Origin: an uncultured Bacteroidota bacterium
Lineage (GTDB): Bacteria; Bacteroidota; Bacteroidia; JABEUT01
Length of the DNA: 64,000 nucleotides
Assembly (NCBI GenBank): GCA_903863935.1
Contig: CAIPDV010000080.1
Coordinates: 1 to 64,000, forward strand
Reading direction: 5' to 3'
Both the position numbers and the translations under genes were made by a program. Below the pieces are notes generated by a model. The model searched no databases. It worked only from the letters and a program-made list of their open reading frames with translations, and was not told the DNA's origin. The stretch's first letter is position 1. Every line of letters starts with the position of its first letter. Positions 1 to 64,000 of this stretch are shown here, one piece after another.

Positions 1-14
1 CAAGCCTGGGGCTC

Positions 15-88
15 AGTAAGACTGAAGGTCCAAATAGGGGTATAGAACCCAATTCTATACGGGGCTTTGGTTCACCTTCAGTCTTACT
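15..88. repeat. Nested palindromic element
   Basis: Outer arms at 15-29 and 74-88 are a perfect 15-base inverted repeat (AGTAAGACTGAAGGT). Just inside, CCAAA at 30-34 can pair with TTTGG at 66-70. In the centre GTATAGAA (40-47) pairs with TTCTATAC (53-60). As single-stranded DNA or RNA it would fold into one long interrupted hairpin. There is no T-run, so a simple terminator is unlikely. It resembles a REP or MITE-like intergenic element; the family is not recognised. Confidence 0.75.
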
Positions 89-161
89 TAACCTTTCTCT
101 CAAAAATAATAATTCCCTAAATAAAGCGCAAACCTAAAGTACGGGGTTAGGAACAATGGTA

Positions 162-254
162 ATTTGCACGAAGGATTGCAGTAGAAAGCCCGCAGCTTGC
201 GAGGACTTGAAACGGAAAGCCTGACGGCTTGTTCATCAGCCGGCGTGCCCAAAT
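162..254. repeat. Intergenic element with short inverted ends
   Basis: The stretch begins ATTTGCACG and ends GCGTGCCCAAAT, whose reverse complement is ATTTGGGCACGC, so the ends are imperfect inverted repeats. It is more GC-rich than the surrounding bases and holds two similar phrases (GAAAGCCCG and GAAAGCCTG). It looks like a small mobile or REP-type intergenic repeat. Copy number elsewhere in the genome cannot be judged from this window. Confidence 0.45.
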
Positions 255-287
255 GAGTTAAAAGGGAAAAGTAGAAAGTTGGGGTAA

Positions 288-369
288 GATTGCTTCGCAA
301 AGCCTCGCAATGACGGGACTTTTGATTACTTATTAAAACAGATTCTTCGCTTCACTCAGAATGACAAAG
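288..369. repeat. Hairpin repeat unit, copy 1
   Basis: First of two adjacent copies, roughly 90 percent alike. Each unit contains two small hairpins: ATTGC...GCAAT followed by GAC, and ATTCT...AGAAT followed by GAC. The second copy is at 383-463. A related sequence with a different but still complementary stem lies inside a coding region at 33601-33631. Confidence 0.8.
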
Positions 370-382
370 TCATGGTAAAGAA

Positions 383-463
383 ATTGCTTCGCAAAGCCTC
401 GCAATGACACGACTTTCGATTCCTAATTAAAACAGATTCTTCGCTTCACTCAGAATGACAAAG
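383..463. repeat. Hairpin repeat unit, copy 2
   Basis: Second copy of the unit at 288-369, ending immediately downstream of the typA stop codon. Differences from copy 1 are scattered base changes (for example ACGAC for GGGAC and CTAATT for CTTATT), as expected for an old duplication or two independent insertions of one family. Confidence 0.8.
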
Positions 464-467
464 GAAT

Positions 468-2285
468 TTACGCTTCTATTTCCGAAACCATCTTCTCCTT
501 GCGTTTGCGCTCGTTTTCGTCTAACACAATTTTACGCATACGAATGCTCTTGGGAGTAACCTCTACATACTCGTCTTCCTGTATGTATTCAAGGGCCTCC
601 TCGAGCGAGAAAACAATTTTAGGGGCGAGAGCCACAGCGGTATCGCTGCCGCTGGCACGCATATTGGTAAGCTGTTTTGCCTTGCAAATGTTAATCACCA
701 GGTCGTCGGGGCGTATGTGTTCGCCAATAATTTGTCCGGCATACATTTCGTCTCCCGGGTCAACAAAAAATTTGCCGCGGTCTTGCAATTTATCAATAGA
801 GTAAGCAGTACCAACGCCTCTTTCCATGGCAATTAACACGCCTTCAATACGGCCGGGTATGTTGCCTTTGTAAGGCTGGTATTTATCGAAACGGTGGGCA
901 ATAATGGCTTCTCCTGCGGTGGCGGTAAGCATTTGGTTACGCAAACCAATAATTCCGCGCGACGGTATGTTGAATTCCAAATGCTGGTAATCGCCTTTAG
1001 GCTCCATCACCATCAGTTCGCCCTTGTGTTGGGTAACAATGTGTATGGCTTTGCTGGCTGCATCAAGCGGGCAGTCAACGGTGAGTACCTCATAAGGCTC
1101 GCATTTCACGCCTTCAATTTCTTTTACAATAACTTTCGGTTGGCCTACTTGCAACTCATAGCCTTCGCGGCGCATGGTCTCAATCAAAATAGACAAGTGC
1201 AATATACCGCGTCCGTATACGAGCAAAGCATCCGGCGAAGCGGTTTCTTCCACACGCAATGCAAGGTTCTTTTCGGTTTCGCGGAACAACCTTTCGCGCA
1301 CGTGGCGGGAGGTTACAAACTTGCCTTCCTTACCAAAAAACGGTGAGTTGTTAATGGTGAATAGCATATTCATGGTAGGCTCATCCACGTTGATGGTAGG
1401 AAGTCCTTCCGGGTTTTCAAAATCGGAAATAGTATCGCCGATGTCAAATTTTTCAATACCGAATACGGCGCAAATATCGCCTGCTTTTACCTGGTCGGTA
1501 CGTTTACGGCCTAATCCTTCAAAGGTGTATAGTTCTTTTACACGGCTCTTGTCAATCTTACCATCACGACGAATGATAGAAATTGGTTGGCCTTCTTTAA
1601 TCGTTCCTCTAAAAACCCTTCCAACCGCATTTTTGCCGGTGTAGGTAGAGTAATCGATAGAGGTGATTTGCATTTGAAGGGTTCCTTCATGCATTGGTGC
1701 AGCCGGGAAATATTCAATAATTTTATCTAATAACGGGGTGATATTCGTAGTGGGAACTTTCCAATCATCGGACATCCATCCGTTTTTGGAGGAACCATAT
1801 ATAACCGGGAAACCCAACTGGGCTTCGGTAGCTTCCAATTTGCAGAACAAATCAAATACGGCTTCGTGGGTTTCTTCTGGGGTACAGTTGGGCTTGTCTA
1901 CCTTATTTACAACCACAATGGCTTTCAAACCTCTTTCCAATGCTTTGGTAAGCACAAAACGGGTTTGAGGCATTGGGCCTTCAAAAGCATCTACCAATAA
2001 GAGAACACCGTCGGCCATATTCAATACACGTTCTACTTCACCACCAAAGTCACTGTGGCCGGGAGTATCAATAATATTGATTTTAACGTCTTTATAGTTT
2101 ACAGAAGCATTTTTGGAGAAAATGGTGATACCACGTTCGCGTTCCAAATCATTACTGTCCATAATTAGTTCACCTGATTCCTGATTGTCCCGGAAGAGGC
2201 TGCATTGTTTTAAGATCTTGTCTACCAGTGTTGTTTTACCGTGATCGACGTGGGCAATAATAGCGATGTTGCGAATAGAATTCAT
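468..2285 (-). CDS. typA: Ribosome-associated translational GTPase TypA/BipA
   Basis: A 605-residue member of the TypA/BipA family, which are EF-G-like GTPases that bind the 70S ribosome and support growth under stress and low temperature. The G domain is at the N terminus: AHVDHGKT at 11-18 (P loop), the RERGITI switch at about 49-55, DTPGH at 73-77 and NKVD at 127-130. Domain II and the EF-G-like domains III and V follow, and the BipA-specific C-terminal domain ends in a basic stretch. Length matches the family. The ATG start gives [18 protein letters not shown], as in homologues. The upstream spacer holds a TAnnTTTG-type promoter box and then the hairpin array; the 3' end abuts the repeat at 383-463. 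Confidence 0.97.
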
Positions 2286-2307
2286 ATAGGTTTTTTACAA
2301 AAGTTTG

Positions 2308-2315
2308 CAAAGGTA
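2308..2315 (-). promoter_or_regulatory. Probable typA promoter (-7 box)
   Basis: Read on the minus strand the bases are TACCTTTG, matching the Bacteroidetes -7 consensus TAnnTTTG. It lies 22 bases before the typA ATG. A TTG occurs 15 bases further upstream, slightly closer than the usual 19 or so, so the -33 element is uncertain. Confidence 0.45.
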
Positions 2316-2376
2316 CGATTAATTATGGTGCAATCGGTATTATAACCATTAATTAACCGTAAAATCGGTGAAAATG

Positions 2377-2711
2377 TAGGGGTTGACCCGTGTGTCAACC
2401 CTAATATTGGGTTTTGGGTTGTACGGGTTAACCCATGTGTCAACCCTAATATTGGGGTTTTTGGTTGGCACGTGGAGTATTAGGGTTGACACATGGGTCA
2501 ACCCTAACATTGGGGTTTTTGGTTGTACGGGTTAACCCGTGTGTCAAACCTAACATTGGGTTTTGGGTTGGCATGTGGTGTATTAGGGTTGACACATGGG
2601 TCAACCCCTACGGATTTGTGCACATCGGGTTGACACATGGGTCAACCCCTACATACCGTCAATTCGGGTTGACACATGTATTGGGTTTCGGGTTGACACA
2701 CGGGTCAACCC
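2377..2711. repeat. Array of seven hairpin repeats, stem arms TTGAC/GTCAA
   Basis: Seven copies of an 8-base-arm hairpin start at 2379, 2425, 2483, 2529, 2586, 2627 and 2690, plus a half copy at 2666-2677. The ideal form is GGGTTGAC, a six-base loop, then GTCAACCC. Read in one orientation (three copies on plus, four on minus) the loop is always CCATGT or CCGTGT. Early spacers share a phrase close to AACATTGGGGTTTTTGGTTG. Copies at 2425 and 2529 carry TTAAC in the left arm, giving one mismatch. The right end overlaps the stop codon of the next gene. Alternating orientation and similar spacers argue against CRISPR. The same loop recurs in the transposase gene at 5226-5972. Confidence 0.9.
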
Positions 2712-3830
2712 CTACGGATGTTGGGTGGCGGCGGCACTCAATTTACCGGAACTTTCGGCAATTAATGCAAGTGCCTCTTTTATGGTAATACGTGTCTCAT
2801 TTTTGTAGGCCACTACAAAAGGGCCGGGCAAACCGACGTTTTTAATTTTTTCGCGGTAATCAATGGCCGATTTCACATCCACAAATTGGCCGACTGAATA
2901 TCTATATACTCCATTATAAGCATTAATATAGAGTTTATCTCTCATATCATTCAAGATAACTGAATCTACAGGCATTTTTACGGCGGAGGCCATAATTTGG
3001 ACCCGTAAACAAACCAAGTCGCCGTTTACTTTAACCGGAGCTGTTGTAATGGATGCCGAGGTTTGTGTTACAACCGGAGTTGCTGTTTTACCTGCCGGAA
3101 CAAGAGTTTTGCTTGCAGGGGCCGGTATAGACGCCAGTAACGCATTGTTACGATCAATAATCCGTTGAAGTGCGGTATCGGGTTTGATTGCAGTTTGTTG
3201 AGGCACTGGTGTGCTCACCACAACTGGTGCAGAAGGTTTGCTTACTGTGTCAATAACCACCGCTTTAGCCGGCACTTTAACAACTAGTGGTGTACTGGGA
3301 GTATTAACTACAACAGGCTTTGCAGGTTGACTACTTTTTTCAGGTTTTAAAACAACTTGTTTTGGTTTTGGTGCAGCATTCTGTACCATAATATCACCTG
3401 GTTTGAATACGATGGTTGCATTACCATCACGTGTAGGGCAGGTAAATTGCGCCGACAAGGAATAATTCCCCAAAGCTTTTGCAGGGACTATTAAATGGTA
3501 TGACACTGTAAAGGCAGGATCTTCAGGCATCATTTCCCAATTGAAAGTTACTACAGTATCCGTTACAATGAAGTTCCCGCCATTCTTATCTCCTTCACTT
3601 GCCTTAAATCCTTTGGGAATAAACTCCTGTAATTTGGCGAATCCGCCTCTGTATCCTTTATTTATAACCAGTGTAACAGTTACGGCACTTCCCGGGGTTA
3701 TTATATCGGGATAAATATACCTTGTAAACTTTATTGAGTCAATATTTGCCTGAGCATTTGATTTGCCGGGCAAAAAAAAGACGATTAATAAAAGAATAAT
3801 TGTAGAAAAAAGAATAGTTGATTTTCTCAT
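2712..3830 (-). CDS. Exported protein with SPOR-like C-terminal domain
   Basis: A 372-residue protein with a clear signal peptide (residues 1-26, cleavage near SNA/QA). Residues about 30-145 look like a beta-sandwich adhesion-type domain (positions about 45-80 are rich in alternating hydrophobics). Residues 150-270 form a proline, valine and threonine-rich linker with repeated PVV and KP phrases. The last 100 residues (LVCLRVQIMAS..., YRYSVGQF, AIDYREKIKNVG, PGPFVVAY) resemble SPOR domains, which bind denuded peptidoglycan. Exact function is not recognised; a periplasmic or envelope role is inferred. The stop codon TAG is made by the conserved CCTACGG flank of the hairpin array, so the final few residues (AAATQHP) are probably repeat-derived. 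Confidence 0.8.
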   Translation of the reverse strand: MRKSTILFSTIILLLIVFFLPGKSNAQANIDSIKFTRYIYPDIITPGSAVTVTLVINKGYRGGFAKLQEFIPKGFKASEGDKNGGNFIVTDTVVTFNWEMMPEDPAFTVSYHLIVPAKALGNYSLSAQFTCPTRDGNATIVFKPGDIMVQNAAPKPKQVVLKPEKSSQPAKPVVVNTPSTPLVVKVPAKAVVIDTVSKPSAPVVVSTPVPQQTAIKPDTALQRIIDRNNALLASIPAPASKTLVPAGKTATPVVTQTSASITTAPVKVNGDLVCLRVQIMASAVKMPVDSVILNDMRDKLYINAYNGVYRYSVGQFVDVKSAIDYREKIKNVGLPGPFVVAYKNETRITIKEALALIAESSGKLSAAATQHP

Positions 3831-3874
3831 AGGCGCAATGTTAAAATTAACTTCAGTACTGCTAAGGGTAAGGT

Positions 3875-3882
3875 CAAATATA
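3875..3882 (-). promoter_or_regulatory. Probable promoter -7 box of the SPOR-like gene
   Basis: The minus-strand bases are TATATTTG, an exact match to TAnnTTTG, 44 bases before the ATG at 3830. No convincing TTTG at -33 was found. Confidence 0.4.
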
Positions 3883-3990
3883 CTATTTTTCTCATTGGGA
3901 ATTGTTCTTCTTTAAAATGAGACATCCTTTTCGAACCCAAAGAATATCCCTAAATTTTCAATTCTCAACTTTTAACTCTCAATTTCCTTT

Positions 3991-3998
3991 TACATTTG
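3991..3998 (+). promoter_or_regulatory. Probable kbl promoter (-7 box)
   Basis: TACATTTG matches TAnnTTTG exactly and lies 21 bases before the ATG at 4020. It overlaps the TTG at 3996, which argues that the longer reading frame beginning there is not translated and that 4020 is the true start. Confidence 0.5.
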
Positions 3999-4019
3999 CC
4001 ATCCAATAACACACACATC

Positions 4020-5213
4020 ATGTCAAACCAAGAGTTTTATACCAGCCTCCAAACAGAGTTAAAAAATATTGAAGAAGCAGGACTTTATAAACGCGAACGA
4101 ATTATTACAGGCCCACAGGGAGCAGATATAAAAGTCAGCACCGGACAGGAAGTAATTAACTTTTGTGCCAATAATTATTTGGGCTTGTCATCGCACCCAA
4201 AAGTAATTGCGGCTGCAAAAAATGTTTTAGATACTCATGGGTATGGAATGTCATCGGTGCGGTTTATTTGCGGCACGCAAGACATTCACAAAACCCTGGA
4301 AGAAAAAATTTCCAAATTCCTCGGCACAGAAGATACAATATTATATGCAGCCTGTTTTGATGCTAACGGCGGGGTTTTTGAACCACTTCTGGGAGAACAG
4401 GATGCCATCATTTCCGATGAACTGAACCATGCTTCAATTATTGACGGGGTTAGACTGTGCAAAGCAAAACGCTATCGCTACAAAAACTCCGATATGGAGG
4501 ATTTGGAAATACAACTGAAAGCCGCTTCAGGAGATAGATTTAAGATGATTGTAACCGATGGTGTTTTCTCAATGGATGGTTTTATTGCCAAACTGGATGA
4601 AATAGTAAAACTTGCAGAAAAATACAATGCACTCGTAATGGTGGATGATAGTCACGCTGTTGGTTTTGTTGGTAAAACAGGCCGTGGCACTCATGAATAT
4701 AATAACGTAATAGGGAAGATCGACATCATTACGGGCACCCTCGGAAAGGCTCTGGGTGGCGCAATGGGTGGCTACACAAGCGGTAAAAAAGAAGTGATTG
4801 ATATGCTTCGTCAACGGTCGAGGCCTTATTTATTTTCCAATTCACTTTCACCAGTAATAACTGGTGCAAGTATTGCCGTACTTGATTTATTGAGCAGCAC
4901 CACCGAATTGCAAGAAAGGGTAATGAATAATGCACTCTATTTCCGGGAAGGAATGACCAAAGCAGGATTTGATATTAGGCCTGGCGTTCATCCAATTGTA
5001 CCGGTTATGTTGTATGATGCCAAACTTGCACAATCAATGGCTAGCAAACTTCTTGATGAAGGTATTTATGTAATCGGATTCTTCTACCCTGTTGTTCCAA
5101 AAGACAAAGCCCGCATACGAGTACAGGTTTCGGCAGGACATACCAAAGCGCATTTAGATAAGGCCATTGCAGCATTTACCAAGGTTGGGAAAGAGTTGGG
5201 GGTGATAAAATAA
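4020..5213 (+). CDS. kbl: Glycine C-acetyltransferase (2-amino-3-ketobutyrate CoA ligase)
   Basis: A 397-residue pyridoxal-phosphate enzyme of the alpha-oxoamine synthase family. It cleaves 2-amino-3-ketobutyrate with CoA to glycine and acetyl-CoA, the second step of threonine breakdown. Visible signatures are the [10 protein letters not shown] segment near the N terminus, the [10 protein letters not shown] aspartate-histidine motif, and [12 protein letters not shown] with the Schiff-base lysine. Length equals typical Kbl. The partner threonine dehydrogenase (tdh), often adjacent, is not in this window. Other oxoamine synthases (BioF, SPT) are alternatives, but [10 protein letters not shown] and [11 protein letters not shown] fit Kbl better. 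The ATG at 4020 is preferred to a TTG at 3996 lying in the promoter box. Confidence 0.93.
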
Positions 5214-5225
5214 ATGCGGGATTTA

Positions 5226-5972
5226 TTATTTTTTATTAAACATATCCACATCCCATTTTGCCGGATTCTTAATGATATAATTGGCAATTTCATTGTAAGA
5301 TTTTTCATCCCGGATGATATGTTCATAATAATTACGTTGCCACATTTTGCCATAAAATGGCCGCCAACCCGATGATTTTACGCCATGGATATATTCATTT
5401 GTGGTCATTGTTTTAAACCATTGTACCACCGCATGTAGGGGCGAACCCGTGTGTTCGCCCGATATTTGTTCGGGTGCATCGGTAGGGGCAGACCCATGTG
5501 TCTGCCCAAAATTCATATCGGATAATTCGTTTGAAACGGATGTTTCGTTTGAAACGGATGTTTCGTTTGAAACGGATGTTTCGTTTGAAACGGATGTTTC
5601 GTTTTCAGGGCGGACACGCAGGTCCGCCCCTACAATATCATTTGGGGAATTTTGGGGTGGGCGGACCCGCGTGTCCGCCCCAACCGGATCCGCCCCAACC
5701 GATATTCCCGTATTAATTACAATTGCATGAAAATGATTCGGCATTATTTGATATTCACCTAATTCAATATCCGGAAATTTTTCAGGAACTTTCTGCCACC
5801 ATTTCTCAATCATCATTCCCGCATCATTCAAAACCATTTCACCATTCTCAATTTTCCCAAATAAATCGACTCTGTTTTTTATACAAAAGGTAACAAAATA
5901 GGCACCTGATTTTGAATAATCATATCCTTTTAATCGGATAGAATGGCGGTTATGAATGGGACTATCTTTCAT
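5226..5972 (-). CDS. REP-associated tyrosine transposase (RAYT, Y1/IS200-like) with internal hairpin repeats
   Basis: A 248-residue Y1 transposase-like protein. Residues 11-33 (SIRLKGYDYSKSGAYFVTFC) match the usual N terminus of this group. The HUH metal-binding motif is NHFHAIV at 79-85. The catalytic tyrosine should be Tyr215 or Tyr216 in QRNYYEHIIRD. Such enzymes nick single-stranded REP hairpins and lack the usual IS200 ends. Between these motifs, residues about 91-175 are not ordinary transposase sequence: they are encoded by four hairpin repeats and an 18-base tandem repeat, all in frame, giving VGADTRVRP and NETSVS phrases. Residues from AVVQWFKTMTT onward return to the family pattern. 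It is probably intact, or was until recently; the insert sits at a known variable loop. Convergent with kbl and 32 bases downstream of recQ. Confidence 0.9.
   Translation of the reverse strand: MKDSPIHNRHSIRLKGYDYSKSGAYFVTFCIKNRVDLFGKIENGEMVLNDAGMMIEKWWQKVPEKFPDIELGEYQIMPNHFHAIVINTGISVGADPVGADTRVRPPQNSPNDIVGADLRVRPENETSVSNETSVSNETSVSNETSVSNELSDMNFGQTHGSAPTDAPEQISGEHTGSPLHAVVQWFKTMTTNEYIHGVKSSGWRPFYGKMWQRNYYEHIIRDEKSYNEIANYIIKNPAKWDVDMFNKK
5438..5460 (+). repeat. Hairpin repeat in RAYT gene (arms CGAAC/GTTCG)
   Basis: GGGCGAAC, loop CCGTGT, then GTTCGCCC, preceded by TAGG. It has the same loop and outer GGG/CCC and AC/GT pairs as the array at 2377-2711, but the three central stem pairs are CGA/TCG instead of TTG/CAA. 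Confidence 0.85.
5486..5507 (+). repeat. Hairpin repeat in RAYT gene (arms CAGAC/GTCTG)
   Basis: GGGCAGAC, loop CCATGT, then GTCTGCCC, preceded by TAGG. The central stem pairs are CAG/CTG, fully compensated. Translated on the minus strand it contributes GQTHGSAPT to the transposase. Confidence 0.85.
5526..5601. repeat. 18-base tandem repeat inside RAYT gene
   Basis: A little over four copies of TTCGTTTGAAACGGATGT run head to tail. The unit length is a multiple of three, so the frame is kept and the minus strand encodes four copies of the hexapeptide SNETSV. Each unit contains the short palindrome CGTTTGAAACG. Copy number is likely to vary between strains by slippage. Confidence 0.92.
5608..5629 (-). 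repeat. Hairpin repeat in RAYT gene (arms CGGAC/GTCCG, inverted)
   Basis: On the minus strand: GGGCGGAC, loop CTGCGT, GTCCGCCC, with TAGG in front. The loop departs from CCRTGT at two places. Together with the copies at 5438 and 5486, which face the other way, it brackets the 18-base tandem repeat. Confidence 0.85.
5659..5680 (+). repeat. Hairpin repeat in RAYT gene (arms CGGAC/GTCCG)
   Basis: GGGCGGAC, loop CCGCGT, GTCCGCCC. It is followed by CCAACCGGATCCGCCCCAACC, which looks like a degraded further half copy. On the minus strand the region reads VGADPVGADTRVRP. Confidence 0.85.
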
Positions 5973-6004
5973 TCATTTGAAAATGAAAAAACATTAATAT
6001 AGGT

Positions 6005-8221
6005 TTAATGCCCCATCTCGGCAATAAACTTAATCCGCATCAGGCGTAAGTCTGATTCTGAATAATCGTTTTCGCCGAGTTCTTGTAATGCATCTTCTAC
6101 CGAGTCTGTTTGTGATTCGCGGAAATAATCATACACTTCTTCCTGGCGTTCTTTATCGAGTACTTCATTAACGAAATAGCTAATGTCAACTTTAGTTCCG
6201 GAAGAAACAATACTTTCAATTTCTTCTATAAGTGCAGGCAATGTAAGCCCTTTGGCTCTTGCCATATTATCGAGGTTTACTTTGCGATCAATACTTTGAA
6301 TGATATAGACTTTTAAACCTGATTTATTTACGACTGATTTTACAATAATATCCTGAGGGCGTTCAATTTCATTTTCCTCTACGTACTTTGCAATTAATTC
6401 TACGAATGGTTTGCCGAACTTCTCTGCTTTATTTACACCAACTCCGGTAATCTTAGATAGTTCATCAATATTAATAGGATAGTGAGTTGCCATTTCCTCA
6501 AGTGATGTTTCCTGGAAAACAACAAACGGAGGTAATTTTAATTTTGCTGCGGTTGATTTAACAAGGTCTTTCAATAAGGTATACATAGTGGAATCAAGCG
6601 CATTTCCGCCTTTCCCACCTGCTCCTGCCATTACTATATCTTCTTCGTCATCATCAGCACCACCCGTATAGTCGTGGTCTTTGGTAAGCATGAGCGAATG
6701 AGGCTTCTTTAAAAATGCCCTTCCACTCTCACTTATTTTAAGTACTCCGTAAGTTTCAATATCCTTTATCAGGTAATCAAGTACCAAAGCCTGACGCACT
6801 ATTGCATTCCAGAATTTTTCTTCCTTTCCATTATCATTCCCTTCTCCAAAGTTTTCCAGTTTATCATGCTTATATGCCTTAACTGATGAACTCAGGTTCC
6901 CTGTGATTATATCTACAATATGCTTGGCTTTGAACTTTTCTTTGGTTTCGACAACTACTTCAAGGAGAAGTTCCATATCATCTTGCCCTTCAAACTTGGT
7001 TTTCGGATTAAGGCAGTTATCGCAAGCTCCACAATTTGGTGTGTTATATGTTTCACCGAAATAGTGCAGGAGCATTTTTCTGCGGCATACCGAACTCTCA
7101 GCAAAAGCTATAGTTTCCTGTATAAGCTGTCTTCCTATTTCCTGTTCAGATACCGGTTTATCTTTCAGGAATTTTTCTAGTTTCTTAACATCATCATAAC
7201 TATAGTAAGTAATACACTTACCCTCTCCACCATCACGGCCTGATCGTCCGGTTTCCTGATAATAACTCTCCAAACTCTTTGGAATATCATAGTGCAACAC
7301 ATAACGGATATCCGGTTTATCAATACCCATACCAAAGGCAATGGTCGCAACCATAACATCCACTTCCTCCATCAAAAATTTATCCTGAGTCTGGTCGCGT
7401 GTAGGTTTATCCATACCTGCATGATACGGCAACGCCTTAATTCCGTTTACTTGAAGAGTAGATGCAATTTCCTCCACCTTTTTACGGCTTAAGCAATATA
7501 TAATGCCTGATTTGCCTGTATGCTGGCGAACAAAACGAATAATTTCTTTTACGGTATCAACCTTTGGGCGTACCTCATAATACAGGTTGGCGCGATTAAA
7601 AGATGATTTGAAGATTTTAGCATCCTGTATTTCCAGGTTCTTCATAATATCCTCCTGAACCTTTGGTGTTGCAGTAGCAGTAAGTGCAATAATAGGCACC
7701 CTTCCTATTTGTTCAATAAGTGGGCGCAAACGGCGGTATTCCGGTCTGAAATCATGTCCCCATTCAGAAATACAATGCACCTCATCGATAGCGAAGAATG
7801 AAATATTAACTTTTTTAAAGAAAGCAACATTGGCTTCTTTAGATAATGATTCCGGGGCAACATATAATAACTTGGTAGCACCACTTATAACTTCTTCTTT
7901 AACTTTTGTTATCTGCGGCTTTGAGAGCGAGGAGTTCAAAAAGTGGGCAATACCTTTTTCAGTTCCAAAGGTGCGTAAGATATCCACCTGGTTCTTCATA
8001 AGGGCAATAAGCGGAGATACTACAATGGCAGTTCCTTCACTCAACAAAGCTGGCATTTGGTAGCAGAGTGACTTACCGCCGCCAGTTGGCATAATTACAA
8101 AGGTATCCTTACCTTCCAGAACATTCGTAATGATCTCTTCCTGTCTGTCTTTAAACTTGGAAAATCCAAAAAATTTCTTTAAATAATCTGTTAGTTCGTT
8201 TTCTTTAACCTTTCTGCCCAT
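6005..8221 (-). CDS. recQ: ATP-dependent DNA helicase RecQ
   Basis: A 738-residue 3'-5' superfamily 2 helicase acting in recombination and fork repair. Walker A is PTGGGKS at about 45-51, the DEVH box at 146-149, and the aromatic-rich loop CISEWGHDFRP follows. Motif VI is QETGRSGRD near 322-330. The RQC zinc site is visible as Cys379, Cys397, Cys400 and Cys403. After an acidic, glycine-rich linker (DDDEEDIVMAG) comes an HRDC domain at about 535-620. An extra C-terminal 100 residues beyond E. coli RecQ (609 residues) is usual in Bacteroidetes RecQ. The ATG start gives MGRKVKENEL; the gene diverges from the porin across 281 bases. Confidence 0.96.
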   Translation of the reverse strand: MGRKVKENELTDYLKKFFGFSKFKDRQEEIITNVLEGKDTFVIMPTGGGKSLCYQMPALLSEGTAIVVSPLIALMKNQVDILRTFGTEKGIAHFLNSSLSKPQITKVKEEVISGATKLLYVAPESLSKEANVAFFKKVNISFFAIDEVHCISEWGHDFRPEYRRLRPLIEQIGRVPIIALTATATPKVQEDIMKNLEIQDAKIFKSSFNRANLYYEVRPKVDTVKEIIRFVRQHTGKSGIIYCLSRKKVEEIASTLQVNGIKALPYHAGMDKPTRDQTQDKFLMEEVDVMVATIAFGMGIDKPDIRYVLHYDIPKSLESYYQETGRSGRDGGEGKCITYYSYDDVKKLEKFLKDKPVSEQEIGRQLIQETIAFAESSVCRRKMLLHYFGETYNTPNCGACDNCLNPKTKFEGQDDMELLLEVVVETKEKFKAKHIVDIITGNLSSSVKAYKHDKLENFGEGNDNGKEEKFWNAIVRQALVLDYLIKDIETYGVLKISESGRAFLKKPHSLMLTKDHDYTGGADDDEEDIVMAGAGGKGGNALDSTMYTLLKDLVKSTAAKLKLPPFVVFQETSLEEMATHYPINIDELSKITGVGVNKAEKFGKPFVELIAKYVEENEIERPQDIIVKSVVNKSGLKVYIIQSIDRKVNLDNMARAKGLTLPALIEEIESIVSSGTKVDISYFVNEVLDKERQEEVYDYFRESQTDSVEDALQELGENDYSESDLRLMRIKFIAEMGH

Positions 8222-8462
8222 TAAGTCGCTTATTTTTATTTACAGGGTAAATATAATATATTATCTGAAAACAAGACATGCTATTTCTTATTTCAATTAT
8301 TTTTTCTGTACTAATTACAAACCGTTAATTTTATTTTATGTATCTTACCAAAGGCATGTAAGGATGATAGGTTTCACTGTTAAATATCGTTAAATGTTTC
8401 ATTTCCTCCCATTACCGGATAGATTTAGTTCTGAACCTTTAAAATAGACTAAAAGAGTTTCA

Positions 8463-8470
8463 TACTTTTG
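8463..8470 (+). promoter_or_regulatory. Probable promoter -7 box of porin operon
   Basis: TACTTTTG fits TAnnTTTG and lies 32 bases before the ATG at 8503. It could drive the porin and the flavoprotein gene nine bases behind it. A matching -33 TTTG is not obvious. The rest of the 281-base recQ-porin spacer is AT-rich and shows no other clear element. Confidence 0.45.
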
Positions 8471-8502
8471 AGAGCTCTTTTGAATCTTCTTTTTTCCGAT
8501 TG

Positions 8503-10416
8503 ATGAGATCCAGGTTATTCTTGCTTATTCATGTTTTACTGCTTTTTATAGTGAAACCCGCTTTTGCTGACAAGGGCGATACAGCTAAATCGAAAGTAAA
8601 ACAACCTGTTACTTATTACTTTAACGAATCACACTTTGCGCCCTATAATATCTGGGCTCAGAATGGCTGGCTAAGTAAGCGTATTACAGATACCAACCTT
8701 AGTAATTTCGAAATTTATACTAACCGATATAATCTTGGAAATACAGGACTTCCCTATATACCTGTGCTTTTCAGCAGCTCAATTCAACCCATGGGATTCA
8801 ATTACGATCAGGATTATATAAGTACTAATTTCTTCGCCGATTCCTCTATCCGCTACTTTGATACACGGGCACCTTACACCCAATTCTATTATATATCCGA
8901 CCCACAGATACACCAGTATTTCCAGTTTGCACATGCTCAGAATTTCGGTAAAAACCTGGATGTGGCCATCGGATTTAAACGAATACGTTCGGAAGGAAAT
9001 TACCTGAACCAAAGCACCAACTTAAACCAGGTGACCCTGGATGCAAATTATCACTACAAACATTATATGGCTTTTGCCGATATCATTTACAACGTTCATA
9101 AATTCCAGCAGAATGGCGGTATTGCATCTGATACCGATTTGGCTAGTACATATTATACCGACCGGCAAACCGTTCCGGTTGCTATGAATTTTGGCACCAC
9201 GCTAATGCGTGAACAATCCTTCCACCTGCAACAATATTATTTTTTCGGATTTAAAAAAGATGATTCCATTAAAGAGAACTCCTTTTTCTATGTTTCCCAT
9301 TCCATGCGGATATCAGGCCACTCCAACACATTTACCGATAACAGTATTGATGATTCTAGCTTTTTCAAGATCGAATACAACTCGCCGCTCACGTATGATT
9401 CCCTCCGTTATAATGAATTCAGTAATGATATTTCAGTGGGTTCCGGAACAGGCTGGAACAAAATTATCCGTTGGGAAGCCGGGGTAAAAGATCAATGGGT
9501 TCATTTCCGGAATTTTATCGGAATCAACCCAATGCTTGAAAACAATACAATTGTAATGACTACCCAGGAATATACCGATACCATTTTCAGCAACCTGATT
9601 GCACATGCGCGTCTTTACAATGCATTCGACAGTGGTAAAATTCTTTTTGAAGCATCGGGGCAATATATTTTCTCCGGTAATCAAAAGGGAGACGAACAAG
9701 GCTTAATTCAACTTGGGTTCAAAATCGATTCATCCCGGTTTTTGAAACTGTCAGGCTCATACGCCTACCAGGCTCCGCCCTTTATTTATAACCTATATCA
9801 GGGCAATAATCTGAATTGGGTAAACCACCTTCCCAATACCATCACATCGAATTTAGCACTTACTTATTTCGACAAGAAATGGAAATTAGGTATAACACTT
9901 CAGGCAACCCAGCTTACCAATATGGATTATTTTGACAGCAGTTCTGCTGTAAGGGTTTATCAACCTGCGTTTACTGTTTTATGCGCCGGTATCACTAAAG
10001 AATTTAAGTTCCACAAATTTCATTGGGTGACTTCTGAAAAACTACAATACCTCTCCGACTCAATACCATTAAAGCTTCCGCGCATTGTAACTGAAAATTC
10101 TATCTATTTCGAAAGCTATCTTTTCCATCATGCACTGTTGTTAAGATTAGGTGCAGATGTTTATTACAACACTTCCTATTACGGTTATGCATACAACCCG
10201 ATAATAGACCAGTATTATTTAGAGCATTCGAGAAAACTTGGAGATTATTTATATGTAGATCCCTTCCTTTCATTTCGCATTAAAACATTTCGCATGTTCC
10301 TGAAACTTGAAAATGCAACCTCGGGTTTAACGGCTTACAATTATTACTATGCTTTGCATTACCCTATGGTAGACCGCACACTGCGTTTTGGAATTAACTG
10401 GGATTTCTGGAATTAG
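8503..10416 (+). CDS. Putative outer-membrane porin
   Basis: A 637-residue protein with a signal peptide (MRSRLFLLIHVLLLFIVKPAFA) and then alternating, aromatic-rich strands throughout, ending RFGINWDFWN with a terminal aromatic-plus-residue pattern typical of beta-barrels. It resembles the putative porin family common in Bacteroidetes; the substrate is unknown. The ATG at 8503 is used rather than the TTG one codon upstream. Only nine bases separate its stop from the flavoprotein start, so the two are probably co-transcribed, which might link it to envelope lipid remodelling, though this is inference. Confidence 0.75.
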   Translation: MRSRLFLLIHVLLLFIVKPAFADKGDTAKSKVKQPVTYYFNESHFAPYNIWAQNGWLSKRITDTNLSNFEIYTNRYNLGNTGLPYIPVLFSSSIQPMGFNYDQDYISTNFFADSSIRYFDTRAPYTQFYYISDPQIHQYFQFAHAQNFGKNLDVAIGFKRIRSEGNYLNQSTNLNQVTLDANYHYKHYMAFADIIYNVHKFQQNGGIASDTDLASTYYTDRQTVPVAMNFGTTLMREQSFHLQQYYFFGFKKDDSIKENSFFYVSHSMRISGHSNTFTDNSIDDSSFFKIEYNSPLTYDSLRYNEFSNDISVGSGTGWNKIIRWEAGVKDQWVHFRNFIGINPMLENNTIVMTTQEYTDTIFSNLIAHARLYNAFDSGKILFEASGQYIFSGNQKGDEQGLIQLGFKIDSSRFLKLSGSYAYQAPPFIYNLYQGNNLNWVNHLPNTITSNLALTYFDKKWKLGITLQATQLTNMDYFDSSSAVRVYQPAFTVLCAGITKEFKFHKFHWVTSEKLQYLSDSIPLKLPRIVTENSIYFESYLFHHALLLRLGADVYYNTSYYGYAYNPIIDQYYLEHSRKLGDYLYVDPFLSFRIKTFRMFLKLENATSGLTAYNYYYALHYPMVDRTLRFGINWDFWN

Positions 10417-10425
10417 ATATTGAGT

Positions 10426-11679
10426 ATGAAAATAGCAATAGTTGGCACAGGTATAGCAGGCATGGCTTGCGGACATTATCTAAAGTCCAAAGCCGAGATT
10501 TTCTTTTATGAAAAGAACAATTATGCAGGTGGCCATACCAACACTATCACGCATGATGAAGCCGGAAAAGAAGTAAATATTGACACGGGCTTCATGGTAT
10601 TCAACCATGTTACCTACCCTAACCTTATTAAATTATTTGCAGAACTGAATGTGCCGTCATACAAGACTAGTATGTCATTCAGCGTGCAATACAAACCTGC
10701 CGGACTGGAATTTTGCGGTTCAGGTTTAAACGGGCTTTTTGCACAGCGAAAAAATATATTTAATGTTCGCTACATACAAATGTTGAAACAGATAACCCGT
10801 TTCAATGATGAAGCTGTAAAGGATTTGGATAATACCACGTATGCAGGATACTCTATTAAAGAATATATAAAAGCAAAAGGGTTTGGCGATGATATGTTGC
10901 AGCGATACCTAATTCCTATGAGTGCTGCAGTTTGGTCAACCCCTATGGATAAAATGCTCGATTTTCATGCACAAACGCTTATCCGTTTTTTTTATAATCA
11001 CGGCTTCCTTGGATTGAATACCCAACACCAGTGGTATACTATTACCAATGGCAGCAAGACATACAGAGATATCATTATGAAGCCGTTCCAAAAAAATTTG
11101 CGGTTGAATGACCCTGTAGTAAAAGTAAGCAAGAAAGATGGAAGGGCTGTAATTCGCACCAAAAGCGGAACTGAAACGGAATATGATAAAGTAATTATTG
11201 CCTGTCACGGGGATGAAGCGTTAGCATTATTAAATGAGCCAACACATCTTGAAAATAATCTGCTGGGTAATTTCAAATACCAGAAAAACAAAACTATTCT
11301 GCATACCGATGCCTCAGTAATGCCAAAGACTAAAAGAGTTTGGTCGAGTTGGAATTACCGTATGGAAGAAAAGGAAGGTAACCTTCATGCATCTACTATC
11401 TATTGGATGAACAGCCTGCAACGGGTAAGTGATAAAAAGAATTATTTCGTTTCCTTGAATGACCCCGGAAATATTGATGAGAAAAAAATCTTGAAGGTGA
11501 TAGATTATGAGCATCCTCTCTTTGATTTACATACTGCCAAAGCCCAACCAGATTTACCTAAACTAAATGAAACCGGCCCCATTTATTTTTGTGGAAGTTA
11601 TTTCCGTTATGGATTTCATGAAGATGCGCTGTGGTCGGCGGTGGGGCTGTGTGAGGGAATGAAGAAAGCTATTATTTAA
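10426..11679 (+). CDS. FAD-dependent oxidoreductase of fatty-acid modification cluster
   Basis: A 417-residue flavoprotein of the amine oxidase/phytoene desaturase-like group. The N terminus KIAIVGTGIAGMACGHYL is a Rossmann dinucleotide site, followed by an acidic residue region FYEKNNYAGGHTNT. The C-terminal GPIYFCGSYFRYGFHEDALWSAVGLCEG is the usual second FAD-binding segment. Proteins of this type are regularly found beside DUF1365 and CFA-like methyltransferase genes, as here (12656 and 13472), and are thought to act on acyl chains of membrane lipids. Start at ATG 10426 since TTG 10420 adds only two residues. Its 3' end overlaps the convergent gene at 11672 by eight bases. Confidence 0.85.
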   Translation: MKIAIVGTGIAGMACGHYLKSKAEIFFYEKNNYAGGHTNTITHDEAGKEVNIDTGFMVFNHVTYPNLIKLFAELNVPSYKTSMSFSVQYKPAGLEFCGSGLNGLFAQRKNIFNVRYIQMLKQITRFNDEAVKDLDNTTYAGYSIKEYIKAKGFGDDMLQRYLIPMSAAVWSTPMDKMLDFHAQTLIRFFYNHGFLGLNTQHQWYTITNGSKTYRDIIMKPFQKNLRLNDPVVKVSKKDGRAVIRTKSGTETEYDKVIIACHGDEALALLNEPTHLENNLLGNFKYQKNKTILHTDASVMPKTKRVWSSWNYRMEEKEGNLHASTIYWMNSLQRVSDKKNYFVSLNDPGNIDEKKILKVIDYEHPLFDLHTAKAQPDLPKLNETGPIYFCGSYFRYGFHEDALWSAVGLCEGMKKAII

Positions 11680-12478
11680 TGGGAACAAATTTTTCTCCGT
11701 TAAATTTAAGTCGTATTAATTTTCCCGTCCATCTGATATCACCCCTTTTAATTTCAGGTATTATCAAAGTCTGACTTTTTGAATCATATTTTACCATTGG
11801 AATATCCTGTTGGTTACTATTGCTCATAGTAGCTTCTCTGTCAATTAATATTCCTGAACTCATATTTGCAGAGTCGAGTAAAATATTGGAACTCTTAATG
11901 GAATCATTTGTAACTTCATAGGTCTCTATCATTTCAAAAGGAAGAATGCCTGAACCCTGTCCATAGCCCAAACATAAATATAGCTGTTTAGGTGTCTGAT
12001 TCAGATTATAAATAGAAAGATATGCAGTTGCAGCTTGATCGCCTTCAGCGTAGTTTTCTTCGGGATAAGAGGTAATTACCATTCCGGATTTACTTTTTGC
12101 CTGAAATATTGCCAAGAAATGGTGGAATGTTCCCGTTGTTGGAGAAAGCCAATTAAACACACGGAATAAACTGTCATCTGAATAAATGATATTTATGCGG
12201 CGTCCGAAATTCTTAGTTATTTTATAGTTTAATAAAGGGAATTTGTACGTAAAGGAGGCAGGTGATTTTAAAACCACTAAAAGATTTGCAATAAATACGT
12301 CCTCAAAATCAAAACTATCTTTATAATTTATCTTCCAACCCCTATAAAATGCAGTATCGGCCATTGTTGCCAATATCTTTTCATTTTGCTCCACGGGCTT
12401 TGAAGTGTCCACTTTAATGGTTTGCCCGTTGCAAACAACTACAGTAAGAAGAAACAATATTATTGTTGTTGTTTTCAT
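11672..12478 (-). CDS. Exported protein of unknown function
   Basis: A 268-residue protein that I do not recognise. It starts with a signal peptide (MKTTTIILFLLTVVVCNGQ) and has no other membrane segment. It is rich in beta-strand-forming residues with a conserved-looking closing phrase TGKLIRLKFNGEKFVPIK. The start at 12478 is chosen because it begins a proper signal peptide; the longer frame to 12571 adds 31 unlikely residues. It lies opposite to, and interrupts, the otherwise co-directional flavoprotein-DUF1365-CFA set, so it may be a later insertion. Confidence 0.65.
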   Translation of the reverse strand: MKTTTIILFLLTVVVCNGQTIKVDTSKPVEQNEKILATMADTAFYRGWKINYKDSFDFEDVFIANLLVVLKSPASFTYKFPLLNYKITKNFGRRINIIYSDDSLFRVFNWLSPTTGTFHHFLAIFQAKSKSGMVITSYPEENYAEGDQAATAYLSIYNLNQTPKQLYLCLGYGQGSGILPFEMIETYEVTNDSIKSSNILLDSANMSSGILIDREATMSNSNQQDIPMVKYDSKSQTLIIPEIKRGDIRWTGKLIRLKFNGEKFVPIK

Positions 12479-12655
12479 TCTTTCCAACAAAAGTATACTT
12501 AATACTGTTAGACTATTGTCGGAAAATCCACATTTTACCCCCTTTCGTATGTTTATATATGAAAGATTCAATAGATTTGTACAGTAGTAACGTCCGCGAA
12601 TATGATTTTTTGCCCTTTGATTACTAATTCCTAATTGCTAATTCCTAATTAATTG

Positions 12656-13468
12656 GTGAACTCCTGCCTCTATCTTTCCAATGTAATGCATAACCGAATG
12701 GAACCTAAAAAGCATAGGTTTCATTACCGGATATTCATGTTTTACATTGATTTGGATGAGTTGGATATGATCTCGAAAAAGTTTTTGCTCATTAGCCGCA
12801 ACCGTTTCAACTTCTTTAATTTCCGGGATTCCGACCATTTGCAACTCCCTGCCGATAACCCTGATAAAACCAAAACTACGAAAGAACAATTGCTTGGTTA
12901 TTTAGCTTCACAGGGGGTAAATCCGGCAAAGCCTAAGATATTTTTGCTTACCCATTTGCGCACGCTAGGACATCTTTTTAACCCTGTTTCTTTCTATTTT
13001 ATTTATGATGGTGACAAGCCTTTGTGTTGTGTGCCCGAATTGGGCAACACCTATGGTGAGATGAAACTTTTTTTGTTAAATAATGAAACATTGAAAGAGA
13101 ACAAGTTTTTATTACGTGCAAAAAAGTATTTTTACGTTTCACCATTTATCGACCACGACGTGTATTTCGATTTTCAGCTTGCCATACCGAACGATAAACT
13201 GAATATCCGTATTGACGATTATCGCCCTGTTGCGGGTTCCGAGGATCATCGTTTTTTCATTTCAACCCTGACGGGAGAAAAAAAAGCCTTAACCAATTTA
13301 CGCTTATTTTTATATTCTATACGATTCCCTTTTATCACTGTAAAAGTAATTTTCTTAATTCACTTTCAGGCTATGTTATTGTGGTTTAAGAAAATACATT
13401 TTCATAAAAAAGGAGATTTCCCCGAACTGCAAAAAGATGTTTTACGTAAATATCCACAAACCCACTAG
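12656..13468 (+). CDS. DUF1365 family protein
   Basis: About 270 residues. The N terminus NSCLYLSNVMHNRMEPKKHRFHYRIFMFYIDLDELD is the family hallmark (small basic region, HRF, then an LDLDEL-like phrase), and LGHLFNPVSFYFIYD and the FYVSPFIDHDVYFDF segment also match. Function is unproven; the family travels with CFA-like methyltransferases and flavin oxidoreductases. No ATG fits the conserved N terminus: GTG at 12656 (or TTG at 12653) is the likely start, because the first ATG at 12686 would remove conserved residues. Three bases separate it from the next gene. Confidence 0.85.
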   Translation: MNSCLYLSNVMHNRMEPKKHRFHYRIFMFYIDLDELDMISKKFLLISRNRFNFFNFRDSDHLQLPADNPDKTKTTKEQLLGYLASQGVNPAKPKIFLLTHLRTLGHLFNPVSFYFIYDGDKPLCCVPELGNTYGEMKLFLLNNETLKENKFLLRAKKYFYVSPFIDHDVYFDFQLAIPNDKLNIRIDDYRPVAGSEDHRFFISTLTGEKKALTNLRLFLYSIRFPFITVKVIFLIHFQAMLLWFKKIHFHKKGDFPELQKDVLRKYPQTH

Positions 13469-13471
13469 AAT

Positions 13472-14707
13472 ATGCAAACTATAACGCTTACAAACAAAAG
13501 AACAAGGTACGAGACCATTGTGCTTTCTTTGTTGAGTAAAATGAACAAAGGGAGTATAGATATTTATCTCCCTTCCGGAGAACATGTTCAGCTTGGAAAT
13601 GGCGTTGGTAATGTCCACGCTACAATTAACATTATTGATAACCGCTTTTTTGAAATGTGTGTTTTGTTTGGTGATATTGGTTTTGGAGAGTCTTATATGG
13701 ATGGATTTTGGGAAACTGATAGTATAACCAATGTTATTAAATGGTTCTTAATAAATATTGATAATGCGCCGACTGTTTCGGGTAGTAGAATGAAAGCAGG
13801 TGTTATCAACCTTTTAAAAATTGTGAACCGCCTCAAACATACTTTTCGGAAGAATGATCTGACCATGGCGAAGACCAATATTGCCGAGCATTACGACTTG
13901 AATAACGATTTTTTCAGACTCTTTCTCGACCCTACTATGACATACTCGAGTGCATACTTCGAAGATGAAGAAATGGAACTCTCGAAAGCACAAGTTGCCA
14001 AGTACGAATCACTCTGTAAAAGCATGAAAATAAAACCCGGTGATCATGTACTGGAAATAGGTTCTGGTTGGGGTGGAAATGCAATACATCTGGCGAAAAA
14101 TCACGATTGCAAAGTAACAACGGTAACCATTTCAGAAGAGCAATTTAAGTATGCCAAAGAAAAAATTGAGCAAGAAAACCTATCTGGCAAAATAGAAGTA
14201 AAATTGATGGACTACCGCCTGCTCAACGGACAATTTGACAAGATCATCTCCATTGAAATGTTGGAAGCAGTTGGTCACGAATTTTATGATGTGTTCTTTA
14301 AAAAATGTCACGACCTTTTGAAGCCCAAAGGGGTATTGGGTTTCCAGGTTATTACCTGCCCCGACTCGAGATACGATTCACTCCGCAAGGGAGTTGACTG
14401 GATACAAAAACATATTTTCCCCGGATCGTTATTGCCATCCGTTGCGGCACTGAATACATCCATCAATCGTACAGGAGAAATGACATTAATGAACCTGAAA
14501 GAAATGGGCCTGCATTATGCCAAAACACTCCGATTATGGCAGAAACGGTTCAATGAAAACCTGGATGAAATAAGGAAACTTGGCTTCGATGAAAAGTTCA
14601 TTCGTAAGTGGAATTATTATTTCAGTTATTGCGAAGCGGCCTTCGATATGCGAAATATAAGTGTTATGCAAATGGTATATACAAGACCTAATAATTTAGA
14701 TTTTTAA
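13472..14707 (+). CDS. Cyclopropane-fatty-acyl-phospholipid synthase family methyltransferase
   Basis: A 411-residue SAM-dependent enzyme that transfers a methylene or methyl group to unsaturated acyl chains in phospholipids. An N-terminal lipid-binding domain (1-130) is followed by the catalytic domain. MTYSSAYFED at 156-165 and the SAM loop VLEIGSGWGGNA at 193-204 are diagnostic; IEMLEAVGHEFY carries the family glutamate region. In clusters with a flavoprotein and DUF1365 the product may be a methyl-branched or furan fatty acid rather than a cyclopropane ring, so the name cfa is withheld. It follows DUF1365 by three bases. Confidence 0.9.
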   Translation: MQTITLTNKRTRYETIVLSLLSKMNKGSIDIYLPSGEHVQLGNGVGNVHATINIIDNRFFEMCVLFGDIGFGESYMDGFWETDSITNVIKWFLINIDNAPTVSGSRMKAGVINLLKIVNRLKHTFRKNDLTMAKTNIAEHYDLNNDFFRLFLDPTMTYSSAYFEDEEMELSKAQVAKYESLCKSMKIKPGDHVLEIGSGWGGNAIHLAKNHDCKVTTVTISEEQFKYAKEKIEQENLSGKIEVKLMDYRLLNGQFDKIISIEMLEAVGHEFYDVFFKKCHDLLKPKGVLGFQVITCPDSRYDSLRKGVDWIQKHIFPGSLLPSVAALNTSINRTGEMTLMNLKEMGLHYAKTLRLWQKRFNENLDEIRKLGFDEKFIRKWNYYFSYCEAAFDMRNISVMQMVYTRPNNLDF

Positions 14708-14719
14708 CAACAACAAATA

Positions 14720-14799
14720 GAACGCTGATGACGCAGATTGCTTAAGATAAACGCGGATAAAAGCATTTAAATCATAAGAAATCCATGTCATCCGCGTTC
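14720..14799. repeat. MITE-like intergenic repeat
   Basis: Left end GAACGCTGATGACGCAGATT and right end AATCCATGTCATCCGCGTTCC are imperfect inverted repeats (GAACGCkGATGACryrGATT). An internal phrase AAACGCGGATAAA partly repeats the end. The element fills nearly the whole gap between the CFA-like gene and bcp. Confidence 0.65.
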
Positions 14800-14816
14800 C
14801 AATTAAATATCAAACT

Positions 14817-15299
14817 ATGGCATTTAAAATAACAACCCTTCCAAACCCTAACGTACTTAAAGCAGGTGATAAAGCACCTGATTTCTTAGTTCCTGACCAG
14901 GATGGAAATTTAGTTTCACTGAAAGATTACAAAGGCAAAAAAGTGATACTTTATTTCTATCCTAAAGATGACACTACAGGTTGCACCGCAGAAGCCTGCA
15001 ACTTAAGGGACAACCGTCCGCTTATTATGAAAAAGAATTATGAGATTCTGGGAGTAAGTGCTGACTCCGTAAAATCACATAAAAAGTTTGCAACAAAATT
15101 CAATCTACCTTTCAAATTACTTGCCGATACAGAAAAAGACATTATTGGCAAGTATGGGGTTTGGGGTGAAAAAATGCTGTTTGGCAGGAAATATATGGGC
15201 ATACACCGTGTTACCTTTTTGATAGATGAAAAAGGCATTATTGAACAGGTAATCAGTGATGTAGATACGAAAAACCATACCCAACAAATAATAGGGTGA
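14817..15299 (+). CDS. bcp: Thioredoxin-dependent peroxiredoxin (Bcp/PrxQ)
   Basis: A 160-residue atypical 2-Cys peroxiredoxin that reduces hydrogen peroxide and organic hydroperoxides, recycled by thioredoxin. FYPKDDTTGCTAEACNLRD contains the peroxidatic Cys56 and the resolving Cys61, the pattern of PrxQ. GVSADSVKSHKKFATKFNLPF and FLIDEKGII are also typical. Length is about that of E. coli Bcp (156). The ATG lies directly behind a MITE-like repeat, so its promoter may lie in or before that repeat. Confidence 0.95.
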   Translation: MAFKITTLPNPNVLKAGDKAPDFLVPDQDGNLVSLKDYKGKKVILYFYPKDDTTGCTAEACNLRDNRPLIMKKNYEILGVSADSVKSHKKFATKFNLPFKLLADTEKDIIGKYGVWGEKMLFGRKYMGIHRVTFLIDEKGIIEQVISDVDTKNHTQQIIG

Positions 15300-15309
15300 C
15301 CTATATCCA

Positions 15310-15339
15310 TTGAAAATTAAAGGTTATTTCGTAAATTTG
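15310..15339 (+). promoter_or_regulatory. Probable clpX promoter
   Basis: TTG at 15310-15312 and TAAATTTG at 15332-15339 are separated by 19 bases, fitting the Bacteroidetes -33/-7 pattern well. The ATG of clpX is 28 bases downstream of the -7 box. The -33 part overlaps the end of the bcp spacer. Confidence 0.6.
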
Positions 15340-15367
15340 CAAAAGGAAGTAAGTATCCCACAACATA

Positions 15368-16606
15368 ATGGCAGAAAAAGAGATAATTAAATGTTCCTTT
15401 TGTGGTAAAGACAAAAAGGATGTATTCGTAATGATTGGAGGCCTGAACGGCCACATTTGCGACCAATGTGCAGCTCAGGCGCAGCGCATTGTTGACGAAG
15501 AATTAAAGCACCGCACCGACGACAAAAAAATTCAGTTGGTAAAGCCTACTGAGATCAAGAAGATGCTGGATGAATATATTATAGACCAAGACGAAGCAAA
15601 GAAGGTAATGTCGGTTGCTGTTTATAATCACTATAAAAGGATACTTCAAAAAGGACTTAAAAAGGACGACGACGATGTGGAGTTGGAAAAATCCAATATT
15701 CTTCTTGTCGGAGAAACAGGTACCGGAAAAACATTATTGGCCCAGACAATTGCTAAAATATTAAATGTTCCTTTCTGCATCGCCGACGCTACTGCCTTTA
15801 CCGAGGCCGGATATGTGGGCGAAGATGTGGAAAATGTATTGGTACGTTTGTTGCAGGTTGCAAACTATGATGTTGCGGCCGCGGAAAAAGGAATTGTATT
15901 TATTGACGAGATAGATAAAATTGCCCGAAAAGAAGGTGATAGCCCATCCATTACGCGCGAGGTAGGTGGAGAGGGCGTTCAACAGGCTTTATTGAAAATG
16001 CTTGAAGGTGCAACTGTAAACGTTCCACCACAAGGCGGACGTAAGCACCCGGAACAAAAAATGATATCGGTAAATACGAAAGATATTCTCTTCATTTGCG
16101 GAGGTGCCTTCAGTGGCATCGATAAAAAGATAGCCCGCCGTGTGCAAGCCCATGCTATGGGATATGCAACTCCAACCGACCAGGAAGAAATTGACCGCGA
16201 TAACTTGTTGCAATACATTTCGCCGGAAGATTTAAGAAGCTTCGGGTTGATACCCGAATTGATTGGACGTATACCAGTTATCACCTACCTGAATCCGCTA
16301 AGTAAGGAGAGTTTGAAATTGGTTCTCACAGACCCGAAAAATGCGCTTATCAAGCAATACACCAAGCTATTCAAGATAGATGATGTGAAGTTGGTTTGGG
16401 ATAAATCTGTTTATGATTTGATTGTGGAAAAAGCAATTGAATACAAATTGGGTGCAAGAGGACTTCGTGCTATTTGTGAGGCTATCCTTACAGACGCTAT
16501 GTTTGAAACTCCATCCAATGATGTGAAGGAGTTGCATATTACATTGCGTTATGCCAAGGAAAAGATGTCACGTTCAGCAGCCTTAAACAGGCTGAAAGCA
16601 GCTTAA
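15368..16606 (+). CDS. clpX: ATP-dependent Clp protease ATP-binding subunit ClpX
   Basis: A 412-residue AAA+ unfoldase that feeds tagged proteins to ClpP. The N-terminal zinc-binding domain has Cys9, Cys12, Cys31 and Cys34. Walker A is GETGTGKT near 117-124, the pore loop is GYVGED, Walker B is VFIDEIDKI, and a sensor-2 LGARGLR segment is in the C-terminal small domain. The C terminus ends soon after [10 protein letters not shown] as in other Bacteroidetes. No clpP is adjacent here. The next gene starts about 20 bases later. Confidence 0.97.
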
Positions 16607-16625
16607 CATTCATTCCTTGAATATA

Positions 16626-17372
16626 ATGAAGTCGAAAAAATGGTTTCTTCTTCCATTATTTTCTATTTTAATTGGATTAATTTTTATCTGTTCATGCTCA
16701 ATGAACGGAGATTACAAATCTCCCATAACTATAGAAAGTGCCCACGGTTCATCTGGCAAGAGTGCTTATAAAATTATTTATAAAAATTCGGCCCGTATTG
16801 ATTTTAGCATCAAACGTCCTGACATAAACGATACACACATTTTATTATGTATCCCGGGAGCTTATACCAAACTTGATAATGACAGTGTTGATGGTTTATT
16901 TATTTGCAATGGCATTGCACATAACAGGCATAGTATAAATCATTCATTAAGTGGAGTGATTGAAATGGTGAATGGAGATTGCAGCATTTTTCGCTCCTAC
17001 CGAGGAAGCACTTTGACTGATAGTGTTATTGCCTCAATTGAAAAGCAACATGGCTCATTATTTCAGCAAACCTGGCTAGTGGTGAACGATTCCTGTGCAC
17101 ACTACAAGGACTCTTCCCTTTTCGAAAGGCGGGCGATTGTAAAATTCCATAATGGGAAAACCGCTATTGTAGAGAGTTCCGCAGCTATTACCTTATGGGC
17201 ATTTGCTAATGATTTGAAGGCACTAAAAGTCAAAGACGCACTCTATACTGATATGGGGGCTTGGGATGAGGGCTGGTATAAGAATCCTAAGGATGGTAAG
17301 GTAGTTTTATTAGGCAACAATCATTCCCAAACCAAAAGACAAAGTAATTGGGTTGTCTTTGAATCGAATTAG
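16626..17372 (+). CDS. Predicted lipoprotein, possibly phosphodiester glycosidase-like
   Basis: A 248-residue protein with a lipoprotein signal: MKSKKWFLLPLFSILIGLIFICSC, with the cysteine after ICS as likely lipidation site. The C-terminal part, with RRAIVKFHNGKTAIVES, ITLWAFANDLKAL, ALYTDMGAWDEGWYK and RQSNWVVFE, vaguely recalls phosphodiester glycosidase (NAGPA-like) domains, which hydrolyse sugar phosphodiesters; this is a weak impression only. Start at ATG 16626, three codons after a TTG. It follows clpX closely in the same direction, so read-through from clpX is possible. Confidence 0.6.
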   Translation: MKSKKWFLLPLFSILIGLIFICSCSMNGDYKSPITIESAHGSSGKSAYKIIYKNSARIDFSIKRPDINDTHILLCIPGAYTKLDNDSVDGLFICNGIAHNRHSINHSLSGVIEMVNGDCSIFRSYRGSTLTDSVIASIEKQHGSLFQQTWLVVNDSCAHYKDSSLFERRAIVKFHNGKTAIVESSAAITLWAFANDLKALKVKDALYTDMGAWDEGWYKNPKDGKVVLLGNNHSQTKRQSNWVVFESN

Positions 17373-17493
17373 GTGCTTTTATTTTAAATCTTTTATCATC
17401 CCGCATCTTATTGCTAACCAGTACATATTATACTATATTTTACTTGTAAAATATTTTGTGATACCTTTTACGTTACATCTGTCGCAAAACATA

Positions 17494-17501
17494 TAAATTT
17501 G
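17494..17501 (+). promoter_or_regulatory. Probable sdhC promoter (-7 box)
   Basis: TAAATTTG matches TAnnTTTG exactly and lies 41 bases before the sdhC ATG. The -33 region reads TTTTACG rather than a clear TTTG. Confidence 0.45.
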
Positions 17502-17542
17502 GCATCGTTTTCCACAAGGATACAATAGTAAAAACTCAACTT

Positions 17543-18226
17543 ATGAATTCTATCAAGCAATACCTCACTTCTTCCATCGGCAAAAAAGTAGTGATGGCCT
17601 GCACTGGCTTATTTTTATGTGTGTTTCTTTTAGAACACATTTATGGTAATATCCTTTTATATGCCGGTGATGACGGTGCGGCGTTTAACGAGTATTCCCA
17701 CTCTGCCAGCCATAATATTATCATCCGAATTGTGGAGTTCGTATTGTTTGGTTCCATTATTGCGCATGTGTTTCAAGCTGTAATTATTACTAAAGACAAT
17801 GCAAAAGCACGCCCAATTAAATACGCAGTATCCACCTCAACCGAAGGCAGCAGTTGGTTTTCAAGGAACATGGGCATTACCGGTTCCATCATTCTTTTCT
17901 TTATCGTAATCCACCTTTATAATTTCTTCCTTCCATACCGGATAACCGAAATGCCAAACGGAGCAACCCTTGCCATTATTACAAAAGCAGCATTCCAGAA
18001 TGTGTATTATGTACTTATTTATTGTGTGGGAGTTACTTTTTTATTTTTCCACTTACTGCACGGATTCCGCTCAGCTTTTCATACATTGGGAATGAACAAT
18101 AAAAAATACACTCCACTCTGGAAGGCAGTAGGCACAGGCTTTGCATTGCTCATGTGGCTTGGATTTATTTCTTTTCCGATATTATTTTATTTCAACCTGG
18201 CCGGTAACAATATTCCTTCGATTTAA
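17543..18226 (+). CDS. sdhC: Succinate dehydrogenase cytochrome b subunit
   Basis: A 227-residue integral membrane protein with five predicted helices (about 17-35, 62-82, 110-130, 155-178, 198-218), matching the single-anchor b558-type subunit of Bacteroidetes complex II. Haem-ligand histidines are available in [25 protein letters not shown] and [14 protein letters not shown]. It anchors the SdhA/SdhB head and passes electrons to menaquinone. sdhA follows after 23 bases; sdhB is missing from this operon. Confidence 0.93.
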
Positions 18227-18249
18227 TTGACATTAATTCATACAGTATT

Positions 18250-20169
18250 ATGGCAACGTTAGATTCAAAAATTCCTCCTGGAGACCTAAAAGACAAATGG
18301 ACACAGTACCGTTCAAGTGTTAAGTTGGTTAACCCGGCAAACAAAAGACACCTTGAAATTATTGTAGTTGGTTCCGGCTTGGCAGGTGCATCTGCAGCGG
18401 CTTCCCTTGGCGAGTTAGGATATAAGGTAAAAGTATTTTGTTTTCAGGATAGCCCTCGCCGTGCACACAGTATTGCTGCACAAGGTGGTATTAACGCTGC
18501 AAAAAATTATGCCAATGATGGTGACAGTACCTTCCGTTTATTTTACGATACTGTAAAAGGCGGTGACTTCCGTGCCCGTGAAGCAAATGTTTATCGTTTG
18601 GCAGAAGTGAGTGCAAGTATTATTGATCAATGCGTAGCACAAGGCGTTCCTTTTGCGCGTGAGTATGGAGGTTTGCTTGATACCCGTTCCTTTGGTGGGG
18701 TGCAGGTATCGCGTACATTTTATGCTCGCGGTCAAACGGGCCAGCAATTATTATTGGGTGCATATAGTGCACTCAACAGGCAAATTGCAAAGAAGAATGT
18801 TACCATGTACAACCGACACGAAATGTTGGAGCTTGTAAATATTGATGGAAAAGCACGCGGCATAATTGCACGGGATTTAGTTACCGGAAAATTAGAAAGA
18901 CACTTCGGACATGCTGTGGTTCTCGCCACAGGCGGATATGGCAACGTGTTTTATTTATCGACCAACGCAATGGGTTGCAATGTTACTGCCAACTGGAAAT
19001 CCTATAAGAAAGGTGCATTCTTTGCTAATCCTTGCTTTACACAAATTCACCCGACCTGCATTCCTATTTCGGGTGATCATCAGTCCAAATTAACATTGAT
19101 GTCTGAGTCATTACGTAATGATGGGAAAGTTTGGGTTCCGAAAAAGAAAGACGATGAACGCAAACCACAAGATATTCCGGAAGACGAAAGAGATTATTTC
19201 TTAGAAAGACGCTACCCTGCTTTTGGAAACTTAGTACCTCGCGATATTGCATCACGTGCAATTAAAGAAAGGTGCGATGCAGGTTATGGTGTTGGTGGTT
19301 CCAAACAAGCTGCTTACCTTGATTTTGCTGATGCTATTAAGAGATTGGGCGAAAGTGTTGTGAGCGAACGTTATGGTAATCTTTTTGAAATGTATGAAAA
19401 AATTACCGGCGAAAATCCATATAAAACTCCTATGCGTATTTATCCTGCCATTCACTATACAATGGGCGGTATTTGGGTTGATTATAATTTAATGACAACG
19501 GTACCGGGTTTGTATGCAACCGGCGAATGCAACTTCTCCGACCACGGAGCTAACCGCCTTGGAGCATCAGCATTGATGCAGGGTTTAGCTGACGGATATT
19601 TTGTATTGCCATACACTATTGGAGATTATTTAGCAACCGAAATTGCAACCAAACCAATTTCATTAGAGCATCCAGCTTTTGTTGAAGCAGAAAAATCGGT
19701 GAGCGATACTATTGATAAATTAATGGCTGTTCAGGGAAAAACTTCTGTAGAGCATTTCCACAAAAAGTTAGGGAAAATTATGTGGAACAAATGCGGAATG
19801 GCGCGTAACGAAAAGGATTTGAAAGAAGCAAAAGCCGAAATAAAAGCATTGCGTGAAGAATTCTGGAAAGATGTTCGTGTATTAGGTGATAAAAACGAAT
19901 TCAACCCGGATCTTGAAAAAGCAGGGCGTGTGGCTGATTTCCTCGAGATGGGCGAATTATTAGTAGACGATGCTCTTAACCGCAAAGAATCGTGCGGAGG
20001 ACATTTCCGTGAAGAATACCAAACCCCCGAAGGTGAAGCTATGCGTGATGATAAGAACTATGCATACGTAGCTGCCTGGGAATATAAAGGCCCTGATGCA
20101 CCTGCACAACTAAACAAAGAAGAACTGAAATTTGAAACGGTTCATTTGGCGCAACGAAGCTACAAATAG
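18250..20169 (+). CDS. sdhA: Succinate dehydrogenase flavoprotein subunit
   Basis: A 639-residue flavoprotein that oxidises succinate to fumarate in the TCA cycle. The FAD loop is [19 protein letters not shown] at about 39-57; [15 protein letters not shown] (around His73) holds the histidine that links FAD covalently. Substrate-site elements include [20 protein letters not shown] and [21 protein letters not shown]. The C-terminal helical domain ends normally. Fumarate reductase is an alternative label, as Bacteroidetes enzymes share this type. The stop is followed by a repeat at 20199 instead of sdhB. Confidence 0.96.
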
Positions 20170-20198
20170 TAACGGGTAAAAGAATAGTATTCAAATAT

Positions 20199-20275
20199 GC
20201 CACTAAAGCTCTAAAACCCCAAAAAACCACACACTAAATATTTTGTGGGATTTGGTGCCTTAGTGTTTTTGTGGC
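20199..20275. repeat. GCCAC-ended inverted repeat, copy 1
   Basis: Left end GCCACTAAAGCTCTAAAACC and right end whose reverse complement is GCCACAAAAACACTAAGGCA are similar inverted arms around a short AT-rich centre. A second copy with arms closer to GCCACYAAAACACTAA lies at 35247-35320. Located exactly where sdhB would be expected after sdhA. Confidence 0.7.
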
Positions 20276-20297
20276 AAGAAAGAAATTGTTTGAAGTA

Positions 20298-20693
20298 ATG
20301 GCCGTCGCATATTCCACAAAACCCCTATTTAAAAAACTTGGCTTAAAGGATGGGATGAATGTAAAATTCATTAATCCTCCAACGGGATATGTTGCACAAT
20401 TTGCCAAAGAGGTTAAAACGACAAGCAGTAATGCTCCTTTTGATTTTATTCAAATCTTTTCAAATAACCTTGAAGAATATAAATCTGAACTTCCAGTCCT
20501 GAAAAAGCAACTAAAAAAAGCCGGCATCTTTTGGATTTCATGGTATAAAAAAGCATCGGGCAAGAAAACAGAATTAACGGAAGATATAATCCGTAACTAT
20601 GCACTGGAGACAGGTTTAGTAGATGTGAAAGTTTGCTCGGTTGATAAAGACTGGTCGGGGTTGAAGTTGGTTTATCGGTTAAAAGACAGATAG
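20298..20693 (+). CDS. DUF3052-like protein
   Basis: A 131-residue cytosolic protein resembling the DUF3052 family: MAVAYSTKPLFKKLGLKDGMNVKFINPP at the N terminus (KLGIKxG-type opening), a central FDFIQIFSNN segment, and GIFWISWYKKASGKKTELTEDIIRNYALETGLVDVKVCSVDKDWSGLKLVYR at the end. Family function is unknown. The ATG at 20298 is chosen because the GTG nine codons upstream is part of the GCCAC repeat. Confidence 0.8.
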   Translation: MAVAYSTKPLFKKLGLKDGMNVKFINPPTGYVAQFAKEVKTTSSNAPFDFIQIFSNNLEEYKSELPVLKKQLKKAGIFWISWYKKASGKKTELTEDIIRNYALETGLVDVKVCSVDKDWSGLKLVYRLKDR

Positions 20694-20698
20694 AATAT

Positions 20699-21469
20699 TT
20701 AAAGAGATTTATACCAATTCATCATCTCTTTTCTTACTGTTTCTTCTTGTGCAGTGTCTTTTAGAATTTGGATGTACGTCATTTTCTTGATATCCATTTC
20801 ATATTTAATAAGCAGCCAATATTTGTAGTATGTTATCACCGTTCCGGTGCTGTCAGCAAAATATATCCACCCATTATTATTGATTTGTTCAGTGTTAATT
20901 AGTCTCTCGATATTTTTTGCTAAGTCTTTCTGGTCGGGGTTTTGGCGAGCAACATATTCCGGATATCCCTCCCATTTCCAAGTTGGATATTGTGCGATCG
21001 GATTGGATTTCCATAATCCCATTTTATCATATTGCAAACAATGCGTGGCTTCGTGGGCAAGCAATTGTGCAAGGTTCCATTTATATCCTCTGATTTCAAT
21101 ATAATTGTTTTTGTAGTCCGGATTTCCTTGCAAAACAACTTTGTCATAAAAGCCTGTTGCGAAATTGTCTCCTACTATTTTACGGATAATAAATGGGTAT
21201 ATCGAACCATCATTCAGACAAATATCCAGCTTTAGTTTGGGATTATAGAGTTCACTTTTTTCCAAAAGTTTATTTGCCTCATCTAGCTGGACCAGGAGTG
21301 CGCTGTCAATCGCTTTATTATGAAAGATGGCAAAGTTGTCGTAGGTGGTCTTGTTAGCATACACCAGTGAAGGATTTAATACAATACCAACTAACAAGGC
21401 TACAATAAAAAGCCCAGTAACAGTAAGATTAAACGTCCATTTTTTGAGTTGTGGTTTCACCTGCTCCAC
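20699..21469 (-). CDS. Membrane-anchored HExxH protein, putative zinc metallopeptidase
   Basis: A 256-residue protein with one N-terminal hydrophobic segment (about 13-35) and an extracytoplasmic remainder. LLAHEATHCLQYDKMG holds His139-Glu140-x-x-His143, the zincin signature, and WEGYPEYVARQ about 24 residues later can provide the third ligand (Glu167 or Glu171), as in gluzincins. Peptidase activity is inferred from this motif only; no family is recognised. Convergent with the DUF3052-like gene and 29 bases downstream of mfd's stop codon is its own start, so the order mfd then this gene is not certain: both face the minus strand, with mfd upstream in coordinates. Confidence 0.7.
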   Translation of the reverse strand: MEQVKPQLKKWTFNLTVTGLFIVALLVGIVLNPSLVYANKTTYDNFAIFHNKAIDSALLVQLDEANKLLEKSELYNPKLKLDICLNDGSIYPFIIRKIVGDNFATGFYDKVVLQGNPDYKNNYIEIRGYKWNLAQLLAHEATHCLQYDKMGLWKSNPIAQYPTWKWEGYPEYVARQNPDQKDLAKNIERLINTEQINNNGWIYFADSTGTVITYYKYWLLIKYEMDIKKMTYIQILKDTAQEETVRKEMMNWYKSL

Positions 21470-21498
21470 TTATTATTAATCCAACCAAAATTAATAAT

Positions 21499-24400
21499 TT
21501 ATCCTCTCATCTCGCGTAGAATTTTCAATGCTTCACTTACTGTTTTCACAGGAGAAATAGAAAGACTTAACTTTTCTTTTCCTTGGTTCATTTTGCAGGT
21601 GGAATGATGTTTCTTTATATACTCTACAATGTTGATGAAAATAGAGGAAGTATAGAAAGGTGAATCTTGTTGCGAAACAAAGAAGCAAATGAATAACTTA
21701 TTTTTGAAAACGATGCGCTCAATGCCCAGTTCTGCCGCCAGTAAACGCAACCTTACAACGTTGGTGAGCTCTTTCACTGGGTCAGGCAACTTGCCAAAAC
21801 GATCGAGCAGTTCCCCTTCAAAACGGCCAACTTCAGCTTCGTCTTTGGCTTCGTTCAGTTCGCGATAAATCCTCAAACGTTCTGTTTGGCTATGCACGTA
21901 GTCATCTGTCAGCATGGCTTCGGCATCGGTCTCCACCTGGCAATCCTTCACAAATTTTTTAGTGGCGGATTCTTCCACTTTAATTCCCATTGACATAAGT
22001 GCAGCACCACCAATTTCTTCTTTCAATTCTTCAATGGCTTCATTCAATATTTTGTGATAGGTGTCAATACCCATATCATTTACAAAACCGCTTTGCTCAC
22101 CTCCGAGAAGGTCACCTGCCCCGCGTATGTCAAGATCCCGCATGGCAATGCTGAAGCCACTTCCAAGGTCTGAAAATTGTTCTATTGCATCAAGACGAGT
22201 GCGGGCGTCTTTCGTAAGTGTTTCAAATGAAGGCACCACTAAATAGCAGAAGGCTTTTTTATTGGAACGTCCAACACGGCCGCGTAATTGGTGCAAATCG
22301 CTCAAGCCAAACATGTGTGCATCGTGAATGATGATGGTGTTGAGGTTCGAAATATCAAGCCCTGATTCTACAATAGCTGTCGAGACAAGCACATCAATTT
22401 GCCCTTCGATAAACAGCATCATCACTTCTTCCAACTCGTGGCCTTTTAACTGTCCATGTGCTATTCCAACTCTCACCTTAGGACAAAGTGTTTTAATGAG
22501 TGTCGCAACCTCTTGTATATCGTGTACACGGTTATGAATCACAAACACCTGTCCGCCGCGCGCAACCTCATAATTAATAGCATTACGGAACACATCATCT
22601 GAGTAAACACTTACCTCCGTCTGCACTGGATAACGGTTTGGCGGTGGTGTATTAATCACCGAAAGATCACGTATTCCTACTAATGAAAACTGTAATGTAC
22701 GAGGGATTGGCGTGGCTGTCAGTGTTAGAATATCCACCGTAGAACGCATGGTCTTTAATTTCTCCTTCACTCCTACTCCAAACTTTTGCTCTTCATCCAC
22801 AATTAAAAGTCCAAGGTCTTTAAATTTTATTTCCTTGTTCACCAATTGGTGTGTGCCAATCACAATGTCAAGTTTACCCGCTTCCAGATTTTTTAAAACC
22901 TGTGTTCTGGCCTTGCTGGTGCGGAATCGATTCAAATAATCAATGTTGCATGGGAACTCTTTCAAGCGTTCCGAAAATGTTTTAAAGTGCTGCAAGGCAA
23001 GTATGGTTGTTGGTACCAGCACGGCAACTTGCTTACTGTCAGTCACTGCTTTGAAAGCCGCACGTATAGCTATTTCCGTCTTACCAAATCCAACGTCACC
23101 GCAAACAAGTCTGTCCATCGGGTGAGGAGACTCCATGTCTTTTTTTACATCGCGAGTAGCCTTTTCCTGGTCGGGAGTATCTTCATAAATAAAAGAAGCC
23201 TCCAATTCATTTTGCAAATAAGTATCAGGGCGAAAGGCAAAGCCCTCGCGGGATCTGCGCTCTGCATAAATTTTCACCAAATCAAAAGCCAACTCTTTTA
23301 TTCTGCGTTTTGTCTTTTGTTTTAACGCTTTCCATTGAGCTGAACCAAGTTTATCTAATGTCGGTTGATGACCTTCTTTACTAGAGTAACGGCTTATGCG
23401 ATGCAGCGAGTGTATACTGACTAAAAGCAAGTCATTGTCTTTATATAAAATGCGAACAACCTCTTGAGAGTTACCGTTCACATCAATTTTATCGAGGCCT
23501 GCAAAGCGGCCAACGCCATGGTCAATGTGTGTTACAAAGTCGCCCGCCTTAAGGTCGTGCAGTTCTTTCAGGGTAAGTGCTTCTTTCGATTTGTAGAATG
23601 TATCTTTTACACGGAAGCGGTGATACCGCCCGAATATTTCGTGGTCGGTATAAACTGCAATTTTGGTGTCATGGCTTGAAAACCCCTGATAAATGGGTAA
23701 AAAAACAGGCATCAGAACTTTCTCCAGGTCAAAGTCATGTGTTGATTTTAGTTGCACATCTGAAAATATTTCTTTCAAACGCTGCATCTGCTGCTCAGTA
23801 TCCGTGAAGATATAGTTGCGGTAACCTTTCTTTATATTCTCATTTATCTCATCGAAGAATAATTCAAAATTTTTACCGAATGATTTTTGTGGAGAGCATG
23901 AAAATTCAATATGGTGGCTAACTTCAGAAGGCGTTTTGCCCCAAACCACTCTTGAAAATTCTTTGCACTCCACATCAAAATCAATGGATGCAAAAAGCTG
24001 TTTCGCACTTTCCGGAGAATCTTCAAATTGCTCATCAAAAGCCTCGTCAAGTGCTGAAACTAAGAGAGGATAATCCTTCATCCACAAGTAAGTGGTGCCG
24101 TTTTCCTTTAGGTATTGAAGCAAACTTTGATTTGATTTCGCACTTAAATCATCCCGCAGATTAGGTGTGATTTCAATTCGTTTAAGCTCTTTGAGAGATA
24201 ACTGAGTTGATGCATCAAACAAGCGGATAGACTCCACTTCATCACCAAAAAATTCCAACCGAAATGGATGTTCATCTGAAAAAGAAAACACATCTAAAAT
24301 TCCGCCACGCCTTGAATAATGCCCCGGATCGGCAACAAAATCATTCCGCTGAAAATTGTATTGCTGCAATAGTTCAACTACAAAATCCATTGAGAGGCGC

Positions 24401-24840
24401 GAACCTTTTTCAATTACAAAAGTGTTCTCTTCTATTACTTTGCTGTCTGCTACTTTTTCACATAAAGCAGCAGCAGGGGCCACAATAATCTGTCCTTTCT
24501 CTTTCCTTATTATGTTTAATATTTCCGTTTTCTTTAGCAGTCCTGCCCTGCCGGAATCCCTTGCGCGTTCAGCGGGAGTTATGGCAGGATAATAGAGTAT
24601 ATCCTTGCCGGGAAGCAGATTTTCAAGGTCGTTTGAAAAATAAATAGATTCTTCCGTTTCGGGAAGTATAAATAAATGATTCCCTTTTAGTGAACCCAGA
24701 ACGCTTGAGGCAATAAATGCGAGGGCACTCCCCGAAAGCTTTTCAGGATTAACACAACAAGCGGGGCTTTCTTTGAGCGTTTTCTTTAAGAAATCAATTT
24801 TCTCATTCCGCTCAAACGAAAGCAATATGTCGGAAGCCAT
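21499..24840 (-). CDS. mfd: Transcription-repair coupling factor Mfd
   Basis: A 1113-residue DNA translocase that removes stalled RNA polymerase and recruits UvrA. The N-terminal UvrB-like region is followed by the RNA-polymerase-interacting domain (LKAGDFVTHIDHGVGRFAGL near 440-460). Helicase motifs include GDVGFGKTEIA (Walker A), LLIVDEEQKFGV (DEEQ box), TATPIPRTLQ and HQLRGRVGRS. The C-terminal TRCF domain is present. Length is in the normal range. The ATG start lies at the foot of a long AT-rich inverted repeat (24847-24921). Confidence 0.97.
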   Translation of the reverse strand: MASDILLSFERNEKIDFLKKTLKESPACCVNPEKLSGSALAFIASSVLGSLKGNHLFILPETEESIYFSNDLENLLPGKDILYYPAITPAERARDSGRAGLLKKTEILNIIRKEKGQIIVAPAAALCEKVADSKVIEENTFVIEKGSRLSMDFVVELLQQYNFQRNDFVADPGHYSRRGGILDVFSFSDEHPFRLEFFGDEVESIRLFDASTQLSLKELKRIEITPNLRDDLSAKSNQSLLQYLKENGTTYLWMKDYPLLVSALDEAFDEQFEDSPESAKQLFASIDFDVECKEFSRVVWGKTPSEVSHHIEFSCSPQKSFGKNFELFFDEINENIKKGYRNYIFTDTEQQMQRLKEIFSDVQLKSTHDFDLEKVLMPVFLPIYQGFSSHDTKIAVYTDHEIFGRYHRFRVKDTFYKSKEALTLKELHDLKAGDFVTHIDHGVGRFAGLDKIDVNGNSQEVVRILYKDNDLLLVSIHSLHRISRYSSKEGHQPTLDKLGSAQWKALKQKTKRRIKELAFDLVKIYAERRSREGFAFRPDTYLQNELEASFIYEDTPDQEKATRDVKKDMESPHPMDRLVCGDVGFGKTEIAIRAAFKAVTDSKQVAVLVPTTILALQHFKTFSERLKEFPCNIDYLNRFRTSKARTQVLKNLEAGKLDIVIGTHQLVNKEIKFKDLGLLIVDEEQKFGVGVKEKLKTMRSTVDILTLTATPIPRTLQFSLVGIRDLSVINTPPPNRYPVQTEVSVYSDDVFRNAINYEVARGGQVFVIHNRVHDIQEVATLIKTLCPKVRVGIAHGQLKGHELEEVMMLFIEGQIDVLVSTAIVESGLDISNLNTIIIHDAHMFGLSDLHQLRGRVGRSNKKAFCYLVVPSFETLTKDARTRLDAIEQFSDLGSGFSIAMRDLDIRGAGDLLGGEQSGFVNDMGIDTYHKILNEAIEELKEEIGGAALMSMGIKVEESATKKFVKDCQVETDAEAMLTDDYVHSQTERLRIYRELNEAKDEAEVGRFEGELLDRFGKLPDPVKELTNVVRLRLLAAELGIERIVFKNKLFICFFVSQQDSPFYTSSIFINIVEYIKKHHSTCKMNQGKEKLSLSISPVKTVSEALKILREMRG

Positions 24841-24846
24841 AGTTTC

Positions 24847-24921
24847 AGTTATGAGTTATAAGTTATGAGTTATGTCCGAATTGACTACGGGTTATAACTT
24901 ATAACTCATAACTTATAACTC
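24847..24921. repeat. AT-rich inverted repeat GTTATAAGTTATGAG
   Basis: The left arm (24847-24873) is built from AGTTATGAGTTATAAG phrases and the right arm (24890-24921) is its near-perfect complement, with a 16-base loop. It fills the gap between mfd and the DUF2795 gene. It could form a stable hairpin in the DUF2795-mfd transcript; a terminator role is possible but there is no T-run. Confidence 0.85.
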
Positions 24922-24922
24922 T

Positions 24923-25144
24923 TTAATATTCGTCTTCGTTAAAAAGAAAATCTTCTTTGGTTGGGTAATCGGGCCAGATCTCTTCGATGTTCTCATATAT
25001 TTCTTCTTCGTCTTCCATCTCTTGTAAGTTTTCTACAACTTCTATAGGAGCTCCGGAGCGAATGGCGTAATCTATAAGTTCACTTTTAGTAGCCGGCCAT
25101 GGTGCGTCTTCCAAATATGATGCTAGTTCTAATGTCCAGTACAT
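24923..25144 (-). CDS. DUF2795 family protein
   Basis: A 73-residue acidic protein, MYWTLELASYLEDAPWPATKSELIDYAIRSGAP..., matching the small DUF2795 family common in Bacteroidetes and others (WPATKxELIDYAxRxGAP, then an acidic EEE/DEEEIYENIEEIWPDYPTKEDF tail). Function unknown. It precedes mfd on the same strand. A TACTTTTG box lies upstream on the minus strand at 25170-25177. Confidence 0.88.
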   Translation of the reverse strand: MYWTLELASYLEDAPWPATKSELIDYAIRSGAPIEVVENLQEMEDEEEIYENIEEIWPDYPTKEDFLFNEDEY

Positions 25145-25169
25145 GGGTTTACTTTTTTTAAAATTTTTG

Positions 25170-25177
25170 CAAAAGTA
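25170..25177 (-). promoter_or_regulatory. Probable DUF2795 promoter (-7 box)
   Basis: Minus strand TACTTTTG fits TAnnTTTG, 25 bases before the ATG at 25144. A TTG on the minus strand at 25194-25196 gives a 16-base spacing, a little short. Confidence 0.4.
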
Positions 25178-25296
25178 AAATTTTCAATCAATACAAGTAT
25201 GTTTTCTGAATTATTTTACTGAATGTTATTCACAATCTGAACGAATTGAATGGAATTTTCCTTTAAATCAAGGCCAAATAAACCTATAACAGCTTA

Positions 25297-26148
25297 CTAT
25301 TGAAGCCGTATATTATCAATGAGGCGTATTTTGCCCGCGAATGTGGCTATACAAGCAATAATTGGCATTTCGGGCAATATTGGTTCAGTAACTGATATGA
25401 GTGTATCGAAGTTCACAACCTCAAAATAATCGAGCTTTAAGATGGGCTCTTTTGCAAATTCGTCCAAAACGAACTTTTTTAAGTCTGAAATTTTTGCCGT
25501 TCCCCAAGTTTTTTTCACACTAAATAGTGTGTTCGGGATTAATGTCGCTGCTTTTCTTTCCTCTGGAGATAATAATCTGTTTCTCGAACTCATAGCCAAC
25601 CCGTCATCATCACGACTGATCGGGCATTCGCGGATGGTAAGAGGCAAGTTATGTTTCTTTACAAAGTACTTTACAATAGTTAGTTGCTGAAAGTCCTTAT
25701 TACCGAAATATGCTTTGTGAGGCTTAACAGCATTGAAAAGTTTGTTCACAATGGTAATCATTCCTGCAAAGTGGCCCGGGCGTGATTGACCTTCCATCAC
25801 CTTGTCCAGTATGCCGAAATCCTCATTCAGCAAGGTGTAATCATTATCTAGATACATTTCTTCTATAGATGGAATGAAAAGTATATCACAGCCTGCATTC
25901 TCAAGCATTTGGCGGTCGCTATCAACCGGCCTTGGGTAACGCTTTAAGTCCGCAGGATCGTTGAATTGAGTTGGATTTACAAAAATGCTGCAAACGGTAA
26001 TATCGTTTTCTGCAATTGAAAGATTTACAAGCGATATATGACCTTTGTGCAATGCGCCCATAGTTGGCACGAAACCAATGCTATTGCCCTTTGCCCTTTG
26101 GGGCCCAAGCAGGCTTTCAAGTTCATCTTTTGTAGCAACTATTTTCAA
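25297..26148 (-). CDS. panC: Pantothenate synthetase
   Basis: About 283 residues. It joins pantoate and beta-alanine using ATP to make pantothenate, the CoA precursor. PTMGALHKGHISLV carries the HxGH nucleotide motif, SIFVNPTQFNDPADLKRYPR and ISRDDDGLAMSSRNRLLSPEE (KMSKS-like) are diagnostic. No ATG precedes the conserved region: the reading frame is open to a TTG at 26172, but family N termini align with LKIVATKDELESLL, so TTG at 26148 is my choice. The neighbouring panB and panD genes are not in the window. Confidence 0.9.
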   Translation of the reverse strand: MKIVATKDELESLLGPQRAKGNSIGFVPTMGALHKGHISLVNLSIAENDITVCSIFVNPTQFNDPADLKRYPRPVDSDRQMLENAGCDILFIPSIEEMYLDNDYTLLNEDFGILDKVMEGQSRPGHFAGMITIVNKLFNAVKPHKAYFGNKDFQQLTIVKYFVKKHNLPLTIRECPISRDDDGLAMSSRNRLLSPEERKAATLIPNTLFSVKKTWGTAKISDLKKFVLDEFAKEPILKLDYFEVVNFDTLISVTEPILPEMPIIACIATFAGKIRLIDNIRLQ

Positions 26149-26251
26149 AACACTTTTTAAATTGAAGGGCAAATGTAAAGTTTTAGCTAACTAAAATACT
26201 TCAATGTCCTTACTGTTGAATTTATTTTCTAGTAAACATGCATAAAAATAT

Positions 26252-26259
26252 TACTTTTG
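26252..26259 (+). promoter_or_regulatory. Probable promoter -7 box of small lipoprotein gene
   Basis: TACTTTTG fits TAnnTTTG, 26 bases before the ATG at 26286. It lies inside the longer reading frame that starts at 26238, which therefore is unlikely to be the true start. Confidence 0.4.
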
Positions 26260-26285
26260 ACACCTTAACCCTTAAAAATACGACA

Positions 26286-26591
26286 ATGAAAAAGAATTTA
26301 TTAGCAATTGGAGCACTGACAACATTATTTTTCGCTTGTAATGGCGGAGGAGACAAGTTTGTTGGAAGATGGATCGGCAGCATGGATGGAAAAGCTGATA
26401 CCTTTAATGTGGCCAAAGAAGGCGACAACTACAACCTGACCCACATGGGCAGCAAAATGACCGGAACAGCAGCAGGTGACACCCTTACACTTTCCATGGG
26501 AACAAACAAAATTAAATTTGGTTATAATAAATCAAATAGCCAACTTAGCATTTCCATCATGGGAAAAACGTATAGCTACGACAAGAAATAA
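26286..26591 (+). CDS. Small predicted lipoprotein
   Basis: A 101-residue protein with the lipobox LFFAC in MKKNLLAIGALTTLFFACNGG, so it is likely membrane-tethered. The mature part (KFVGRWIGSMDGKADTFNVAKEG, GTAAGDTLTLSMG) has alternating strand patterns like small lipocalin-like or copper-resistance NlpE-like beta-barrel domains, but no family is recognised. The ATG at 26286 gives a proper signal sequence. Confidence 0.65.
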   Translation: MKKNLLAIGALTTLFFACNGGGDKFVGRWIGSMDGKADTFNVAKEGDNYNLTHMGSKMTGTAAGDTLTLSMGTNKIKFGYNKSNSQLSISIMGKTYSYDKK

Positions 26592-26615
26592 AATTGTTAT
26601 AATTTTCATTTTTGT

Positions 26616-26665
26616 AACCCTTAATTTCATCTGATAATACAGGTAGAATTAGGGGTTATTTATTT
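26616..26665 (+). terminator. Possible terminator hairpin
   Basis: AACCCTTAATT (26616-26626) pairs with AATTAGGGGTT (26647-26657), an 11-base stem with one G-T pair and a 20-base loop, followed by an AT-rich tail ATTTATTTTATC. It lies 25 bases behind the lipoprotein stop. The large loop lowers confidence. Confidence 0.4.
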
Positions 26666-26684
26666 TATCTACCGCTTTCTTTCT

Positions 26685-26692
26685 TAAATTTG
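26685..26692 (+). promoter_or_regulatory. Probable promoter -7 box of methyltransferase gene
   Basis: TAAATTTG matches TAnnTTTG, 17 bases before the ATG at 26710. The -33 element is not clear. Confidence 0.4.
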
Positions 26693-26709
26693 GGGAACAC
26701 AGGATTTAT

Positions 26710-27456
26710 ATGGAATTCAAAGATTATTTCTCATCCCAATCTGCTATCTATGTTAAATCACGCCCGCATTACCCTGATGAGCTTTTTATCTATTTAACAT
26801 CCCTGGTTAAGGTGCATGATTTAGTCTGGGATTGCGCCACAGGCAATGGTCAGGCTGCTATTCCGATTACAAAATATTTCAAAAAAGTAATTGCGACTGA
26901 TGGCAGCGAGCAGCAATTGCGCAATGCTATACAACATGAAAAAATAACGTACCGCAAGGCTTTGGCGGATAGCAGTGGCATAGAAACAGGTACTGTTGAT
27001 TTGGTGACTATAGCGGCCGCTATTCACTGGATGGAATTCGACAAGTTTTATAAAGAAGTGGATAGAGTGCTGAAACCCGGAGGCGTAGTTGCTGCATGGA
27101 CTTATTGCGATAGCGAAATAGATAGTGACATTGATCCGATTGTATTGAACCTATCAAGAGTATTTTTAAAAGATTACTGGCCACCCGAATCTGCTTATGC
27201 ACGTAATCATTATAAGGATATTCCAATGCCGTTTAAAAGAATTGAAACGCCGGAATTTAAAACTTCTGTAAATGCCAACCTCGAGTTTATCATTGGAAAT
27301 ATGTATAGCTGGTCGGCCACCCAAAATTATATGAAAGCAACCGGTAAAGATCCTGTGGAACCTATAAAAAAGAAACTTGCAGAAGCATGGGGAGGCCCGC
27401 TTAAAACAAGGGAAATTCGCTGGAAAATTGTTATGGTTGCAGGTAGAAAAGAATAA
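26710..27456 (+). CDS. Class I SAM-dependent methyltransferase
   Basis: A 248-residue protein of the TAM/UbiE-like small-molecule methyltransferase group. Residues 40-50 (VWDCATGNGQAA) form the SAM loop, VIATDGSEQQL the acidic ribose-binding segment, and VDLVTIAAAIHWMEFDKFYKEVDRVLKPGGVVAAW the motif II-III region. Substrate is unknown. It precedes pdxH by 40 bases on the same strand, but each has its own TAnnTTTG-like box. Confidence 0.88.
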   Translation: MEFKDYFSSQSAIYVKSRPHYPDELFIYLTSLVKVHDLVWDCATGNGQAAIPITKYFKKVIATDGSEQQLRNAIQHEKITYRKALADSSGIETGTVDLVTIAAAIHWMEFDKFYKEVDRVLKPGGVVAAWTYCDSEIDSDIDPIVLNLSRVFLKDYWPPESAYARNHYKDIPMPFKRIETPEFKTSVNANLEFIIGNMYSWSATQNYMKATGKDPVEPIKKKLAEAWGGPLKTREIRWKIVMVAGRKE

Positions 27457-27496
27457 TACGCATTACTTTGCTAATTTTGTATCCTAGCAATTAGCC

Positions 27497-28147
27497 ATGA
27501 GTATTTTAAATAACGATTTATTAGGTATCCAATATAGGCCAGGCAGAGACTCTTTATCTGAGTCAGACGTCGAAGCTCATCCTTTCAAACAATTTGAAAA
27601 ATGGTTTGCCGACGCTTTGAAAAGCGCACCAGATAGTGCCAATGCGTTTGTATTATCAACTTCAACAAAAGATGGTAAACCATCGGCAAGGGTTGTGTTG
27701 CTGAAAGGTTTGGAAAAAGATGGATTTGTTTTTTTCACCAATTACGATAGTCGCAAAGGAAAGGAGTTAATTGAAAACCCATTTGCATCGATGACATTCT
27801 ACTGGCATTCTATTGAAAAACAATTGAGGGTTGAAGGGAATGTGGTGAAAGTTAGTATTGAAGATTCGGATAAATATTTCAACTCAAGGCCACCGGGAAG
27901 TAAAGCGGGAGCATGGGTTTCACCTCAAAGTAAAGTGATAAAAGGCCGTGATGAAATAGAGATGAAACATCATAATTTCATGATTGAACATGAAAACGCA
28001 GAAATTTCCCGTCCGCCATTTTGGGGAGGATTCTGCATTATACCAAACCGAATTGAATTTTGGCAGGGAAGAGCAAGCCGCCTTCATGACAGAATACTTT
28101 ATACTTTGGAAAACGATAAATGGAAAATTGAGCGTTTAGCTCCTTAA
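27497..28147 (+). CDS. pdxH: Pyridoxamine/pyridoxine 5'-phosphate oxidase
   Basis: A 216-residue FMN enzyme making pyridoxal 5'-phosphate. The opening [28 protein letters not shown], the FMN-contact segment [29 protein letters not shown], the [16 protein letters not shown] loop and the C-terminal [29 protein letters not shown] are all diagnostic. Length is standard. A TAATTTTG box at 27472-27479 may be its promoter. The pterin dehydratase gene follows after 16 bases. Confidence 0.97.
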
Positions 28148-28163
28148 CCTAAATTATAAAATT

Positions 28164-28403
28164 ATGTGGGAAGAAAAAAATAATAAACTCAACAAGAAGT
28201 TTAAATTTAAAGACTTCAAAGAGGCATTTTCATTCATGACTCATGTTGCGTTGATTGCCGAAAAGATGGACCATCATCCTGAATGGAAGAACACCTATAA
28301 CGAACTTGAAATATGGCTATACACGCATGATGCGGGTGATATTGTTACTGAGAAAGACCATAAATTGGCAAAGGCGATTGATAAAATAAATACAAAAAGT
28401 TAA
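28164..28403 (+). CDS. Pterin-4a-carbinolamine dehydratase-like protein
   Basis: A 79-residue protein covering most of the PCD fold. [36 protein letters not shown] contains the His-His and the TYN...L.THDAGG-like signature with the active-site histidines. It dehydrates the 4a-hydroxy-tetrahydropterin formed by aromatic amino acid hydroxylases; stand-alone bacterial members may serve other pterin roles. It is shorter at the N terminus than usual (about 100), as the opening leucine-rich strand is missing. It sits between pdxH and gatA with short gaps, so co-transcription is likely. Confidence 0.9.
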
Positions 28404-28411
28404 GTTAGTTT

Positions 28412-29842
28412 ATGAGTGGGAATAGAACTTTTAGTGAAATTAAAAAAGAGATAAGCGCAGGTAAATTGAACTGCGAAACACTTGTCGCTTCCTATTTAAA
28501 ACGGATTGAAGAAAACAAGCATCTGAATGCTTTTCTTGAAGTTTTCGGTGATGAAGCTTTACTTCGTGCACAAGAGGTTGATGATAAAATACGGAAAGGA
28601 AAAGCCGGCAGATTAGCAGGAATGGTTATAGCACTAAAAGATAATATTTGCTATAAAGGTCATCGGGTTTCTGCGTCATCAAAAATACTGGAAGGATTTG
28701 TTTCACTTTACCATTCCACTGTAGTGGAAAGGCTTTTAACGGAAGATGCAATAATTATTGGCCGTTGCAATTGCGATGAATTTGCAATGGGAAGTTCCAA
28801 TGAAAAATCGGCTTACGGAAAAGTTTTGAACCCGCATGATAATTCAAAAGTTCCGGGTGGTTCATCCGGAGGTTCTGCTACTGCTGTAGCCGCAGGACTT
28901 TGCACGGCAGCACTCGGAAGTGATACCGGCGGTTCCATTCGTCAGCCTGCATCATTCTGTGGTGTGGTGGGTTTTAAGCCAAGCTATGGAAGGATTTCCC
29001 GTTACGGACTTCTTGCTTACGCTTCTTCTTTCGATCAGATAGGCCCACTCACAAATAACATTGAAGATGCTACATTGTTGCTTGAAATAATGGCAGGCAA
29101 AGATGAATTCGATAGCACTCTTTTACAAAAGGAATCTCCGAATTATTTTGAAGATTACAAAAAAACAGATACCACTAAAATCCGCATTGCATATATAAAA
29201 GAATGCCTTGAGCATGAAGGCTTGGATACTGAAATAAAAGCGCAACTCGAAAAAACGATTGCAGAACTGAAAGCAAAAGGACATGTTGTGGAGCCGGTTT
29301 CTTTTCCGTTCATTGACTATGCTGTACCGACTTATTATGTACTTACAACTGCAGAAGCATCCTCCAATCTTTCCCGCTACAACGGTATTAATTATGGCTA
29401 CAGAAGCCCCGATGCAAAGGACCCTGATACGGTTTATAAGAAATCGCGTTCAGCCGGATTTGGCAAAGAAGTGAAAAGAAGAATAATGCTTGGCACCTTT
29501 GTTTTGAGCACCGGATATTATGATGCATACTATGCACGCGGACAAAAAGTGAGGAGAATATTTGTTGAAAAAACAAATGAAATTTTAAAAGATTACGATT
29601 TGATCTTATTGCCATCAACACCCGGAACAGCTTTCCCATTTGGGCAAAATGACCTCGACCCGGTTAAAATGTATCTGGAAGATATCTTTACTGTTCAGGC
29701 CAATATTACAGGGCTTCCGGCAATATCATTGCCAATAGGCAAACATTCCAATGGTATGCCTTTTGGTGTTCAACTTATGGGACGTAAATATGACGAAACT
29801 ACCTTACTTGCATTTTCGGAAGAGCTAATGAACATTCATTAG
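28412..29842 (+). CDS. gatA: Aspartyl/glutamyl-tRNA amidotransferase subunit A
   Basis: A 476-residue amidase-signature enzyme. It releases ammonia from glutamine for conversion of Glu-tRNA(Gln) or Asp-tRNA(Asn). The catalytic triad is visible: Lys76 in ALKDNI, cis-Ser151 in GGSSGGSA, and Ser175 in SDTGGSIRQPA. GFKPSYGRISRYGLLAYASSFDQIGP is typical of GatA rather than other amidases, as is the C-terminal LPAISLPIG. The gatB and gatC partners are not in the window. It starts eight bases after the pterin dehydratase stop. Confidence 0.95.
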   Translation: MSGNRTFSEIKKEISAGKLNCETLVASYLKRIEENKHLNAFLEVFGDEALLRAQEVDDKIRKGKAGRLAGMVIALKDNICYKGHRVSASSKILEGFVSLYHSTVVERLLTEDAIIIGRCNCDEFAMGSSNEKSAYGKVLNPHDNSKVPGGSSGGSATAVAAGLCTAALGSDTGGSIRQPASFCGVVGFKPSYGRISRYGLLAYASSFDQIGPLTNNIEDATLLLEIMAGKDEFDSTLLQKESPNYFEDYKKTDTTKIRIAYIKECLEHEGLDTEIKAQLEKTIAELKAKGHVVEPVSFPFIDYAVPTYYVLTTAEASSNLSRYNGINYGYRSPDAKDPDTVYKKSRSAGFGKEVKRRIMLGTFVLSTGYYDAYYARGQKVRRIFVEKTNEILKDYDLILLPSTPGTAFPFGQNDLDPVKMYLEDIFTVQANITGLPAISLPIGKHSNGMPFGVQLMGRKYDETTLLAFSEELMNIH

Positions 29843-29940
29843 TGAATATGTTTAAGTGAAAATATTTTGCATTGCAAATATTTATTTGTAAAATTGCATT
29901 TTACCGGAACTTATTACTCAATCCTTCGTATACAATACCT

Positions 29941-31407
29941 ATGTTTATAAAGAAAGTAACTATCCTTTTTGTTCTCCTTGCAGTTTTTGCATCAGGAATG
30001 GTTTCTGCGCAAACCGCCACCACGCTTTCCAAAAAAGATTCGGCGTTGTTTGCAGATGATCCTATTGCTGCTAACCTGGATAGTATTTCCCACCTTAACT
30101 TTTTTGAAAAAGGATATGACATTGTAAAATCCCCTTCTTTTAAATTTGCTGTAGATTCCGTTCCCTATTACACCGATAAAGAATATGCAGACCGCATGGC
30201 AAAACTCGATGCCAATTCTCCTTTCGATCTTCAGTACAACGATGTAGTAAAATCTTACATTGGAATGTACCTTAGAAGAAAGGCACTTACTTCACGGGTT
30301 CTTGCCCTTTCTAAATTATATTTCCCAATGATGGAGCAGGTTCTGGACCGTTATAAAATGCCATTGGAATTGAAATACCTGGCCGTGGTAGAATCTGCCA
30401 TGAATCCTACGGCATGCTCTAAATGCGGGGCACGCGGTTTGTGGCAATTTATGTACACCACCGGAAAACTCTATAACTTGCAAGTATCATCCTATGTTGA
30501 TGAACGTAATGACCCGGTTAAATCTACCATTGCTGCTGCTGAATACCTCAAATTTCTGTATGGCATGTTTAACGACTGGCAACTTGCATTGGCTGCATAC
30601 AACTGCGGACCAATGGAGGTAAGCAAAGCTATCCGCCGTTCGGGAGGAAAGACAAACTTCTGGGCTATACGCCCTTACCTGCCTAAGGAAACCCAGGGCT
30701 ATGTTCCGGCATTTATTGCTGTGAACTATGTTATGAACTACGCTACTTCCCACAATATTTATCCAGGCATTCCAAATGCAACCTTTTTTGATATTGACAC
30801 CGTTTGTGTACATCAGCAATTATCGTTTGCACAAATTGCGCAATACCTGAACGTACCATACAGCGAAGTAGCGTACCTGAATCCAAGTTATAAATTGGGT
30901 GTGATACCATACTCAAGCGATGGATGCTATACAGTTTGCCTGCCAATTGGAAAAGTTGGAACCTTTGTAGCGAATGAAGATGCTATTTACAAACTTGCTA
31001 ATAAAGACACCCTTTCCAGCGGACAAATTCTGGCCATGCAACAGAACATGCCGGAAGTAGAATATCACCGTGTGAGAAGAGGAGAACACCTGAGCACAGT
31101 TGCAAACAGATACCATTGCACCGTGCGCGAACTGAAAGAATGGAACGGTCTTGCAAGTGCCGATATTCATGCAGGACAGCACTTGATGGTGTATGTAAAC
31201 CGCAAAGGAAAAGGAAGTTCAACCGTGGCAAGCAAGAAAGGAAAAGCAGCAGCTAAAAAAGATTATTATATAGTTCAGAAAGGTGATACCCTGTTCCATA
31301 TTTCGCAAAGCACAGGTATTTCAGTTGCGCTTATTAAAAAGCTGAACCACCTGAAAGGAACTGCCAGCCTTACGGCCGGAACCAAAATTAAACTAGCTTC
31401 CAAATAG
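29941..31407 (+). CDS. Membrane-bound lytic murein transglycosylase with two LysM domains (MltD-like)
   Basis: A 488-residue exported enzyme that cleaves peptidoglycan glycan strands. A signal peptide (MFIKKVTILFVLLAVFASGMVSAQ) is followed by an SLT domain with catalytic Glu151 in VVESAMNPTACSKCGARGLWQFM and the LALAAYNCGPMEVSKAI segment. Two LysM domains, near 380-430 (YHRVRRGEHLSTVANRYHC) and 440-486 (YYIVQKGDTLFHISQSTG), bind peptidoglycan. The ATG at 29941 begins the signal peptide; the longer frame from 29872 adds 23 residues of non-coding leader. Confidence 0.93.
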   Translation: MFIKKVTILFVLLAVFASGMVSAQTATTLSKKDSALFADDPIAANLDSISHLNFFEKGYDIVKSPSFKFAVDSVPYYTDKEYADRMAKLDANSPFDLQYNDVVKSYIGMYLRRKALTSRVLALSKLYFPMMEQVLDRYKMPLELKYLAVVESAMNPTACSKCGARGLWQFMYTTGKLYNLQVSSYVDERNDPVKSTIAAAEYLKFLYGMFNDWQLALAAYNCGPMEVSKAIRRSGGKTNFWAIRPYLPKETQGYVPAFIAVNYVMNYATSHNIYPGIPNATFFDIDTVCVHQQLSFAQIAQYLNVPYSEVAYLNPSYKLGVIPYSSDGCYTVCLPIGKVGTFVANEDAIYKLANKDTLSSGQILAMQQNMPEVEYHRVRRGEHLSTVANRYHCTVRELKEWNGLASADIHAGQHLMVYVNRKGKGSSTVASKKGKAAAKKDYYIVQKGDTLFHISQSTGISVALIKKLNHLKGTASLTAGTKIKLASK

Positions 31408-31526
31408 CTTACCGCTGTTTACTAATTGCCGAAAGGTTTTTTTCACAGAAAATACCATTTTTTGTGTGACACGAATCAATAATTTATTGATATCACGTTT
31501 TTTATTTTTGATATAAAATGAAATTT

Positions 31527-31670
31527 GCGCAATAACAGAAAATAACAGGGAGGTAACAAGCGCAATAACAGAAAAATAACAGGCCCAAACTCGAACACGT
31601 AAAAATCTTATTATTTGATATTCAGATATTTGAATTTTTAAATCCTTGTTAATAACAGAGAATAACAGGA
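31527..31670. repeat. Three copies of an AATAACAG repeat
   Basis: GCGCAATAACAGAAAATAACAGG at 31527-31549 recurs at 31560-31583 with one extra A, and a third version without GCGC lies at 31651-31670. Each unit is itself a doubled AATAACAG. Function unknown; could be protein-binding sites or a degraded mobile element. Confidence 0.7.
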
Positions 31671-31972
31671 TTTTATAGCAAAAACATGTATATACTTTTT
31701 CATTTTTGTCATAAACTATTTGAGTAATTACAGGAATTTTATGGTTTCTCATGCTGCCCGCCGCCGTTAAAACTAAGGCGGGTGATACAAAGATAAAACA
31801 CTAAAAAGTGATTTTGTAAAAAGTCAATGACCGAATTTTAACACAGAGTTCTCAAAGGAAACAGCGTTTCACAGAGAAAGAAGAAATTTGCCAATAAACT
31901 GCCAAAACCTACCATATAATAAATGAAAGCCGCAGGATAATAAGTGGGGGATGAAAGAAGAGAACTTGGGAG

Positions 31973-31980
31973 TATCTTTG
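31973..31980 (+). promoter_or_regulatory. Probable promoter -7 box of SBBP-repeat gene
   Basis: TATCTTTG fits TAnnTTTG, 16 bases before the ATG at 31997. No clear -33 element. Confidence 0.4.
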
Positions 31981-31996
31981 CAATTAATAAAACTTT

Positions 31997-33733
31997 ATGC
32001 ATAAAATAATTATTTGTTCTTGCTTATTCATATATAGCTTTTCATATTGTATAGGGCAAAGTTGGTTATGGGGAAGAGAAGCAGTTCCACATTCAATACA
32101 TGGTGGAGGAGATGCAAGCCGAGACCATAGCACTGCTGTCGATGGCTCGGGTAATGTATACACTACGGGTACTTATCAAGACACAATTACTTTTGGTCAA
32201 GACACTTTTAAAGGTATAGGAGGAGTTTATTTGACCAAATATAATTCAAACGGCAATTTAATTTGGGCAAAAAATGGCATGGCTCTAAGCAAAAACAGTT
32301 ATGGATGGGGATTCTCAGTTACAACCTACAAAGGTGAGTATGTTTATGTAACCGGAATGTTTAATGATACTATTAAATTTGGCACGTTCACGTTAATAAA
32401 CAGCGGTAATACCGGGGGGATTTTTTTAGTGAAGTACGATTCAACCGGAAACGTAGTTTGGGCTAAACAAAGTGAAAAAAGTTCAAGTTTCGGTTCATCT
32501 AACTCAATCGCAGTAGATGATTCAGGCAAAATTTATATTACAGGATTTTTTGCTGATACTATTTCATTTGGTAGCTCTACATTAGTAACTAAGCCAAGTC
32601 ACTATGGTAATGTTTTTTTGGTTAAATATGATTCAACGGGAAATGCGCTTTGGGCTAAACAGGGTTCTGTTTCAAGCGGTGTAAGTTGGGGGCAGGCAAA
32701 TTCTATTGCAATAGATAAGCATTGCAATATATACCTTACCGGTTTGTTTCAAGATACTATCTCCTTTGATTCATTTTTATTAAAAACAGCGAGTGGGGCT
32801 CACCCCGTATGGGCAGATATTTTTATAGTAAAATACAATTCATCGGGTAATGTGATATGGGCAAAACAATCTGAAGCTGCTGCTACCCTTGATAATGGCG
32901 CAGATGCATATTCTATTTCAATTGATGGCAAGGGATATCCCTATATAACAGGGTATTTTGATGATACTATTTCATTTGGTTCAGACACTTTAATAATGAA
33001 GAACGGTAGAGATTTTTTGGTAAAATACGATTCCAATGGTAATGTAATTTGGGCAAAACAATGCGGTGATTTAATTAGCCCGGTATCTTGCTATCCAAAT
33101 TCAATAGCCAGTGACACAACTACACAAGGAGGAGGGTATTTAATATTTCGTATTTCAAAAAGTTTTTTTCAAAATTACAAATTCAAATTCGGTGTGGACA
33201 CATTCAACTTGATTACCAATAAGACATCTGCTTCTGCTATAATTCATTTTGATTCTTCAGGCAAAGTATTATGCGGTACCATCTTTAGTGAAGGGAATGA
33301 AGACGATGGAGATGCAGTTGGTGTTGATAAGAGTGGCAGATATATTTATTTTGGAGGAGATTTAGCTGATACGACAATTTTTGGTTCGGACACATTAGTT
33401 TATGGGTATGATATGCCATTTGTAGCTAGGTGGCAGGATTGCTCTAACAATAATGCAAGTATCCCTCAATTAAACAATGACCTTGAATTAATTAAGGTTT
33501 TCCCTAACCCCTCCTCCGGTACTTTCACCCTTTCCTTATCAAATACTAACGAAAAATGCTCGATTGAAATTTATAATGAAATGGGTAAGAAAGTATTGAC
33601 AGAGACCCTTCGCTCCGCTCAGGGTGACAATCTCATTGAGTTGACAAATCAACCCAACGGGGTTTATTTTTACAGAGTTTTGAAACAAGATGGTGGATTG
33701 GTGGGAAGCGGGAAGATGGTGATTCAGAAATAA
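31997..33733 (+). CDS. SBBP-repeat protein with type IX secretion sorting domain
   Basis: A 578-residue secreted or surface protein. After a signal peptide (ending near YCIGQ) come about six beta-propeller-like repeats of about 70 residues, each containing GNVYTTG/GKIYITG, DTISFGSDTL and FLVKYDSTGNVIWAKQ phrases; these are SBBP-type repeats. The last 75 residues (VFPNPSSGTFTLSL, SIEIYNEMGKKVL, NGVYFYRVLKQDG, GSGKMVIQK) form a type A T9SS sorting domain, which directs secretion through the PorU/PorV/SprA system also encoded here. Inside this tail, residues encoded by 33601-33631 (ETLRSAQGDN) come from a hairpin repeat inserted in frame. Binding partner unknown. Confidence 0.9.
   Translation: MHKIIICSCLFIYSFSYCIGQSWLWGREAVPHSIHGGGDASRDHSTAVDGSGNVYTTGTYQDTITFGQDTFKGIGGVYLTKYNSNGNLIWAKNGMALSKNSYGWGFSVTTYKGEYVYVTGMFNDTIKFGTFTLINSGNTGGIFLVKYDSTGNVVWAKQSEKSSSFGSSNSIAVDDSGKIYITGFFADTISFGSSTLVTKPSHYGNVFLVKYDSTGNALWAKQGSVSSGVSWGQANSIAIDKHCNIYLTGLFQDTISFDSFLLKTASGAHPVWADIFIVKYNSSGNVIWAKQSEAAATLDNGADAYSISIDGKGYPYITGYFDDTISFGSDTLIMKNGRDFLVKYDSNGNVIWAKQCGDLISPVSCYPNSIASDTTTQGGGYLIFRISKSFFQNYKFKFGVDTFNLITNKTSASAIIHFDSSGKVLCGTIFSEGNEDDGDAVGVDKSGRYIYFGGDLADTTIFGSDTLVYGYDMPFVARWQDCSNNNASIPQLNNDLELIKVFPNPSSGTFTLSLSNTNEKCSIEIYNEMGKKVLTETLRSAQGDNLIELTNQPNGVYFYRVLKQDGGLVGSGKMVIQK
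33601..33631 (+). repeat. Hairpin repeat inside coding sequence
   Basis: AGACCCTTCGCTCCGCTCAG followed by GGTGACA: the arms ACCCT and AGGGT pair. The shape, with TTCGC inside and TGACA behind, is that of the hairpins at 288-463 (arms ATTCT/AGAAT and ATTGC/GCAAT). It contributes about ten residues to the T9SS tail without breaking the frame. Confidence 0.75.
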
Positions 33734-33735
33734 GA

Positions 33736-33884
33736 TTCATTCATTAGCCCCGCCATTTATGGTGAGGAGTGGAAATACCTAACATAAATTCTGAGGGCTT
33801 TAGCCCTTGAATAAAGGGCTAAAGCCCTAGCATTTGTAAACAACTTATCCTACCCCGACCTAAAGGGCGGGGCTAATGAATGAA
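33736..33884. repeat. Compound inverted-repeat element after SBBP gene
   Basis: A perfect 19-base inverted repeat, TTCATTCATTAGCCCCGCC at 33736-33754 and its complement at 33866-33884, encloses two smaller palindromes, AGGGCTTTAGCCCT (from 33794) and AAGGGCTAAAGCCCT (to 33828). It begins two bases after the SBBP gene stop. A partial direct copy of the right end occurs again at 33964-33996, where it provides the 3' end of the next gene. Confidence 0.8.
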
Positions 33885-33919
33885 AGGACGGGTATTAATA
33901 ATTAAAAGACCTCACCCTG

Positions 33920-33940
33920 CCCTCTCCTACAAGGAGAGGG
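33920..33940. repeat. CCCTCTCCT hairpin
   Basis: CCCTCTCCT (33920-33928) and AGGAGAGGG (33932-33940) form a tight nine-base stem with a three-base loop, followed by AAAAG. It lies between convergent genes and could act as a terminator or be a dispersed REP-like hairpin. Confidence 0.6.
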
Positions 33941-33972
33941 AAAAGTCACGACCTATTCTTAAATACCCCGAC

Positions 33973-35202
33973 CTAAAGGACGGGGTTAATGAATGACAAC
34001 TCATTAATAGCTAACCACGCCATTAAACCCGTTGCGGTTTCAATAGTGCTTTCTTCAACATTGAAAGTTGGAGTATGCAAACCAGAGGTGATACCTTTGG
34101 CGGTATTGGCTGTACCAAGCCTGTAAAAACAACTAGGTTTTAAAAGCGAGTAAAATGCAAAATCTTCCGAAGTCATGCGGGGCTCCAGAGTAACCACATT
34201 TTCTTCACCTAAAAATTCTTCGGCACCTGCTCTTGCTCTGTTAGTTACTTCCTCATTATTTATAAGTACAGGATATCCTTTATCAATACTAAGTCCAAAA
34301 TCTCCGCCCCATTTTTTTGCAACGGAAGAAACAATTTCACGAATCAATTTATGGGCACCTGCTCTGCTGTTTTCATCCATAGTGCGGAAGGTTCCTTCTA
34401 ACTTTACTTCATTGGGAATAACATTGGTAGCACCATTGGCATTCATTTTACCAAATGCTAAAACAACCGGGAGGCTAATTTGATAATTTGATGATTTGAT
34501 AATTTGATGATTAGGTTTGCCTTGCATGAATGCATTATCCAATTCTAACAATATCTCCGAGGTAATTAAAAGTGGACTAATAGTAGATTTTGGAAGTGCT
34601 GCATGACCACCTTTACCTTTTACGGTAAGATAAATTTCGTCGCAGGCTGCCATATAAGGGCCAGATGCAAAGCCAACTTTCCCAGCTTCCAGCGAAGGGA
34701 ATACATGTTGGGCTATAATTGAAACCGGCGCAGGGTTTTCAAGGACCCCTTCCTTAATAAGTATAGATGCGCCACCGGGTAACTTTTCCTCACCAGGTTG
34801 AAATATCAACTTTATTGTTCCGCTCCATTCATTGGAAAGTTCTTTCAGAATTTTAGCGGCACCCAGCAAAGAAGAAGTATGCACATCATGTCCGCATGCA
34901 TGCATTACACCTGCATTTTTCGACTTATAAGAAATATCGTTTTTTTCCTCTATAGGAAGGGCATCAATATCTGCCCTAAGTGCTATAGTCTTGCCGGGTT
35001 GTTTGCCTTCTATAATGCCTATAACGCCCGTATTTGCCATACGTGTGTTAGGTATACCAAACTCCGTTAATATCGAAGCAACGTAATCAGCGGTATTGTA
35101 CTCCTGGTAAGACAATTCAGGGTTTGCATGGATATGCCTCCTGTAACCGATAACGGTTTCAAAATTTTTAGAAGCGAGGGATTTTATTTTGTCTATCAAC
35201 AT
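33973..35202 (-). CDS. M20 family amidohydrolase
   Basis: A 409-residue zinc hydrolase of the M20D group (hippurate, IAA-amino acid and N-acyl amino acid hydrolases). RRHIHANPELSYQE at the N terminus, MHACGHDVHTSSLLGAA (metal ligands Cys/His), FQPGEEKLPGGA and a C-terminal MTSEDFAFYSLLKPSCFYRLGT match the family. The substrate cannot be told. Start at ATG 35202; the frame to 35277 runs into a GCCAC repeat. Two oddities: residues NHQIIKSSNYQIS (about DNA 34475-34515) are encoded by an AT-rich simple repeat in frame, and the last residues (SFINPVL) with the TAG stop are encoded by a copy of the CCCCGACCTAAAGG element. Confidence 0.9.
   Translation of the reverse strand: MLIDKIKSLASKNFETVIGYRRHIHANPELSYQEYNTADYVASILTEFGIPNTRMANTGVIGIIEGKQPGKTIALRADIDALPIEEKNDISYKSKNAGVMHACGHDVHTSSLLGAAKILKELSNEWSGTIKLIFQPGEEKLPGGASILIKEGVLENPAPVSIIAQHVFPSLEAGKVGFASGPYMAACDEIYLTVKGKGGHAALPKSTISPLLITSEILLELDNAFMQGKPNHQIIKSSNYQISLPVVLAFGKMNANGATNVIPNEVKLEGTFRTMDENSRAGAHKLIREIVSSVAKKWGGDFGLSIDKGYPVLINNEEVTNRARAGAEEFLGEENVVTLEPRMTSEDFAFYSLLKPSCFYRLGTANTAKGITSGLHTPTFNVEESTIETATGLMAWLAINELSFINPVL
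34475..34515. repeat. TTTGATAATTTGATGA simple repeat inside M20 gene
   Basis: The stretch is built from ATTTGATAATTTGATG phrases and ends CTAA/TTAG in inverted fashion. The same phrase (complement) occurs outside genes at 54764-54786. In the M20 product it encodes the out-of-place peptide NHQIIKSSNYQIS, just before the usual VVLAFGKM strand. Confidence 0.75.
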
Positions 35203-35246
35203 CTGCTTTAATATTTGCCAAAAGTAGAAATAAGAGGAATAAACAG

Positions 35247-35320
35247 GCCACCAAAACACTAAAACACAAAAATACACGAAATAAATTTAGTGAACTTTTG
35301 TGGCTTAGTGTTTTAGTGGC
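35247..35320. repeat. GCCAC-ended inverted repeat, copy 2
   Basis: Left arm GCCACCAAAACACTAAAACA and right arm complement GCCACTAAAACACTAAGCCA frame a short AT-rich centre. It is the same family as 20199-20275 and lies upstream of the M20 gene start. Confidence 0.75.
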
Positions 35321-35339
35321 ATTAAGAAATGGAGCAAAA

Positions 35340-35372
35340 AAAATCCCCGACCAAAAGCCGGGGATTTTCTTT
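35340..35372 (-). terminator. Rho-independent terminator of sprF-gldJ
   Basis: AAAATCCCCG (35340-35349) and CGGGGATTTT (35359-35368) form a ten-base stem with a nine-base loop. On the minus strand it is followed by a run of T (complement of the A-run 35336-35343), 15 bases after the gldJ stop. A strong, classical terminator; with TTTTCTTTT on the other side it may also work for the plus strand. Confidence 0.85.
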
Positions 35373-35386
35373 TGAATTATGTTTTA

Positions 35387-36931
35387 TTAGTAACGTCCGC
35401 CCGGTTTAGCAACCCCGATAGGGTTTCCAAGTCTTGACATGGCGCAACGGAAACCGATATAGTCAGTTGATTGGTGCTCATCCAGGAAACGGCGTGTACC
35501 CGGACTCATCCAGAATGCACGGTCTTTCCATGAACCTCCTTTGTAAACCCTTGCTTCATCGCTGATAAGAGTAGTACTTCCGGTTTCATACATCAACTTT
35601 CCTTTTGGGTGGCCGGCTCTAGCAGCTTCACCTTCAATAAAATACATACTTGAGTTTGGATCACCATCCAAATAATCTCTTTCATCCGATTCGTGGTAGT
35701 TTCTTCTGAAAGCAAGGTTATCTTCTTTGTGTTGATTATCCACTGGTCTGTATTTAACCTCGCCAGGAATGCTAACGATATCGCTATCGCTGTTATATTG
35801 AATAGAATCCTGGATTACAATACCATCCTGATCTTTAACCTGGGTGGCAAATTCATTTCCTCTGAAAGGCTTCAGGTCAAATCCATCATAAGGCATCATT
35901 GGGCGGTAGATATCCATTACCCACTCGCTCACGTTACCTGCCATGCCATACAGACCATAATCATTAGGCCAGTATGAAAATACAGGAGAAGTAATATCGG
36001 CAGCGTCATTCAAATCACCTGCAACACCCATATAATCACCGGCAGCTTTCTGGAAGTTAGCCAGTTCCTGTCCTATGTATTTTTCATCCGGGTTACGGGT
36101 TGCGTGACCATTCCAAGGATAAATTTTACGTTGAGAAATAAGTTCAAACTGAGTGTTTCCAATTAAACCCAAAGCTGCAAATTCCCATTCAGCTTCAGTA
36201 GGAAGACGATAGTCCGGTAAAAAGATACCATCTTCAATCTTTACGTTTCTACCTACGTTATTACCGTTAGTTTGGTTAGAAGGATTGTAATCAGGAAGCG
36301 GAACTTTCACCTTACCTGCCCATTTTCCGGCAAGATATTCTTCGGTATTAAAGTAATCTGCATCGGAAGGAGACTGGCTCCAGTCAATTACCCCTTCACG
36401 AACAAGTACATATTCATTTACTCTGTCGGTACGCCATTTGCAATAATCGCTTGCCTGCAACCAATCAACACCAACAACAGGATAGTTTTGGTAGGATGGA
36501 TGGCGGAAGTAATATTTCACCATATCTTCCATAAATGCAAGTTTATTTCTCCAAACAAGGGTATCCGGCAATGCCTTAATATATACTTGCGGATAGTTAG
36601 GTCCGAAAACCCGGTTTGTCCAGTAAAGATATTCCCTGTAGTTTGTATTGGTTACTTCGGTTTCATCCATATAAAAAGAAGAAACGGTAACACGTCTTGG
36701 AACGTTATTCCAATCTGACATAACATCATCCTGAACCCTACCCTGGGTAAAGGTACCACCTTCAATAAATACAAGGCCCGGACCGGTTTCCTGTTCTTCG
36801 TAAGGATTTACTTCAAATCCACCGTTGTTCGGGTCGTTATAATTCCAACCGGTAGTAGAAGATCTTTCATGGCCACAGGCACCTAAGATAAATAATCCTG
36901 CTATTCCGAGAATTTTTACGCTTTTATTCAT
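35387..36931 (-). CDS. gldJ: Gliding motility lipoprotein GldJ
   Basis: A 514-residue outer-membrane lipoprotein (lipobox LGAC, Cys19) with an FGE-sulfatase (SUMF1-like) domain over most of its length. FIEGGTFTQGRVQDDVMSDWNNVPRRVTVSSFYMDETEVTN, LPDTLVWRNKLAFMEDMVKYYFRHPSYQNYPVVGVDW and the C-terminal VYKGGSWKDRAFWMSPGTRRF match GldJ more closely than its paralogue GldK/PorK. GldJ is needed for T9SS assembly and gliding in Flavobacterium. Enzyme activity is not expected. It follows sprF by 29 bases and ends before a strong terminator; porU, its usual neighbour, lies on the other side of sprF. Confidence 0.93.
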   Translation of the reverse strand: MNKSVKILGIAGLFILGACGHERSSTTGWNYNDPNNGGFEVNPYEEQETGPGLVFIEGGTFTQGRVQDDVMSDWNNVPRRVTVSSFYMDETEVTNTNYREYLYWTNRVFGPNYPQVYIKALPDTLVWRNKLAFMEDMVKYYFRHPSYQNYPVVGVDWLQASDYCKWRTDRVNEYVLVREGVIDWSQSPSDADYFNTEEYLAGKWAGKVKVPLPDYNPSNQTNGNNVGRNVKIEDGIFLPDYRLPTEAEWEFAALGLIGNTQFELISQRKIYPWNGHATRNPDEKYIGQELANFQKAAGDYMGVAGDLNDAADITSPVFSYWPNDYGLYGMAGNVSEWVMDIYRPMMPYDGFDLKPFRGNEFATQVKDQDGIVIQDSIQYNSDSDIVSIPGEVKYRPVDNQHKEDNLAFRRNYHESDERDYLDGDPNSSMYFIEGEAARAGHPKGKLMYETGSTTLISDEARVYKGGSWKDRAFWMSPGTRRFLDEHQSTDYIGFRCAMSRLGNPIGVAKPGGRY

Positions 36932-36960
36932 GATTTTCTTTTGGTTAAGTAAAGAATATA

Positions 36961-37935
36961 TTAGAAGGAAGGACAGTTAACAACTCTATATTGGTGTCTT
37001 TTAGGACGGCACTGAAACTGGAATACCAGGGATAATTCATGTGAACCTCCTGTTGCCAGTGTTAATTTTGATATGGTTACGTCGTAGCTATAACCGAATT
37101 TAATGTTTTTCTTATCAATACCTATCAATAAGATAACTGCATCCTGATTCCTGTACCAGAAACCGCCAACCACGGCACCTTTAATAGCGTAGAATCCAAG
37201 GTCAAGTTGCTGGAAGTCACCCTGCTTTTGGAAAAGTATATTCGGTGAAATAGTAAATTGGTCTTCAGACAAAGTAGAATGGTTATTTACCGGTATCATA
37301 GCACCGGCGTGTGCTGTATATTTTAATGGCAATGGGCTGGCTCCCTGAACAAATGATTCATCGGGTTGGGTAAGGTGATCGAAGGAAGCACCAAAGAATA
37401 CATTGCGTCCATAGGCAAGTATACCTGCCGAAAAGTCAGGAGAACTAACATTAGTACGTGTTAATTGCTCGGAAGTGGAATAAACAAAACCTCTCACAGG
37501 ATCGATCATATCGCCAAAGTTAAGTTTGCTCTGATCGATGCTCTTTTGATGGTATGTTGCCTGAAATCCTGCATTAATTGCAAAGTTGCGGTTAATATTT
37601 AACTGATAAGCATATATAGCACTGATATTGTTGGTTGTCACCACTCCTGAACCTGCTTTATCCTGTTCTACCAATAATCCAATTCCACCGGCCAAAGCAT
37701 CCACATATCTGTCAATAGAAGCACTATAAGTCACAAAGTTACCCGGAATAGCTGGCCACTCATCACGAAAGTTAACACAAACCCTTGGGCATCTTTCACT
37801 CCCTGCGAATGCCGGATTGAGATAAAGCGGGTTTGCATAGAACTGCGTGAATTGCGCGTCCTGTGCGGCTGAATCATATATTATCCCTCCCGTCATCACC
37901 AAGGTAAGTGAAGTTATTAGTAGTATATTTTTCAT
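36961..37935 (-). CDS. Type IX secretion membrane protein, PorP/SprF family
   Basis: A 324-residue outer-membrane beta-barrel. Signal peptide MKNILLITSLTLVMTGGIIYDSAAQ, then the family hallmark DAQFTQFYANPLYLNPAFAGSERCPRVCVNFRDEWP, and repeated strands to the end (HELSLVFQFQC). Members bind cell-surface partners of T9SS (SprF with SprB; PorP) and are often multicopy, so the precise paralogue is left open. The ATG at 37935 is used because the upstream frame to 38118 has no homology and overlaps the porU promoter. Probably an operon with gldJ, divergent from porU over 181 bases. Confidence 0.92.
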   Translation of the reverse strand: MKNILLITSLTLVMTGGIIYDSAAQDAQFTQFYANPLYLNPAFAGSERCPRVCVNFRDEWPAIPGNFVTYSASIDRYVDALAGGIGLLVEQDKAGSGVVTTNNISAIYAYQLNINRNFAINAGFQATYHQKSIDQSKLNFGDMIDPVRGFVYSTSEQLTRTNVSSPDFSAGILAYGRNVFFGASFDHLTQPDESFVQGASPLPLKYTAHAGAMIPVNNHSTLSEDQFTISPNILFQKQGDFQQLDLGFYAIKGAVVGGFWYRNQDAVILLIGIDKKNIKFGYSYDVTISKLTLATGGSHELSLVFQFQCRPKRHQYRVVNCPSF

Positions 37936-38116
37936 TGTAGTAACAGACATTAGGGGACAAATGTACGAAAAAAACTTATTGAATGTTACAACAGGTACTA
38001 TTTTTAGAGGGTGTACAATAATTTTAATTGTTTTAAGTTTCTCCACAAACATCAATACAAACCAACTAAAAATTAGCTTACTTTGCAACAGGAATACTTT
38101 ACCATTTTTAAAGCAC

Positions 38117-41100
38117 ATGAAATTTTTAACCTCCGTTTCATTCCTGTTGTTTCTATTCTTATACGCACCTGTACAGTCTCAGGTTACCAATAAGCAGATA
38201 CCAGTAAAACCCACAAAGTCAGTACCTTCTCCGGCACCAGTGCCGGTTAAACCTGTTCCTTCAACTCCTGTTGCCGAACCCGGAAAAAGTGTGGCGGCCA
38301 ATGGTCAAATTACCTTGGAATGGGGAAAACCCTTTAAAGACAATATGGGAGAAAATACTCCGGATGTTATGTTTTTAAATTGTAAAAATGCCCTTTACCC
38401 TAAAGAAAATCATTATTTGCCTGAAATTTTTCAGCACATAAAATTGAACGGAAATTCGAATTCTGCAATTGTTTCTTTATTAAATGCCAAATATGAGCCA
38501 CTTACCGATCAGGAAGCCAAAGTTTTAGCTGATAATGGTCAATTTATAACCAATACCATAGTTCCTTCCTCAAAAGTTGTAAGCTATCGCAAAGAATTTT
38601 ATGTGAATGTAAAATTTACCCCGATCCGTAAAAACCCGGTTACCGGAACCTATGAAAAATTGGTTTCGTATAGTTTAAATATCAATCAACGGCACGAATC
38701 GGAAAGGAATACTAATTCATTGGTGACCTTCGCCACAAATTCCGTTCTTAAATCGGGCAGTTGGTATAGGATAGGCGTAACTAGTGACGGAGTTTTTAAA
38801 TTAAGTTATACTTTTTTAAAACGCCTCGGAATTGACATGTCAAAACTGGTGCCTGCAAATATTCGTATTTATGGTAACGGTGGAGCTATGTTACCTCAAT
38901 CGAATAAAACTTACCGGCCCGACGATTTAATTGAAAATGCCATTTATGTGAATGGTCAAACAGATTCAACTTTTAAAACAAGTGATTATGTATTGTTTTA
39001 CGGTCAAAACCCTAATGTATGGAAATACTCCTTCGACAAGCATTTCCATCATACGGTAAACCTTTATTCCGACACAACTTATTACTATATCAATACGGAT
39101 CTGGGACCCGGAAAAAGAATTGGTAATGAGGCATCTTCCATTACCCTGGCAACGGATACCGTAAGTACCTATGATGATTATGCCTATCATGAACTGGATG
39201 GTAAAAACCTGATCAATTCGGGTGCCGAATGGTTTGGCGAATATTTTGAATCAACCACCCAATATACCATACCTTTTAATTTTCCGAACATTTCGCTCAC
39301 CTCTCCTGTCTACGTAAATACTTCCATTGCATCCCGCAATTGTGGTGCTGTAAGTTGCTATGCTGTGGGCCCCACAGGAGCAATAGATTCAATTAACAAC
39401 GTTACCTGCGTGTATACCGACCCCTATGCAGCCCTTGGCAACCGAGCATATACATACACACCAAGCAGTTCACTTGTTTCGGTTACAATTACCAAACTTA
39501 CCCCAAGTGCCATAGGATGGCTGTATTATGTTGAAGCAAATGCAAGGAGGCAGCTTACTATGGGAACCCAAAATCAATTTGAATTCAGAGATAGTAGATC
39601 GGTGGGTGCAGGTAATATTTCGCGTTATAATGTTTCTTCCATTGCCCCAATACAGGTATGGGATGTAACCAATCCGCAAAATGTTTCTAATGTTTCTTTC
39701 CTTTCCACTTCAGGTGGTGTTTATTCCTATGCTCTTCCTTCTGATACCTTGCGTCAATTTGTTGCATTTACAGGAAAATCGCTTGACAGTGCTCATATTT
39801 TTGGCAAGGTTGCCAATCAAAATTTACATGCTGACCCTGAAGCGGATATGATCATTGTGACCAATCCATTGTTTATGGCCCAGTCGGAACAATTGGCAAA
39901 ATTCCACAGGACGCATGATAACCTGAGTGTGAATGTGGTAACCACTCAGCAGGTATATAATGAGTTTTCCTCAGGCCGCCAGGACCCGACCGCTATTCGT
40001 GATTACGTTAGAATGTTGTATGACCGTGCAGGAAATGTTTATGCAAATTTGCCAAAATATTTATTGCTGTTTGGAGATGGTTCCTTTGACCCAAAGAACA
40101 GGTTGACGGGAAATACCAATTACGTTATTGCATATGAATCTGCAGAGTCGTTTGCACCTACCGGTTCATATGTTGCTGATGATTATTTTGTTTTAGTAGA
40201 CAGTTCTGTTACCACCGCACCTGATGGAAACCAATATAGTATTGACCTTTCAGTAGGCCGTATTCCGGCAGATAATGTTACAGAAGCACAGGCATCTGTA
40301 AATAAAATAATAGCCTATGAAACTCCTTCGGGGCAATCTATTAGTTCTACAACAAATTGCTGCAATACCCAAGCCCAATACAATCTTGCCAACTGGAGAA
40401 ATACGGTATGTTTTATTGCACATGACGGTAATGGAGATTTGTTTCAGAATTATACCGAAAATATTACAAATTATGTAACAAGTCATTATAAAAACCTGAA
40501 TGTAAATAAAATTTATCTTGATGCCTACCAAATGGTTCAAACACCTGGAGGAGCTCGTTATCCATCGGTTAATATTGCCATTGATGACCAGATGAATCAG
40601 GGACTGCTGATCTATAATTACGAAGGCCATGGCGGACCCGGCGGACTTGCCCTTGAAAGGGTGCTTGATTTTACCGACATTAATTCATGGACCAATGTAA
40701 ATGCATTACCTCTTTTCTTTAACGCTTCCTGCGCATTTGGCGAATGGGATAATCCACTGGAATTATCGGGCGGTGAATTATCCGTTACCATACCTACAGG
40801 CGGTGTAATTGGAATGATGAGCGCAGTGCGTGAAGTGTTTGCTTCCGGAAACTATAATCTTAATAATGCATTTTTCCAGGTGTTATACACCAAACTTCCG
40901 GATGGAAACATGCCACGTTTCGGCGATCTGCTAACAGCTGCTAAAAATAGTACGGGAGGTACTACCATTAACAACCTTATGTTCTCGCTTCTTGGAGATC
41001 CTGCTGTAAGACTTAACTATCCGAAGTATAATGTATATACAACATCTATTGACGCGAAACCGGTATCTGCGTTAGCCGATACTTTAAGGGCTCTTGCGAA

Positions 41101-42109
41101 AGTTACTGTATCGGGCTATGTTGGAGATAGTGCAGGTAATATCCTCACAAATTTCACCGGATTGCTTAATCCGAGTGTGCTCGATAAATACGATAGTATT
41201 ACAACCCTTAATAATCTTGGAGGTTCAAACAGCCCTATAGAAACATTTACCTTACGAAAGAACAACCTGTATAAAGGAATGATAACGGTGAACAACGGGA
41301 AATTCACATTCTCCTATGTAATGCCTAAAGATATTCTTTACTACTACGGGTTTGGTAAAATTAGCTACTACGCCCAAAACGGGGTGAATGATGCAACCGG
41401 AAACTATCAGAACATTATTATTGGCGGCACTTCGCCAACAGCACATAACAATGGCATTGGCCCTAAAGTAAGGCTCTTTATGAACGACAGTAACTTTGCA
41501 TATGGAGGGCTTACCAATCAAAACCCATCTCTTTTTGCCATAGTTTTCGACAGTAACGGAATAAACACTACCGGGACCTCGGTGGGTCATGATATTACTG
41601 CTGTGCTGGATAATAACACGGCTAATACCTATGATGTTACCAGCTACTTTCAGCCTTCGTTAAATAGCTACCAGCGCGGAACAATAACCTTTCCGTTCAC
41701 TTCATTAAGTAATGGAACACACACCATAACCTTGCGTGTTTGGAATGTTTATGATAATACCTCCATTTCATCAACTGAATTTAATGTAGAACCTAATTCG
41801 AGTTTGCAACTGCAGCATGTTTTAAACTATCCCAACCCATTTACAACCCACACTCAATTCTTCTTTGAAATAAATGAGGTTTGTGATCTTATGAATGTTC
41901 AAATTCAAGTATTTTCGGTATCAGGTAAACTGGTAAGAAACATTGTAACTACTGTTAAAACAGATAGTTTCCGTTCTCAACCTATTGATTGGGATGGAAA
42001 GGATGACTATGGCGATAAAATTGGAAAAGGAGTATATATTTATCATCTTAAAGTTATGACGAGCACAGGCGGTACTGCCGATACCTACCAAAAGCTTGTC
42101 ATATTGTAA
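38117..42109 (+). CDS. porU: Type IX secretion system sortase PorU
   Basis: A 1330-residue exported protein of the gingipain (C25) family that removes the sorting tail of T9SS cargo and attaches it to lipid. A signal peptide (MKFLTSVSFLLFLFLYAPVQSQ) precedes a proline-rich stretch (VKPTKSVPSPAPVPVKPVP). The catalytic His838 is in NYEGHGGPGG and Cys872 in FFNASCAFGEWDNP. The end has a FlgD-like Ig fold and a sorting-type tail (NYPNPFTTHTQF, GVYIYHLKV). It is a little longer than P. gingivalis PorU (1158). Start at ATG 38117; the frame extending back to 37847 overlaps sprF. Followed by porV, its partner in the attachment complex. Confidence 0.95.
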   Translation: MKFLTSVSFLLFLFLYAPVQSQVTNKQIPVKPTKSVPSPAPVPVKPVPSTPVAEPGKSVAANGQITLEWGKPFKDNMGENTPDVMFLNCKNALYPKENHYLPEIFQHIKLNGNSNSAIVSLLNAKYEPLTDQEAKVLADNGQFITNTIVPSSKVVSYRKEFYVNVKFTPIRKNPVTGTYEKLVSYSLNINQRHESERNTNSLVTFATNSVLKSGSWYRIGVTSDGVFKLSYTFLKRLGIDMSKLVPANIRIYGNGGAMLPQSNKTYRPDDLIENAIYVNGQTDSTFKTSDYVLFYGQNPNVWKYSFDKHFHHTVNLYSDTTYYYINTDLGPGKRIGNEASSITLATDTVSTYDDYAYHELDGKNLINSGAEWFGEYFESTTQYTIPFNFPNISLTSPVYVNTSIASRNCGAVSCYAVGPTGAIDSINNVTCVYTDPYAALGNRAYTYTPSSSLVSVTITKLTPSAIGWLYYVEANARRQLTMGTQNQFEFRDSRSVGAGNISRYNVSSIAPIQVWDVTNPQNVSNVSFLSTSGGVYSYALPSDTLRQFVAFTGKSLDSAHIFGKVANQNLHADPEADMIIVTNPLFMAQSEQLAKFHRTHDNLSVNVVTTQQVYNEFSSGRQDPTAIRDYVRMLYDRAGNVYANLPKYLLLFGDGSFDPKNRLTGNTNYVIAYESAESFAPTGSYVADDYFVLVDSSVTTAPDGNQYSIDLSVGRIPADNVTEAQASVNKIIAYETPSGQSISSTTNCCNTQAQYNLANWRNTVCFIAHDGNGDLFQNYTENITNYVTSHYKNLNVNKIYLDAYQMVQTPGGARYPSVNIAIDDQMNQGLLIYNYEGHGGPGGLALERVLDFTDINSWTNVNALPLFFNASCAFGEWDNPLELSGGELSVTIPTGGVIGMMSAVREVFASGNYNLNNAFFQVLYTKLPDGNMPRFGDLLTAAKNSTGGTTINNLMFSLLGDPAVRLNYPKYNVYTTSIDAKPVSALADTLRALAKVTVSGYVGDSAGNILTNFTGLLNPSVLDKYDSITTLNNLGGSNSPIETFTLRKNNLYKGMITVNNGKFTFSYVMPKDILYYYGFGKISYYAQNGVNDATGNYQNIIIGGTSPTAHNNGIGPKVRLFMNDSNFAYGGLTNQNPSLFAIVFDSNGINTTGTSVGHDITAVLDNNTANTYDVTSYFQPSLNSYQRGTITFPFTSLSNGTHTITLRVWNVYDNTSISSTEFNVEPNSSLQLQHVLNYPNPFTTHTQFFFEINEVCDLMNVQIQVFSVSGKLVRNIVTTVKTDSFRSQPIDWDGKDDYGDKIGKGVYIYHLKVMTSTGGTADTYQKLVIL

Positions 42110-42124
42110 GGTTTCCTATATTTG
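42096..42124 (+). promoter_or_regulatory. Possible porV promoter
   Basis: TTG at 42096-42098 and TATATTTG at 42117-42124 are spaced 18 bases apart. The first part overlaps the last codons of porU. It would allow porV to be expressed apart from porU. Confidence 0.5.
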
Positions 42125-42189
42125 CAACCCCATTATTAATTCAAAACATACTATTTGATGATTAGCAGCGTTACTCAATTTTAAGAATA

Positions 42190-43452
42190 ATGCACATGAA
42201 CTTCAGTACCTCGTATAAATTTGTTGCTACGCTGGCTTCGCTTGCGTTAACAGGAAATTATTTGTCAGCACAGAGCAGCAATATTTTAGGCCAAAACTTT
42301 GCCAACAATGTGAACGTTGTTACAACAGCCGTTCCATTTTTACTTATCAGCCCCAATGCAAATGCAGGAGGTATGGGCGATTGTGGTGTGGCCACTACAC
42401 CCGATGCCAATTCCATTGCATGGAACCCCGCCAAACTTGGCTTCATACAGGATGATATGGGATTTTCCATTTCCTATACTCCCTGGCTAAGACAATTAGT
42501 ACCCGATATTAATCTGGGTTATTTATCCTTTTACAAAAAATTAAAATCAAACCAGGTGCTCGGCGTTGCTATGCGATACTTCTCGCTTGGAAATATTGAG
42601 TTTACAGATAACAGTGGAAACAGTATCGGAAGTTTCACCCCGTCGGAATATTCGATAGATGCAGCATATTCGCTTAAACTGAACGACCACTGGTCGGTTG
42701 GTATGGCTGCAAGATATATTTATTCTAACCTTACAGGAGCCGTTTCAGTTGGTGGTGAATACACCAAAGCTGGCCAATCTGAGGGTGTTGATATATCTAC
42801 CTATTATAAGTCAAAAGACCTGCAATGGGGCGGTAAAAAAACCATAGTGTCCGGCGGAATTTGCATATCAAACATTGGAGGAAAGATTAGCTATACCAAC
42901 AGCGGTAATGCCGATTTCTTGCCAACCAATCTGCGTTTGGGTCCTGCTATTACTATGAATCTTGACGATTACAATAAAATCACCTGGGCACTTGATATAA
43001 ATAAATTGCTGGTTCCTACCCCGCCCGTATATACTTTGGATGCCGCAGGAAGCCCGATAATTGGACCGAATGGCCAATTTAAACTGGCGGCCGGAGACAA
43101 TCCAAATGTTTCTGTACCACAAGGGATGATACAATCATTTTATGATGCCCCGGGCGGAGCATTGGAAGAGTTTCACGAAATTAATTACGCTACCGGATTT
43201 GAATATTGGTACGATAATAAGTTTGCTGCCCGCACAGGTTTTTACTATGAAAACCCGACCAAAGGCGGAAGACAATACATTACCATGGGTGCCGGTTTCA
43301 AACTTACTACCCTGAATGTTGACTTATCTTATCTTATTCCTATAACTCAACAGAATCCTTTACAGAATACGTTACGGATTACTATTGGGTTTAATTTCGA
43401 CAAGTCAAAGAAAAAAGACGGCGATGCACCTGCTCCTGCCGACGCTAATTAA
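42190..43452 (+). CDS. porV: Type IX secretion outer-membrane channel/shuttle protein PorV
   Basis: A 420-residue outer-membrane beta-barrel of the FadL-like PorV (LptO) family. Signal peptide ends near YLSAQ. The stretch PFLLISPNANAGGMGDCGVATTPDANSIAWNPAKLGF is the family signature, and the C-terminal INYATGFEYWYDNKFAARTGFYYENPTKGGRQYITMGAGFKL barrel strands match. PorV shuttles cargo from the SprA translocon to PorU. Ends with an acidic-alanine tail (KKKDGDAPAPADAN). An alternative ATG lies two codons on. The ispF gene starts 15 bases later. Confidence 0.95.
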   Translation: MHMNFSTSYKFVATLASLALTGNYLSAQSSNILGQNFANNVNVVTTAVPFLLISPNANAGGMGDCGVATTPDANSIAWNPAKLGFIQDDMGFSISYTPWLRQLVPDINLGYLSFYKKLKSNQVLGVAMRYFSLGNIEFTDNSGNSIGSFTPSEYSIDAAYSLKLNDHWSVGMAARYIYSNLTGAVSVGGEYTKAGQSEGVDISTYYKSKDLQWGGKKTIVSGGICISNIGGKISYTNSGNADFLPTNLRLGPAITMNLDDYNKITWALDINKLLVPTPPVYTLDAAGSPIIGPNGQFKLAAGDNPNVSVPQGMIQSFYDAPGGALEEFHEINYATGFEYWYDNKFAARTGFYYENPTKGGRQYITMGAGFKLTTLNVDLSYLIPITQQNPLQNTLRITIGFNFDKSKKKDGDAPAPADAN

Positions 43453-43467
43453 TTTGCTTCAACAGCT

Positions 43468-43944
43468 TTGAAATTCCGCATTGGATATGGTTTTGATGTT
43501 CATTCACTCCATGAAGGAAGACCCTTTATTTTAGGCGGAGTTGAGATTCCTTCCACCTTTGGTCCCCTGGGCCATTCCGATGCCGATGTACTTATTCACG
43601 CTATTTGCGATGCTCTTCTGGGTGCCGCCGCATTAGGTGATATTGGCAAACATTTTCCGGATAATTCCAGCGAATTCAAAAACATCGACAGCAAAATATT
43701 ATTGCAAAGAGTAGTTGATCTTTTAAAAGAAAAAAACTATTCAATTGGTAATATTGATGCAACCGTAATTCTTGAAAAGCCAAAAATTGCTCCACATATT
43801 TCAGCCATGCGTGAAGCTCTTTCAAAAGTGATGGGAATACCTTTTGATGACATCTCTATTAAAGCCACCACCAATGAAAAGATGGGTTTTATCGGCCGAC
43901 AAGAAGGCATAAGTGCTCATGCGGTCGCACTGATCAACGGCTAG
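43468..43944 (+). CDS. ispF: 2-C-methyl-D-erythritol 2,4-cyclodiphosphate synthase
   Basis: A 158-residue enzyme of the non-mevalonate isoprenoid pathway, forming the cyclodiphosphate with loss of CMP. RIGYGFDVHSL contains Asp10 and His12, GHSDADVLIHA the zinc-binding histidine, and the C-terminal KATTNEKMGFIGRQEGISAHAVALI is diagnostic. Length is standard. The start codon is TTG (43468), with no ATG available upstream before the porV stop. It lies in the porU-porV-ispF string. Confidence 0.95.
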   Translation: MKFRIGYGFDVHSLHEGRPFILGGVEIPSTFGPLGHSDADVLIHAICDALLGAAALGDIGKHFPDNSSEFKNIDSKILLQRVVDLLKEKNYSIGNIDATVILEKPKIAPHISAMREALSKVMGIPFDDISIKATTNEKMGFIGRQEGISAHAVALING

Positions 43945-43981
43945 GATTTTTCGTTTCTTTTCCAGCTTAGTTGGCCGGAAA

Positions 43982-45340
43982 TTGATAGTTTTGTTTGTGC
44001 TGAAAAACTACAAGTTCATATTGTTTGTTTTATTGGGTGCAATTTGCCTGATGGCAGATGCATTTTACAATGGTTTTCCTATTGTTTATTCTGATACTGC
44101 CACTTATCTGTCATCGGGGTTTGAGTTGGAAACACCGGTAGACAGACCCATTACATACGGCTTATTTATTAGGGCAGCAAGCTTAAATGGCCTCTCGTTG
44201 TGGGCCGTTATCTTCTTCCAGTCACTTCTCCTCTCCTATCTCATTTTTCTTTTCATTAAACTGATTTCGGAAGACAGACCATTTTTTCTTCCCGGGATAA
44301 TGATCATTTTATTTTTATCCCTTTTTACAGGAATATCGTGGACTTCGAGCCAGCTTATTGCCGATATTTTTACACCCATTGCATTTTTATCTCTGGCAAT
44401 AATTCTCTTTTTTAATATAAAATTAAAAACCGGAATTTTCCTGTTCCTTATTTATTTCATTGCGGTTTCAATGCACATGTCGCATATTTTGCTTTTCAGT
44501 TCATTGCTTGTAATTATTTATCTCGCTAAAAAAATATTGTTCAAAAAAGAAGACCACAAACGGGTGCGCCTCCATATTGGCATTCTGTTTGCGTTAACAC
44601 TTAGCTCAATATTAACAATGGGTTCAGCTATATCCAAATCAAAAGATGTTTTTATGATGGGTGCCATGATTGAGCAGGGAATAACCCAACAATACCTGAA
44701 TGAATATTGCGGCACACGGAACTATAAACTTTGCGCCTATAAAGATTCTCTTCCGAATACGCTCGGAGCTTTTGTATGGCATACCGACAGCCCTTTTTAC
44801 AAAACAGGCGGCTGGTCTGCAGAAAACAGGAAAGAATTAAACGATATAATTTTTGCAACTTTAACAGAGCCGAAATATATCAAACTCCACATTGAAGCCT
44901 CCTTGAAAGCTACAGGCAGACAACTAACCGGATTTAATATCTTCGACGGAAATGTGGCATACCCGGCAGGTACCCCACTCTTTGAAAGGATCTCCAAATA
45001 TGTTCCGAATGATGTAAAATGCTACAAGGATGCAAAGCAAAACCAGGGTGGATTTCCCATTGTCGGAAATGCAAATACTTTATACGATATAATTTTAGTG
45101 ATAAGTACGCTATGTATACTACTCGTTTTGTTTCTGAAAAATAAAAAGCTTGAGGGATACAGATCTATAGCTATTGTATTTTTACTGGCAATTCTTTTAA
45201 ATGCCTGGGATGCGGCAACGTTTTCCTGTGTTTCCAGCAGGTTTGGTTGTAAAATGATGTGGTTGATCCCTTTCTTTCTTGGAATAGTTGCTATCCGCTT
45301 TTATACGGATTCACAACAACGAAAATTACTTGCGAAATAA
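43982..45340 (+). CDS. Polytopic membrane protein of unknown function
   Basis: About 450 residues with some ten hydrophobic helices, spread over residues 10-225 and 360-440, and a long extracytoplasmic loop (about 225-355) containing several cysteines (EYCGTRNYKLCAYKD). The layout, with short helices and one big loop, recalls GT-C-type glycosyltransferases, and YSDTATYLSSGFE after helix 1 may be the acidic loop of that fold; I do not recognise the family. The start is uncertain: there is no ATG early on, and TTG at 43982 or 43991 is possible. It is convergent with sdhB. Confidence 0.6.
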   Translation: MIVLFVLKNYKFILFVLLGAICLMADAFYNGFPIVYSDTATYLSSGFELETPVDRPITYGLFIRAASLNGLSLWAVIFFQSLLLSYLIFLFIKLISEDRPFFLPGIMIILFLSLFTGISWTSSQLIADIFTPIAFLSLAIILFFNIKLKTGIFLFLIYFIAVSMHMSHILLFSSLLVIIYLAKKILFKKEDHKRVRLHIGILFALTLSSILTMGSAISKSKDVFMMGAMIEQGITQQYLNEYCGTRNYKLCAYKDSLPNTLGAFVWHTDSPFYKTGGWSAENRKELNDIIFATLTEPKYIKLHIEASLKATGRQLTGFNIFDGNVAYPAGTPLFERISKYVPNDVKCYKDAKQNQGGFPIVGNANTLYDIILVISTLCILLVLFLKNKKLEGYRSIAIVFLLAILLNAWDAATFSCVSSRFGCKMMWLIPFFLGIVAIRFYTDSQQRKLLAK

Positions 45341-45372
45341 AAATTTCTCCCGGGTAAACCGAATAAAATACC

Positions 45373-46116
45373 TTATTTCTTTAAAGCTCCCATCAAATAC
45401 TCCCTGTTTAAACGGGCAATATTTGTAACTGAAATATTCTTAGGGCATTCTGCTTCGCAGGCATTGGTGTTGGTGCAACTTCCAAAACCCTCTTCATCCA
45501 TTGCCTTTATCATATTCAAAGCTCTTTCTTCTCTTTCAGGTTGGCCTTGTGGCAGTAAACTCAATTGAGAAACTTTGGCCGAAACGAAAAGCATTGCAGA
45601 GCCATTTTTGCAGGCAGCAACACAAGCACCGCAACCAATACAGGCAGCAGCATCAAAGGCTTCATCGGCATCGTGCTTGGGTATAGGAGTAGCATTGGCA
45701 TCAGGAGCATTACCTGTGCTTATCGAAATAAAACCACCCGCGTGCATTATCCGGTCGAAGGAGCTACGGTCAACAACCAGATCTTTTATTACCGGGAAAG
45801 GACCAGCCCTCCATGGTTCAATAGTAATGGTTTCGCCGTCATGAAAATAACGCATATGCAACTGACAAGTTGTAGTTCCTTTCAGCGGACCATGAGGCCT
45901 GCCGTTAATATACAAACTGCACATTCCACAAATTCCCTCGCGGCAATCATGGTCGAAAGCAATTGCTTCTTCACCTTTATTTATAAGGCTTTCGTTGAGT
46001 ACATCAATCATTTCAAGGAATGACATATCCGATGAAATATCACTTACCTTGTAGGTAACAAATCCACCTTTGTCGTTGGCATTCTTCTGCCTCCAAATCT
46101 TTAATGTCAGGTTCAT
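45373..46116 (-). CDS. sdhB: Succinate dehydrogenase iron-sulfur subunit
   Basis: A 247-residue subunit carrying electrons from the flavoprotein to the membrane anchor. The [2Fe-2S] ligands are in [10 protein letters not shown] and TTCQLHMR, the [4Fe-4S] ligands in [11 protein letters not shown], and the [3Fe-4S] ligands in [14 protein letters not shown]. It is the type seen with the b558 anchor in Bacteroidetes. It is normally the third gene of sdhCAB, yet here it is 25 kb from sdhCA and behind sprA. Its upstream region has a hairpin flanked by ten-base direct repeats that contain the -7 promoter box. Confidence 0.95.
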
Positions 46117-46138
46117 AAAGCAAGTATTAATTACTTGG

Positions 46139-46208
46139 CAAAACTACGTATAATCCCGAAGCAGATTTAATTTTTAGAAATAAATCTATTCGGGATGACA
46201 AAACTACG
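46139..46208 (-). promoter_or_regulatory. Duplicated -7 box around a hairpin, upstream of sdhB
   Basis: CAAAACTACG occurs at 46139-46148 and again at 46199-46208. On the minus strand each contains TAGTTTTG, an exact TAnnTTTG box; the near one is 22 bases before the sdhB ATG. Between them ATCCCGAA (46153-46160) pairs with TTCGGGAT (46189-46196), and AGATTTA with TAAATCT inside. The near box is the likely sdhB promoter; the hairpin occupies its -33 position. Confidence 0.55.
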
Positions 46209-46296
46209 CCGGCAAAGCGCGGCTTGTTTTGTACATTTACATGCAATATATGATTTGGCTCACGCTTTATTAAATAAGCTGATAGCTCGCGGCTGT

Positions 46297-49200
46297 TTAC
46301 GATAGAGAGAACCTTATCGCAATACCACCATCCATGGTAGATGTTGGGAAAGTGGATGATATGAAAGGGTTATTGATGATCTTATCGAAGAATAACCTGA
46401 AGGTTACCCGGGTGTTTATGTTGTATTCCGCCTGGGTTTTAATGGTAATAATTTGTTGTCCGCCGGTAATTTGGTTGGACAGGTTGATGGAATTACGTAC
46501 AATATTTTCATTGCTTCGTATAGAGAGGTCAGCCCTCAGAGTAACATCGTTTTTAATGGCTTTTCCGCCAATTTTTATTGGCAACAGAACGTTTTTAATC
46601 TTATAGCCAAGCCCTAATATATATTCAACACCATGAACCTCGGTAATGGTGAGGTCGGTCATACTGAGAGCGGCTTGCCGTTCATTCCTGATTTCAAAAT
46701 TCGATACAATATTATTCTTAAATGTTACAGCCATTTTTATCAACGGTGAAAACTGGTCAGAAATAGCCACCGCAGGTATCTGGTCTTTTGGAAGGAAGTC
46801 ACCATTCAGATCTTTAATGGTAGGCAATCCATAAATGTCGGTTCCGAATAACTGGTTATAGTTATATCCGCCAACCGTGTAGGTTCCGCTGTATGCATTA
46901 CTTAAAACAATTGAATTAACATTCTTCTTTACCCATGGCCATAAGCTGGCAATAGGTTTGTAAACATTATATGAAATAGTCCAGTTCGGCAATGGAATTG
47001 AAGGGAATGGGTTCAGGGTTACATTATGTGCATCCTGACCGGAATAGGCTGCAAGGAAGGCAGGAATTACAACACTTTGAGATAACGGACTATATCCTTT
47101 GTAGAAATTGGTAATCGGATCTACTGCATAACCCGAGTTGATTCTATTTCCACTTGCCAAACGCTGCGAAATGATTTGCCTGTTGGCCAGGAAAGATTGG
47201 AACACCGGAGATATATCAGTTGAGCCGTTTGAGCCGGAGAATATGGTTTTCACGAATATATACGACATACTGAAATTACCCATTTCATTATAAGTATTAG
47301 GAGTCAATGAATACTTTCCATCATTACCTCTCGTCTGACTTAAAAATTCGCTGGTGTTCTGTGAGATTGTTCTGTTGGCAGTAAGCTCTATTTTAAAATC
47401 AGGCAATGGTTCCAATGATGCGTGTAAACTATATGTTTCCGTATTTACAGTTGTGTATGGGGTATAATTATTCACCAATCGTTCCAGCAAACTATCCTGC
47501 TGAATGTGCTGTAAAATCCTTACCTGACTGCCAAAAATAAAGGCAGGCCCGGGGTTCCATCCATTACTTGGATCCATACCTAATATTTTTGAGTTGCCTG
47601 CATAATTAGGCAGAATACTACCCCTGTTTTTCGAGTAGGTAAAAGTTACATTTTTCAAAGATGTTATTAGATAAACAAAATACTTTTCGGTATAGTAAAT
47701 ACCATTGTGGTTGGTATCACTTTCCTCTTTTTTATCCTTTTCTTGCTGTTGAGTAGTTTTGGTGGCCGGGTTTTGTTTGTTGCCGGGAAGCCTGCTGTTT
47801 GGTGCTTTAGGCCCATTCTTGTTTTGATCCTTCAGCATTTTCTTGAGGAAAGGAATCTTATCATACAAGGTGGTCATGGCAAACGATCCGTTCAATTGTT
47901 TGGTGTTATTATTTGAAATAGTAGCACCCAAACTATCATATCCGAATGGCGCATGTATCCACTCATATCCCGAACCGTAGTGGGCTGTTAAGGAAATAAA
48001 ATCGAGGTACGGTATTTTTTTAAGAGGCACATCGTAATTCACACCTGCCGTTTGTTTAAAATCGGTATTTATCTGGTGGTTGAAGAATGCATTCCGAACG
48101 CTATCCCGCTGTATGTTGGTTGTAACCGGAAGTCCTTCTGGTTCCATTACACGGGAATCGTTGGTGGCCATATAATCTATCCGGATTGATTTTGTAAGTG
48201 AATAATTAAGATTATAGGTTCTTACAACATTGAATACTTTATTTACAGCTATCGGCATGATCACATCGCCTTCCCCAGGAACCACATTCCTGAGCTGGAA
48301 GGAAGAATATTCCCTGTCGAGACTTGTATTCACCGAGAATTTATCAATCATTGGGAAGAAGTTGAAATCCGTGATCAAGGCGAGGTATTTCTTTTTCCTG
48401 AAAAAGTCGACTTTTTCAAACGGCTGTATCGCTTTCGGATGGAAGGAAAAACTATAGGTTAATCCACCCTTGTAACTCTTCGTGAAATTTGATTGGTAAT
48501 TCACATCATGCCTGTCCTGCTGAGTAAATGCATAACTTCCCGAGAAATTCTCAATATCCCAGAAATGTGATTTTTTAGAATTCTTCCCTTTGTTTTTATG
48601 GACATTCGTAAAATTCAGACTCTTTGCAATGGTCCTTGAAATTACGATGCTCTTTATTGAATCCTGCCCTTGTGTGTTTAGTGCATTGAGGGTATTACTT
48701 AATAAGATATCAGGGTCTAAGGGATTGTATTCCGGAATTATATATTGATCGGAATAGGACATATAAGTAGGCACACTCACATTCCAGGAAGTTGGTAAAA
48801 ACTTACCCATTTCAAGATTAGTGGCAATTGAATACCCTGCATCTGTTTCACGGCTCAGGTTACCCACATTTGCCTCCAATGTTCCAAAACCCGGAGTAGA
48901 CACATTTCCCGCCAACGACAAAGTTCCCAGATCAGCCAGTTTTGCCGTTACCCTGTTTATGGTTGCAACACCACCCTTCTCACTAAAGTCAGTCATACGA
49001 AGTTCGTCAAACCACACTTCGGCACATTTAGGTTTTCCATCATCGGTACCCATTGTAATAGCAGTTCTTTTTGGGTTTCTTACACCTAGCATTACAACTT
49101 GTGTATTACTAATGGTAGGGTTACCGACAACCGTTACATTGTTAGCTCCGTCTTTTACAGTGAAAGGAGTTTGGAATGTAATACTCTTGTTAGTTTCCAT

Positions 49201-52200
49201 AGCTGCATCCCTCGAAAGTTTAGCATTTTCCAGGGTTGCTAAAGTAATGGTCATAGTGTTAGAGGTAGGCCAAACAGAAGTTTGATCGTTTGCATTGTTG
49301 GTATTATAACTACCCTGTGCGGTAGGAGCCAAAGGCACTTCATATTCATAATAGTTTTGGGTGAAGTCGCTACCAACCCTTATAAAAGCTGTTACATCAC
49401 CTGTTTTCAAGGGTTGGGTTGGGTCAGATGATTCACAGTGAACAAACATGTTCATTGTTTTATAAGCTCTCAAGTCAAGCTGCACATTTTTTGAAACTGC
49501 TCTTGCATCACCATCCTGTAGGTCGCAGACCTTCAGTGCAAGTGAAGCTTCATTCAATTGAACAAGGTTAGCCGATTGCAAATTCAACTGGCGTTGAATG
49601 CCAGGCGGAATAACATAGTTCACCGGAGTTGTATTTGAGTTCTCCTGTAAGTTTACACCAAACTCATCGAACGAAGTGTATTGTTCATTCGGAATATAAT
49701 CGCCGGGAGCAAGCAATGAACCTGCAAATTTTCTCCATTCATCTCTTACCAGTTCAAGTTTAGCAAAACGCAATACCACCGGATTGTCAAACCCCTTCAT
49801 ATACATACGTATGAAACGGATAGAGTGGAAATCGTTTATCTGGCCAACCTTTCGTATATAATCGTTAATCGGGATTTTAAACTGGTACCATGTAGTATGG
49901 TGTGTTGACTGATCTGCTACCTGCGGTGAAGCAGTATAAGCTGTCACCATAAAGTTGTTACCAACGTTGGTTGGTTTTATAGAGTTCGGTGTAATTTGGA
50001 CTTGATATTCATAATAAGCCTCATTCTGGCTTAATGTGTTATCCTGGTTTAAATCTTCCGTATTTGGTAATGTAGTTTGAGTGGTTGGGTAATTACCGCC
50101 TTTGGGGTTTGCACTGGCATATTGCAAGCTGGTTGGCGAGTTACCATCTAACCCATTATAATTCATGTAACGTTGTACAACAGGTAAGTTTATGGCATCG
50201 TAATCATCTCCTCTATAATAATGGTAATCGTCTGATGAAGGATCGGCACTAGCTGCGGAATCAGCACGGCTACCTGGAAAATTATTATGTACATCACTTA
50301 CATAGGTTGAGAAAAAATTCCGTTCATCTCCATCTGATAATCCATCCAACCCCACATCCTGGAATGTGCGGGTAGTATTATCATTATTAAAAGCATTAAC
50401 CAGCGACGGGTTTGTAGGAACTCTTCCCCAGACAGTAGTTGTGTAAGGGTTGTTCGTGTTATCCGGATTAGCTGCATCAGTAGCATTAGTAGGCAATCCA
50501 TTTTCAAAACTCTTTACTCCATCTTTCAATACATCTTCTGACACATCCCCCAAATCAAAATATAACGTACCGGAAGTATTTGGTGATGTATTGTATGAAG
50601 TATACGGGTCCATCATCCAAAATTCAATGAATTGGATATTGTCTGTTTCAAAATCGGTTTCCTGGATCGGACGCATAATACCTCCCCAACGAGATTTTGG
50701 AATATTCAAATAATTATTCTTGTCCATACCAGCAGATACATTTGAACCTTTAGGCGGGTCATAGTTATAAGGTCCTTTCAAATAGGGGTAATATGCAACG
50801 TTAAGTACCGGTAAGTTTATAGGAGTACCCGTTGCCGATTGTTCCTGCGGGAAAATTTCTGTTTGAAGAACCATACGGATACGGTCGTCAGACATTTGTG
50901 TTGTGGTTAAACCCGCCGGGGTTACTCCACTTGTATTTTGCTGAAATAATGGATCAACAACATACCACGCCAACTTTGCACGGTTGTACCCATAGCGGAG
51001 ATCATTATTATAGCCGCCTTCCGGAAACTCTGTTGGTTGCCCGCCCGGGGTACTGGCAATTGACCATGTTAGAGGTTGGGAAATATCAATGAAACTTTCG
51101 CTGCCTTCAAAGTCATCCAGGTATGCGGTTCCAGTGCTGCCGATGTATTTCGGATGGCCCGGTATCATGGCTGCAAACTCTGAACTAGCCGTAATTTCAG
51201 AAGGTGCCTTTGTATGAATCATTGGCAATTTATCAATCAGATCGGTAAGGAAAGGTGCCGGTTTTTTAAAGTCACCATTTAGGCCAAGCATGGTATTGGA
51301 AACAGGCTCTTGCCCTATGCTCACTATTTGTGTAAGTGGGTGCTCGGTATAATTTACAACTGTTGCACCAAGATTAAAATCCTTCGAAAGCATATAATCA
51401 AAATGCTGACCAAAGAATGTTTTTGATTGGATGCTGAATAAGGCATTATTTTCCAATGATACCTGTATAGGTGTACCGGAACTCATCAATCCCTGATTAA
51501 GAATTTTCACTCTGCCCAGCGTATAATCCACTGTGTAATCTACGTTTTCTGTAAGTTTTTGGCTTCCTGCAGTTACAATAACGGAACCCTGCGGAATATT
51601 CATTGCACCGAGATTTATATCGGAACTTGCTGAGGATTGAAAACTTCCCCGAATCCAGTATCGGTCGAGGTTTGGTTGCTGTTGCGCCGATATCAGCAAT
51701 GAATCATAAAGGGGTTGAAAAGTATAATTTTTTATAAGGTTTCCATCACCTGCCGCTTTCATCTTCATAGCAAGGTTATACCCGAACGGTTCAACAGTAG
51801 GGAAAATAATATATCCGTTTGTAGCATCAATAGTAAGTCCCGGTAAAAAGTCAAACAACCCATCCGGCACTTTATCTCCGGACTGATCCAGTTGATCAAG
51901 CCCTATTACCTGTAAAAGCTGTTTGCCTTTCAGGTTACCTTGTGGCAGGTAAGGAATATCATATCCGGTAGCAGCATTGGAATACCAAAGATTCAGCATA
52001 AAATTCTGCTGATTGATCTGGTATGAACCAAGAGCATAAATATTTTTCATCATCAACTTCCAGATAGGCTGAGAGGTATTCACGTTCGTACTCTTGAGCA
52101 TCTTTACTACCAATTCATTCGTAGTTGGAACGCCATCGGTTGAGAACTGACCTACCTGATATAATTTGCCATTGTAGGTATATTGGTATGCCACAGCAAG

Positions 52201-53640
52201 CACCTGATCATAATTTAAAGGCTGTTTTAAAGATATAAATCCAAGGCGAGGATTAAGGGTATAGTCTGAAGGGCCTAACATCCGCGCCAAATCCACTTTT
52301 TCAAAATCTGTTACCAACTGAAAGCCTTTGCTTGTTAAAGCGGAAATTGCACTGGTAGGTGTTGTAACTCCGGGAGTTCTTTCCAAATATCTAGGATATA
52401 TTGAATTCACAGAATCGGCAGGAAGATAACGAGCTGTAGGGGAAGTGTATCCCAATCCCGGATTTAATGTAACAGGTCCGCCATGCTTTTCGGTAAAGTC
52501 AGGCTGGCTTTCTCCAAGGTCACTGAAGGCAAGTATGTAACGGGTATTTTGGGTTGCAGTGCTTGTATTTGTTACCCAAACCTCAACACGGGTAATAGTT
52601 ATACCCGAACTAACCAATGGAGGATGCGCTAGTGCTGTATCATAATTATCCCTGAAATATTGAGACAAGAAATAGTGCTGGTTGGCCATATACTGGTCAG
52701 CCTTAATATTGAAGTTGGTGGTTTGTGCACCGTTTTGTACTGTAATTGTTTTTTTATCCCCTTTTTCCTGGGCATACGCTGTGGTAGAAGTCAACCTTCC
52801 GAATTGGGTTTTTAATTTTACACCGAACAAACTTTGGCTGCCCGTAATGAGTGTTCCCGGCAGCGGGAAGGTGATATTACCTGCATCTATTTCTTTTATA
52901 ATATCATCTTCCTTACCCATGAATTGCAATTTCATTTGATTTTGAAAATCAAAAGTTGCTTTGGTATTATAGTTGGTTGTGAGTTTGAGCTTTGTTCCAA
53001 TTTGCCCGGTAACACTCAACTGAATATTTTCATCGAAATTGAAGGTGGTTAAACTCCGCTGTGCAACAGGCAAGGCTGGGTTTTCCATCTTGGAATTGTT
53101 AAACCCAAAGGTTAATTCGGCTGAACCCTGAGGAATGATATTCACGGTATTACCCCCAAAAATATCTTCAAATAATTTACCTCCTATTTTTATTGGCGGA
53201 ATGAGCTGCTTCCGCTTCGGATCATTCGCAGCTGTGGCTGCCTCCACCTTTTGCTTGAAGTAGTTCTTTTCAGATTGACGCCACATATATTCCTGATACT
53301 GGTCAGAATCCATTTCGGTTGGAATACGGTAATCCATACCTCCAACCTTCTGGTAAATATCATATTGACCTGTTTTGGTATCGTACTGAACATCAGTTTT
53401 TATGTTGGAAGGGTTGGAAAGACGTAATCCTCCATCCGGATTATAGAGCGGATTTATTTCGCCCGACTGGTCAATAAAAGGATAAGGAAGTTCATTGGTA
53501 TCGCCCACAGGAGTATCGGCAGGAAGCATATTACCGTACGTAAAAAAACCCCTGTAATGATTGCCTGCTTTGGCTTTTGACAAGCAAAGCAATGACATTA
53601 TCGCAAGGATAAATAGGGCGTATTTTTTAGTGGAGGTCAA
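46297..53640 (-). CDS. sprA: Type IX secretion outer-membrane translocon SprA
   Basis: At 2447 residues this matches SprA/Sov, the giant 36-strand barrel that forms the T9SS pore. A signal-like N terminus (TSTKKYALFILAIMSLLCLSKAKA) is followed by DTPVGDTNELPYPF, and repeated phrases such as GSAELTFGFNNSKMENPALPVAQR, YLDDFEGSESFIDISQPLTW and the closing TMDGGIAIRFSLS are typical. A lysine/asparagine/proline-rich insertion (about 1950-2000) is probably periplasmic or surface-exposed. The only start giving a signal peptide is TTG at 53640. It sits next to ruvA, a common arrangement, with 86 bases between. Confidence 0.96.
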   Translation of the reverse strand: MTSTKKYALFILAIMSLLCLSKAKAGNHYRGFFTYGNMLPADTPVGDTNELPYPFIDQSGEINPLYNPDGGLRLSNPSNIKTDVQYDTKTGQYDIYQKVGGMDYRIPTEMDSDQYQEYMWRQSEKNYFKQKVEAATAANDPKRKQLIPPIKIGGKLFEDIFGGNTVNIIPQGSAELTFGFNNSKMENPALPVAQRSLTTFNFDENIQLSVTGQIGTKLKLTTNYNTKATFDFQNQMKLQFMGKEDDIIKEIDAGNITFPLPGTLITGSQSLFGVKLKTQFGRLTSTTAYAQEKGDKKTITVQNGAQTTNFNIKADQYMANQHYFLSQYFRDNYDTALAHPPLVSSGITITRVEVWVTNTSTATQNTRYILAFSDLGESQPDFTEKHGGPVTLNPGLGYTSPTARYLPADSVNSIYPRYLERTPGVTTPTSAISALTSKGFQLVTDFEKVDLARMLGPSDYTLNPRLGFISLKQPLNYDQVLAVAYQYTYNGKLYQVGQFSTDGVPTTNELVVKMLKSTNVNTSQPIWKLMMKNIYALGSYQINQQNFMLNLWYSNAATGYDIPYLPQGNLKGKQLLQVIGLDQLDQSGDKVPDGLFDFLPGLTIDATNGYIIFPTVEPFGYNLAMKMKAAGDGNLIKNYTFQPLYDSLLISAQQQPNLDRYWIRGSFQSSASSDINLGAMNIPQGSVIVTAGSQKLTENVDYTVDYTLGRVKILNQGLMSSGTPIQVSLENNALFSIQSKTFFGQHFDYMLSKDFNLGATVVNYTEHPLTQIVSIGQEPVSNTMLGLNGDFKKPAPFLTDLIDKLPMIHTKAPSEITASSEFAAMIPGHPKYIGSTGTAYLDDFEGSESFIDISQPLTWSIASTPGGQPTEFPEGGYNNDLRYGYNRAKLAWYVVDPLFQQNTSGVTPAGLTTTQMSDDRIRMVLQTEIFPQEQSATGTPINLPVLNVAYYPYLKGPYNYDPPKGSNVSAGMDKNNYLNIPKSRWGGIMRPIQETDFETDNIQFIEFWMMDPYTSYNTSPNTSGTLYFDLGDVSEDVLKDGVKSFENGLPTNATDAANPDNTNNPYTTTVWGRVPTNPSLVNAFNNDNTTRTFQDVGLDGLSDGDERNFFSTYVSDVHNNFPGSRADSAASADPSSDDYHYYRGDDYDAINLPVVQRYMNYNGLDGNSPTSLQYASANPKGGNYPTTQTTLPNTEDLNQDNTLSQNEAYYEYQVQITPNSIKPTNVGNNFMVTAYTASPQVADQSTHHTTWYQFKIPINDYIRKVGQINDFHSIRFIRMYMKGFDNPVVLRFAKLELVRDEWRKFAGSLLAPGDYIPNEQYTSFDEFGVNLQENSNTTPVNYVIPPGIQRQLNLQSANLVQLNEASLALKVCDLQDGDARAVSKNVQLDLRAYKTMNMFVHCESSDPTQPLKTGDVTAFIRVGSDFTQNYYEYEVPLAPTAQGSYNTNNANDQTSVWPTSNTMTITLATLENAKLSRDAAMETNKSITFQTPFTVKDGANNVTVVGNPTISNTQVVMLGVRNPKRTAITMGTDDGKPKCAEVWFDELRMTDFSEKGGVATINRVTAKLADLGTLSLAGNVSTPGFGTLEANVGNLSRETDAGYSIATNLEMGKFLPTSWNVSVPTYMSYSDQYIIPEYNPLDPDILLSNTLNALNTQGQDSIKSIVISRTIAKSLNFTNVHKNKGKNSKKSHFWDIENFSGSYAFTQQDRHDVNYQSNFTKSYKGGLTYSFSFHPKAIQPFEKVDFFRKKKYLALITDFNFFPMIDKFSVNTSLDREYSSFQLRNVVPGEGDVIMPIAVNKVFNVVRTYNLNYSLTKSIRIDYMATNDSRVMEPEGLPVTTNIQRDSVRNAFFNHQINTDFKQTAGVNYDVPLKKIPYLDFISLTAHYGSGYEWIHAPFGYDSLGATISNNNTKQLNGSFAMTTLYDKIPFLKKMLKDQNKNGPKAPNSRLPGNKQNPATKTTQQQEKDKKEESDTNHNGIYYTEKYFVYLITSLKNVTFTYSKNRGSILPNYAGNSKILGMDPSNGWNPGPAFIFGSQVRILQHIQQDSLLERLVNNYTPYTTVNTETYSLHASLEPLPDFKIELTANRTISQNTSEFLSQTRGNDGKYSLTPNTYNEMGNFSMSYIFVKTIFSGSNGSTDISPVFQSFLANRQIISQRLASGNRINSGYAVDPITNFYKGYSPLSQSVVIPAFLAAYSGQDAHNVTLNPFPSIPLPNWTISYNVYKPIASLWPWVKKNVNSIVLSNAYSGTYTVGGYNYNQLFGTDIYGLPTIKDLNGDFLPKDQIPAVAISDQFSPLIKMAVTFKNNIVSNFEIRNERQAALSMTDLTITEVHGVEYILGLGYKIKNVLLPIKIGGKAIKNDVTLRADLSIRSNENIVRNSINLSNQITGGQQIITIKTQAEYNINTRVTFRLFFDKIINNPFISSTFPTSTMDGGIAIRFSLS

Positions 53641-53726
53641 CTAGTTTTTGCTTAACAATAAAGAGTAAAATGTTGCAATAAGCAGTTGGGTTTAGTGGTT
53701 TATATTAGTTATTTGAGGGGACGAAA

Positions 53727-54314
53727 TTAAAAGTTTTTCAATACTCTTTTAACCAATTCTTCCAAAGAGATGGAATTTCCCTCCCCGCGAATGATATTAT
53801 CAACTGCTTTTTCTGCTGCATTTCTGGCAAATCCAAGTGTTTCAAGTGCATTTAACGCCTCGCTTCTTAAATTATTGTGTAGCCCCCCTAATACGGTTGC
53901 CGAATCGAAATTTTCTTTACCAACCTTTCCTTTCAGGTCAATAATGATTCGCTGGGCGGTTTTTTCACCTATTCCTTTAATGGCTTTCAGTCTGCTCACA
54001 TCTCCATTAACGATAGCATTCTGAATATCGTTGGGTGACATGGATGACAGCATTACCCTTGCTGTTGATGCACCCACGCCAGATACGCTTATTAGGTCAC
54101 GGAACATCAAACGTTCTGCGGGTTCTGCAAAACCATACAACACGTGCGCATCTTCCTTAATAGCCTGATGAGCATACACTTTACAATCGCCTGAAGGTGG
54201 CAATTTATCAAATGTGTTTATGGAAATATTTAACAGGTAGCCAATTCCATTACAATCTATCACCACATAGGCTGGGTTCTTTTCTACTATCTTTCCTTGA
54301 AAATATTCGTACAT
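53727..54314 (-). CDS. ruvA: Holliday junction branch migration protein RuvA
   Basis: A 195-residue DNA-binding subunit that guides the RuvB motor on Holliday junctions. MYEYFQGKIVEKNPAYVVIDCNGIGYLLNIS is the domain I start, DVSRLKAIKGIGEKTAQRIIIDLKGK the second helix-hairpin-helix, and the C-terminal domain III (SEALNALETLGFARNAAEKAVDNI) binds RuvB. Length is standard. It precedes sprA on the same strand. Confidence 0.97.
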   Translation of the reverse strand: MYEYFQGKIVEKNPAYVVIDCNGIGYLLNISINTFDKLPPSGDCKVYAHQAIKEDAHVLYGFAEPAERLMFRDLISVSGVGASTARVMLSSMSPNDIQNAIVNGDVSRLKAIKGIGEKTAQRIIIDLKGKVGKENFDSATVLGGLHNNLRSEALNALETLGFARNAAEKAVDNIIRGEGNSISLEELVKRVLKNF

Positions 54315-54547
54315 AGGCTTTTTTAGGAGCCGCTAAAGTAAGATTTTTAAGGATGCCGGAAATGCATTACAATTTTCGACTTTTGTTTTACACTATTAAG
54401 GGTTTTAGAGGGCTGTCAAATAATATGTGTATAATATTGATTTTTAGGCATTTATTATTAATTCGCATTGTACACCCCATAAAAGCATTGTAAAACAAAA
54501 CACACAACCATCAAATAACCAATTGCTATCAGCACATGAAAATGGAT

Positions 54548-54581
54548 AGTAATTTACTTAACCTATAGTAAATTACTTTTT
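54548..54581 (+). terminator. Hairpin with T-run between ruvA and small lipoprotein
   Basis: AGTAATTTACT (54548-54558) pairs with AGTAAATTACT (54567-54577), followed by TTTTT. The T-run is on the plus strand, yet both neighbours are on the minus strand, so its role is unclear; on the minus strand it stands just behind the lipoprotein stop. The rest of the 269-base gap shows nothing else. Confidence 0.4.
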
Positions 54582-54583
54582 CC

Positions 54584-54763
54584 TTAGGCAGTTTTTGAAT
54601 TATCGATTTTCGACCCTCCCGGCACATCATATTGCAAATACCCCCTCGGAGCATATTTATCCCTGTGATGCATTTTATGAATTTTGTGATTGGCACAAGA
54701 GGTTCCGAAAAGTAAAACCAATACAGCTAATTTGATGATGGTTAACCAACTTGTTCTTTTCAT
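54584..54763 (-). CDS. Very small predicted lipoprotein
   Basis: A 59-residue product: MKRTSWLTIIKLAVLVLLFGTSCANHKIHK, with the lipobox FGTSC, then a short histidine-rich, basic tail (HKIHKMHHRDKYAPRGYLQYDVPGG). Small lipoproteins with such tails are common in Bacteroidetes, function unknown. The ATG at 54763 is chosen; TTG two codons earlier belongs to an ATCAAATCATCAAATT repeat. It lies 27 bases behind malic enzyme on the same strand. Confidence 0.6.
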   Translation of the reverse strand: MKRTSWLTIIKLAVLVLLFGTSCANHKIHKMHHRDKYAPRGYLQYDVPGGSKIDNSKTA

Positions 54764-54790
54764 TATCAAATCATCAAATTACCAAATCGG

Positions 54791-57061
54791 TTATTTCCCT
54801 CTTGATTGTGCATCCACCACAGCAATGGTCACCATGTTCACGATTTCCCGCACGGAGCAACCCAATTGCAGAATGTGTGCAGGTTTTTTCATCCCTAAAA
54901 GGATAGGGCCAATGGCTTCCACATCGGCCAATTCCTGCATCATTTTATAAGCAATATTGCCAGAAACTAAATTTGGGAAAATAAGCGTATTTACGCTCTT
55001 ATTCATTAATTCGGAAAATGGGAATTGCTCTTTTAACAGATCATTGTTCAATGCAAAGTTAGCCTGAATATCGCCATCCACAATCATTCCAGGGTATTGG
55101 TCATGCAGTATTGAAACCGCTTTCGAAACTTTATCCGGAATATCTCCCTTCACAGAACCAAAGTTGGAATAAGAGAGCAATGCAATCCTTGGTACAATGT
55201 TAAATTGCTTCACACAGTTTGCAGTCAGCGTTGTTATTTCTGCAAGATCCTCTGCCGAAGGATCAATATTCATGGTAGTGTCAGCAAGGAAGAAAGGGCC
55301 TTTACGCGTAAGCAGAATATACATACCTGCCACCCTGTTCACTCCATGGCGCACGCCAATGGTTTCCAACGCTGCTCTAATCGGGTCAGCATATTTGCGT
55401 GTTATTCCGGAAATCATTGCATCAGCCACATCGGTTTCAATCATCATACCGCCGAAATAATTCCGGTCGCTCATCATTTTGCGGGCCTCAAATAGTGTAT
55501 ATCCTTTTCGCTTCCTTTTATCCCAGAAGGTCTGCCCGAAGTGATGGCGCCTGTCATGTTCTTCATCGCTGCGAGGGTCGATAATAGGAACGTCTTCAAG
55601 ATTCATCTTGTATTCCTTTATCAATCCTATTATTTTATTTTTATCACCTAAAAGTATTGGTTTTGCTATACCTTCATCCCTTACTTGTTCCGCCGCTTTC
55701 AGAATTTTATAATGGTCGGCTTCAGCGAAAACAACCCGTTTGGGGTTTTCCTTTGCTTTTGATGTTAGTCCTTTCAGCAAGTCATTATCCAGCCCTAAAC
55801 GTTTGGTTAATTCATGGCTGTACTCTTCCCAGTCTTGTATATTAATGCGTGCAACACCCGAATCAATTGCTGCTTTGGCAACCGCAGGCGGTACTGTAGT
55901 TATTAACCTTGGATCAATTGGTTTTGGAATAATATAATCAGGTCCGAAGGTAAGATGGCGTGAGCCATAGGCAAGATTCACCGACTCAGGTACAGGTTCT
56001 TTTGCAAGTCCTGCAATTGCATAAACCGCTGCCATCTTCATGGCTTCATTGATACGTTTCGCACGAACATCAAGTGCTCCTCTGAAAATAAAAGGGAACC
56101 CGAGTACATTATTCACCTGGTTAGGATAATCGGAACGTCCTGTTGCCATAATTACATCTTTACGAGCTGCAGTAGCTTCGGGGTATGAAATTTCAGGTGT
56201 TGGATTGGCAAGCGCAAAAACTATCGGCTTATCAGCCATGCCTTTCAGCATATCAGCAGTAACTACATTACCTTTAGAAAGGCCAATGAATACATCTGCG
56301 CCTTTCATTCCGGCCTTTAAATCTTTGGCTTTCTTATCGGAAATGAAAAATATTTTTTCTTCGGTCAAATCTTTACGATCCTTATCTATTAAGCCTTTGC
56401 TGTCGAACATCATTATGTTCTCACGCTTAGCACCGACAGCTATATAAAGGTGCGCGCAGGAAATAGCACTTGCTCCTGCTCCATTGATTACAATCTTTAC
56501 ATCTTCCAGTTTTTTACAGGCAATTTCTACGGCATTGAGGAGAGCTGCCGCCGAAATAATGGCAGTTCCATGCTGGTCGTCATGCATTACAGGAATATCC
56601 AACTCATCCCGAAGCCTTCGTTCAATTTCAAAACATTCAGGAGACTTAATATCTTCTAAATTAATTCCCCCGAATGTAGGAGCGATAGCTTTTACTGCAG
56701 CAATAAATTTTTCAGGGTCGGTCGCATCCACTTCAATATCGAACACATCAATATCAGCGAATATCTTAAACAGAATTCCTTTCCCTTCCATTACAGGTTT
56801 TGCCGCTTCCGGGCCAATGTTTCCAAGTCCCAGTACCGCAGTACCGTTACTTATTACTGCCACAAGGTTGCCTTTGATGGTGTATTTATACACATCATCT
56901 TTATTCTCTGCAATCCGCAGGCAAGGTTCTGCAACACCCGGCGAATACGCCAAGGAAAGGTCGCGTTGAGAACTATGTGGTTTGGTAGGAATTACCTCAA
57001 TTTTTCCGGGCCTCCCCATGGAGTGATATTCGAGTGCGTCTTCTGTGCTTATGTTTGCCAT
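54791..57061 (-). CDS. maeB: NADP-dependent malic enzyme with phosphotransacetylase-like domain
   Basis: A 756-residue two-domain protein. Residues 1-430 are malic enzyme: SLAYSPGVAEPCLRIA, the catalytic lysine region GKGILFKIFADIDVFDIEV, DDQHGTAIISAAALLNA, and the dinucleotide site INGAGASAISCAHL. Residues 430-756 resemble phosphate acetyltransferase (GRSDYP is in the first domain; RVVFAEADHYKILKAA, GRKYADPI... RKYADPIRAALETIG in the second), thought to act as a regulatory domain binding acetyl-CoA. It converts malate to pyruvate with NADPH. Length equals E. coli MaeB (759). It diverges from selD. Confidence 0.95.
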   Translation of the reverse strand: MANISTEDALEYHSMGRPGKIEVIPTKPHSSQRDLSLAYSPGVAEPCLRIAENKDDVYKYTIKGNLVAVISNGTAVLGLGNIGPEAAKPVMEGKGILFKIFADIDVFDIEVDATDPEKFIAAVKAIAPTFGGINLEDIKSPECFEIERRLRDELDIPVMHDDQHGTAIISAAALLNAVEIACKKLEDVKIVINGAGASAISCAHLYIAVGAKRENIMMFDSKGLIDKDRKDLTEEKIFFISDKKAKDLKAGMKGADVFIGLSKGNVVTADMLKGMADKPIVFALANPTPEISYPEATAARKDVIMATGRSDYPNQVNNVLGFPFIFRGALDVRAKRINEAMKMAAVYAIAGLAKEPVPESVNLAYGSRHLTFGPDYIIPKPIDPRLITTVPPAVAKAAIDSGVARINIQDWEEYSHELTKRLGLDNDLLKGLTSKAKENPKRVVFAEADHYKILKAAEQVRDEGIAKPILLGDKNKIIGLIKEYKMNLEDVPIIDPRSDEEHDRRHHFGQTFWDKRKRKGYTLFEARKMMSDRNYFGGMMIETDVADAMISGITRKYADPIRAALETIGVRHGVNRVAGMYILLTRKGPFFLADTTMNIDPSAEDLAEITTLTANCVKQFNIVPRIALLSYSNFGSVKGDIPDKVSKAVSILHDQYPGMIVDGDIQANFALNNDLLKEQFPFSELMNKSVNTLIFPNLVSGNIAYKMMQELADVEAIGPILLGMKKPAHILQLGCSVREIVNMVTIAVVDAQSRGK

Positions 57062-57128
57062 ATTCAGTTAAAAGTCATAAAGTTTTTAAAGTTCATACAA
57101 TCAAAACCATTACAGTTCTTTCAGTATG

Positions 57129-57136
57129 TATCTTTG
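57129..57136 (+). promoter_or_regulatory. Probable selD promoter (-7 box)
   Basis: TATCTTTG fits TAnnTTTG, 54 bases before the ATG at 57191. The -33 element is not clear. Confidence 0.4.
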
Positions 57137-57190
57137 TAGTCTGACAGACAAAATTAACAAAGTACACGGAAACCCATACATTAAGTAAAT

Positions 57191-58234
57191 ATGACTGATA
57201 TCATACGACTCACACAATACAGCCATGGCGCGGGCTGCGGCTGCAAAATATCCCCTAAAATACTTGACAATATTTTGCACTCTTCGTTGCCTAAAACAAC
57301 ATTTAAAAACCTGATTGTTGGGAACGAAAGTAAGGATGATGCGGCAGTATATGATATTGGTGGTGGCAAAGGAATCATTAGTACAACCGATTTTTTTATG
57401 CCTATAGTAGACGACCCTTTCACCTTCGGTAAGATAGCTTCAGCCAACGCAATCAGCGATATTTTTGCCATGGGTGGAACTCCTATGATGGCAATTGCAA
57501 TACTTGGTTGGCCTATTAATAAAGTGCCAATTGAAGCTGCGCAGCAAGTAATGGAAGGTGCCCGATCCACATGCGCTGAAATTAATATCCCGCTTGCTGG
57601 CGGCCATAGCATTGATGCACCGGAACCCATTTTCGGATTAGCAGTTACCGGAACTATTGATTTAATTCACTTGAAACGCAACGATACTGCCAAAGAAGGC
57701 GATTTACTTTATCTCACCAAACCCGTAGGTGTTGGAATATTAACCACTGCTGAAAAAAAAGGCATTCTTAAAAAAGAACATGAAGGGCTTGCTGCTTCGT
57801 TTATGATGAAATTAAATCAGATTGGAACAGCCTTGGGTCAAATAAAAGGTGTAAATGCTATGACTGATGTTACCGGGTTCGGGTTAATGGGCCATTTGCG
57901 CGAAATGTGCGAAGGAAGCGGTGTTTGTGCCACTATTCAGTTTAATAAAGTGAAACAGATTGCTAATTTGGCAGAGTATATAGCACAAGGCTCAATACCG
58001 GGAGGTACGCACCGTAACTGGGATAGTTATGGTTTATTTGTAAATCTGGCAGATGAAACCCAAAAAGCAATTTTGTGTGACCCGCAAACAAGCGGCGGTT
58101 TATTGATTGCCGTTAAACCAAGTGCCAGAAAAGAAGTGGAAGAGTTGCTTGCGAAAGAAGGCCTTTCAGAATTTGCTGAACCTATTGGCGAATTGAGAGA
58201 AAATACCGGGGGCACCTTAATAAATGTTGAATAA
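57191..58234 (+). CDS. selD: Selenide, water dikinase (selenophosphate synthetase)
   Basis: A 347-residue ATP enzyme that makes selenophosphate. [18 protein letters not shown] has Cys16, Cys18 and Lys19, equal to the active-site Cys17 and Lys20 of E. coli SelD; the first position is cysteine, not selenocysteine. [52 protein letters not shown] and [11 protein letters not shown] are diagnostic. No selA, selB or selU is in the window, so the use (selenoprotein or tRNA 2-selenouridine) cannot be read here. The next gene begins 32 bases later. Confidence 0.96.
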
Positions 58235-58236
58235 AT

Positions 58237-58244
58237 TATCTTTG
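58237..58244 (+). promoter_or_regulatory. Possible -7 box before Fe-S protein gene
   Basis: TATCTTTG directly behind the selD stop, 22 bases before the ATG at 58267, fits TAnnTTTG. The gene may therefore have its own promoter besides read-through from selD. Confidence 0.4.
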
Positions 58245-58266
58245 CAAATACTGTATCCGATTTTAT

Positions 58267-59067
58267 ATGGCTGAAGAAGAAAAAATAGTTGTGCAGACAA
58301 TGGCCGAAATGACCGCCAAAGGAGAAATTCCGGAAGTGTTGTTTTGGGTGGGTTGCTCGGGAAGTTTTGATGACAGAGCAAAAAAAATTACTACTTCCAT
58401 AGTGCGTATTTTGCACAAAGCAGGAATAAAATTTGCAGTGCTTGGCACCGAAGAAAGTTGTACGGGTGATCCTGCCAAGAGAGCCGGAAACGAATTCCTC
58501 TTTCAGATGCAGGCAATAAATAATATTACTATTCTGAATGGTTACAACGTGAAAAAAATTGTGACCGGATGCCCTCACTGTTTCAATACTATTAAGAACG
58601 AATACCCATCTCTTGGCGGCACATACGAGGTAATGCATCACACCGAGTTTATTAAAAACTTGCTTGATTCAGGCAGAATAAAAATTGAAGGCGGTTCCTT
58701 TAAAGGCAAAAAAATTGTTTTCCATGACCCTTGTTATTTAGGCCGTGGCAATGATATATACGAAGCCCCACGCGAAGTGATATTGAAATTAGACACTATG
58801 CTTGCCGAAATGAAACGCAGCAAAGAAAAAAGTTTTTGTTGCGGCGCAGGTGGAGCGCAAATGTTTAAAGAAGCTGAAAAAGGAAACAAAGAAGTAAATA
58901 TAGAACGCACCGAAGAAGCCCTCACTACCTCTCCAGAGGTAATAGCAACAGCCTGCCCTTTTTGCATGACCATGATGACCGACGGCATAAAACATTTTAA
59001 CAAAGAACAAGAGGTTAAGGTGTTGGATGTGGCGGAATTGGTTGCTGAGGGGATTGGGAAGAGTTAA
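58267..59067 (+). CDS. CCG-domain (heterodisulfide reductase-related) iron-sulfur protein
   Basis: A 266-residue protein with two cysteine-rich CCG domains. First: GCSGSFDDR, EESCTGDPAKR, TGCPHCFNT. Second: HDPCYLGRGN, FCCGAGGAQMF, TACPFCMTM. Such domains bind a noncubane [4Fe-4S] cluster and occur in HdrB, glycolate oxidase GlcF and LutA/LldE-type subunits. In many Bacteroidetes it stands beside a second ferredoxin-like subunit; none is here. Redox partner unknown. Its stop lies one base from the stop of the convergent gene. Confidence 0.88.
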   Translation: MAEEEKIVVQTMAEMTAKGEIPEVLFWVGCSGSFDDRAKKITTSIVRILHKAGIKFAVLGTEESCTGDPAKRAGNEFLFQMQAINNITILNGYNVKKIVTGCPHCFNTIKNEYPSLGGTYEVMHHTEFIKNLLDSGRIKIEGGSFKGKKIVFHDPCYLGRGNDIYEAPREVILKLDTMLAEMKRSKEKSFCCGAGGAQMFKEAEKGNKEVNIERTEEALTTSPEVIATACPFCMTMMTDGIKHFNKEQEVKVLDVAELVAEGIGKS

Positions 59068-59068
59068 G

Positions 59069-60562
59069 TTATACTGAGATTGGCCCAACAATATCAATAA
59101 AATCATACTTAAGTTCATCTGCTGACAAGTTTTTTATTTTGATGTCCCTGGCTGTTTTTAGTATTGTATTTTCTAACATCTCAGTATAAAATCTTGAGAT
59201 TCCAAGAACATGGATAATTTGTATATCTCGTTCAAATTTTGGGATTGAATTAATAAAATATGGAGCTTGATTAATAATATCTGGATCGATATTTAATGCA
59301 ATTAGCTTTTCTATAATTTTCACTTTTATTTTTTCAAGTAAGTCAAGATTAATTGTAAGATACCATTGCTCCAAGGAAAGTATTTCAATATAGTGCTGTT
59401 TTTTCTCTCGATATTGAAAATCCAGATATTTCCCTGATTTATAATCAATGAATGTTTTGTATATTTTGACTATATAATCGGAAATAGTTTTAATGTCATC
59501 TTTAATCCCATCCTCAAAATTAAGTTCTATTTTAGATTTTAACTGCATTCTCTTTGCCTTACATTCATAAAAAACCACAGCATTTTCATCCTCGATTATC
59601 CAATCTGAAGATTTATTCATTCCATTATTATAAACGAATTCAGGATAGACTTTGAATTTTTCAGGGATATTAGCTTTTTTTATTATATACCCAGTGTATT
59701 CCTCAAATGAATGCCCTATTGCATTGGAATAACTACTTTCATTTGTAGCAATTAAATGATAGAAGACACCATTAGTAACTTGTTCATAGAAAAGCGTTGT
59801 AAAAGGGCAATAAATCTGATCGCCATCTTTTACTAACGGAGTTTTTTTTAATGGATTATAGCAATAAAATATTCTCTCATCGTACTTTTTGTTTTTTTTT
59901 ATTTCTTCTTTTAACTTATGGAATTCTACTGAATATAAGTATATAAATTTTTGGAGATTTTCATCAGATACTGTTTGGATATAAGATACAAAAGGTCCGT
60001 TCCAAATAATATTATTCATAAAAAACCCAATCAATGTATATGAAATCTTATAAAATTCAATTGGCTCCATTCCAAAATATTCGACAAAAATTGGTTTGAC
60101 TTCAGGGTGATTATGCACCCTAAAATATCTATATATAGAAAACATATCCATATCTTGTTGCCATGGAAATTGACGATGCTCCAGTCGAAATAGTTCTTGG
60201 AAGAAATTTTCTCGGCTCGTAAGAATGAGTTTATCAATTCCATCGTTTAAATCCCTAAGTGAATTAATTAATAATGTAAGTTGGTCGGGGTTCAGTACTG
60301 TTTGGGTTCCTTTATTATCTGAATATAAAATTGCTTCGGTAAGGATAAATTCAAGCTCCCATTCGGTGACTCCATATATCCGCCTAATATTTCTGTCTGT
60401 TGTTTCCTGAAAGGCTTTTGTTCGTGGTATGCTAGGAGGTAATTCTTTGTCATATTGAAGATTATTTACCATTGCCCAAGCATAAAAAAACGTGTCCAGT
60501 AGATAATAGTTTTTTATTAACTCTTGAAATGGAAAATATAAAGCGTATATTTTATCTTTCAT
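59069..60562 (-). CDS. Orphan protein with PD-(D/E)XK nuclease-like motif
   Basis: About 497 residues, not recognised as a named family. The N-terminal 240 residues are mostly helical and aromatic-rich. In the second half (numbering from a GTG three codons upstream of the ATG), HSFEEYTGYII (Glu290/291), KSSDWIIEDENAVVFYECKAKRM (Asp323, then Glu336-x-Lys338) has the spacing of the PD-(D/E)XK core seen in restriction-type nucleases. Nuclease activity is inferred from this motif alone. Two 60-base lines counted by hand had about 22 and 25 percent G+C, against 50 percent in the gene next door, which suggests recent transfer. It stands alone, without a methylase or helicase neighbour; a solitary defence or housekeeping nuclease is possible. 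Confidence 0.65.
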   Translation of the reverse strand: MKDKIYALYFPFQELIKNYYLLDTFFYAWAMVNNLQYDKELPPSIPRTKAFQETTDRNIRRIYGVTEWELEFILTEAILYSDNKGTQTVLNPDQLTLLINSLRDLNDGIDKLILTSRENFFQELFRLEHRQFPWQQDMDMFSIYRYFRVHNHPEVKPIFVEYFGMEPIEFYKISYTLIGFFMNNIIWNGPFVSYIQTVSDENLQKFIYLYSVEFHKLKEEIKKNKKYDERIFYCYNPLKKTPLVKDGDQIYCPFTTLFYEQVTNGVFYHLIATNESSYSNAIGHSFEEYTGYIIKKANIPEKFKVYPEFVYNNGMNKSSDWIIEDENAVVFYECKAKRMQLKSKIELNFEDGIKDDIKTISDYIVKIYKTFIDYKSGKYLDFQYREKKQHYIEILSLEQWYLTINLDLLEKIKVKIIEKLIALNIDPDIINQAPYFINSIPKFERDIQIIHVLGISRFYTEMLENTILKTARDIKIKNLSADELKYDFIDIVGPISV

Positions 60563-60621
60563 ATCATTCACGACTCTAATATAACTCTTAATTTTGTCTT
60601 TTATTTAAATATATTAAAGAC

Positions 60622-61170
60622 ATGCCCTTACCCACCCTCTCCGTCCGCGAAATAGAAAAGTCTGATATTGAATTACTGGTCAAGTATTGGCTGGAATCGG
60701 ATGAGGCGCATCATGCGGGCATGGGTGTTGACCCAACCAAAATCCCGGATGAAAAAGCATGGCGGTTGATGTTATCGAAACAATTAAATCAGCCTTATAA
60801 AGAAAAATTATCGTATTGTATAATTTGGGAAGTAGATGGAAAAGCTATGGGCCATTGCAATATCAATCCGGTTGTTTTTGGAGAAGAAGCATTCATCCAT
60901 TTGCATCTTTGGCATCTAAATTCCCGGCAGAAAGGAATAGGTTCAGAATTAGTAAAAATGACGCTACCTTACTTCTTCAATAATATGCAATTGAAGAAAA
61001 TTTATTGCGAGCCTTATGCCCTGAATCCTGCACCAAACAAGACTCTACCGAAACTGGGTTTTGAGTTTGTAAAAGAATATACCACTATTCCCGGCTCATT
61101 GAATTTTGAACAACCGGTGCGGAGATGGGAACTGAGCCTGGAAAAATTCAATAAAATGAATCTGGCATGA
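60622..61170 (+). CDS. GNAT family N-acetyltransferase
   Basis: A 182-residue acetyltransferase-fold protein. LSVREIEKSDIELLVKYW opens the fold, IWEVDGKAMGHCNINPV gives strands 2-4, and HLWHLNSRQKGIGSELVKMTLPYFFNN holds the acetyl-CoA loop (RQKGIGSE). LGFEFVKEYTTIP completes the fold. Substrate unknown. It overlaps the next gene by four bases (ATGA), which indicates translational coupling. Confidence 0.88.
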   Translation: MPLPTLSVREIEKSDIELLVKYWLESDEAHHAGMGVDPTKIPDEKAWRLMLSKQLNQPYKEKLSYCIIWEVDGKAMGHCNINPVVFGEEAFIHLHLWHLNSRQKGIGSELVKMTLPYFFNNMQLKKIYCEPYALNPAPNKTLPKLGFEFVKEYTTIPGSLNFEQPVRRWELSLEKFNKMNLA

Positions 61171-61595
61171 CCCGCATCAATGCAGGTATTCCGCCCAACG
61201 TATTAACCGACCAACATTTGCTGGCAGAACATCGCGAGATTAAAAGATTACCTGCTGTGTTTGCCAAAAATCCTAATCCAGTAGGCATTCCAAAGGAATT
61301 TACACTTGGTACTGGCCATGTAAAATTCTTTTTAGATAAAGGAAAATATACCTTGGATCGGTACAAATTAATTTATGCAGAGTGTGTAAAACGCGGATTT
61401 GAAATTACCAACTATAGCCTGAATTGGGAGATATATAAACAGCATCCTAAATTCAATAAAGACTATAAAGAAACGAATGAAGCAGTAGAATTACTGGTTG
61501 AAAGAATTACCGAAAGGCTTAATGGCAGCAAGCAAAAGCCCAGGTTTTACAAAAAAGAAATTGCTGTGCCTGCGGCAATAAAAAAATTACTCTAG
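61167..61595 (+). CDS. Pyrimidine dimer DNA glycosylase, T4 endonuclease V (DenV) homologue
   Basis: A 142-residue protein very close in pattern to phage T4 endonuclease V, which incises DNA at UV-induced cyclobutane dimers. MTRINAGIPPNVLTDQHLLAEHREIKRLPAVF matches the T4 opening; Thr2 (nucleophile after Met removal) and Glu24 (equal to T4 Glu23) are present. FTLGTGHVKFFLDKGKYTLDRYKLIYAECVKRGFEI matches the core, and KPRFYKKEIAVP equals the T4 WYKYYG tail. Such homologues occur in scattered bacteria and viruses. Overlaps the GNAT gene by four bases. Confidence 0.92.
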   Translation: MTRINAGIPPNVLTDQHLLAEHREIKRLPAVFAKNPNPVGIPKEFTLGTGHVKFFLDKGKYTLDRYKLIYAECVKRGFEITNYSLNWEIYKQHPKFNKDYKETNEAVELLVERITERLNGSKQKPRFYKKEIAVPAAIKKLL

Positions 61596-61641
61596 TGAAA
61601 ATATTGTGCTCAATATTTTTTCACTTTTAGTTTTTCACTTA

Positions 61642-62178
61642 TTACATCATCCCCATAATAAACTGCCACACCCCGACAAGCGATAAGGCCATGGCACAAA
61701 ACCATAGGAACCGTTTATCCGTTAGCATAGAAATTGCAGATATTGCAATTGATATCTGGAAAAAAGTAACCGCAGTGGCAAGAGTTTTATAGCTTTCGAG
61801 GTTTTCTTTCGACTCTTTCTCTGATTCCGTAGCTTCTTTAAAAATCTCTGTCTGATCTTCCTTATACTGTGCCAGTTTTTCTTTCAACTTGTCAGAATCA
61901 GCAGGTTTATTGAGCAACATGTTTTCAACAATGTCATACTTTATTCCTTTGCTTTGGTAGTGCGCCCATTGATCGGTCGATTTAATTTGGGAAATCATAG
62001 CTTCATTGGAATGATGCCCAGCCTGCAAACTGCTTACCGCAGCAAGCACTGCCATTATTGCAGTAGAAACCGCCAGGTAAATAGTCCAGCCTTTTTTCTT
62101 TAGTTTGTGTTCGGCTTCTTCAATTTTTTCCGAAATAGTTTCGTGCAAGTGTTCTGTGGGTACCTCTGGTTCTTCCAT
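61642..62178 (-). CDS. DUF4337 family membrane protein
   Basis: A 178-residue protein with one helix near 31-50 (WTIYLAVSTAIMAVLAAVSSLQAG), a long charged coiled-coil-like stretch (about 60-125, KEKLAQYKEDQTEIFKEATESEKESKENLES), and a C-terminal helix pair (131-178). SSLQAGHHSNEAMISQIKSTDQWAHYQSKGIK is the DUF4337 signature. Function unknown. It diverges from RNase HI. Confidence 0.85.
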   Translation of the reverse strand: MEEPEVPTEHLHETISEKIEEAEHKLKKKGWTIYLAVSTAIMAVLAAVSSLQAGHHSNEAMISQIKSTDQWAHYQSKGIKYDIVENMLLNKPADSDKLKEKLAQYKEDQTEIFKEATESEKESKENLESYKTLATAVTFFQISIAISAISMLTDKRFLWFCAMALSLVGVWQFIMGMM

Positions 62179-62196
62179 ATCTAAGTTTAAAGAATG

Positions 62197-62279
62197 TAAA
62201 GTTAATAAAGTTTGTAAATTCAGAAAGAAATCTTGTATTCAGTTTGGCCCAAACAACTTTATGAACTTTATTACCTTTA
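62197..62279. repeat. AATAAAGTT inverted repeat
   Basis: GTAAAGTTAATAAAGTT at 62197-62213 is matched by AACTTTATTACCTTTAC at 62263-62279 in inverted form with one mismatch. It fills the gap between DUF4337 and RNase HI. A related phrase, CATAAAGTTTTTAAAGTTCAT, lies at 57076-57095 before selD. Confidence 0.6.
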
Positions 62280-62296
62280 CGAACTTTATAAAGTAC

Positions 62297-62758
62297 GTGG
62301 CTAAAGTTATAATTTATACAGATGGCGCATCTCAGGGCAATCCCGGCCCGGGAGGCTTTGGTGTTGTAATGCTTTCGGGCACTAAGAGGAAAGAAATCTC
62401 CCAGGGTTTCAGGCTAACAACCAACAACCGAATGGAATTACTGAGCGTGATTGTTGCCCTGGAAGCCATGAAACAACCTCAAATGGATATTACCATATTT
62501 AGTGATTCACGCTATGTGGTAGATTCAGTAAGCAAGGGCTGGGTTTTTGGATGGAGTAAGAAAAACTTTCATGGTAAAAAAAACGTGGACCTGTGGAAAC
62601 GCTTTCTGCTTGTATATCCGACTCAAAAAATAAAATTTGTTTGGGTGAAAGGACATGCTGCAAATGTAGAGAATGAACGCTGTGATGTATTAGCTGTAGC
62701 CGCTGCCCAATCAAGGCATTTACATGTGGACGAGGGTTATGAAAGATCGCAGGATTGA
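62297..62758 (+). CDS. rnhA: Ribonuclease HI
   Basis: About 153 residues. It degrades the RNA strand of RNA-DNA hybrids. The catalytic carboxylates are visible: Asp9 in IYTDGASQGNPGPGG, Glu47 in NNRMELLSV, Asp70 in FSDSRYVVD and Asp130 in ERCDVLA, with His120 in VKGHAAN. KGWVFGWSKKNFHGKKNVDLW is the usual basic handle. The start is uncertain: GTG at 62297 aligns with the family N terminus (VAKVIIYTDG); an ATG at 62261 would add 12 residues that overlap an AT-rich repeat. Confidence 0.93.
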   Translation: MAKVIIYTDGASQGNPGPGGFGVVMLSGTKRKEISQGFRLTTNNRMELLSVIVALEAMKQPQMDITIFSDSRYVVDSVSKGWVFGWSKKNFHGKKNVDLWKRFLLVYPTQKIKFVWVKGHAANVENERCDVLAVAAAQSRHLHVDEGYERSQD

Positions 62759-62767
62759 AGACCTCAC

Positions 62768-62787
62768 TCCTGACGCTTCGGTCAGGA
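62768..62787. terminator. Hairpin between convergent rnhA and gldI
   Basis: TCCTGAC (62768-62774) pairs with GTCAGGA (62781-62787) around GCTTCG. It is in the 39-base gap between two convergent stops, a fitting place for a bidirectional terminator, but lacks a clear T-run. Confidence 0.45.
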
Positions 62788-62797
62788 CTTAAAGCCA

Positions 62798-63334
62798 TTA
62801 AGGTTTATCCTGAAGTTTTAAAAGCGTAATATCATAAATAACTACAGAACTGGGTGGGATCTTATCCCTATCCCCCGCTATTCCCTGAGCTAAAAAAGAT
62901 GGAATAATAAATAACCCTTTATCTCCTTTGTGCATTAATTCGACGGCTTGGTGCACTCCGCTCTCAACATCATCTTTACCTACTCGAAATTCACGCGGAC
63001 CATCCTTTTTTGAATCATAACAAAGCGTTCCATCCATTAAACTTATTGTATATGCAATCTGTGCATAGTTGCCTACTTTGGCAATGTCTCCGGTACCATG
63101 TTCATAAATCATATAGCGGATGCCAGTTGAAGTTGCTGCCATGTTGTAATTATGGAGCTTAATATATTGATTGATCTCATCGGTTTCCTGGCGGATAAAT
63201 TTCTGCTGCGATGGAATTAATTGTTTATTAACTTCCTGTGCGTTTGGCAAAGGCTTTAGATTATCATCTTGCTGCGGGTTATGACAGCCGGAGAATGAAA
63301 AGATAAAAATAAGTGATAGAAAAAGACGTACCAT
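62798..63334 (-). CDS. gldI: Gliding motility-associated FKBP-type peptidyl-prolyl isomerase GldI
   Basis: A 178-residue lipoprotein (lipobox FSGC, Cys17). After a charged region (to about residue 65) comes an FKBP fold: YMIYEHGTGDIAKVGNYAQIAYTISLMDGTLCYDSKKDGPREFRVGKDDVESGVHQAVELMHKGDKGLFIIPSFLAQG. GldI helps fold gliding/T9SS proteins in the periplasm. Position next to nrnA matches the arrangement in flavobacteria. It starts eight bases after nrnA's stop. A general periplasmic FKBP is the alternative reading. Confidence 0.85.
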   Translation of the reverse strand: MVRLFLSLIFIFSFSGCHNPQQDDNLKPLPNAQEVNKQLIPSQQKFIRQETDEINQYIKLHNYNMAATSTGIRYMIYEHGTGDIAKVGNYAQIAYTISLMDGTLCYDSKKDGPREFRVGKDDVESGVHQAVELMHKGDKGLFIIPSFLAQGIAGDRDKIPPSSVVIYDITLLKLQDKP

Positions 63335-63342
63335 TAGTAAGG

Positions 63343-64000
63343 TTATTCTCCCTTTAATTCCTTTTTGTATTCTGCAACCAACGTCAAAAACTTCAAAATG
63401 GTTTCATCCATTGAAAGTTCACTCTTGCCTCCGGCAGCATTTATGTGCCCCCCGCCATTAAAATGTTTCCGGGCAAACAGGTTCACATCAAACTTATCTT
63501 TCGAGCGGAAAGAAATTTTTATTTCTCCGTCTTTTAATTCTGTAAACAATGCAGAAAACACAATTCCTTTCACTGAAATGGGTTCGTTTACCAATCCTTC
63601 AGTATCGCCTTCCCTGTAATCGAACCGTTTTAATTCGCTTTGCGTGAGTGTGATGAAACCAGTTGCAAAATCGGGGAGTATCTTCATCTTCTCCATTACA
63701 GCATATCCGAGCAATCTCAAACGTATATCCCGATTATTATCGTCAATAAAGCGGTGTATCTTAGTTGTTTCTGCTCCATGCCTCATCAGGTCGGCCACAA
63801 CATCATGCGTATGTGCCGATGTGCTTGAAAAACGGAACGAACCTGTATCTGTCATTATACCTGCATAAAGGCAATTAGCAATGTCTTTATTTATCTTTTT
63901 ATTTTCTCCCAATAAGGTGATAAAATCGTAAACTAATTCTGCTGTTGAAGAAGACCCAACATTATGAAAAGAAATGTCGGCAAACTTTTCTGGCTGTGGA
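63343..64000 (-). CDS. nrnA: DHH-family phosphoesterase NrnA (5' end outside window)
   Basis: The last 218 or so residues of a DHH/DHHA1 phosphoesterase, which degrades short RNAs and pAp. The frame is open to the window edge: PEKFADISFHNVGSSSTAELVYDFI leads into NKDIANCLYAGIMTDTGSFRFSSTSAHTHDVVADLMRHGA, the end of the DHH domain. The DHHA1 domain carries FNGGGHINAAGG, the substrate-binding GGGH motif. The TTG at 63912 is internal. The start codon and the DHH motif itself lie beyond base 64000. It precedes gldI by eight bases. Confidence 0.93.
   Translation of the reverse strand, partial: PQPEKFADISFHNVGSSSTAELVYDFITLLGENKKINKDIANCLYAGIMTDTGSFRFSSTSAHTHDVVADLMRHGAETTKIHRFIDDNNRDIRLRLLGYAVMEKMKILPDFATGFITLTQSELKRFDYREGDTEGLVNEPISVKGIVFSALFTELKDGEIKISFRSKDKFDVNLFARKHFNGGGHINAAGGKSELSMDETILKFLTLVAEYKKELKGE

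What the first reader, a model, noticed from the sequence alone, without database searches (positions are those of the whole stretch)
59069..60562. AT-rich orphan with PD-(D/E)XK core
The protein has a large helical N-terminal half of no known family and a restriction-nuclease-like motif (Glu290/291, Asp323, Glu336-x-Lys338). The base composition of sampled lines is far below its neighbours, and it sits between ordinary genes with no methylase, so it could be a newly acquired single-gene defence nuclease or an anti-plasmid factor.
Basis: partly seen in the sequence, partly recalled or inferred. Interest (0 to 1): 0.6.

Follow-up and report, generated by a model that had tools for sequence, protein, structure and literature searches.

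The report
GapS1-like single-gene antiphage nuclease
The AT-rich gene encodes a nuclease that is a distant cousin of GapS1, a one-protein bacterial defence against viruses, and it sits at a chromosome spot where related bacteria carry other swapped-in genes, so it is most likely a recently acquired immune gene.

Summary
In detail: an intact 497-aa ORF at 59069-60562 (-), the most AT-rich 1.5 kb of the window (29% GC against 39.6±2.0%). D320, E333 and K335 are invariant in 24 relatives, and the predicted structure shows the PD-(D/E)XK order of elements. "No known family" is wrong. The only significant library match is NCBIfam antiphage_GapS1 (E 7.7e-28), and both halves are homologous to GapS1 separately. 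The protein stays far below the family's curated cut-off (97.5 against 320 bits), and a tree puts it in an unannotated sister clade found on plasmids, in a prophage and in genomes of Pseudomonadota and Patescibacteria. Several relatives sit beside restriction-modification genes or, on Sinorhizobium pSymA, beside a type III retron and IetAS. In congeneric genomes the same spot carries a GxxExxY-type nuclease gene or a DUF4238 gene, both about 31% GC. Best reading: a stand-alone, horizontally acquired antiphage nuclease with the helical N-terminal half as sensor. Defence activity, trigger and substrate are inferred, not tested. Side finding: two candidate-phyla relatives are divergent from LexA repressors fused to non-homologous DNA methylases.

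The parts
59069..60562 (-). GapS1-like nuclease gene, 497 aa, ATG 60562, stop 59069-59071
59858..60562 (-). N-terminal helical half (residues 1-235), proposed sensor/regulatory part; conserved W68, E76, R126, Q131-F-P-W-Q135, R145
   Evidence: N-half alone matches the N-half of GapS1, hhalign P-value 1.3e-15; N-half against C-half and column-shuffled controls 0.14-0.54; conserved columns; helices
59369..59740 (-). PD-(D/E)XK catalytic core (about residues 275-398): helix with E287, D320, E333-C-K335
   Evidence: D320, E333, K335 invariant in 24 relatives; secondary structure H275-297, E304-307, E321-324, E328-335, H349-375, E389-396; Foldseek matches to PD-(D/E)XK enzymes
59061..60621 (.). exchanged segment: homology with the closest congeneric genome (G005) breaks at both of its ends; G005 carries a 0.5 kb GxxExxY-type unit here
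   Evidence: blastn breakpoints at window 59060 and 60622
58267..59067 (+). left neighbour: (Fe-S)-binding heterodisulfide-reductase-like protein, conserved in the genus
   Evidence: found in 8 of 10 congeneric genomes searched, one of these only as a distant paralogue; function read by eye
60622..61170 (+). right neighbour: GNAT-type acetyltransferase
   Evidence: conserved and syntenic in G005; function read by eye

Best explanation
The gene encodes a stand-alone, infection-triggered antiphage nuclease of a sister clade of GapS1, recently acquired as a single-gene cassette. Shown here: an intact single gene; a PD-(D/E)XK core with the catalytic residues conserved; full-length homology to GapS1 in both halves; patchy distribution over distant phyla and on mobile elements; gene exchange at this spot within the genus; several relatives next to known defence genes. 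Inferred: the helical N-terminal half senses a phage product (for GapS1 a capsid protein has been reported; from memory, not read here) and releases the C-terminal nuclease, which cleaves nucleic acid and stops the phage or the infected cell. The trigger and the substrate of this clade are unknown.
For: NCBIfam antiphage_GapS1 E 7.7e-28 over residues 67-450, the only significant library match. Profile against a GapS1 set: P 1.3e-28 over 445 columns; N-half alone 1.3e-15, C-half alone 1.4e-16, controls 0.14-0.54. Two members of that GapS1 set exceed the family cut-off. Catalytic D320, E333, K335 invariant in 24 relatives. Model pLDDT 87, pTM 0.86; Foldseek top hits Upx (9wuf, E 7e-5) and N.BspD6I nickase, with FokI, R2 endonuclease, Cap4 and HamA as weak hits. 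Relatives on conjugative plasmids and in a prophage. Defence neighbours: retron III-A plus IetAS, type IIG or MmeI-like enzymes and methylases beside four of the nearest relatives. PADLOC at E 1e-10: 193 families among 123 genes within 3.5 kb, 41 among 96 distal genes of the same loci. Lowest GC of the window, absent from 10 congeneric genomes, replaced by other low-GC genes at the same spot.
Against: The score is far below the GapS1 family cut-off (97.5 against 320 bits), and plain BLAST against a GapS1 member over the cut-off is marginal (E 5e-4). No experiment on any member of this clade was found. No other known defence gene was seen beside it in this genome. The neighbour comparison counts families, not genes, so methylases inflate it; the distal set also contains some PADLOC hits. 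The primary GapS1 paper was not available here, so the sensing mechanism rests on memory.
Confidence: 0.68

Rival explanations
1. A solitary restriction endonuclease: a sequence-specific DNA cutter whose cognate methylase is elsewhere, lost or unneeded.
For: PD-(D/E)XK core; Foldseek matches to the nickase N.BspD6I and FokI; nearest relatives L039, L040, L045 and L065 have methylase or restriction-modification neighbours, and the GapS1 homologue in L004 directly follows a methylase-like gene.
Against: Most relatives and the window itself have no adjacent methylase. Two relatives that are 88% identical sit beside methylases that are not homologous (D12 class against NPPW type), which a cognate restriction enzyme could hardly tolerate.
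Confidence: 0.13
2. A selfish or homing-type nuclease that occupies an insertion spot and has no benefit for the host.
For: The same spot holds a GxxExxY-type nuclease unit with terminal inverted repeats in a congeneric genome, and low-GC single genes turn over there.
Against: No terminal repeats stand out at this cassette; relatives lie in unrelated contexts including defence neighbourhoods; full-length homology to an antiphage family.
Confidence: 0.09
3. A DNA repair or plasmid-control nuclease without a role against phages.
For: PD-(D/E)XK folds are common in repair enzymes; HSDR_N and DUF234 gave one weak Pfam hit each among relatives; a LexA-methylase fusion gene lies divergent to two relatives.
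Against: Patchy, rare and mobile: one same-clade match, the window's own, in 395 genomes of the phylum, plus three weaker matches of which at least one is a canonical GapS1. Many relatives are on plasmids.
Confidence: 0.06
4. A decaying passenger without activity.
For: The C-terminal 30 residues are poorly modelled and shorter than in several relatives.
Against: Full-length open frame with the catalytic residues and conserved N-terminal motifs kept.
Confidence: 0.04

Closest known systems
GapS1 (GAPS1; NCBIfam NF047931, antiphage_GapS1)
   Same: Single protein of about 460-500 aa, helical N-half and PD-(D/E)XK C-half, both halves homologous by profile; mobile and patchy.
   Different: 97.5 bits against a cut-off of 320; separate clade in the tree (SH-aLRT 95-100 on the branches between, long branches warned of). 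No gamma-mobile-trio island was looked for here; the gene is a lone chromosomal cassette.
Upx (PDB 9wuf; a defence system according to recall)
   Same: Best fold match, E 7e-5, probability 1.00, over 549 alignment columns.
   Different: 1212 residues, TM-score only 0.30, 10% identity; no PADLOC or PDB sequence-level match. Shared nuclease core at most.
BspD6I/FokI-type PD-(D/E)XK endonucleases
   Same: Nuclease core.
   Different: No sequence family match, no methylase beside the window gene, different N-terminal half.
GxxExxY-type protein / PDDEXK_3 (PF13366), which occupies the same spot in G005
   Same: PD-(D/E)XK superfamily, low GC, single gene at the same locus.
   Different: 157 aa, carried in a unit with terminal inverted repeats; another Pfam family.

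Membership tests
GapS1 (NF047931) | Score over the curated cut-off of 320 bits | tested here: not met
   97.5 bits
GapS1 (NF047931) | Homology over the full length including the N-terminal half | tested here: met
   hhalign P 1.3e-28; N-half 1.3e-15, C-half 1.4e-16, shuffled and cross controls 0.14-0.54
GapS1 (NF047931) | Falls inside the clade of members over the cut-off | tested here: not met
   Sister clade with 36 rows, SH-aLRT 95-100, long-branch caution
GapS1 (NF047931) | Antiphage activity as a single gene | not testable with these tools
   needs a phage challenge
PD-(D/E)XK nuclease superfamily | Helix-strand-strand-strand-helix-strand core with E, D, E-x-K in place | tested here: met
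   Foldseek hits to PD-(D/E)XK enzymes
PD-(D/E)XK nuclease superfamily | Metal-dependent nucleic acid cleavage | not testable with these tools
   needs an enzyme assay
Type II restriction-modification | Cognate methyltransferase beside the nuclease | tested here: not met
   none in the translated ORFs around the gene, read by eye

The most novel reading that the evidence does not exclude
The sister clade (window gene plus about 35 relatives in Pseudomonadota, Patescibacteria and Bacteroidota) is an unrecognised single-gene immune family with a trigger different from GapS1. In candidate-phyla bacteria it is placed under an SOS-type repressor that is itself fused to an interchangeable DNA methylase, so that DNA damage or loss of methylation would license the nuclease.
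Probability: 0.2. Interest if true: 0.62.

Novelty: new variant of a known kind. Interest (0 to 1): 0.42.

Why it matters
It extends the GapS1-type immune nucleases to an additional clade that PADLOC, Pfam and PHROGs do not recognise and NCBIfam matches only below its cut-off, and it shows a chromosomal spot where single low-GC genes are exchanged between close relatives. The conserved N-terminal motif (R126....Q131-F-P-W-Q135 ... R145) and catalytic residues give direct targets for testing how such one-protein systems sense infection.

Tried and rejected
Pfam, PADLOC, PHROGs and PDB sequence searches of the single protein gave nothing significant; the Pfam pNTSase1 hit (18 bits, cut-off 25) and the PDB kinase hits were rejected as chance. 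The first structure prediction, on 7 distant GapS1 homologues, was poor (pLDDT 57) and was replaced by one on 24 same-clade relatives. No phage record matched and one viral contig did. Terminal or direct repeats around the cassette: none stood out, only short low-complexity matches of AT-rich DNA. Promoter and terminator matches were near the shuffled expectation. A partner gene conserved across relatives was sought: only methylase/restriction-modification neighbours recur in four of the nearest relatives; other repeats are between near-duplicate loci or ordinary genes. The cognate restriction enzyme idea was weakened by methylase swapping beside 88%-identical relatives. The primary GapS1 paper is not held.

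Full report
Observation. The ORF at 59069-60562 (-) is real and intact: 497 aa from the ATG at 60562, single copy in the genome. Its GC content is 29.4%; windows of the same length that do not overlap it have 39.6% (sd 2.0%, minimum 34.7%), and its GC3 is the lowest of 40 long ORFs (profile).

Identity. Pfam, PADLOC, PHROGs and PDB sequence searches found nothing significant, but NCBIfam gave antiphage_GapS1 (NF047931) at E 7.7e-28 over residues 67-450, with 97.5 bits against a curated cut-off of 320. Homologues in the same class and phylum, two of them over the cut-off, were used as a GapS1 reference set. A profile of the query clade against that set aligns over 445 columns with P 1.3e-28. 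The N-terminal halves alone give 1.3e-15 and the C-terminal halves alone 1.4e-16, while crossed halves and column-shuffled controls give 0.14-0.54. So the 'helical half of no known family' is the GapS1 N-terminal half.

Relatives and tree. tblastn found full-length relatives on plasmids of Pseudomonas, Sphingobium, Caballeronia and Cupriavidus. A scan of genome contigs found 28 loci, the nearest (about 32% identity, E 5e-68) in Kuenenbacteria and Parcubacteria, with others in Doudnabacteria, Andersenbacteria, Hyphomicrobium and many Pseudomonadota. In 24 relatives Q131, R145, P242, D320, E333, K335 and W400 are invariant. A tree of 42 proteins puts the window protein in a clade of 36 apart from four GapS1 homologues (support 95-100, with a long-branch warning). 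The seven plasmid relatives tested score 32-79 bits against NF047931, also below the cut-off. It is therefore a GapS1-like sister clade, not a member of NF047931 as curated.

Structure. With 24 clade members as alignment the model has pLDDT 87 and pTM 0.86. The order of elements H275-297, E304-307, E321-324, E328-335, H349-375, E389-396 is that of a PD-(D/E)XK core with the conserved residues in the expected elements. Foldseek matches are Upx (9wuf, E 7e-5) and N.BspD6I; FokI, R2 endonuclease, Bax1, Cap4 and HamA follow as weak hits with E above 0.05. The viral library gave no hit below 0.001.

Locus. The 10 congeneric genomes searched lack the gene; several are incomplete. In the closest, G005, whose left-neighbour protein is 97% identical, homology runs to window 59060 and resumes at 60622. 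Between these points lies a 0.5 kb unit with a GxxExxY-type gene (PDDEXK_3, 32% GC), bounded by inverted repeats readable in the sequence (TCTTACCACGGAGGCACGGAGA). In G007 the same side of the left neighbour carries a DUF4238 gene (31% GC). This is a spot where single low-GC genes are exchanged. The window's own cassette shows no convincing terminal repeats.

Context of relatives. One lies on Sinorhizobium pSymA next to a type III-A retron (PRTase and RT) and IetA/IetS. One follows an S24 repressor gene in a Mu-like prophage region of a Thioclava plasmid. One lies near a tyrosine recombinase on a conjugative Pseudomonas plasmid. One is in an operon-like run after a type IIG enzyme (L045), and one is near an MmeI-like enzyme (L065). 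PADLOC families at E 1e-10: 193 among 123 genes within 3.5 kb, against 41 among 96 distal genes of the same loci. This counts families rather than genes and is only a rough control.

A side finding on regulation. In two candidate-phyla genomes, relatives that are 88% identical are transcribed divergently from a LexA repressor fused to a DNA methylase. The LexA parts are 62% identical, but the methylase parts are not homologous: D12 class in L039, an NPPW-type enzyme in L040. A cognate restriction enzyme would not be expected to keep its sequence while its methylase is exchanged, so this weakens the restriction reading and suggests regulation by a repressor. The window gene has no such neighbour.

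Mechanism and verdict. Most likely this is a stand-alone antiphage nuclease, with the N-terminal half as sensor and the C-terminal half as effector. Sensing, substrate and outcome (abortive or curative) are inferred. That GAPS1 defends against phages is stated in a meeting report (PMC12908700) and a GAPS1-like prophage protein is reported in PMC12774648; the capsid trigger of GapS1 is from memory, because the primary paper (doi 10.1038/s41564-024-01840-5) is not held.

Noticed in passing
L039:1-1344(-) and L040:7414-9903(-), each divergent from a GapS1-like gene: LexA repressor (HTH and S24 domains) fused to a DNA methylase; the methylase halves of the two fusions are not homologous although the neighbouring GapS1-like proteins are 88% identical.
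   Followed up: partly
L069:7372-7842(-) and flanks (G005), equivalent to window 59061-60621: A GxxExxY-type (PDDEXK_3) gene in a 0.5 kb low-GC unit with inverted repeats TCTTACCACGGAGGCACGGAGA at both ends occupies the spot of the window gene.
   Followed up: partly
L068:7118-8143(-) (G007): A DUF4238 gene at 31% GC directly behind the same conserved Fe-S gene; its function is unknown and it may be another exchanged defence-type gene.
   Followed up: no
L034:9798-16095 (Sinorhizobium meliloti pSymA): GapS1-like gene followed by a type III-A retron pair and IetA/IetS: a compact defence island.
   Followed up: partly
L023:331-2280: A TIR-domain-like protein (read by eye) directly upstream of a very distant GapS1-like protein.
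   Followed up: no
L060-L064: A subgroup of closely related proteins spread over Sphingobium, Stakelama, Phyllobacterium and Plastoroseomonas, suggesting recent transfer between families.
   Followed up: no
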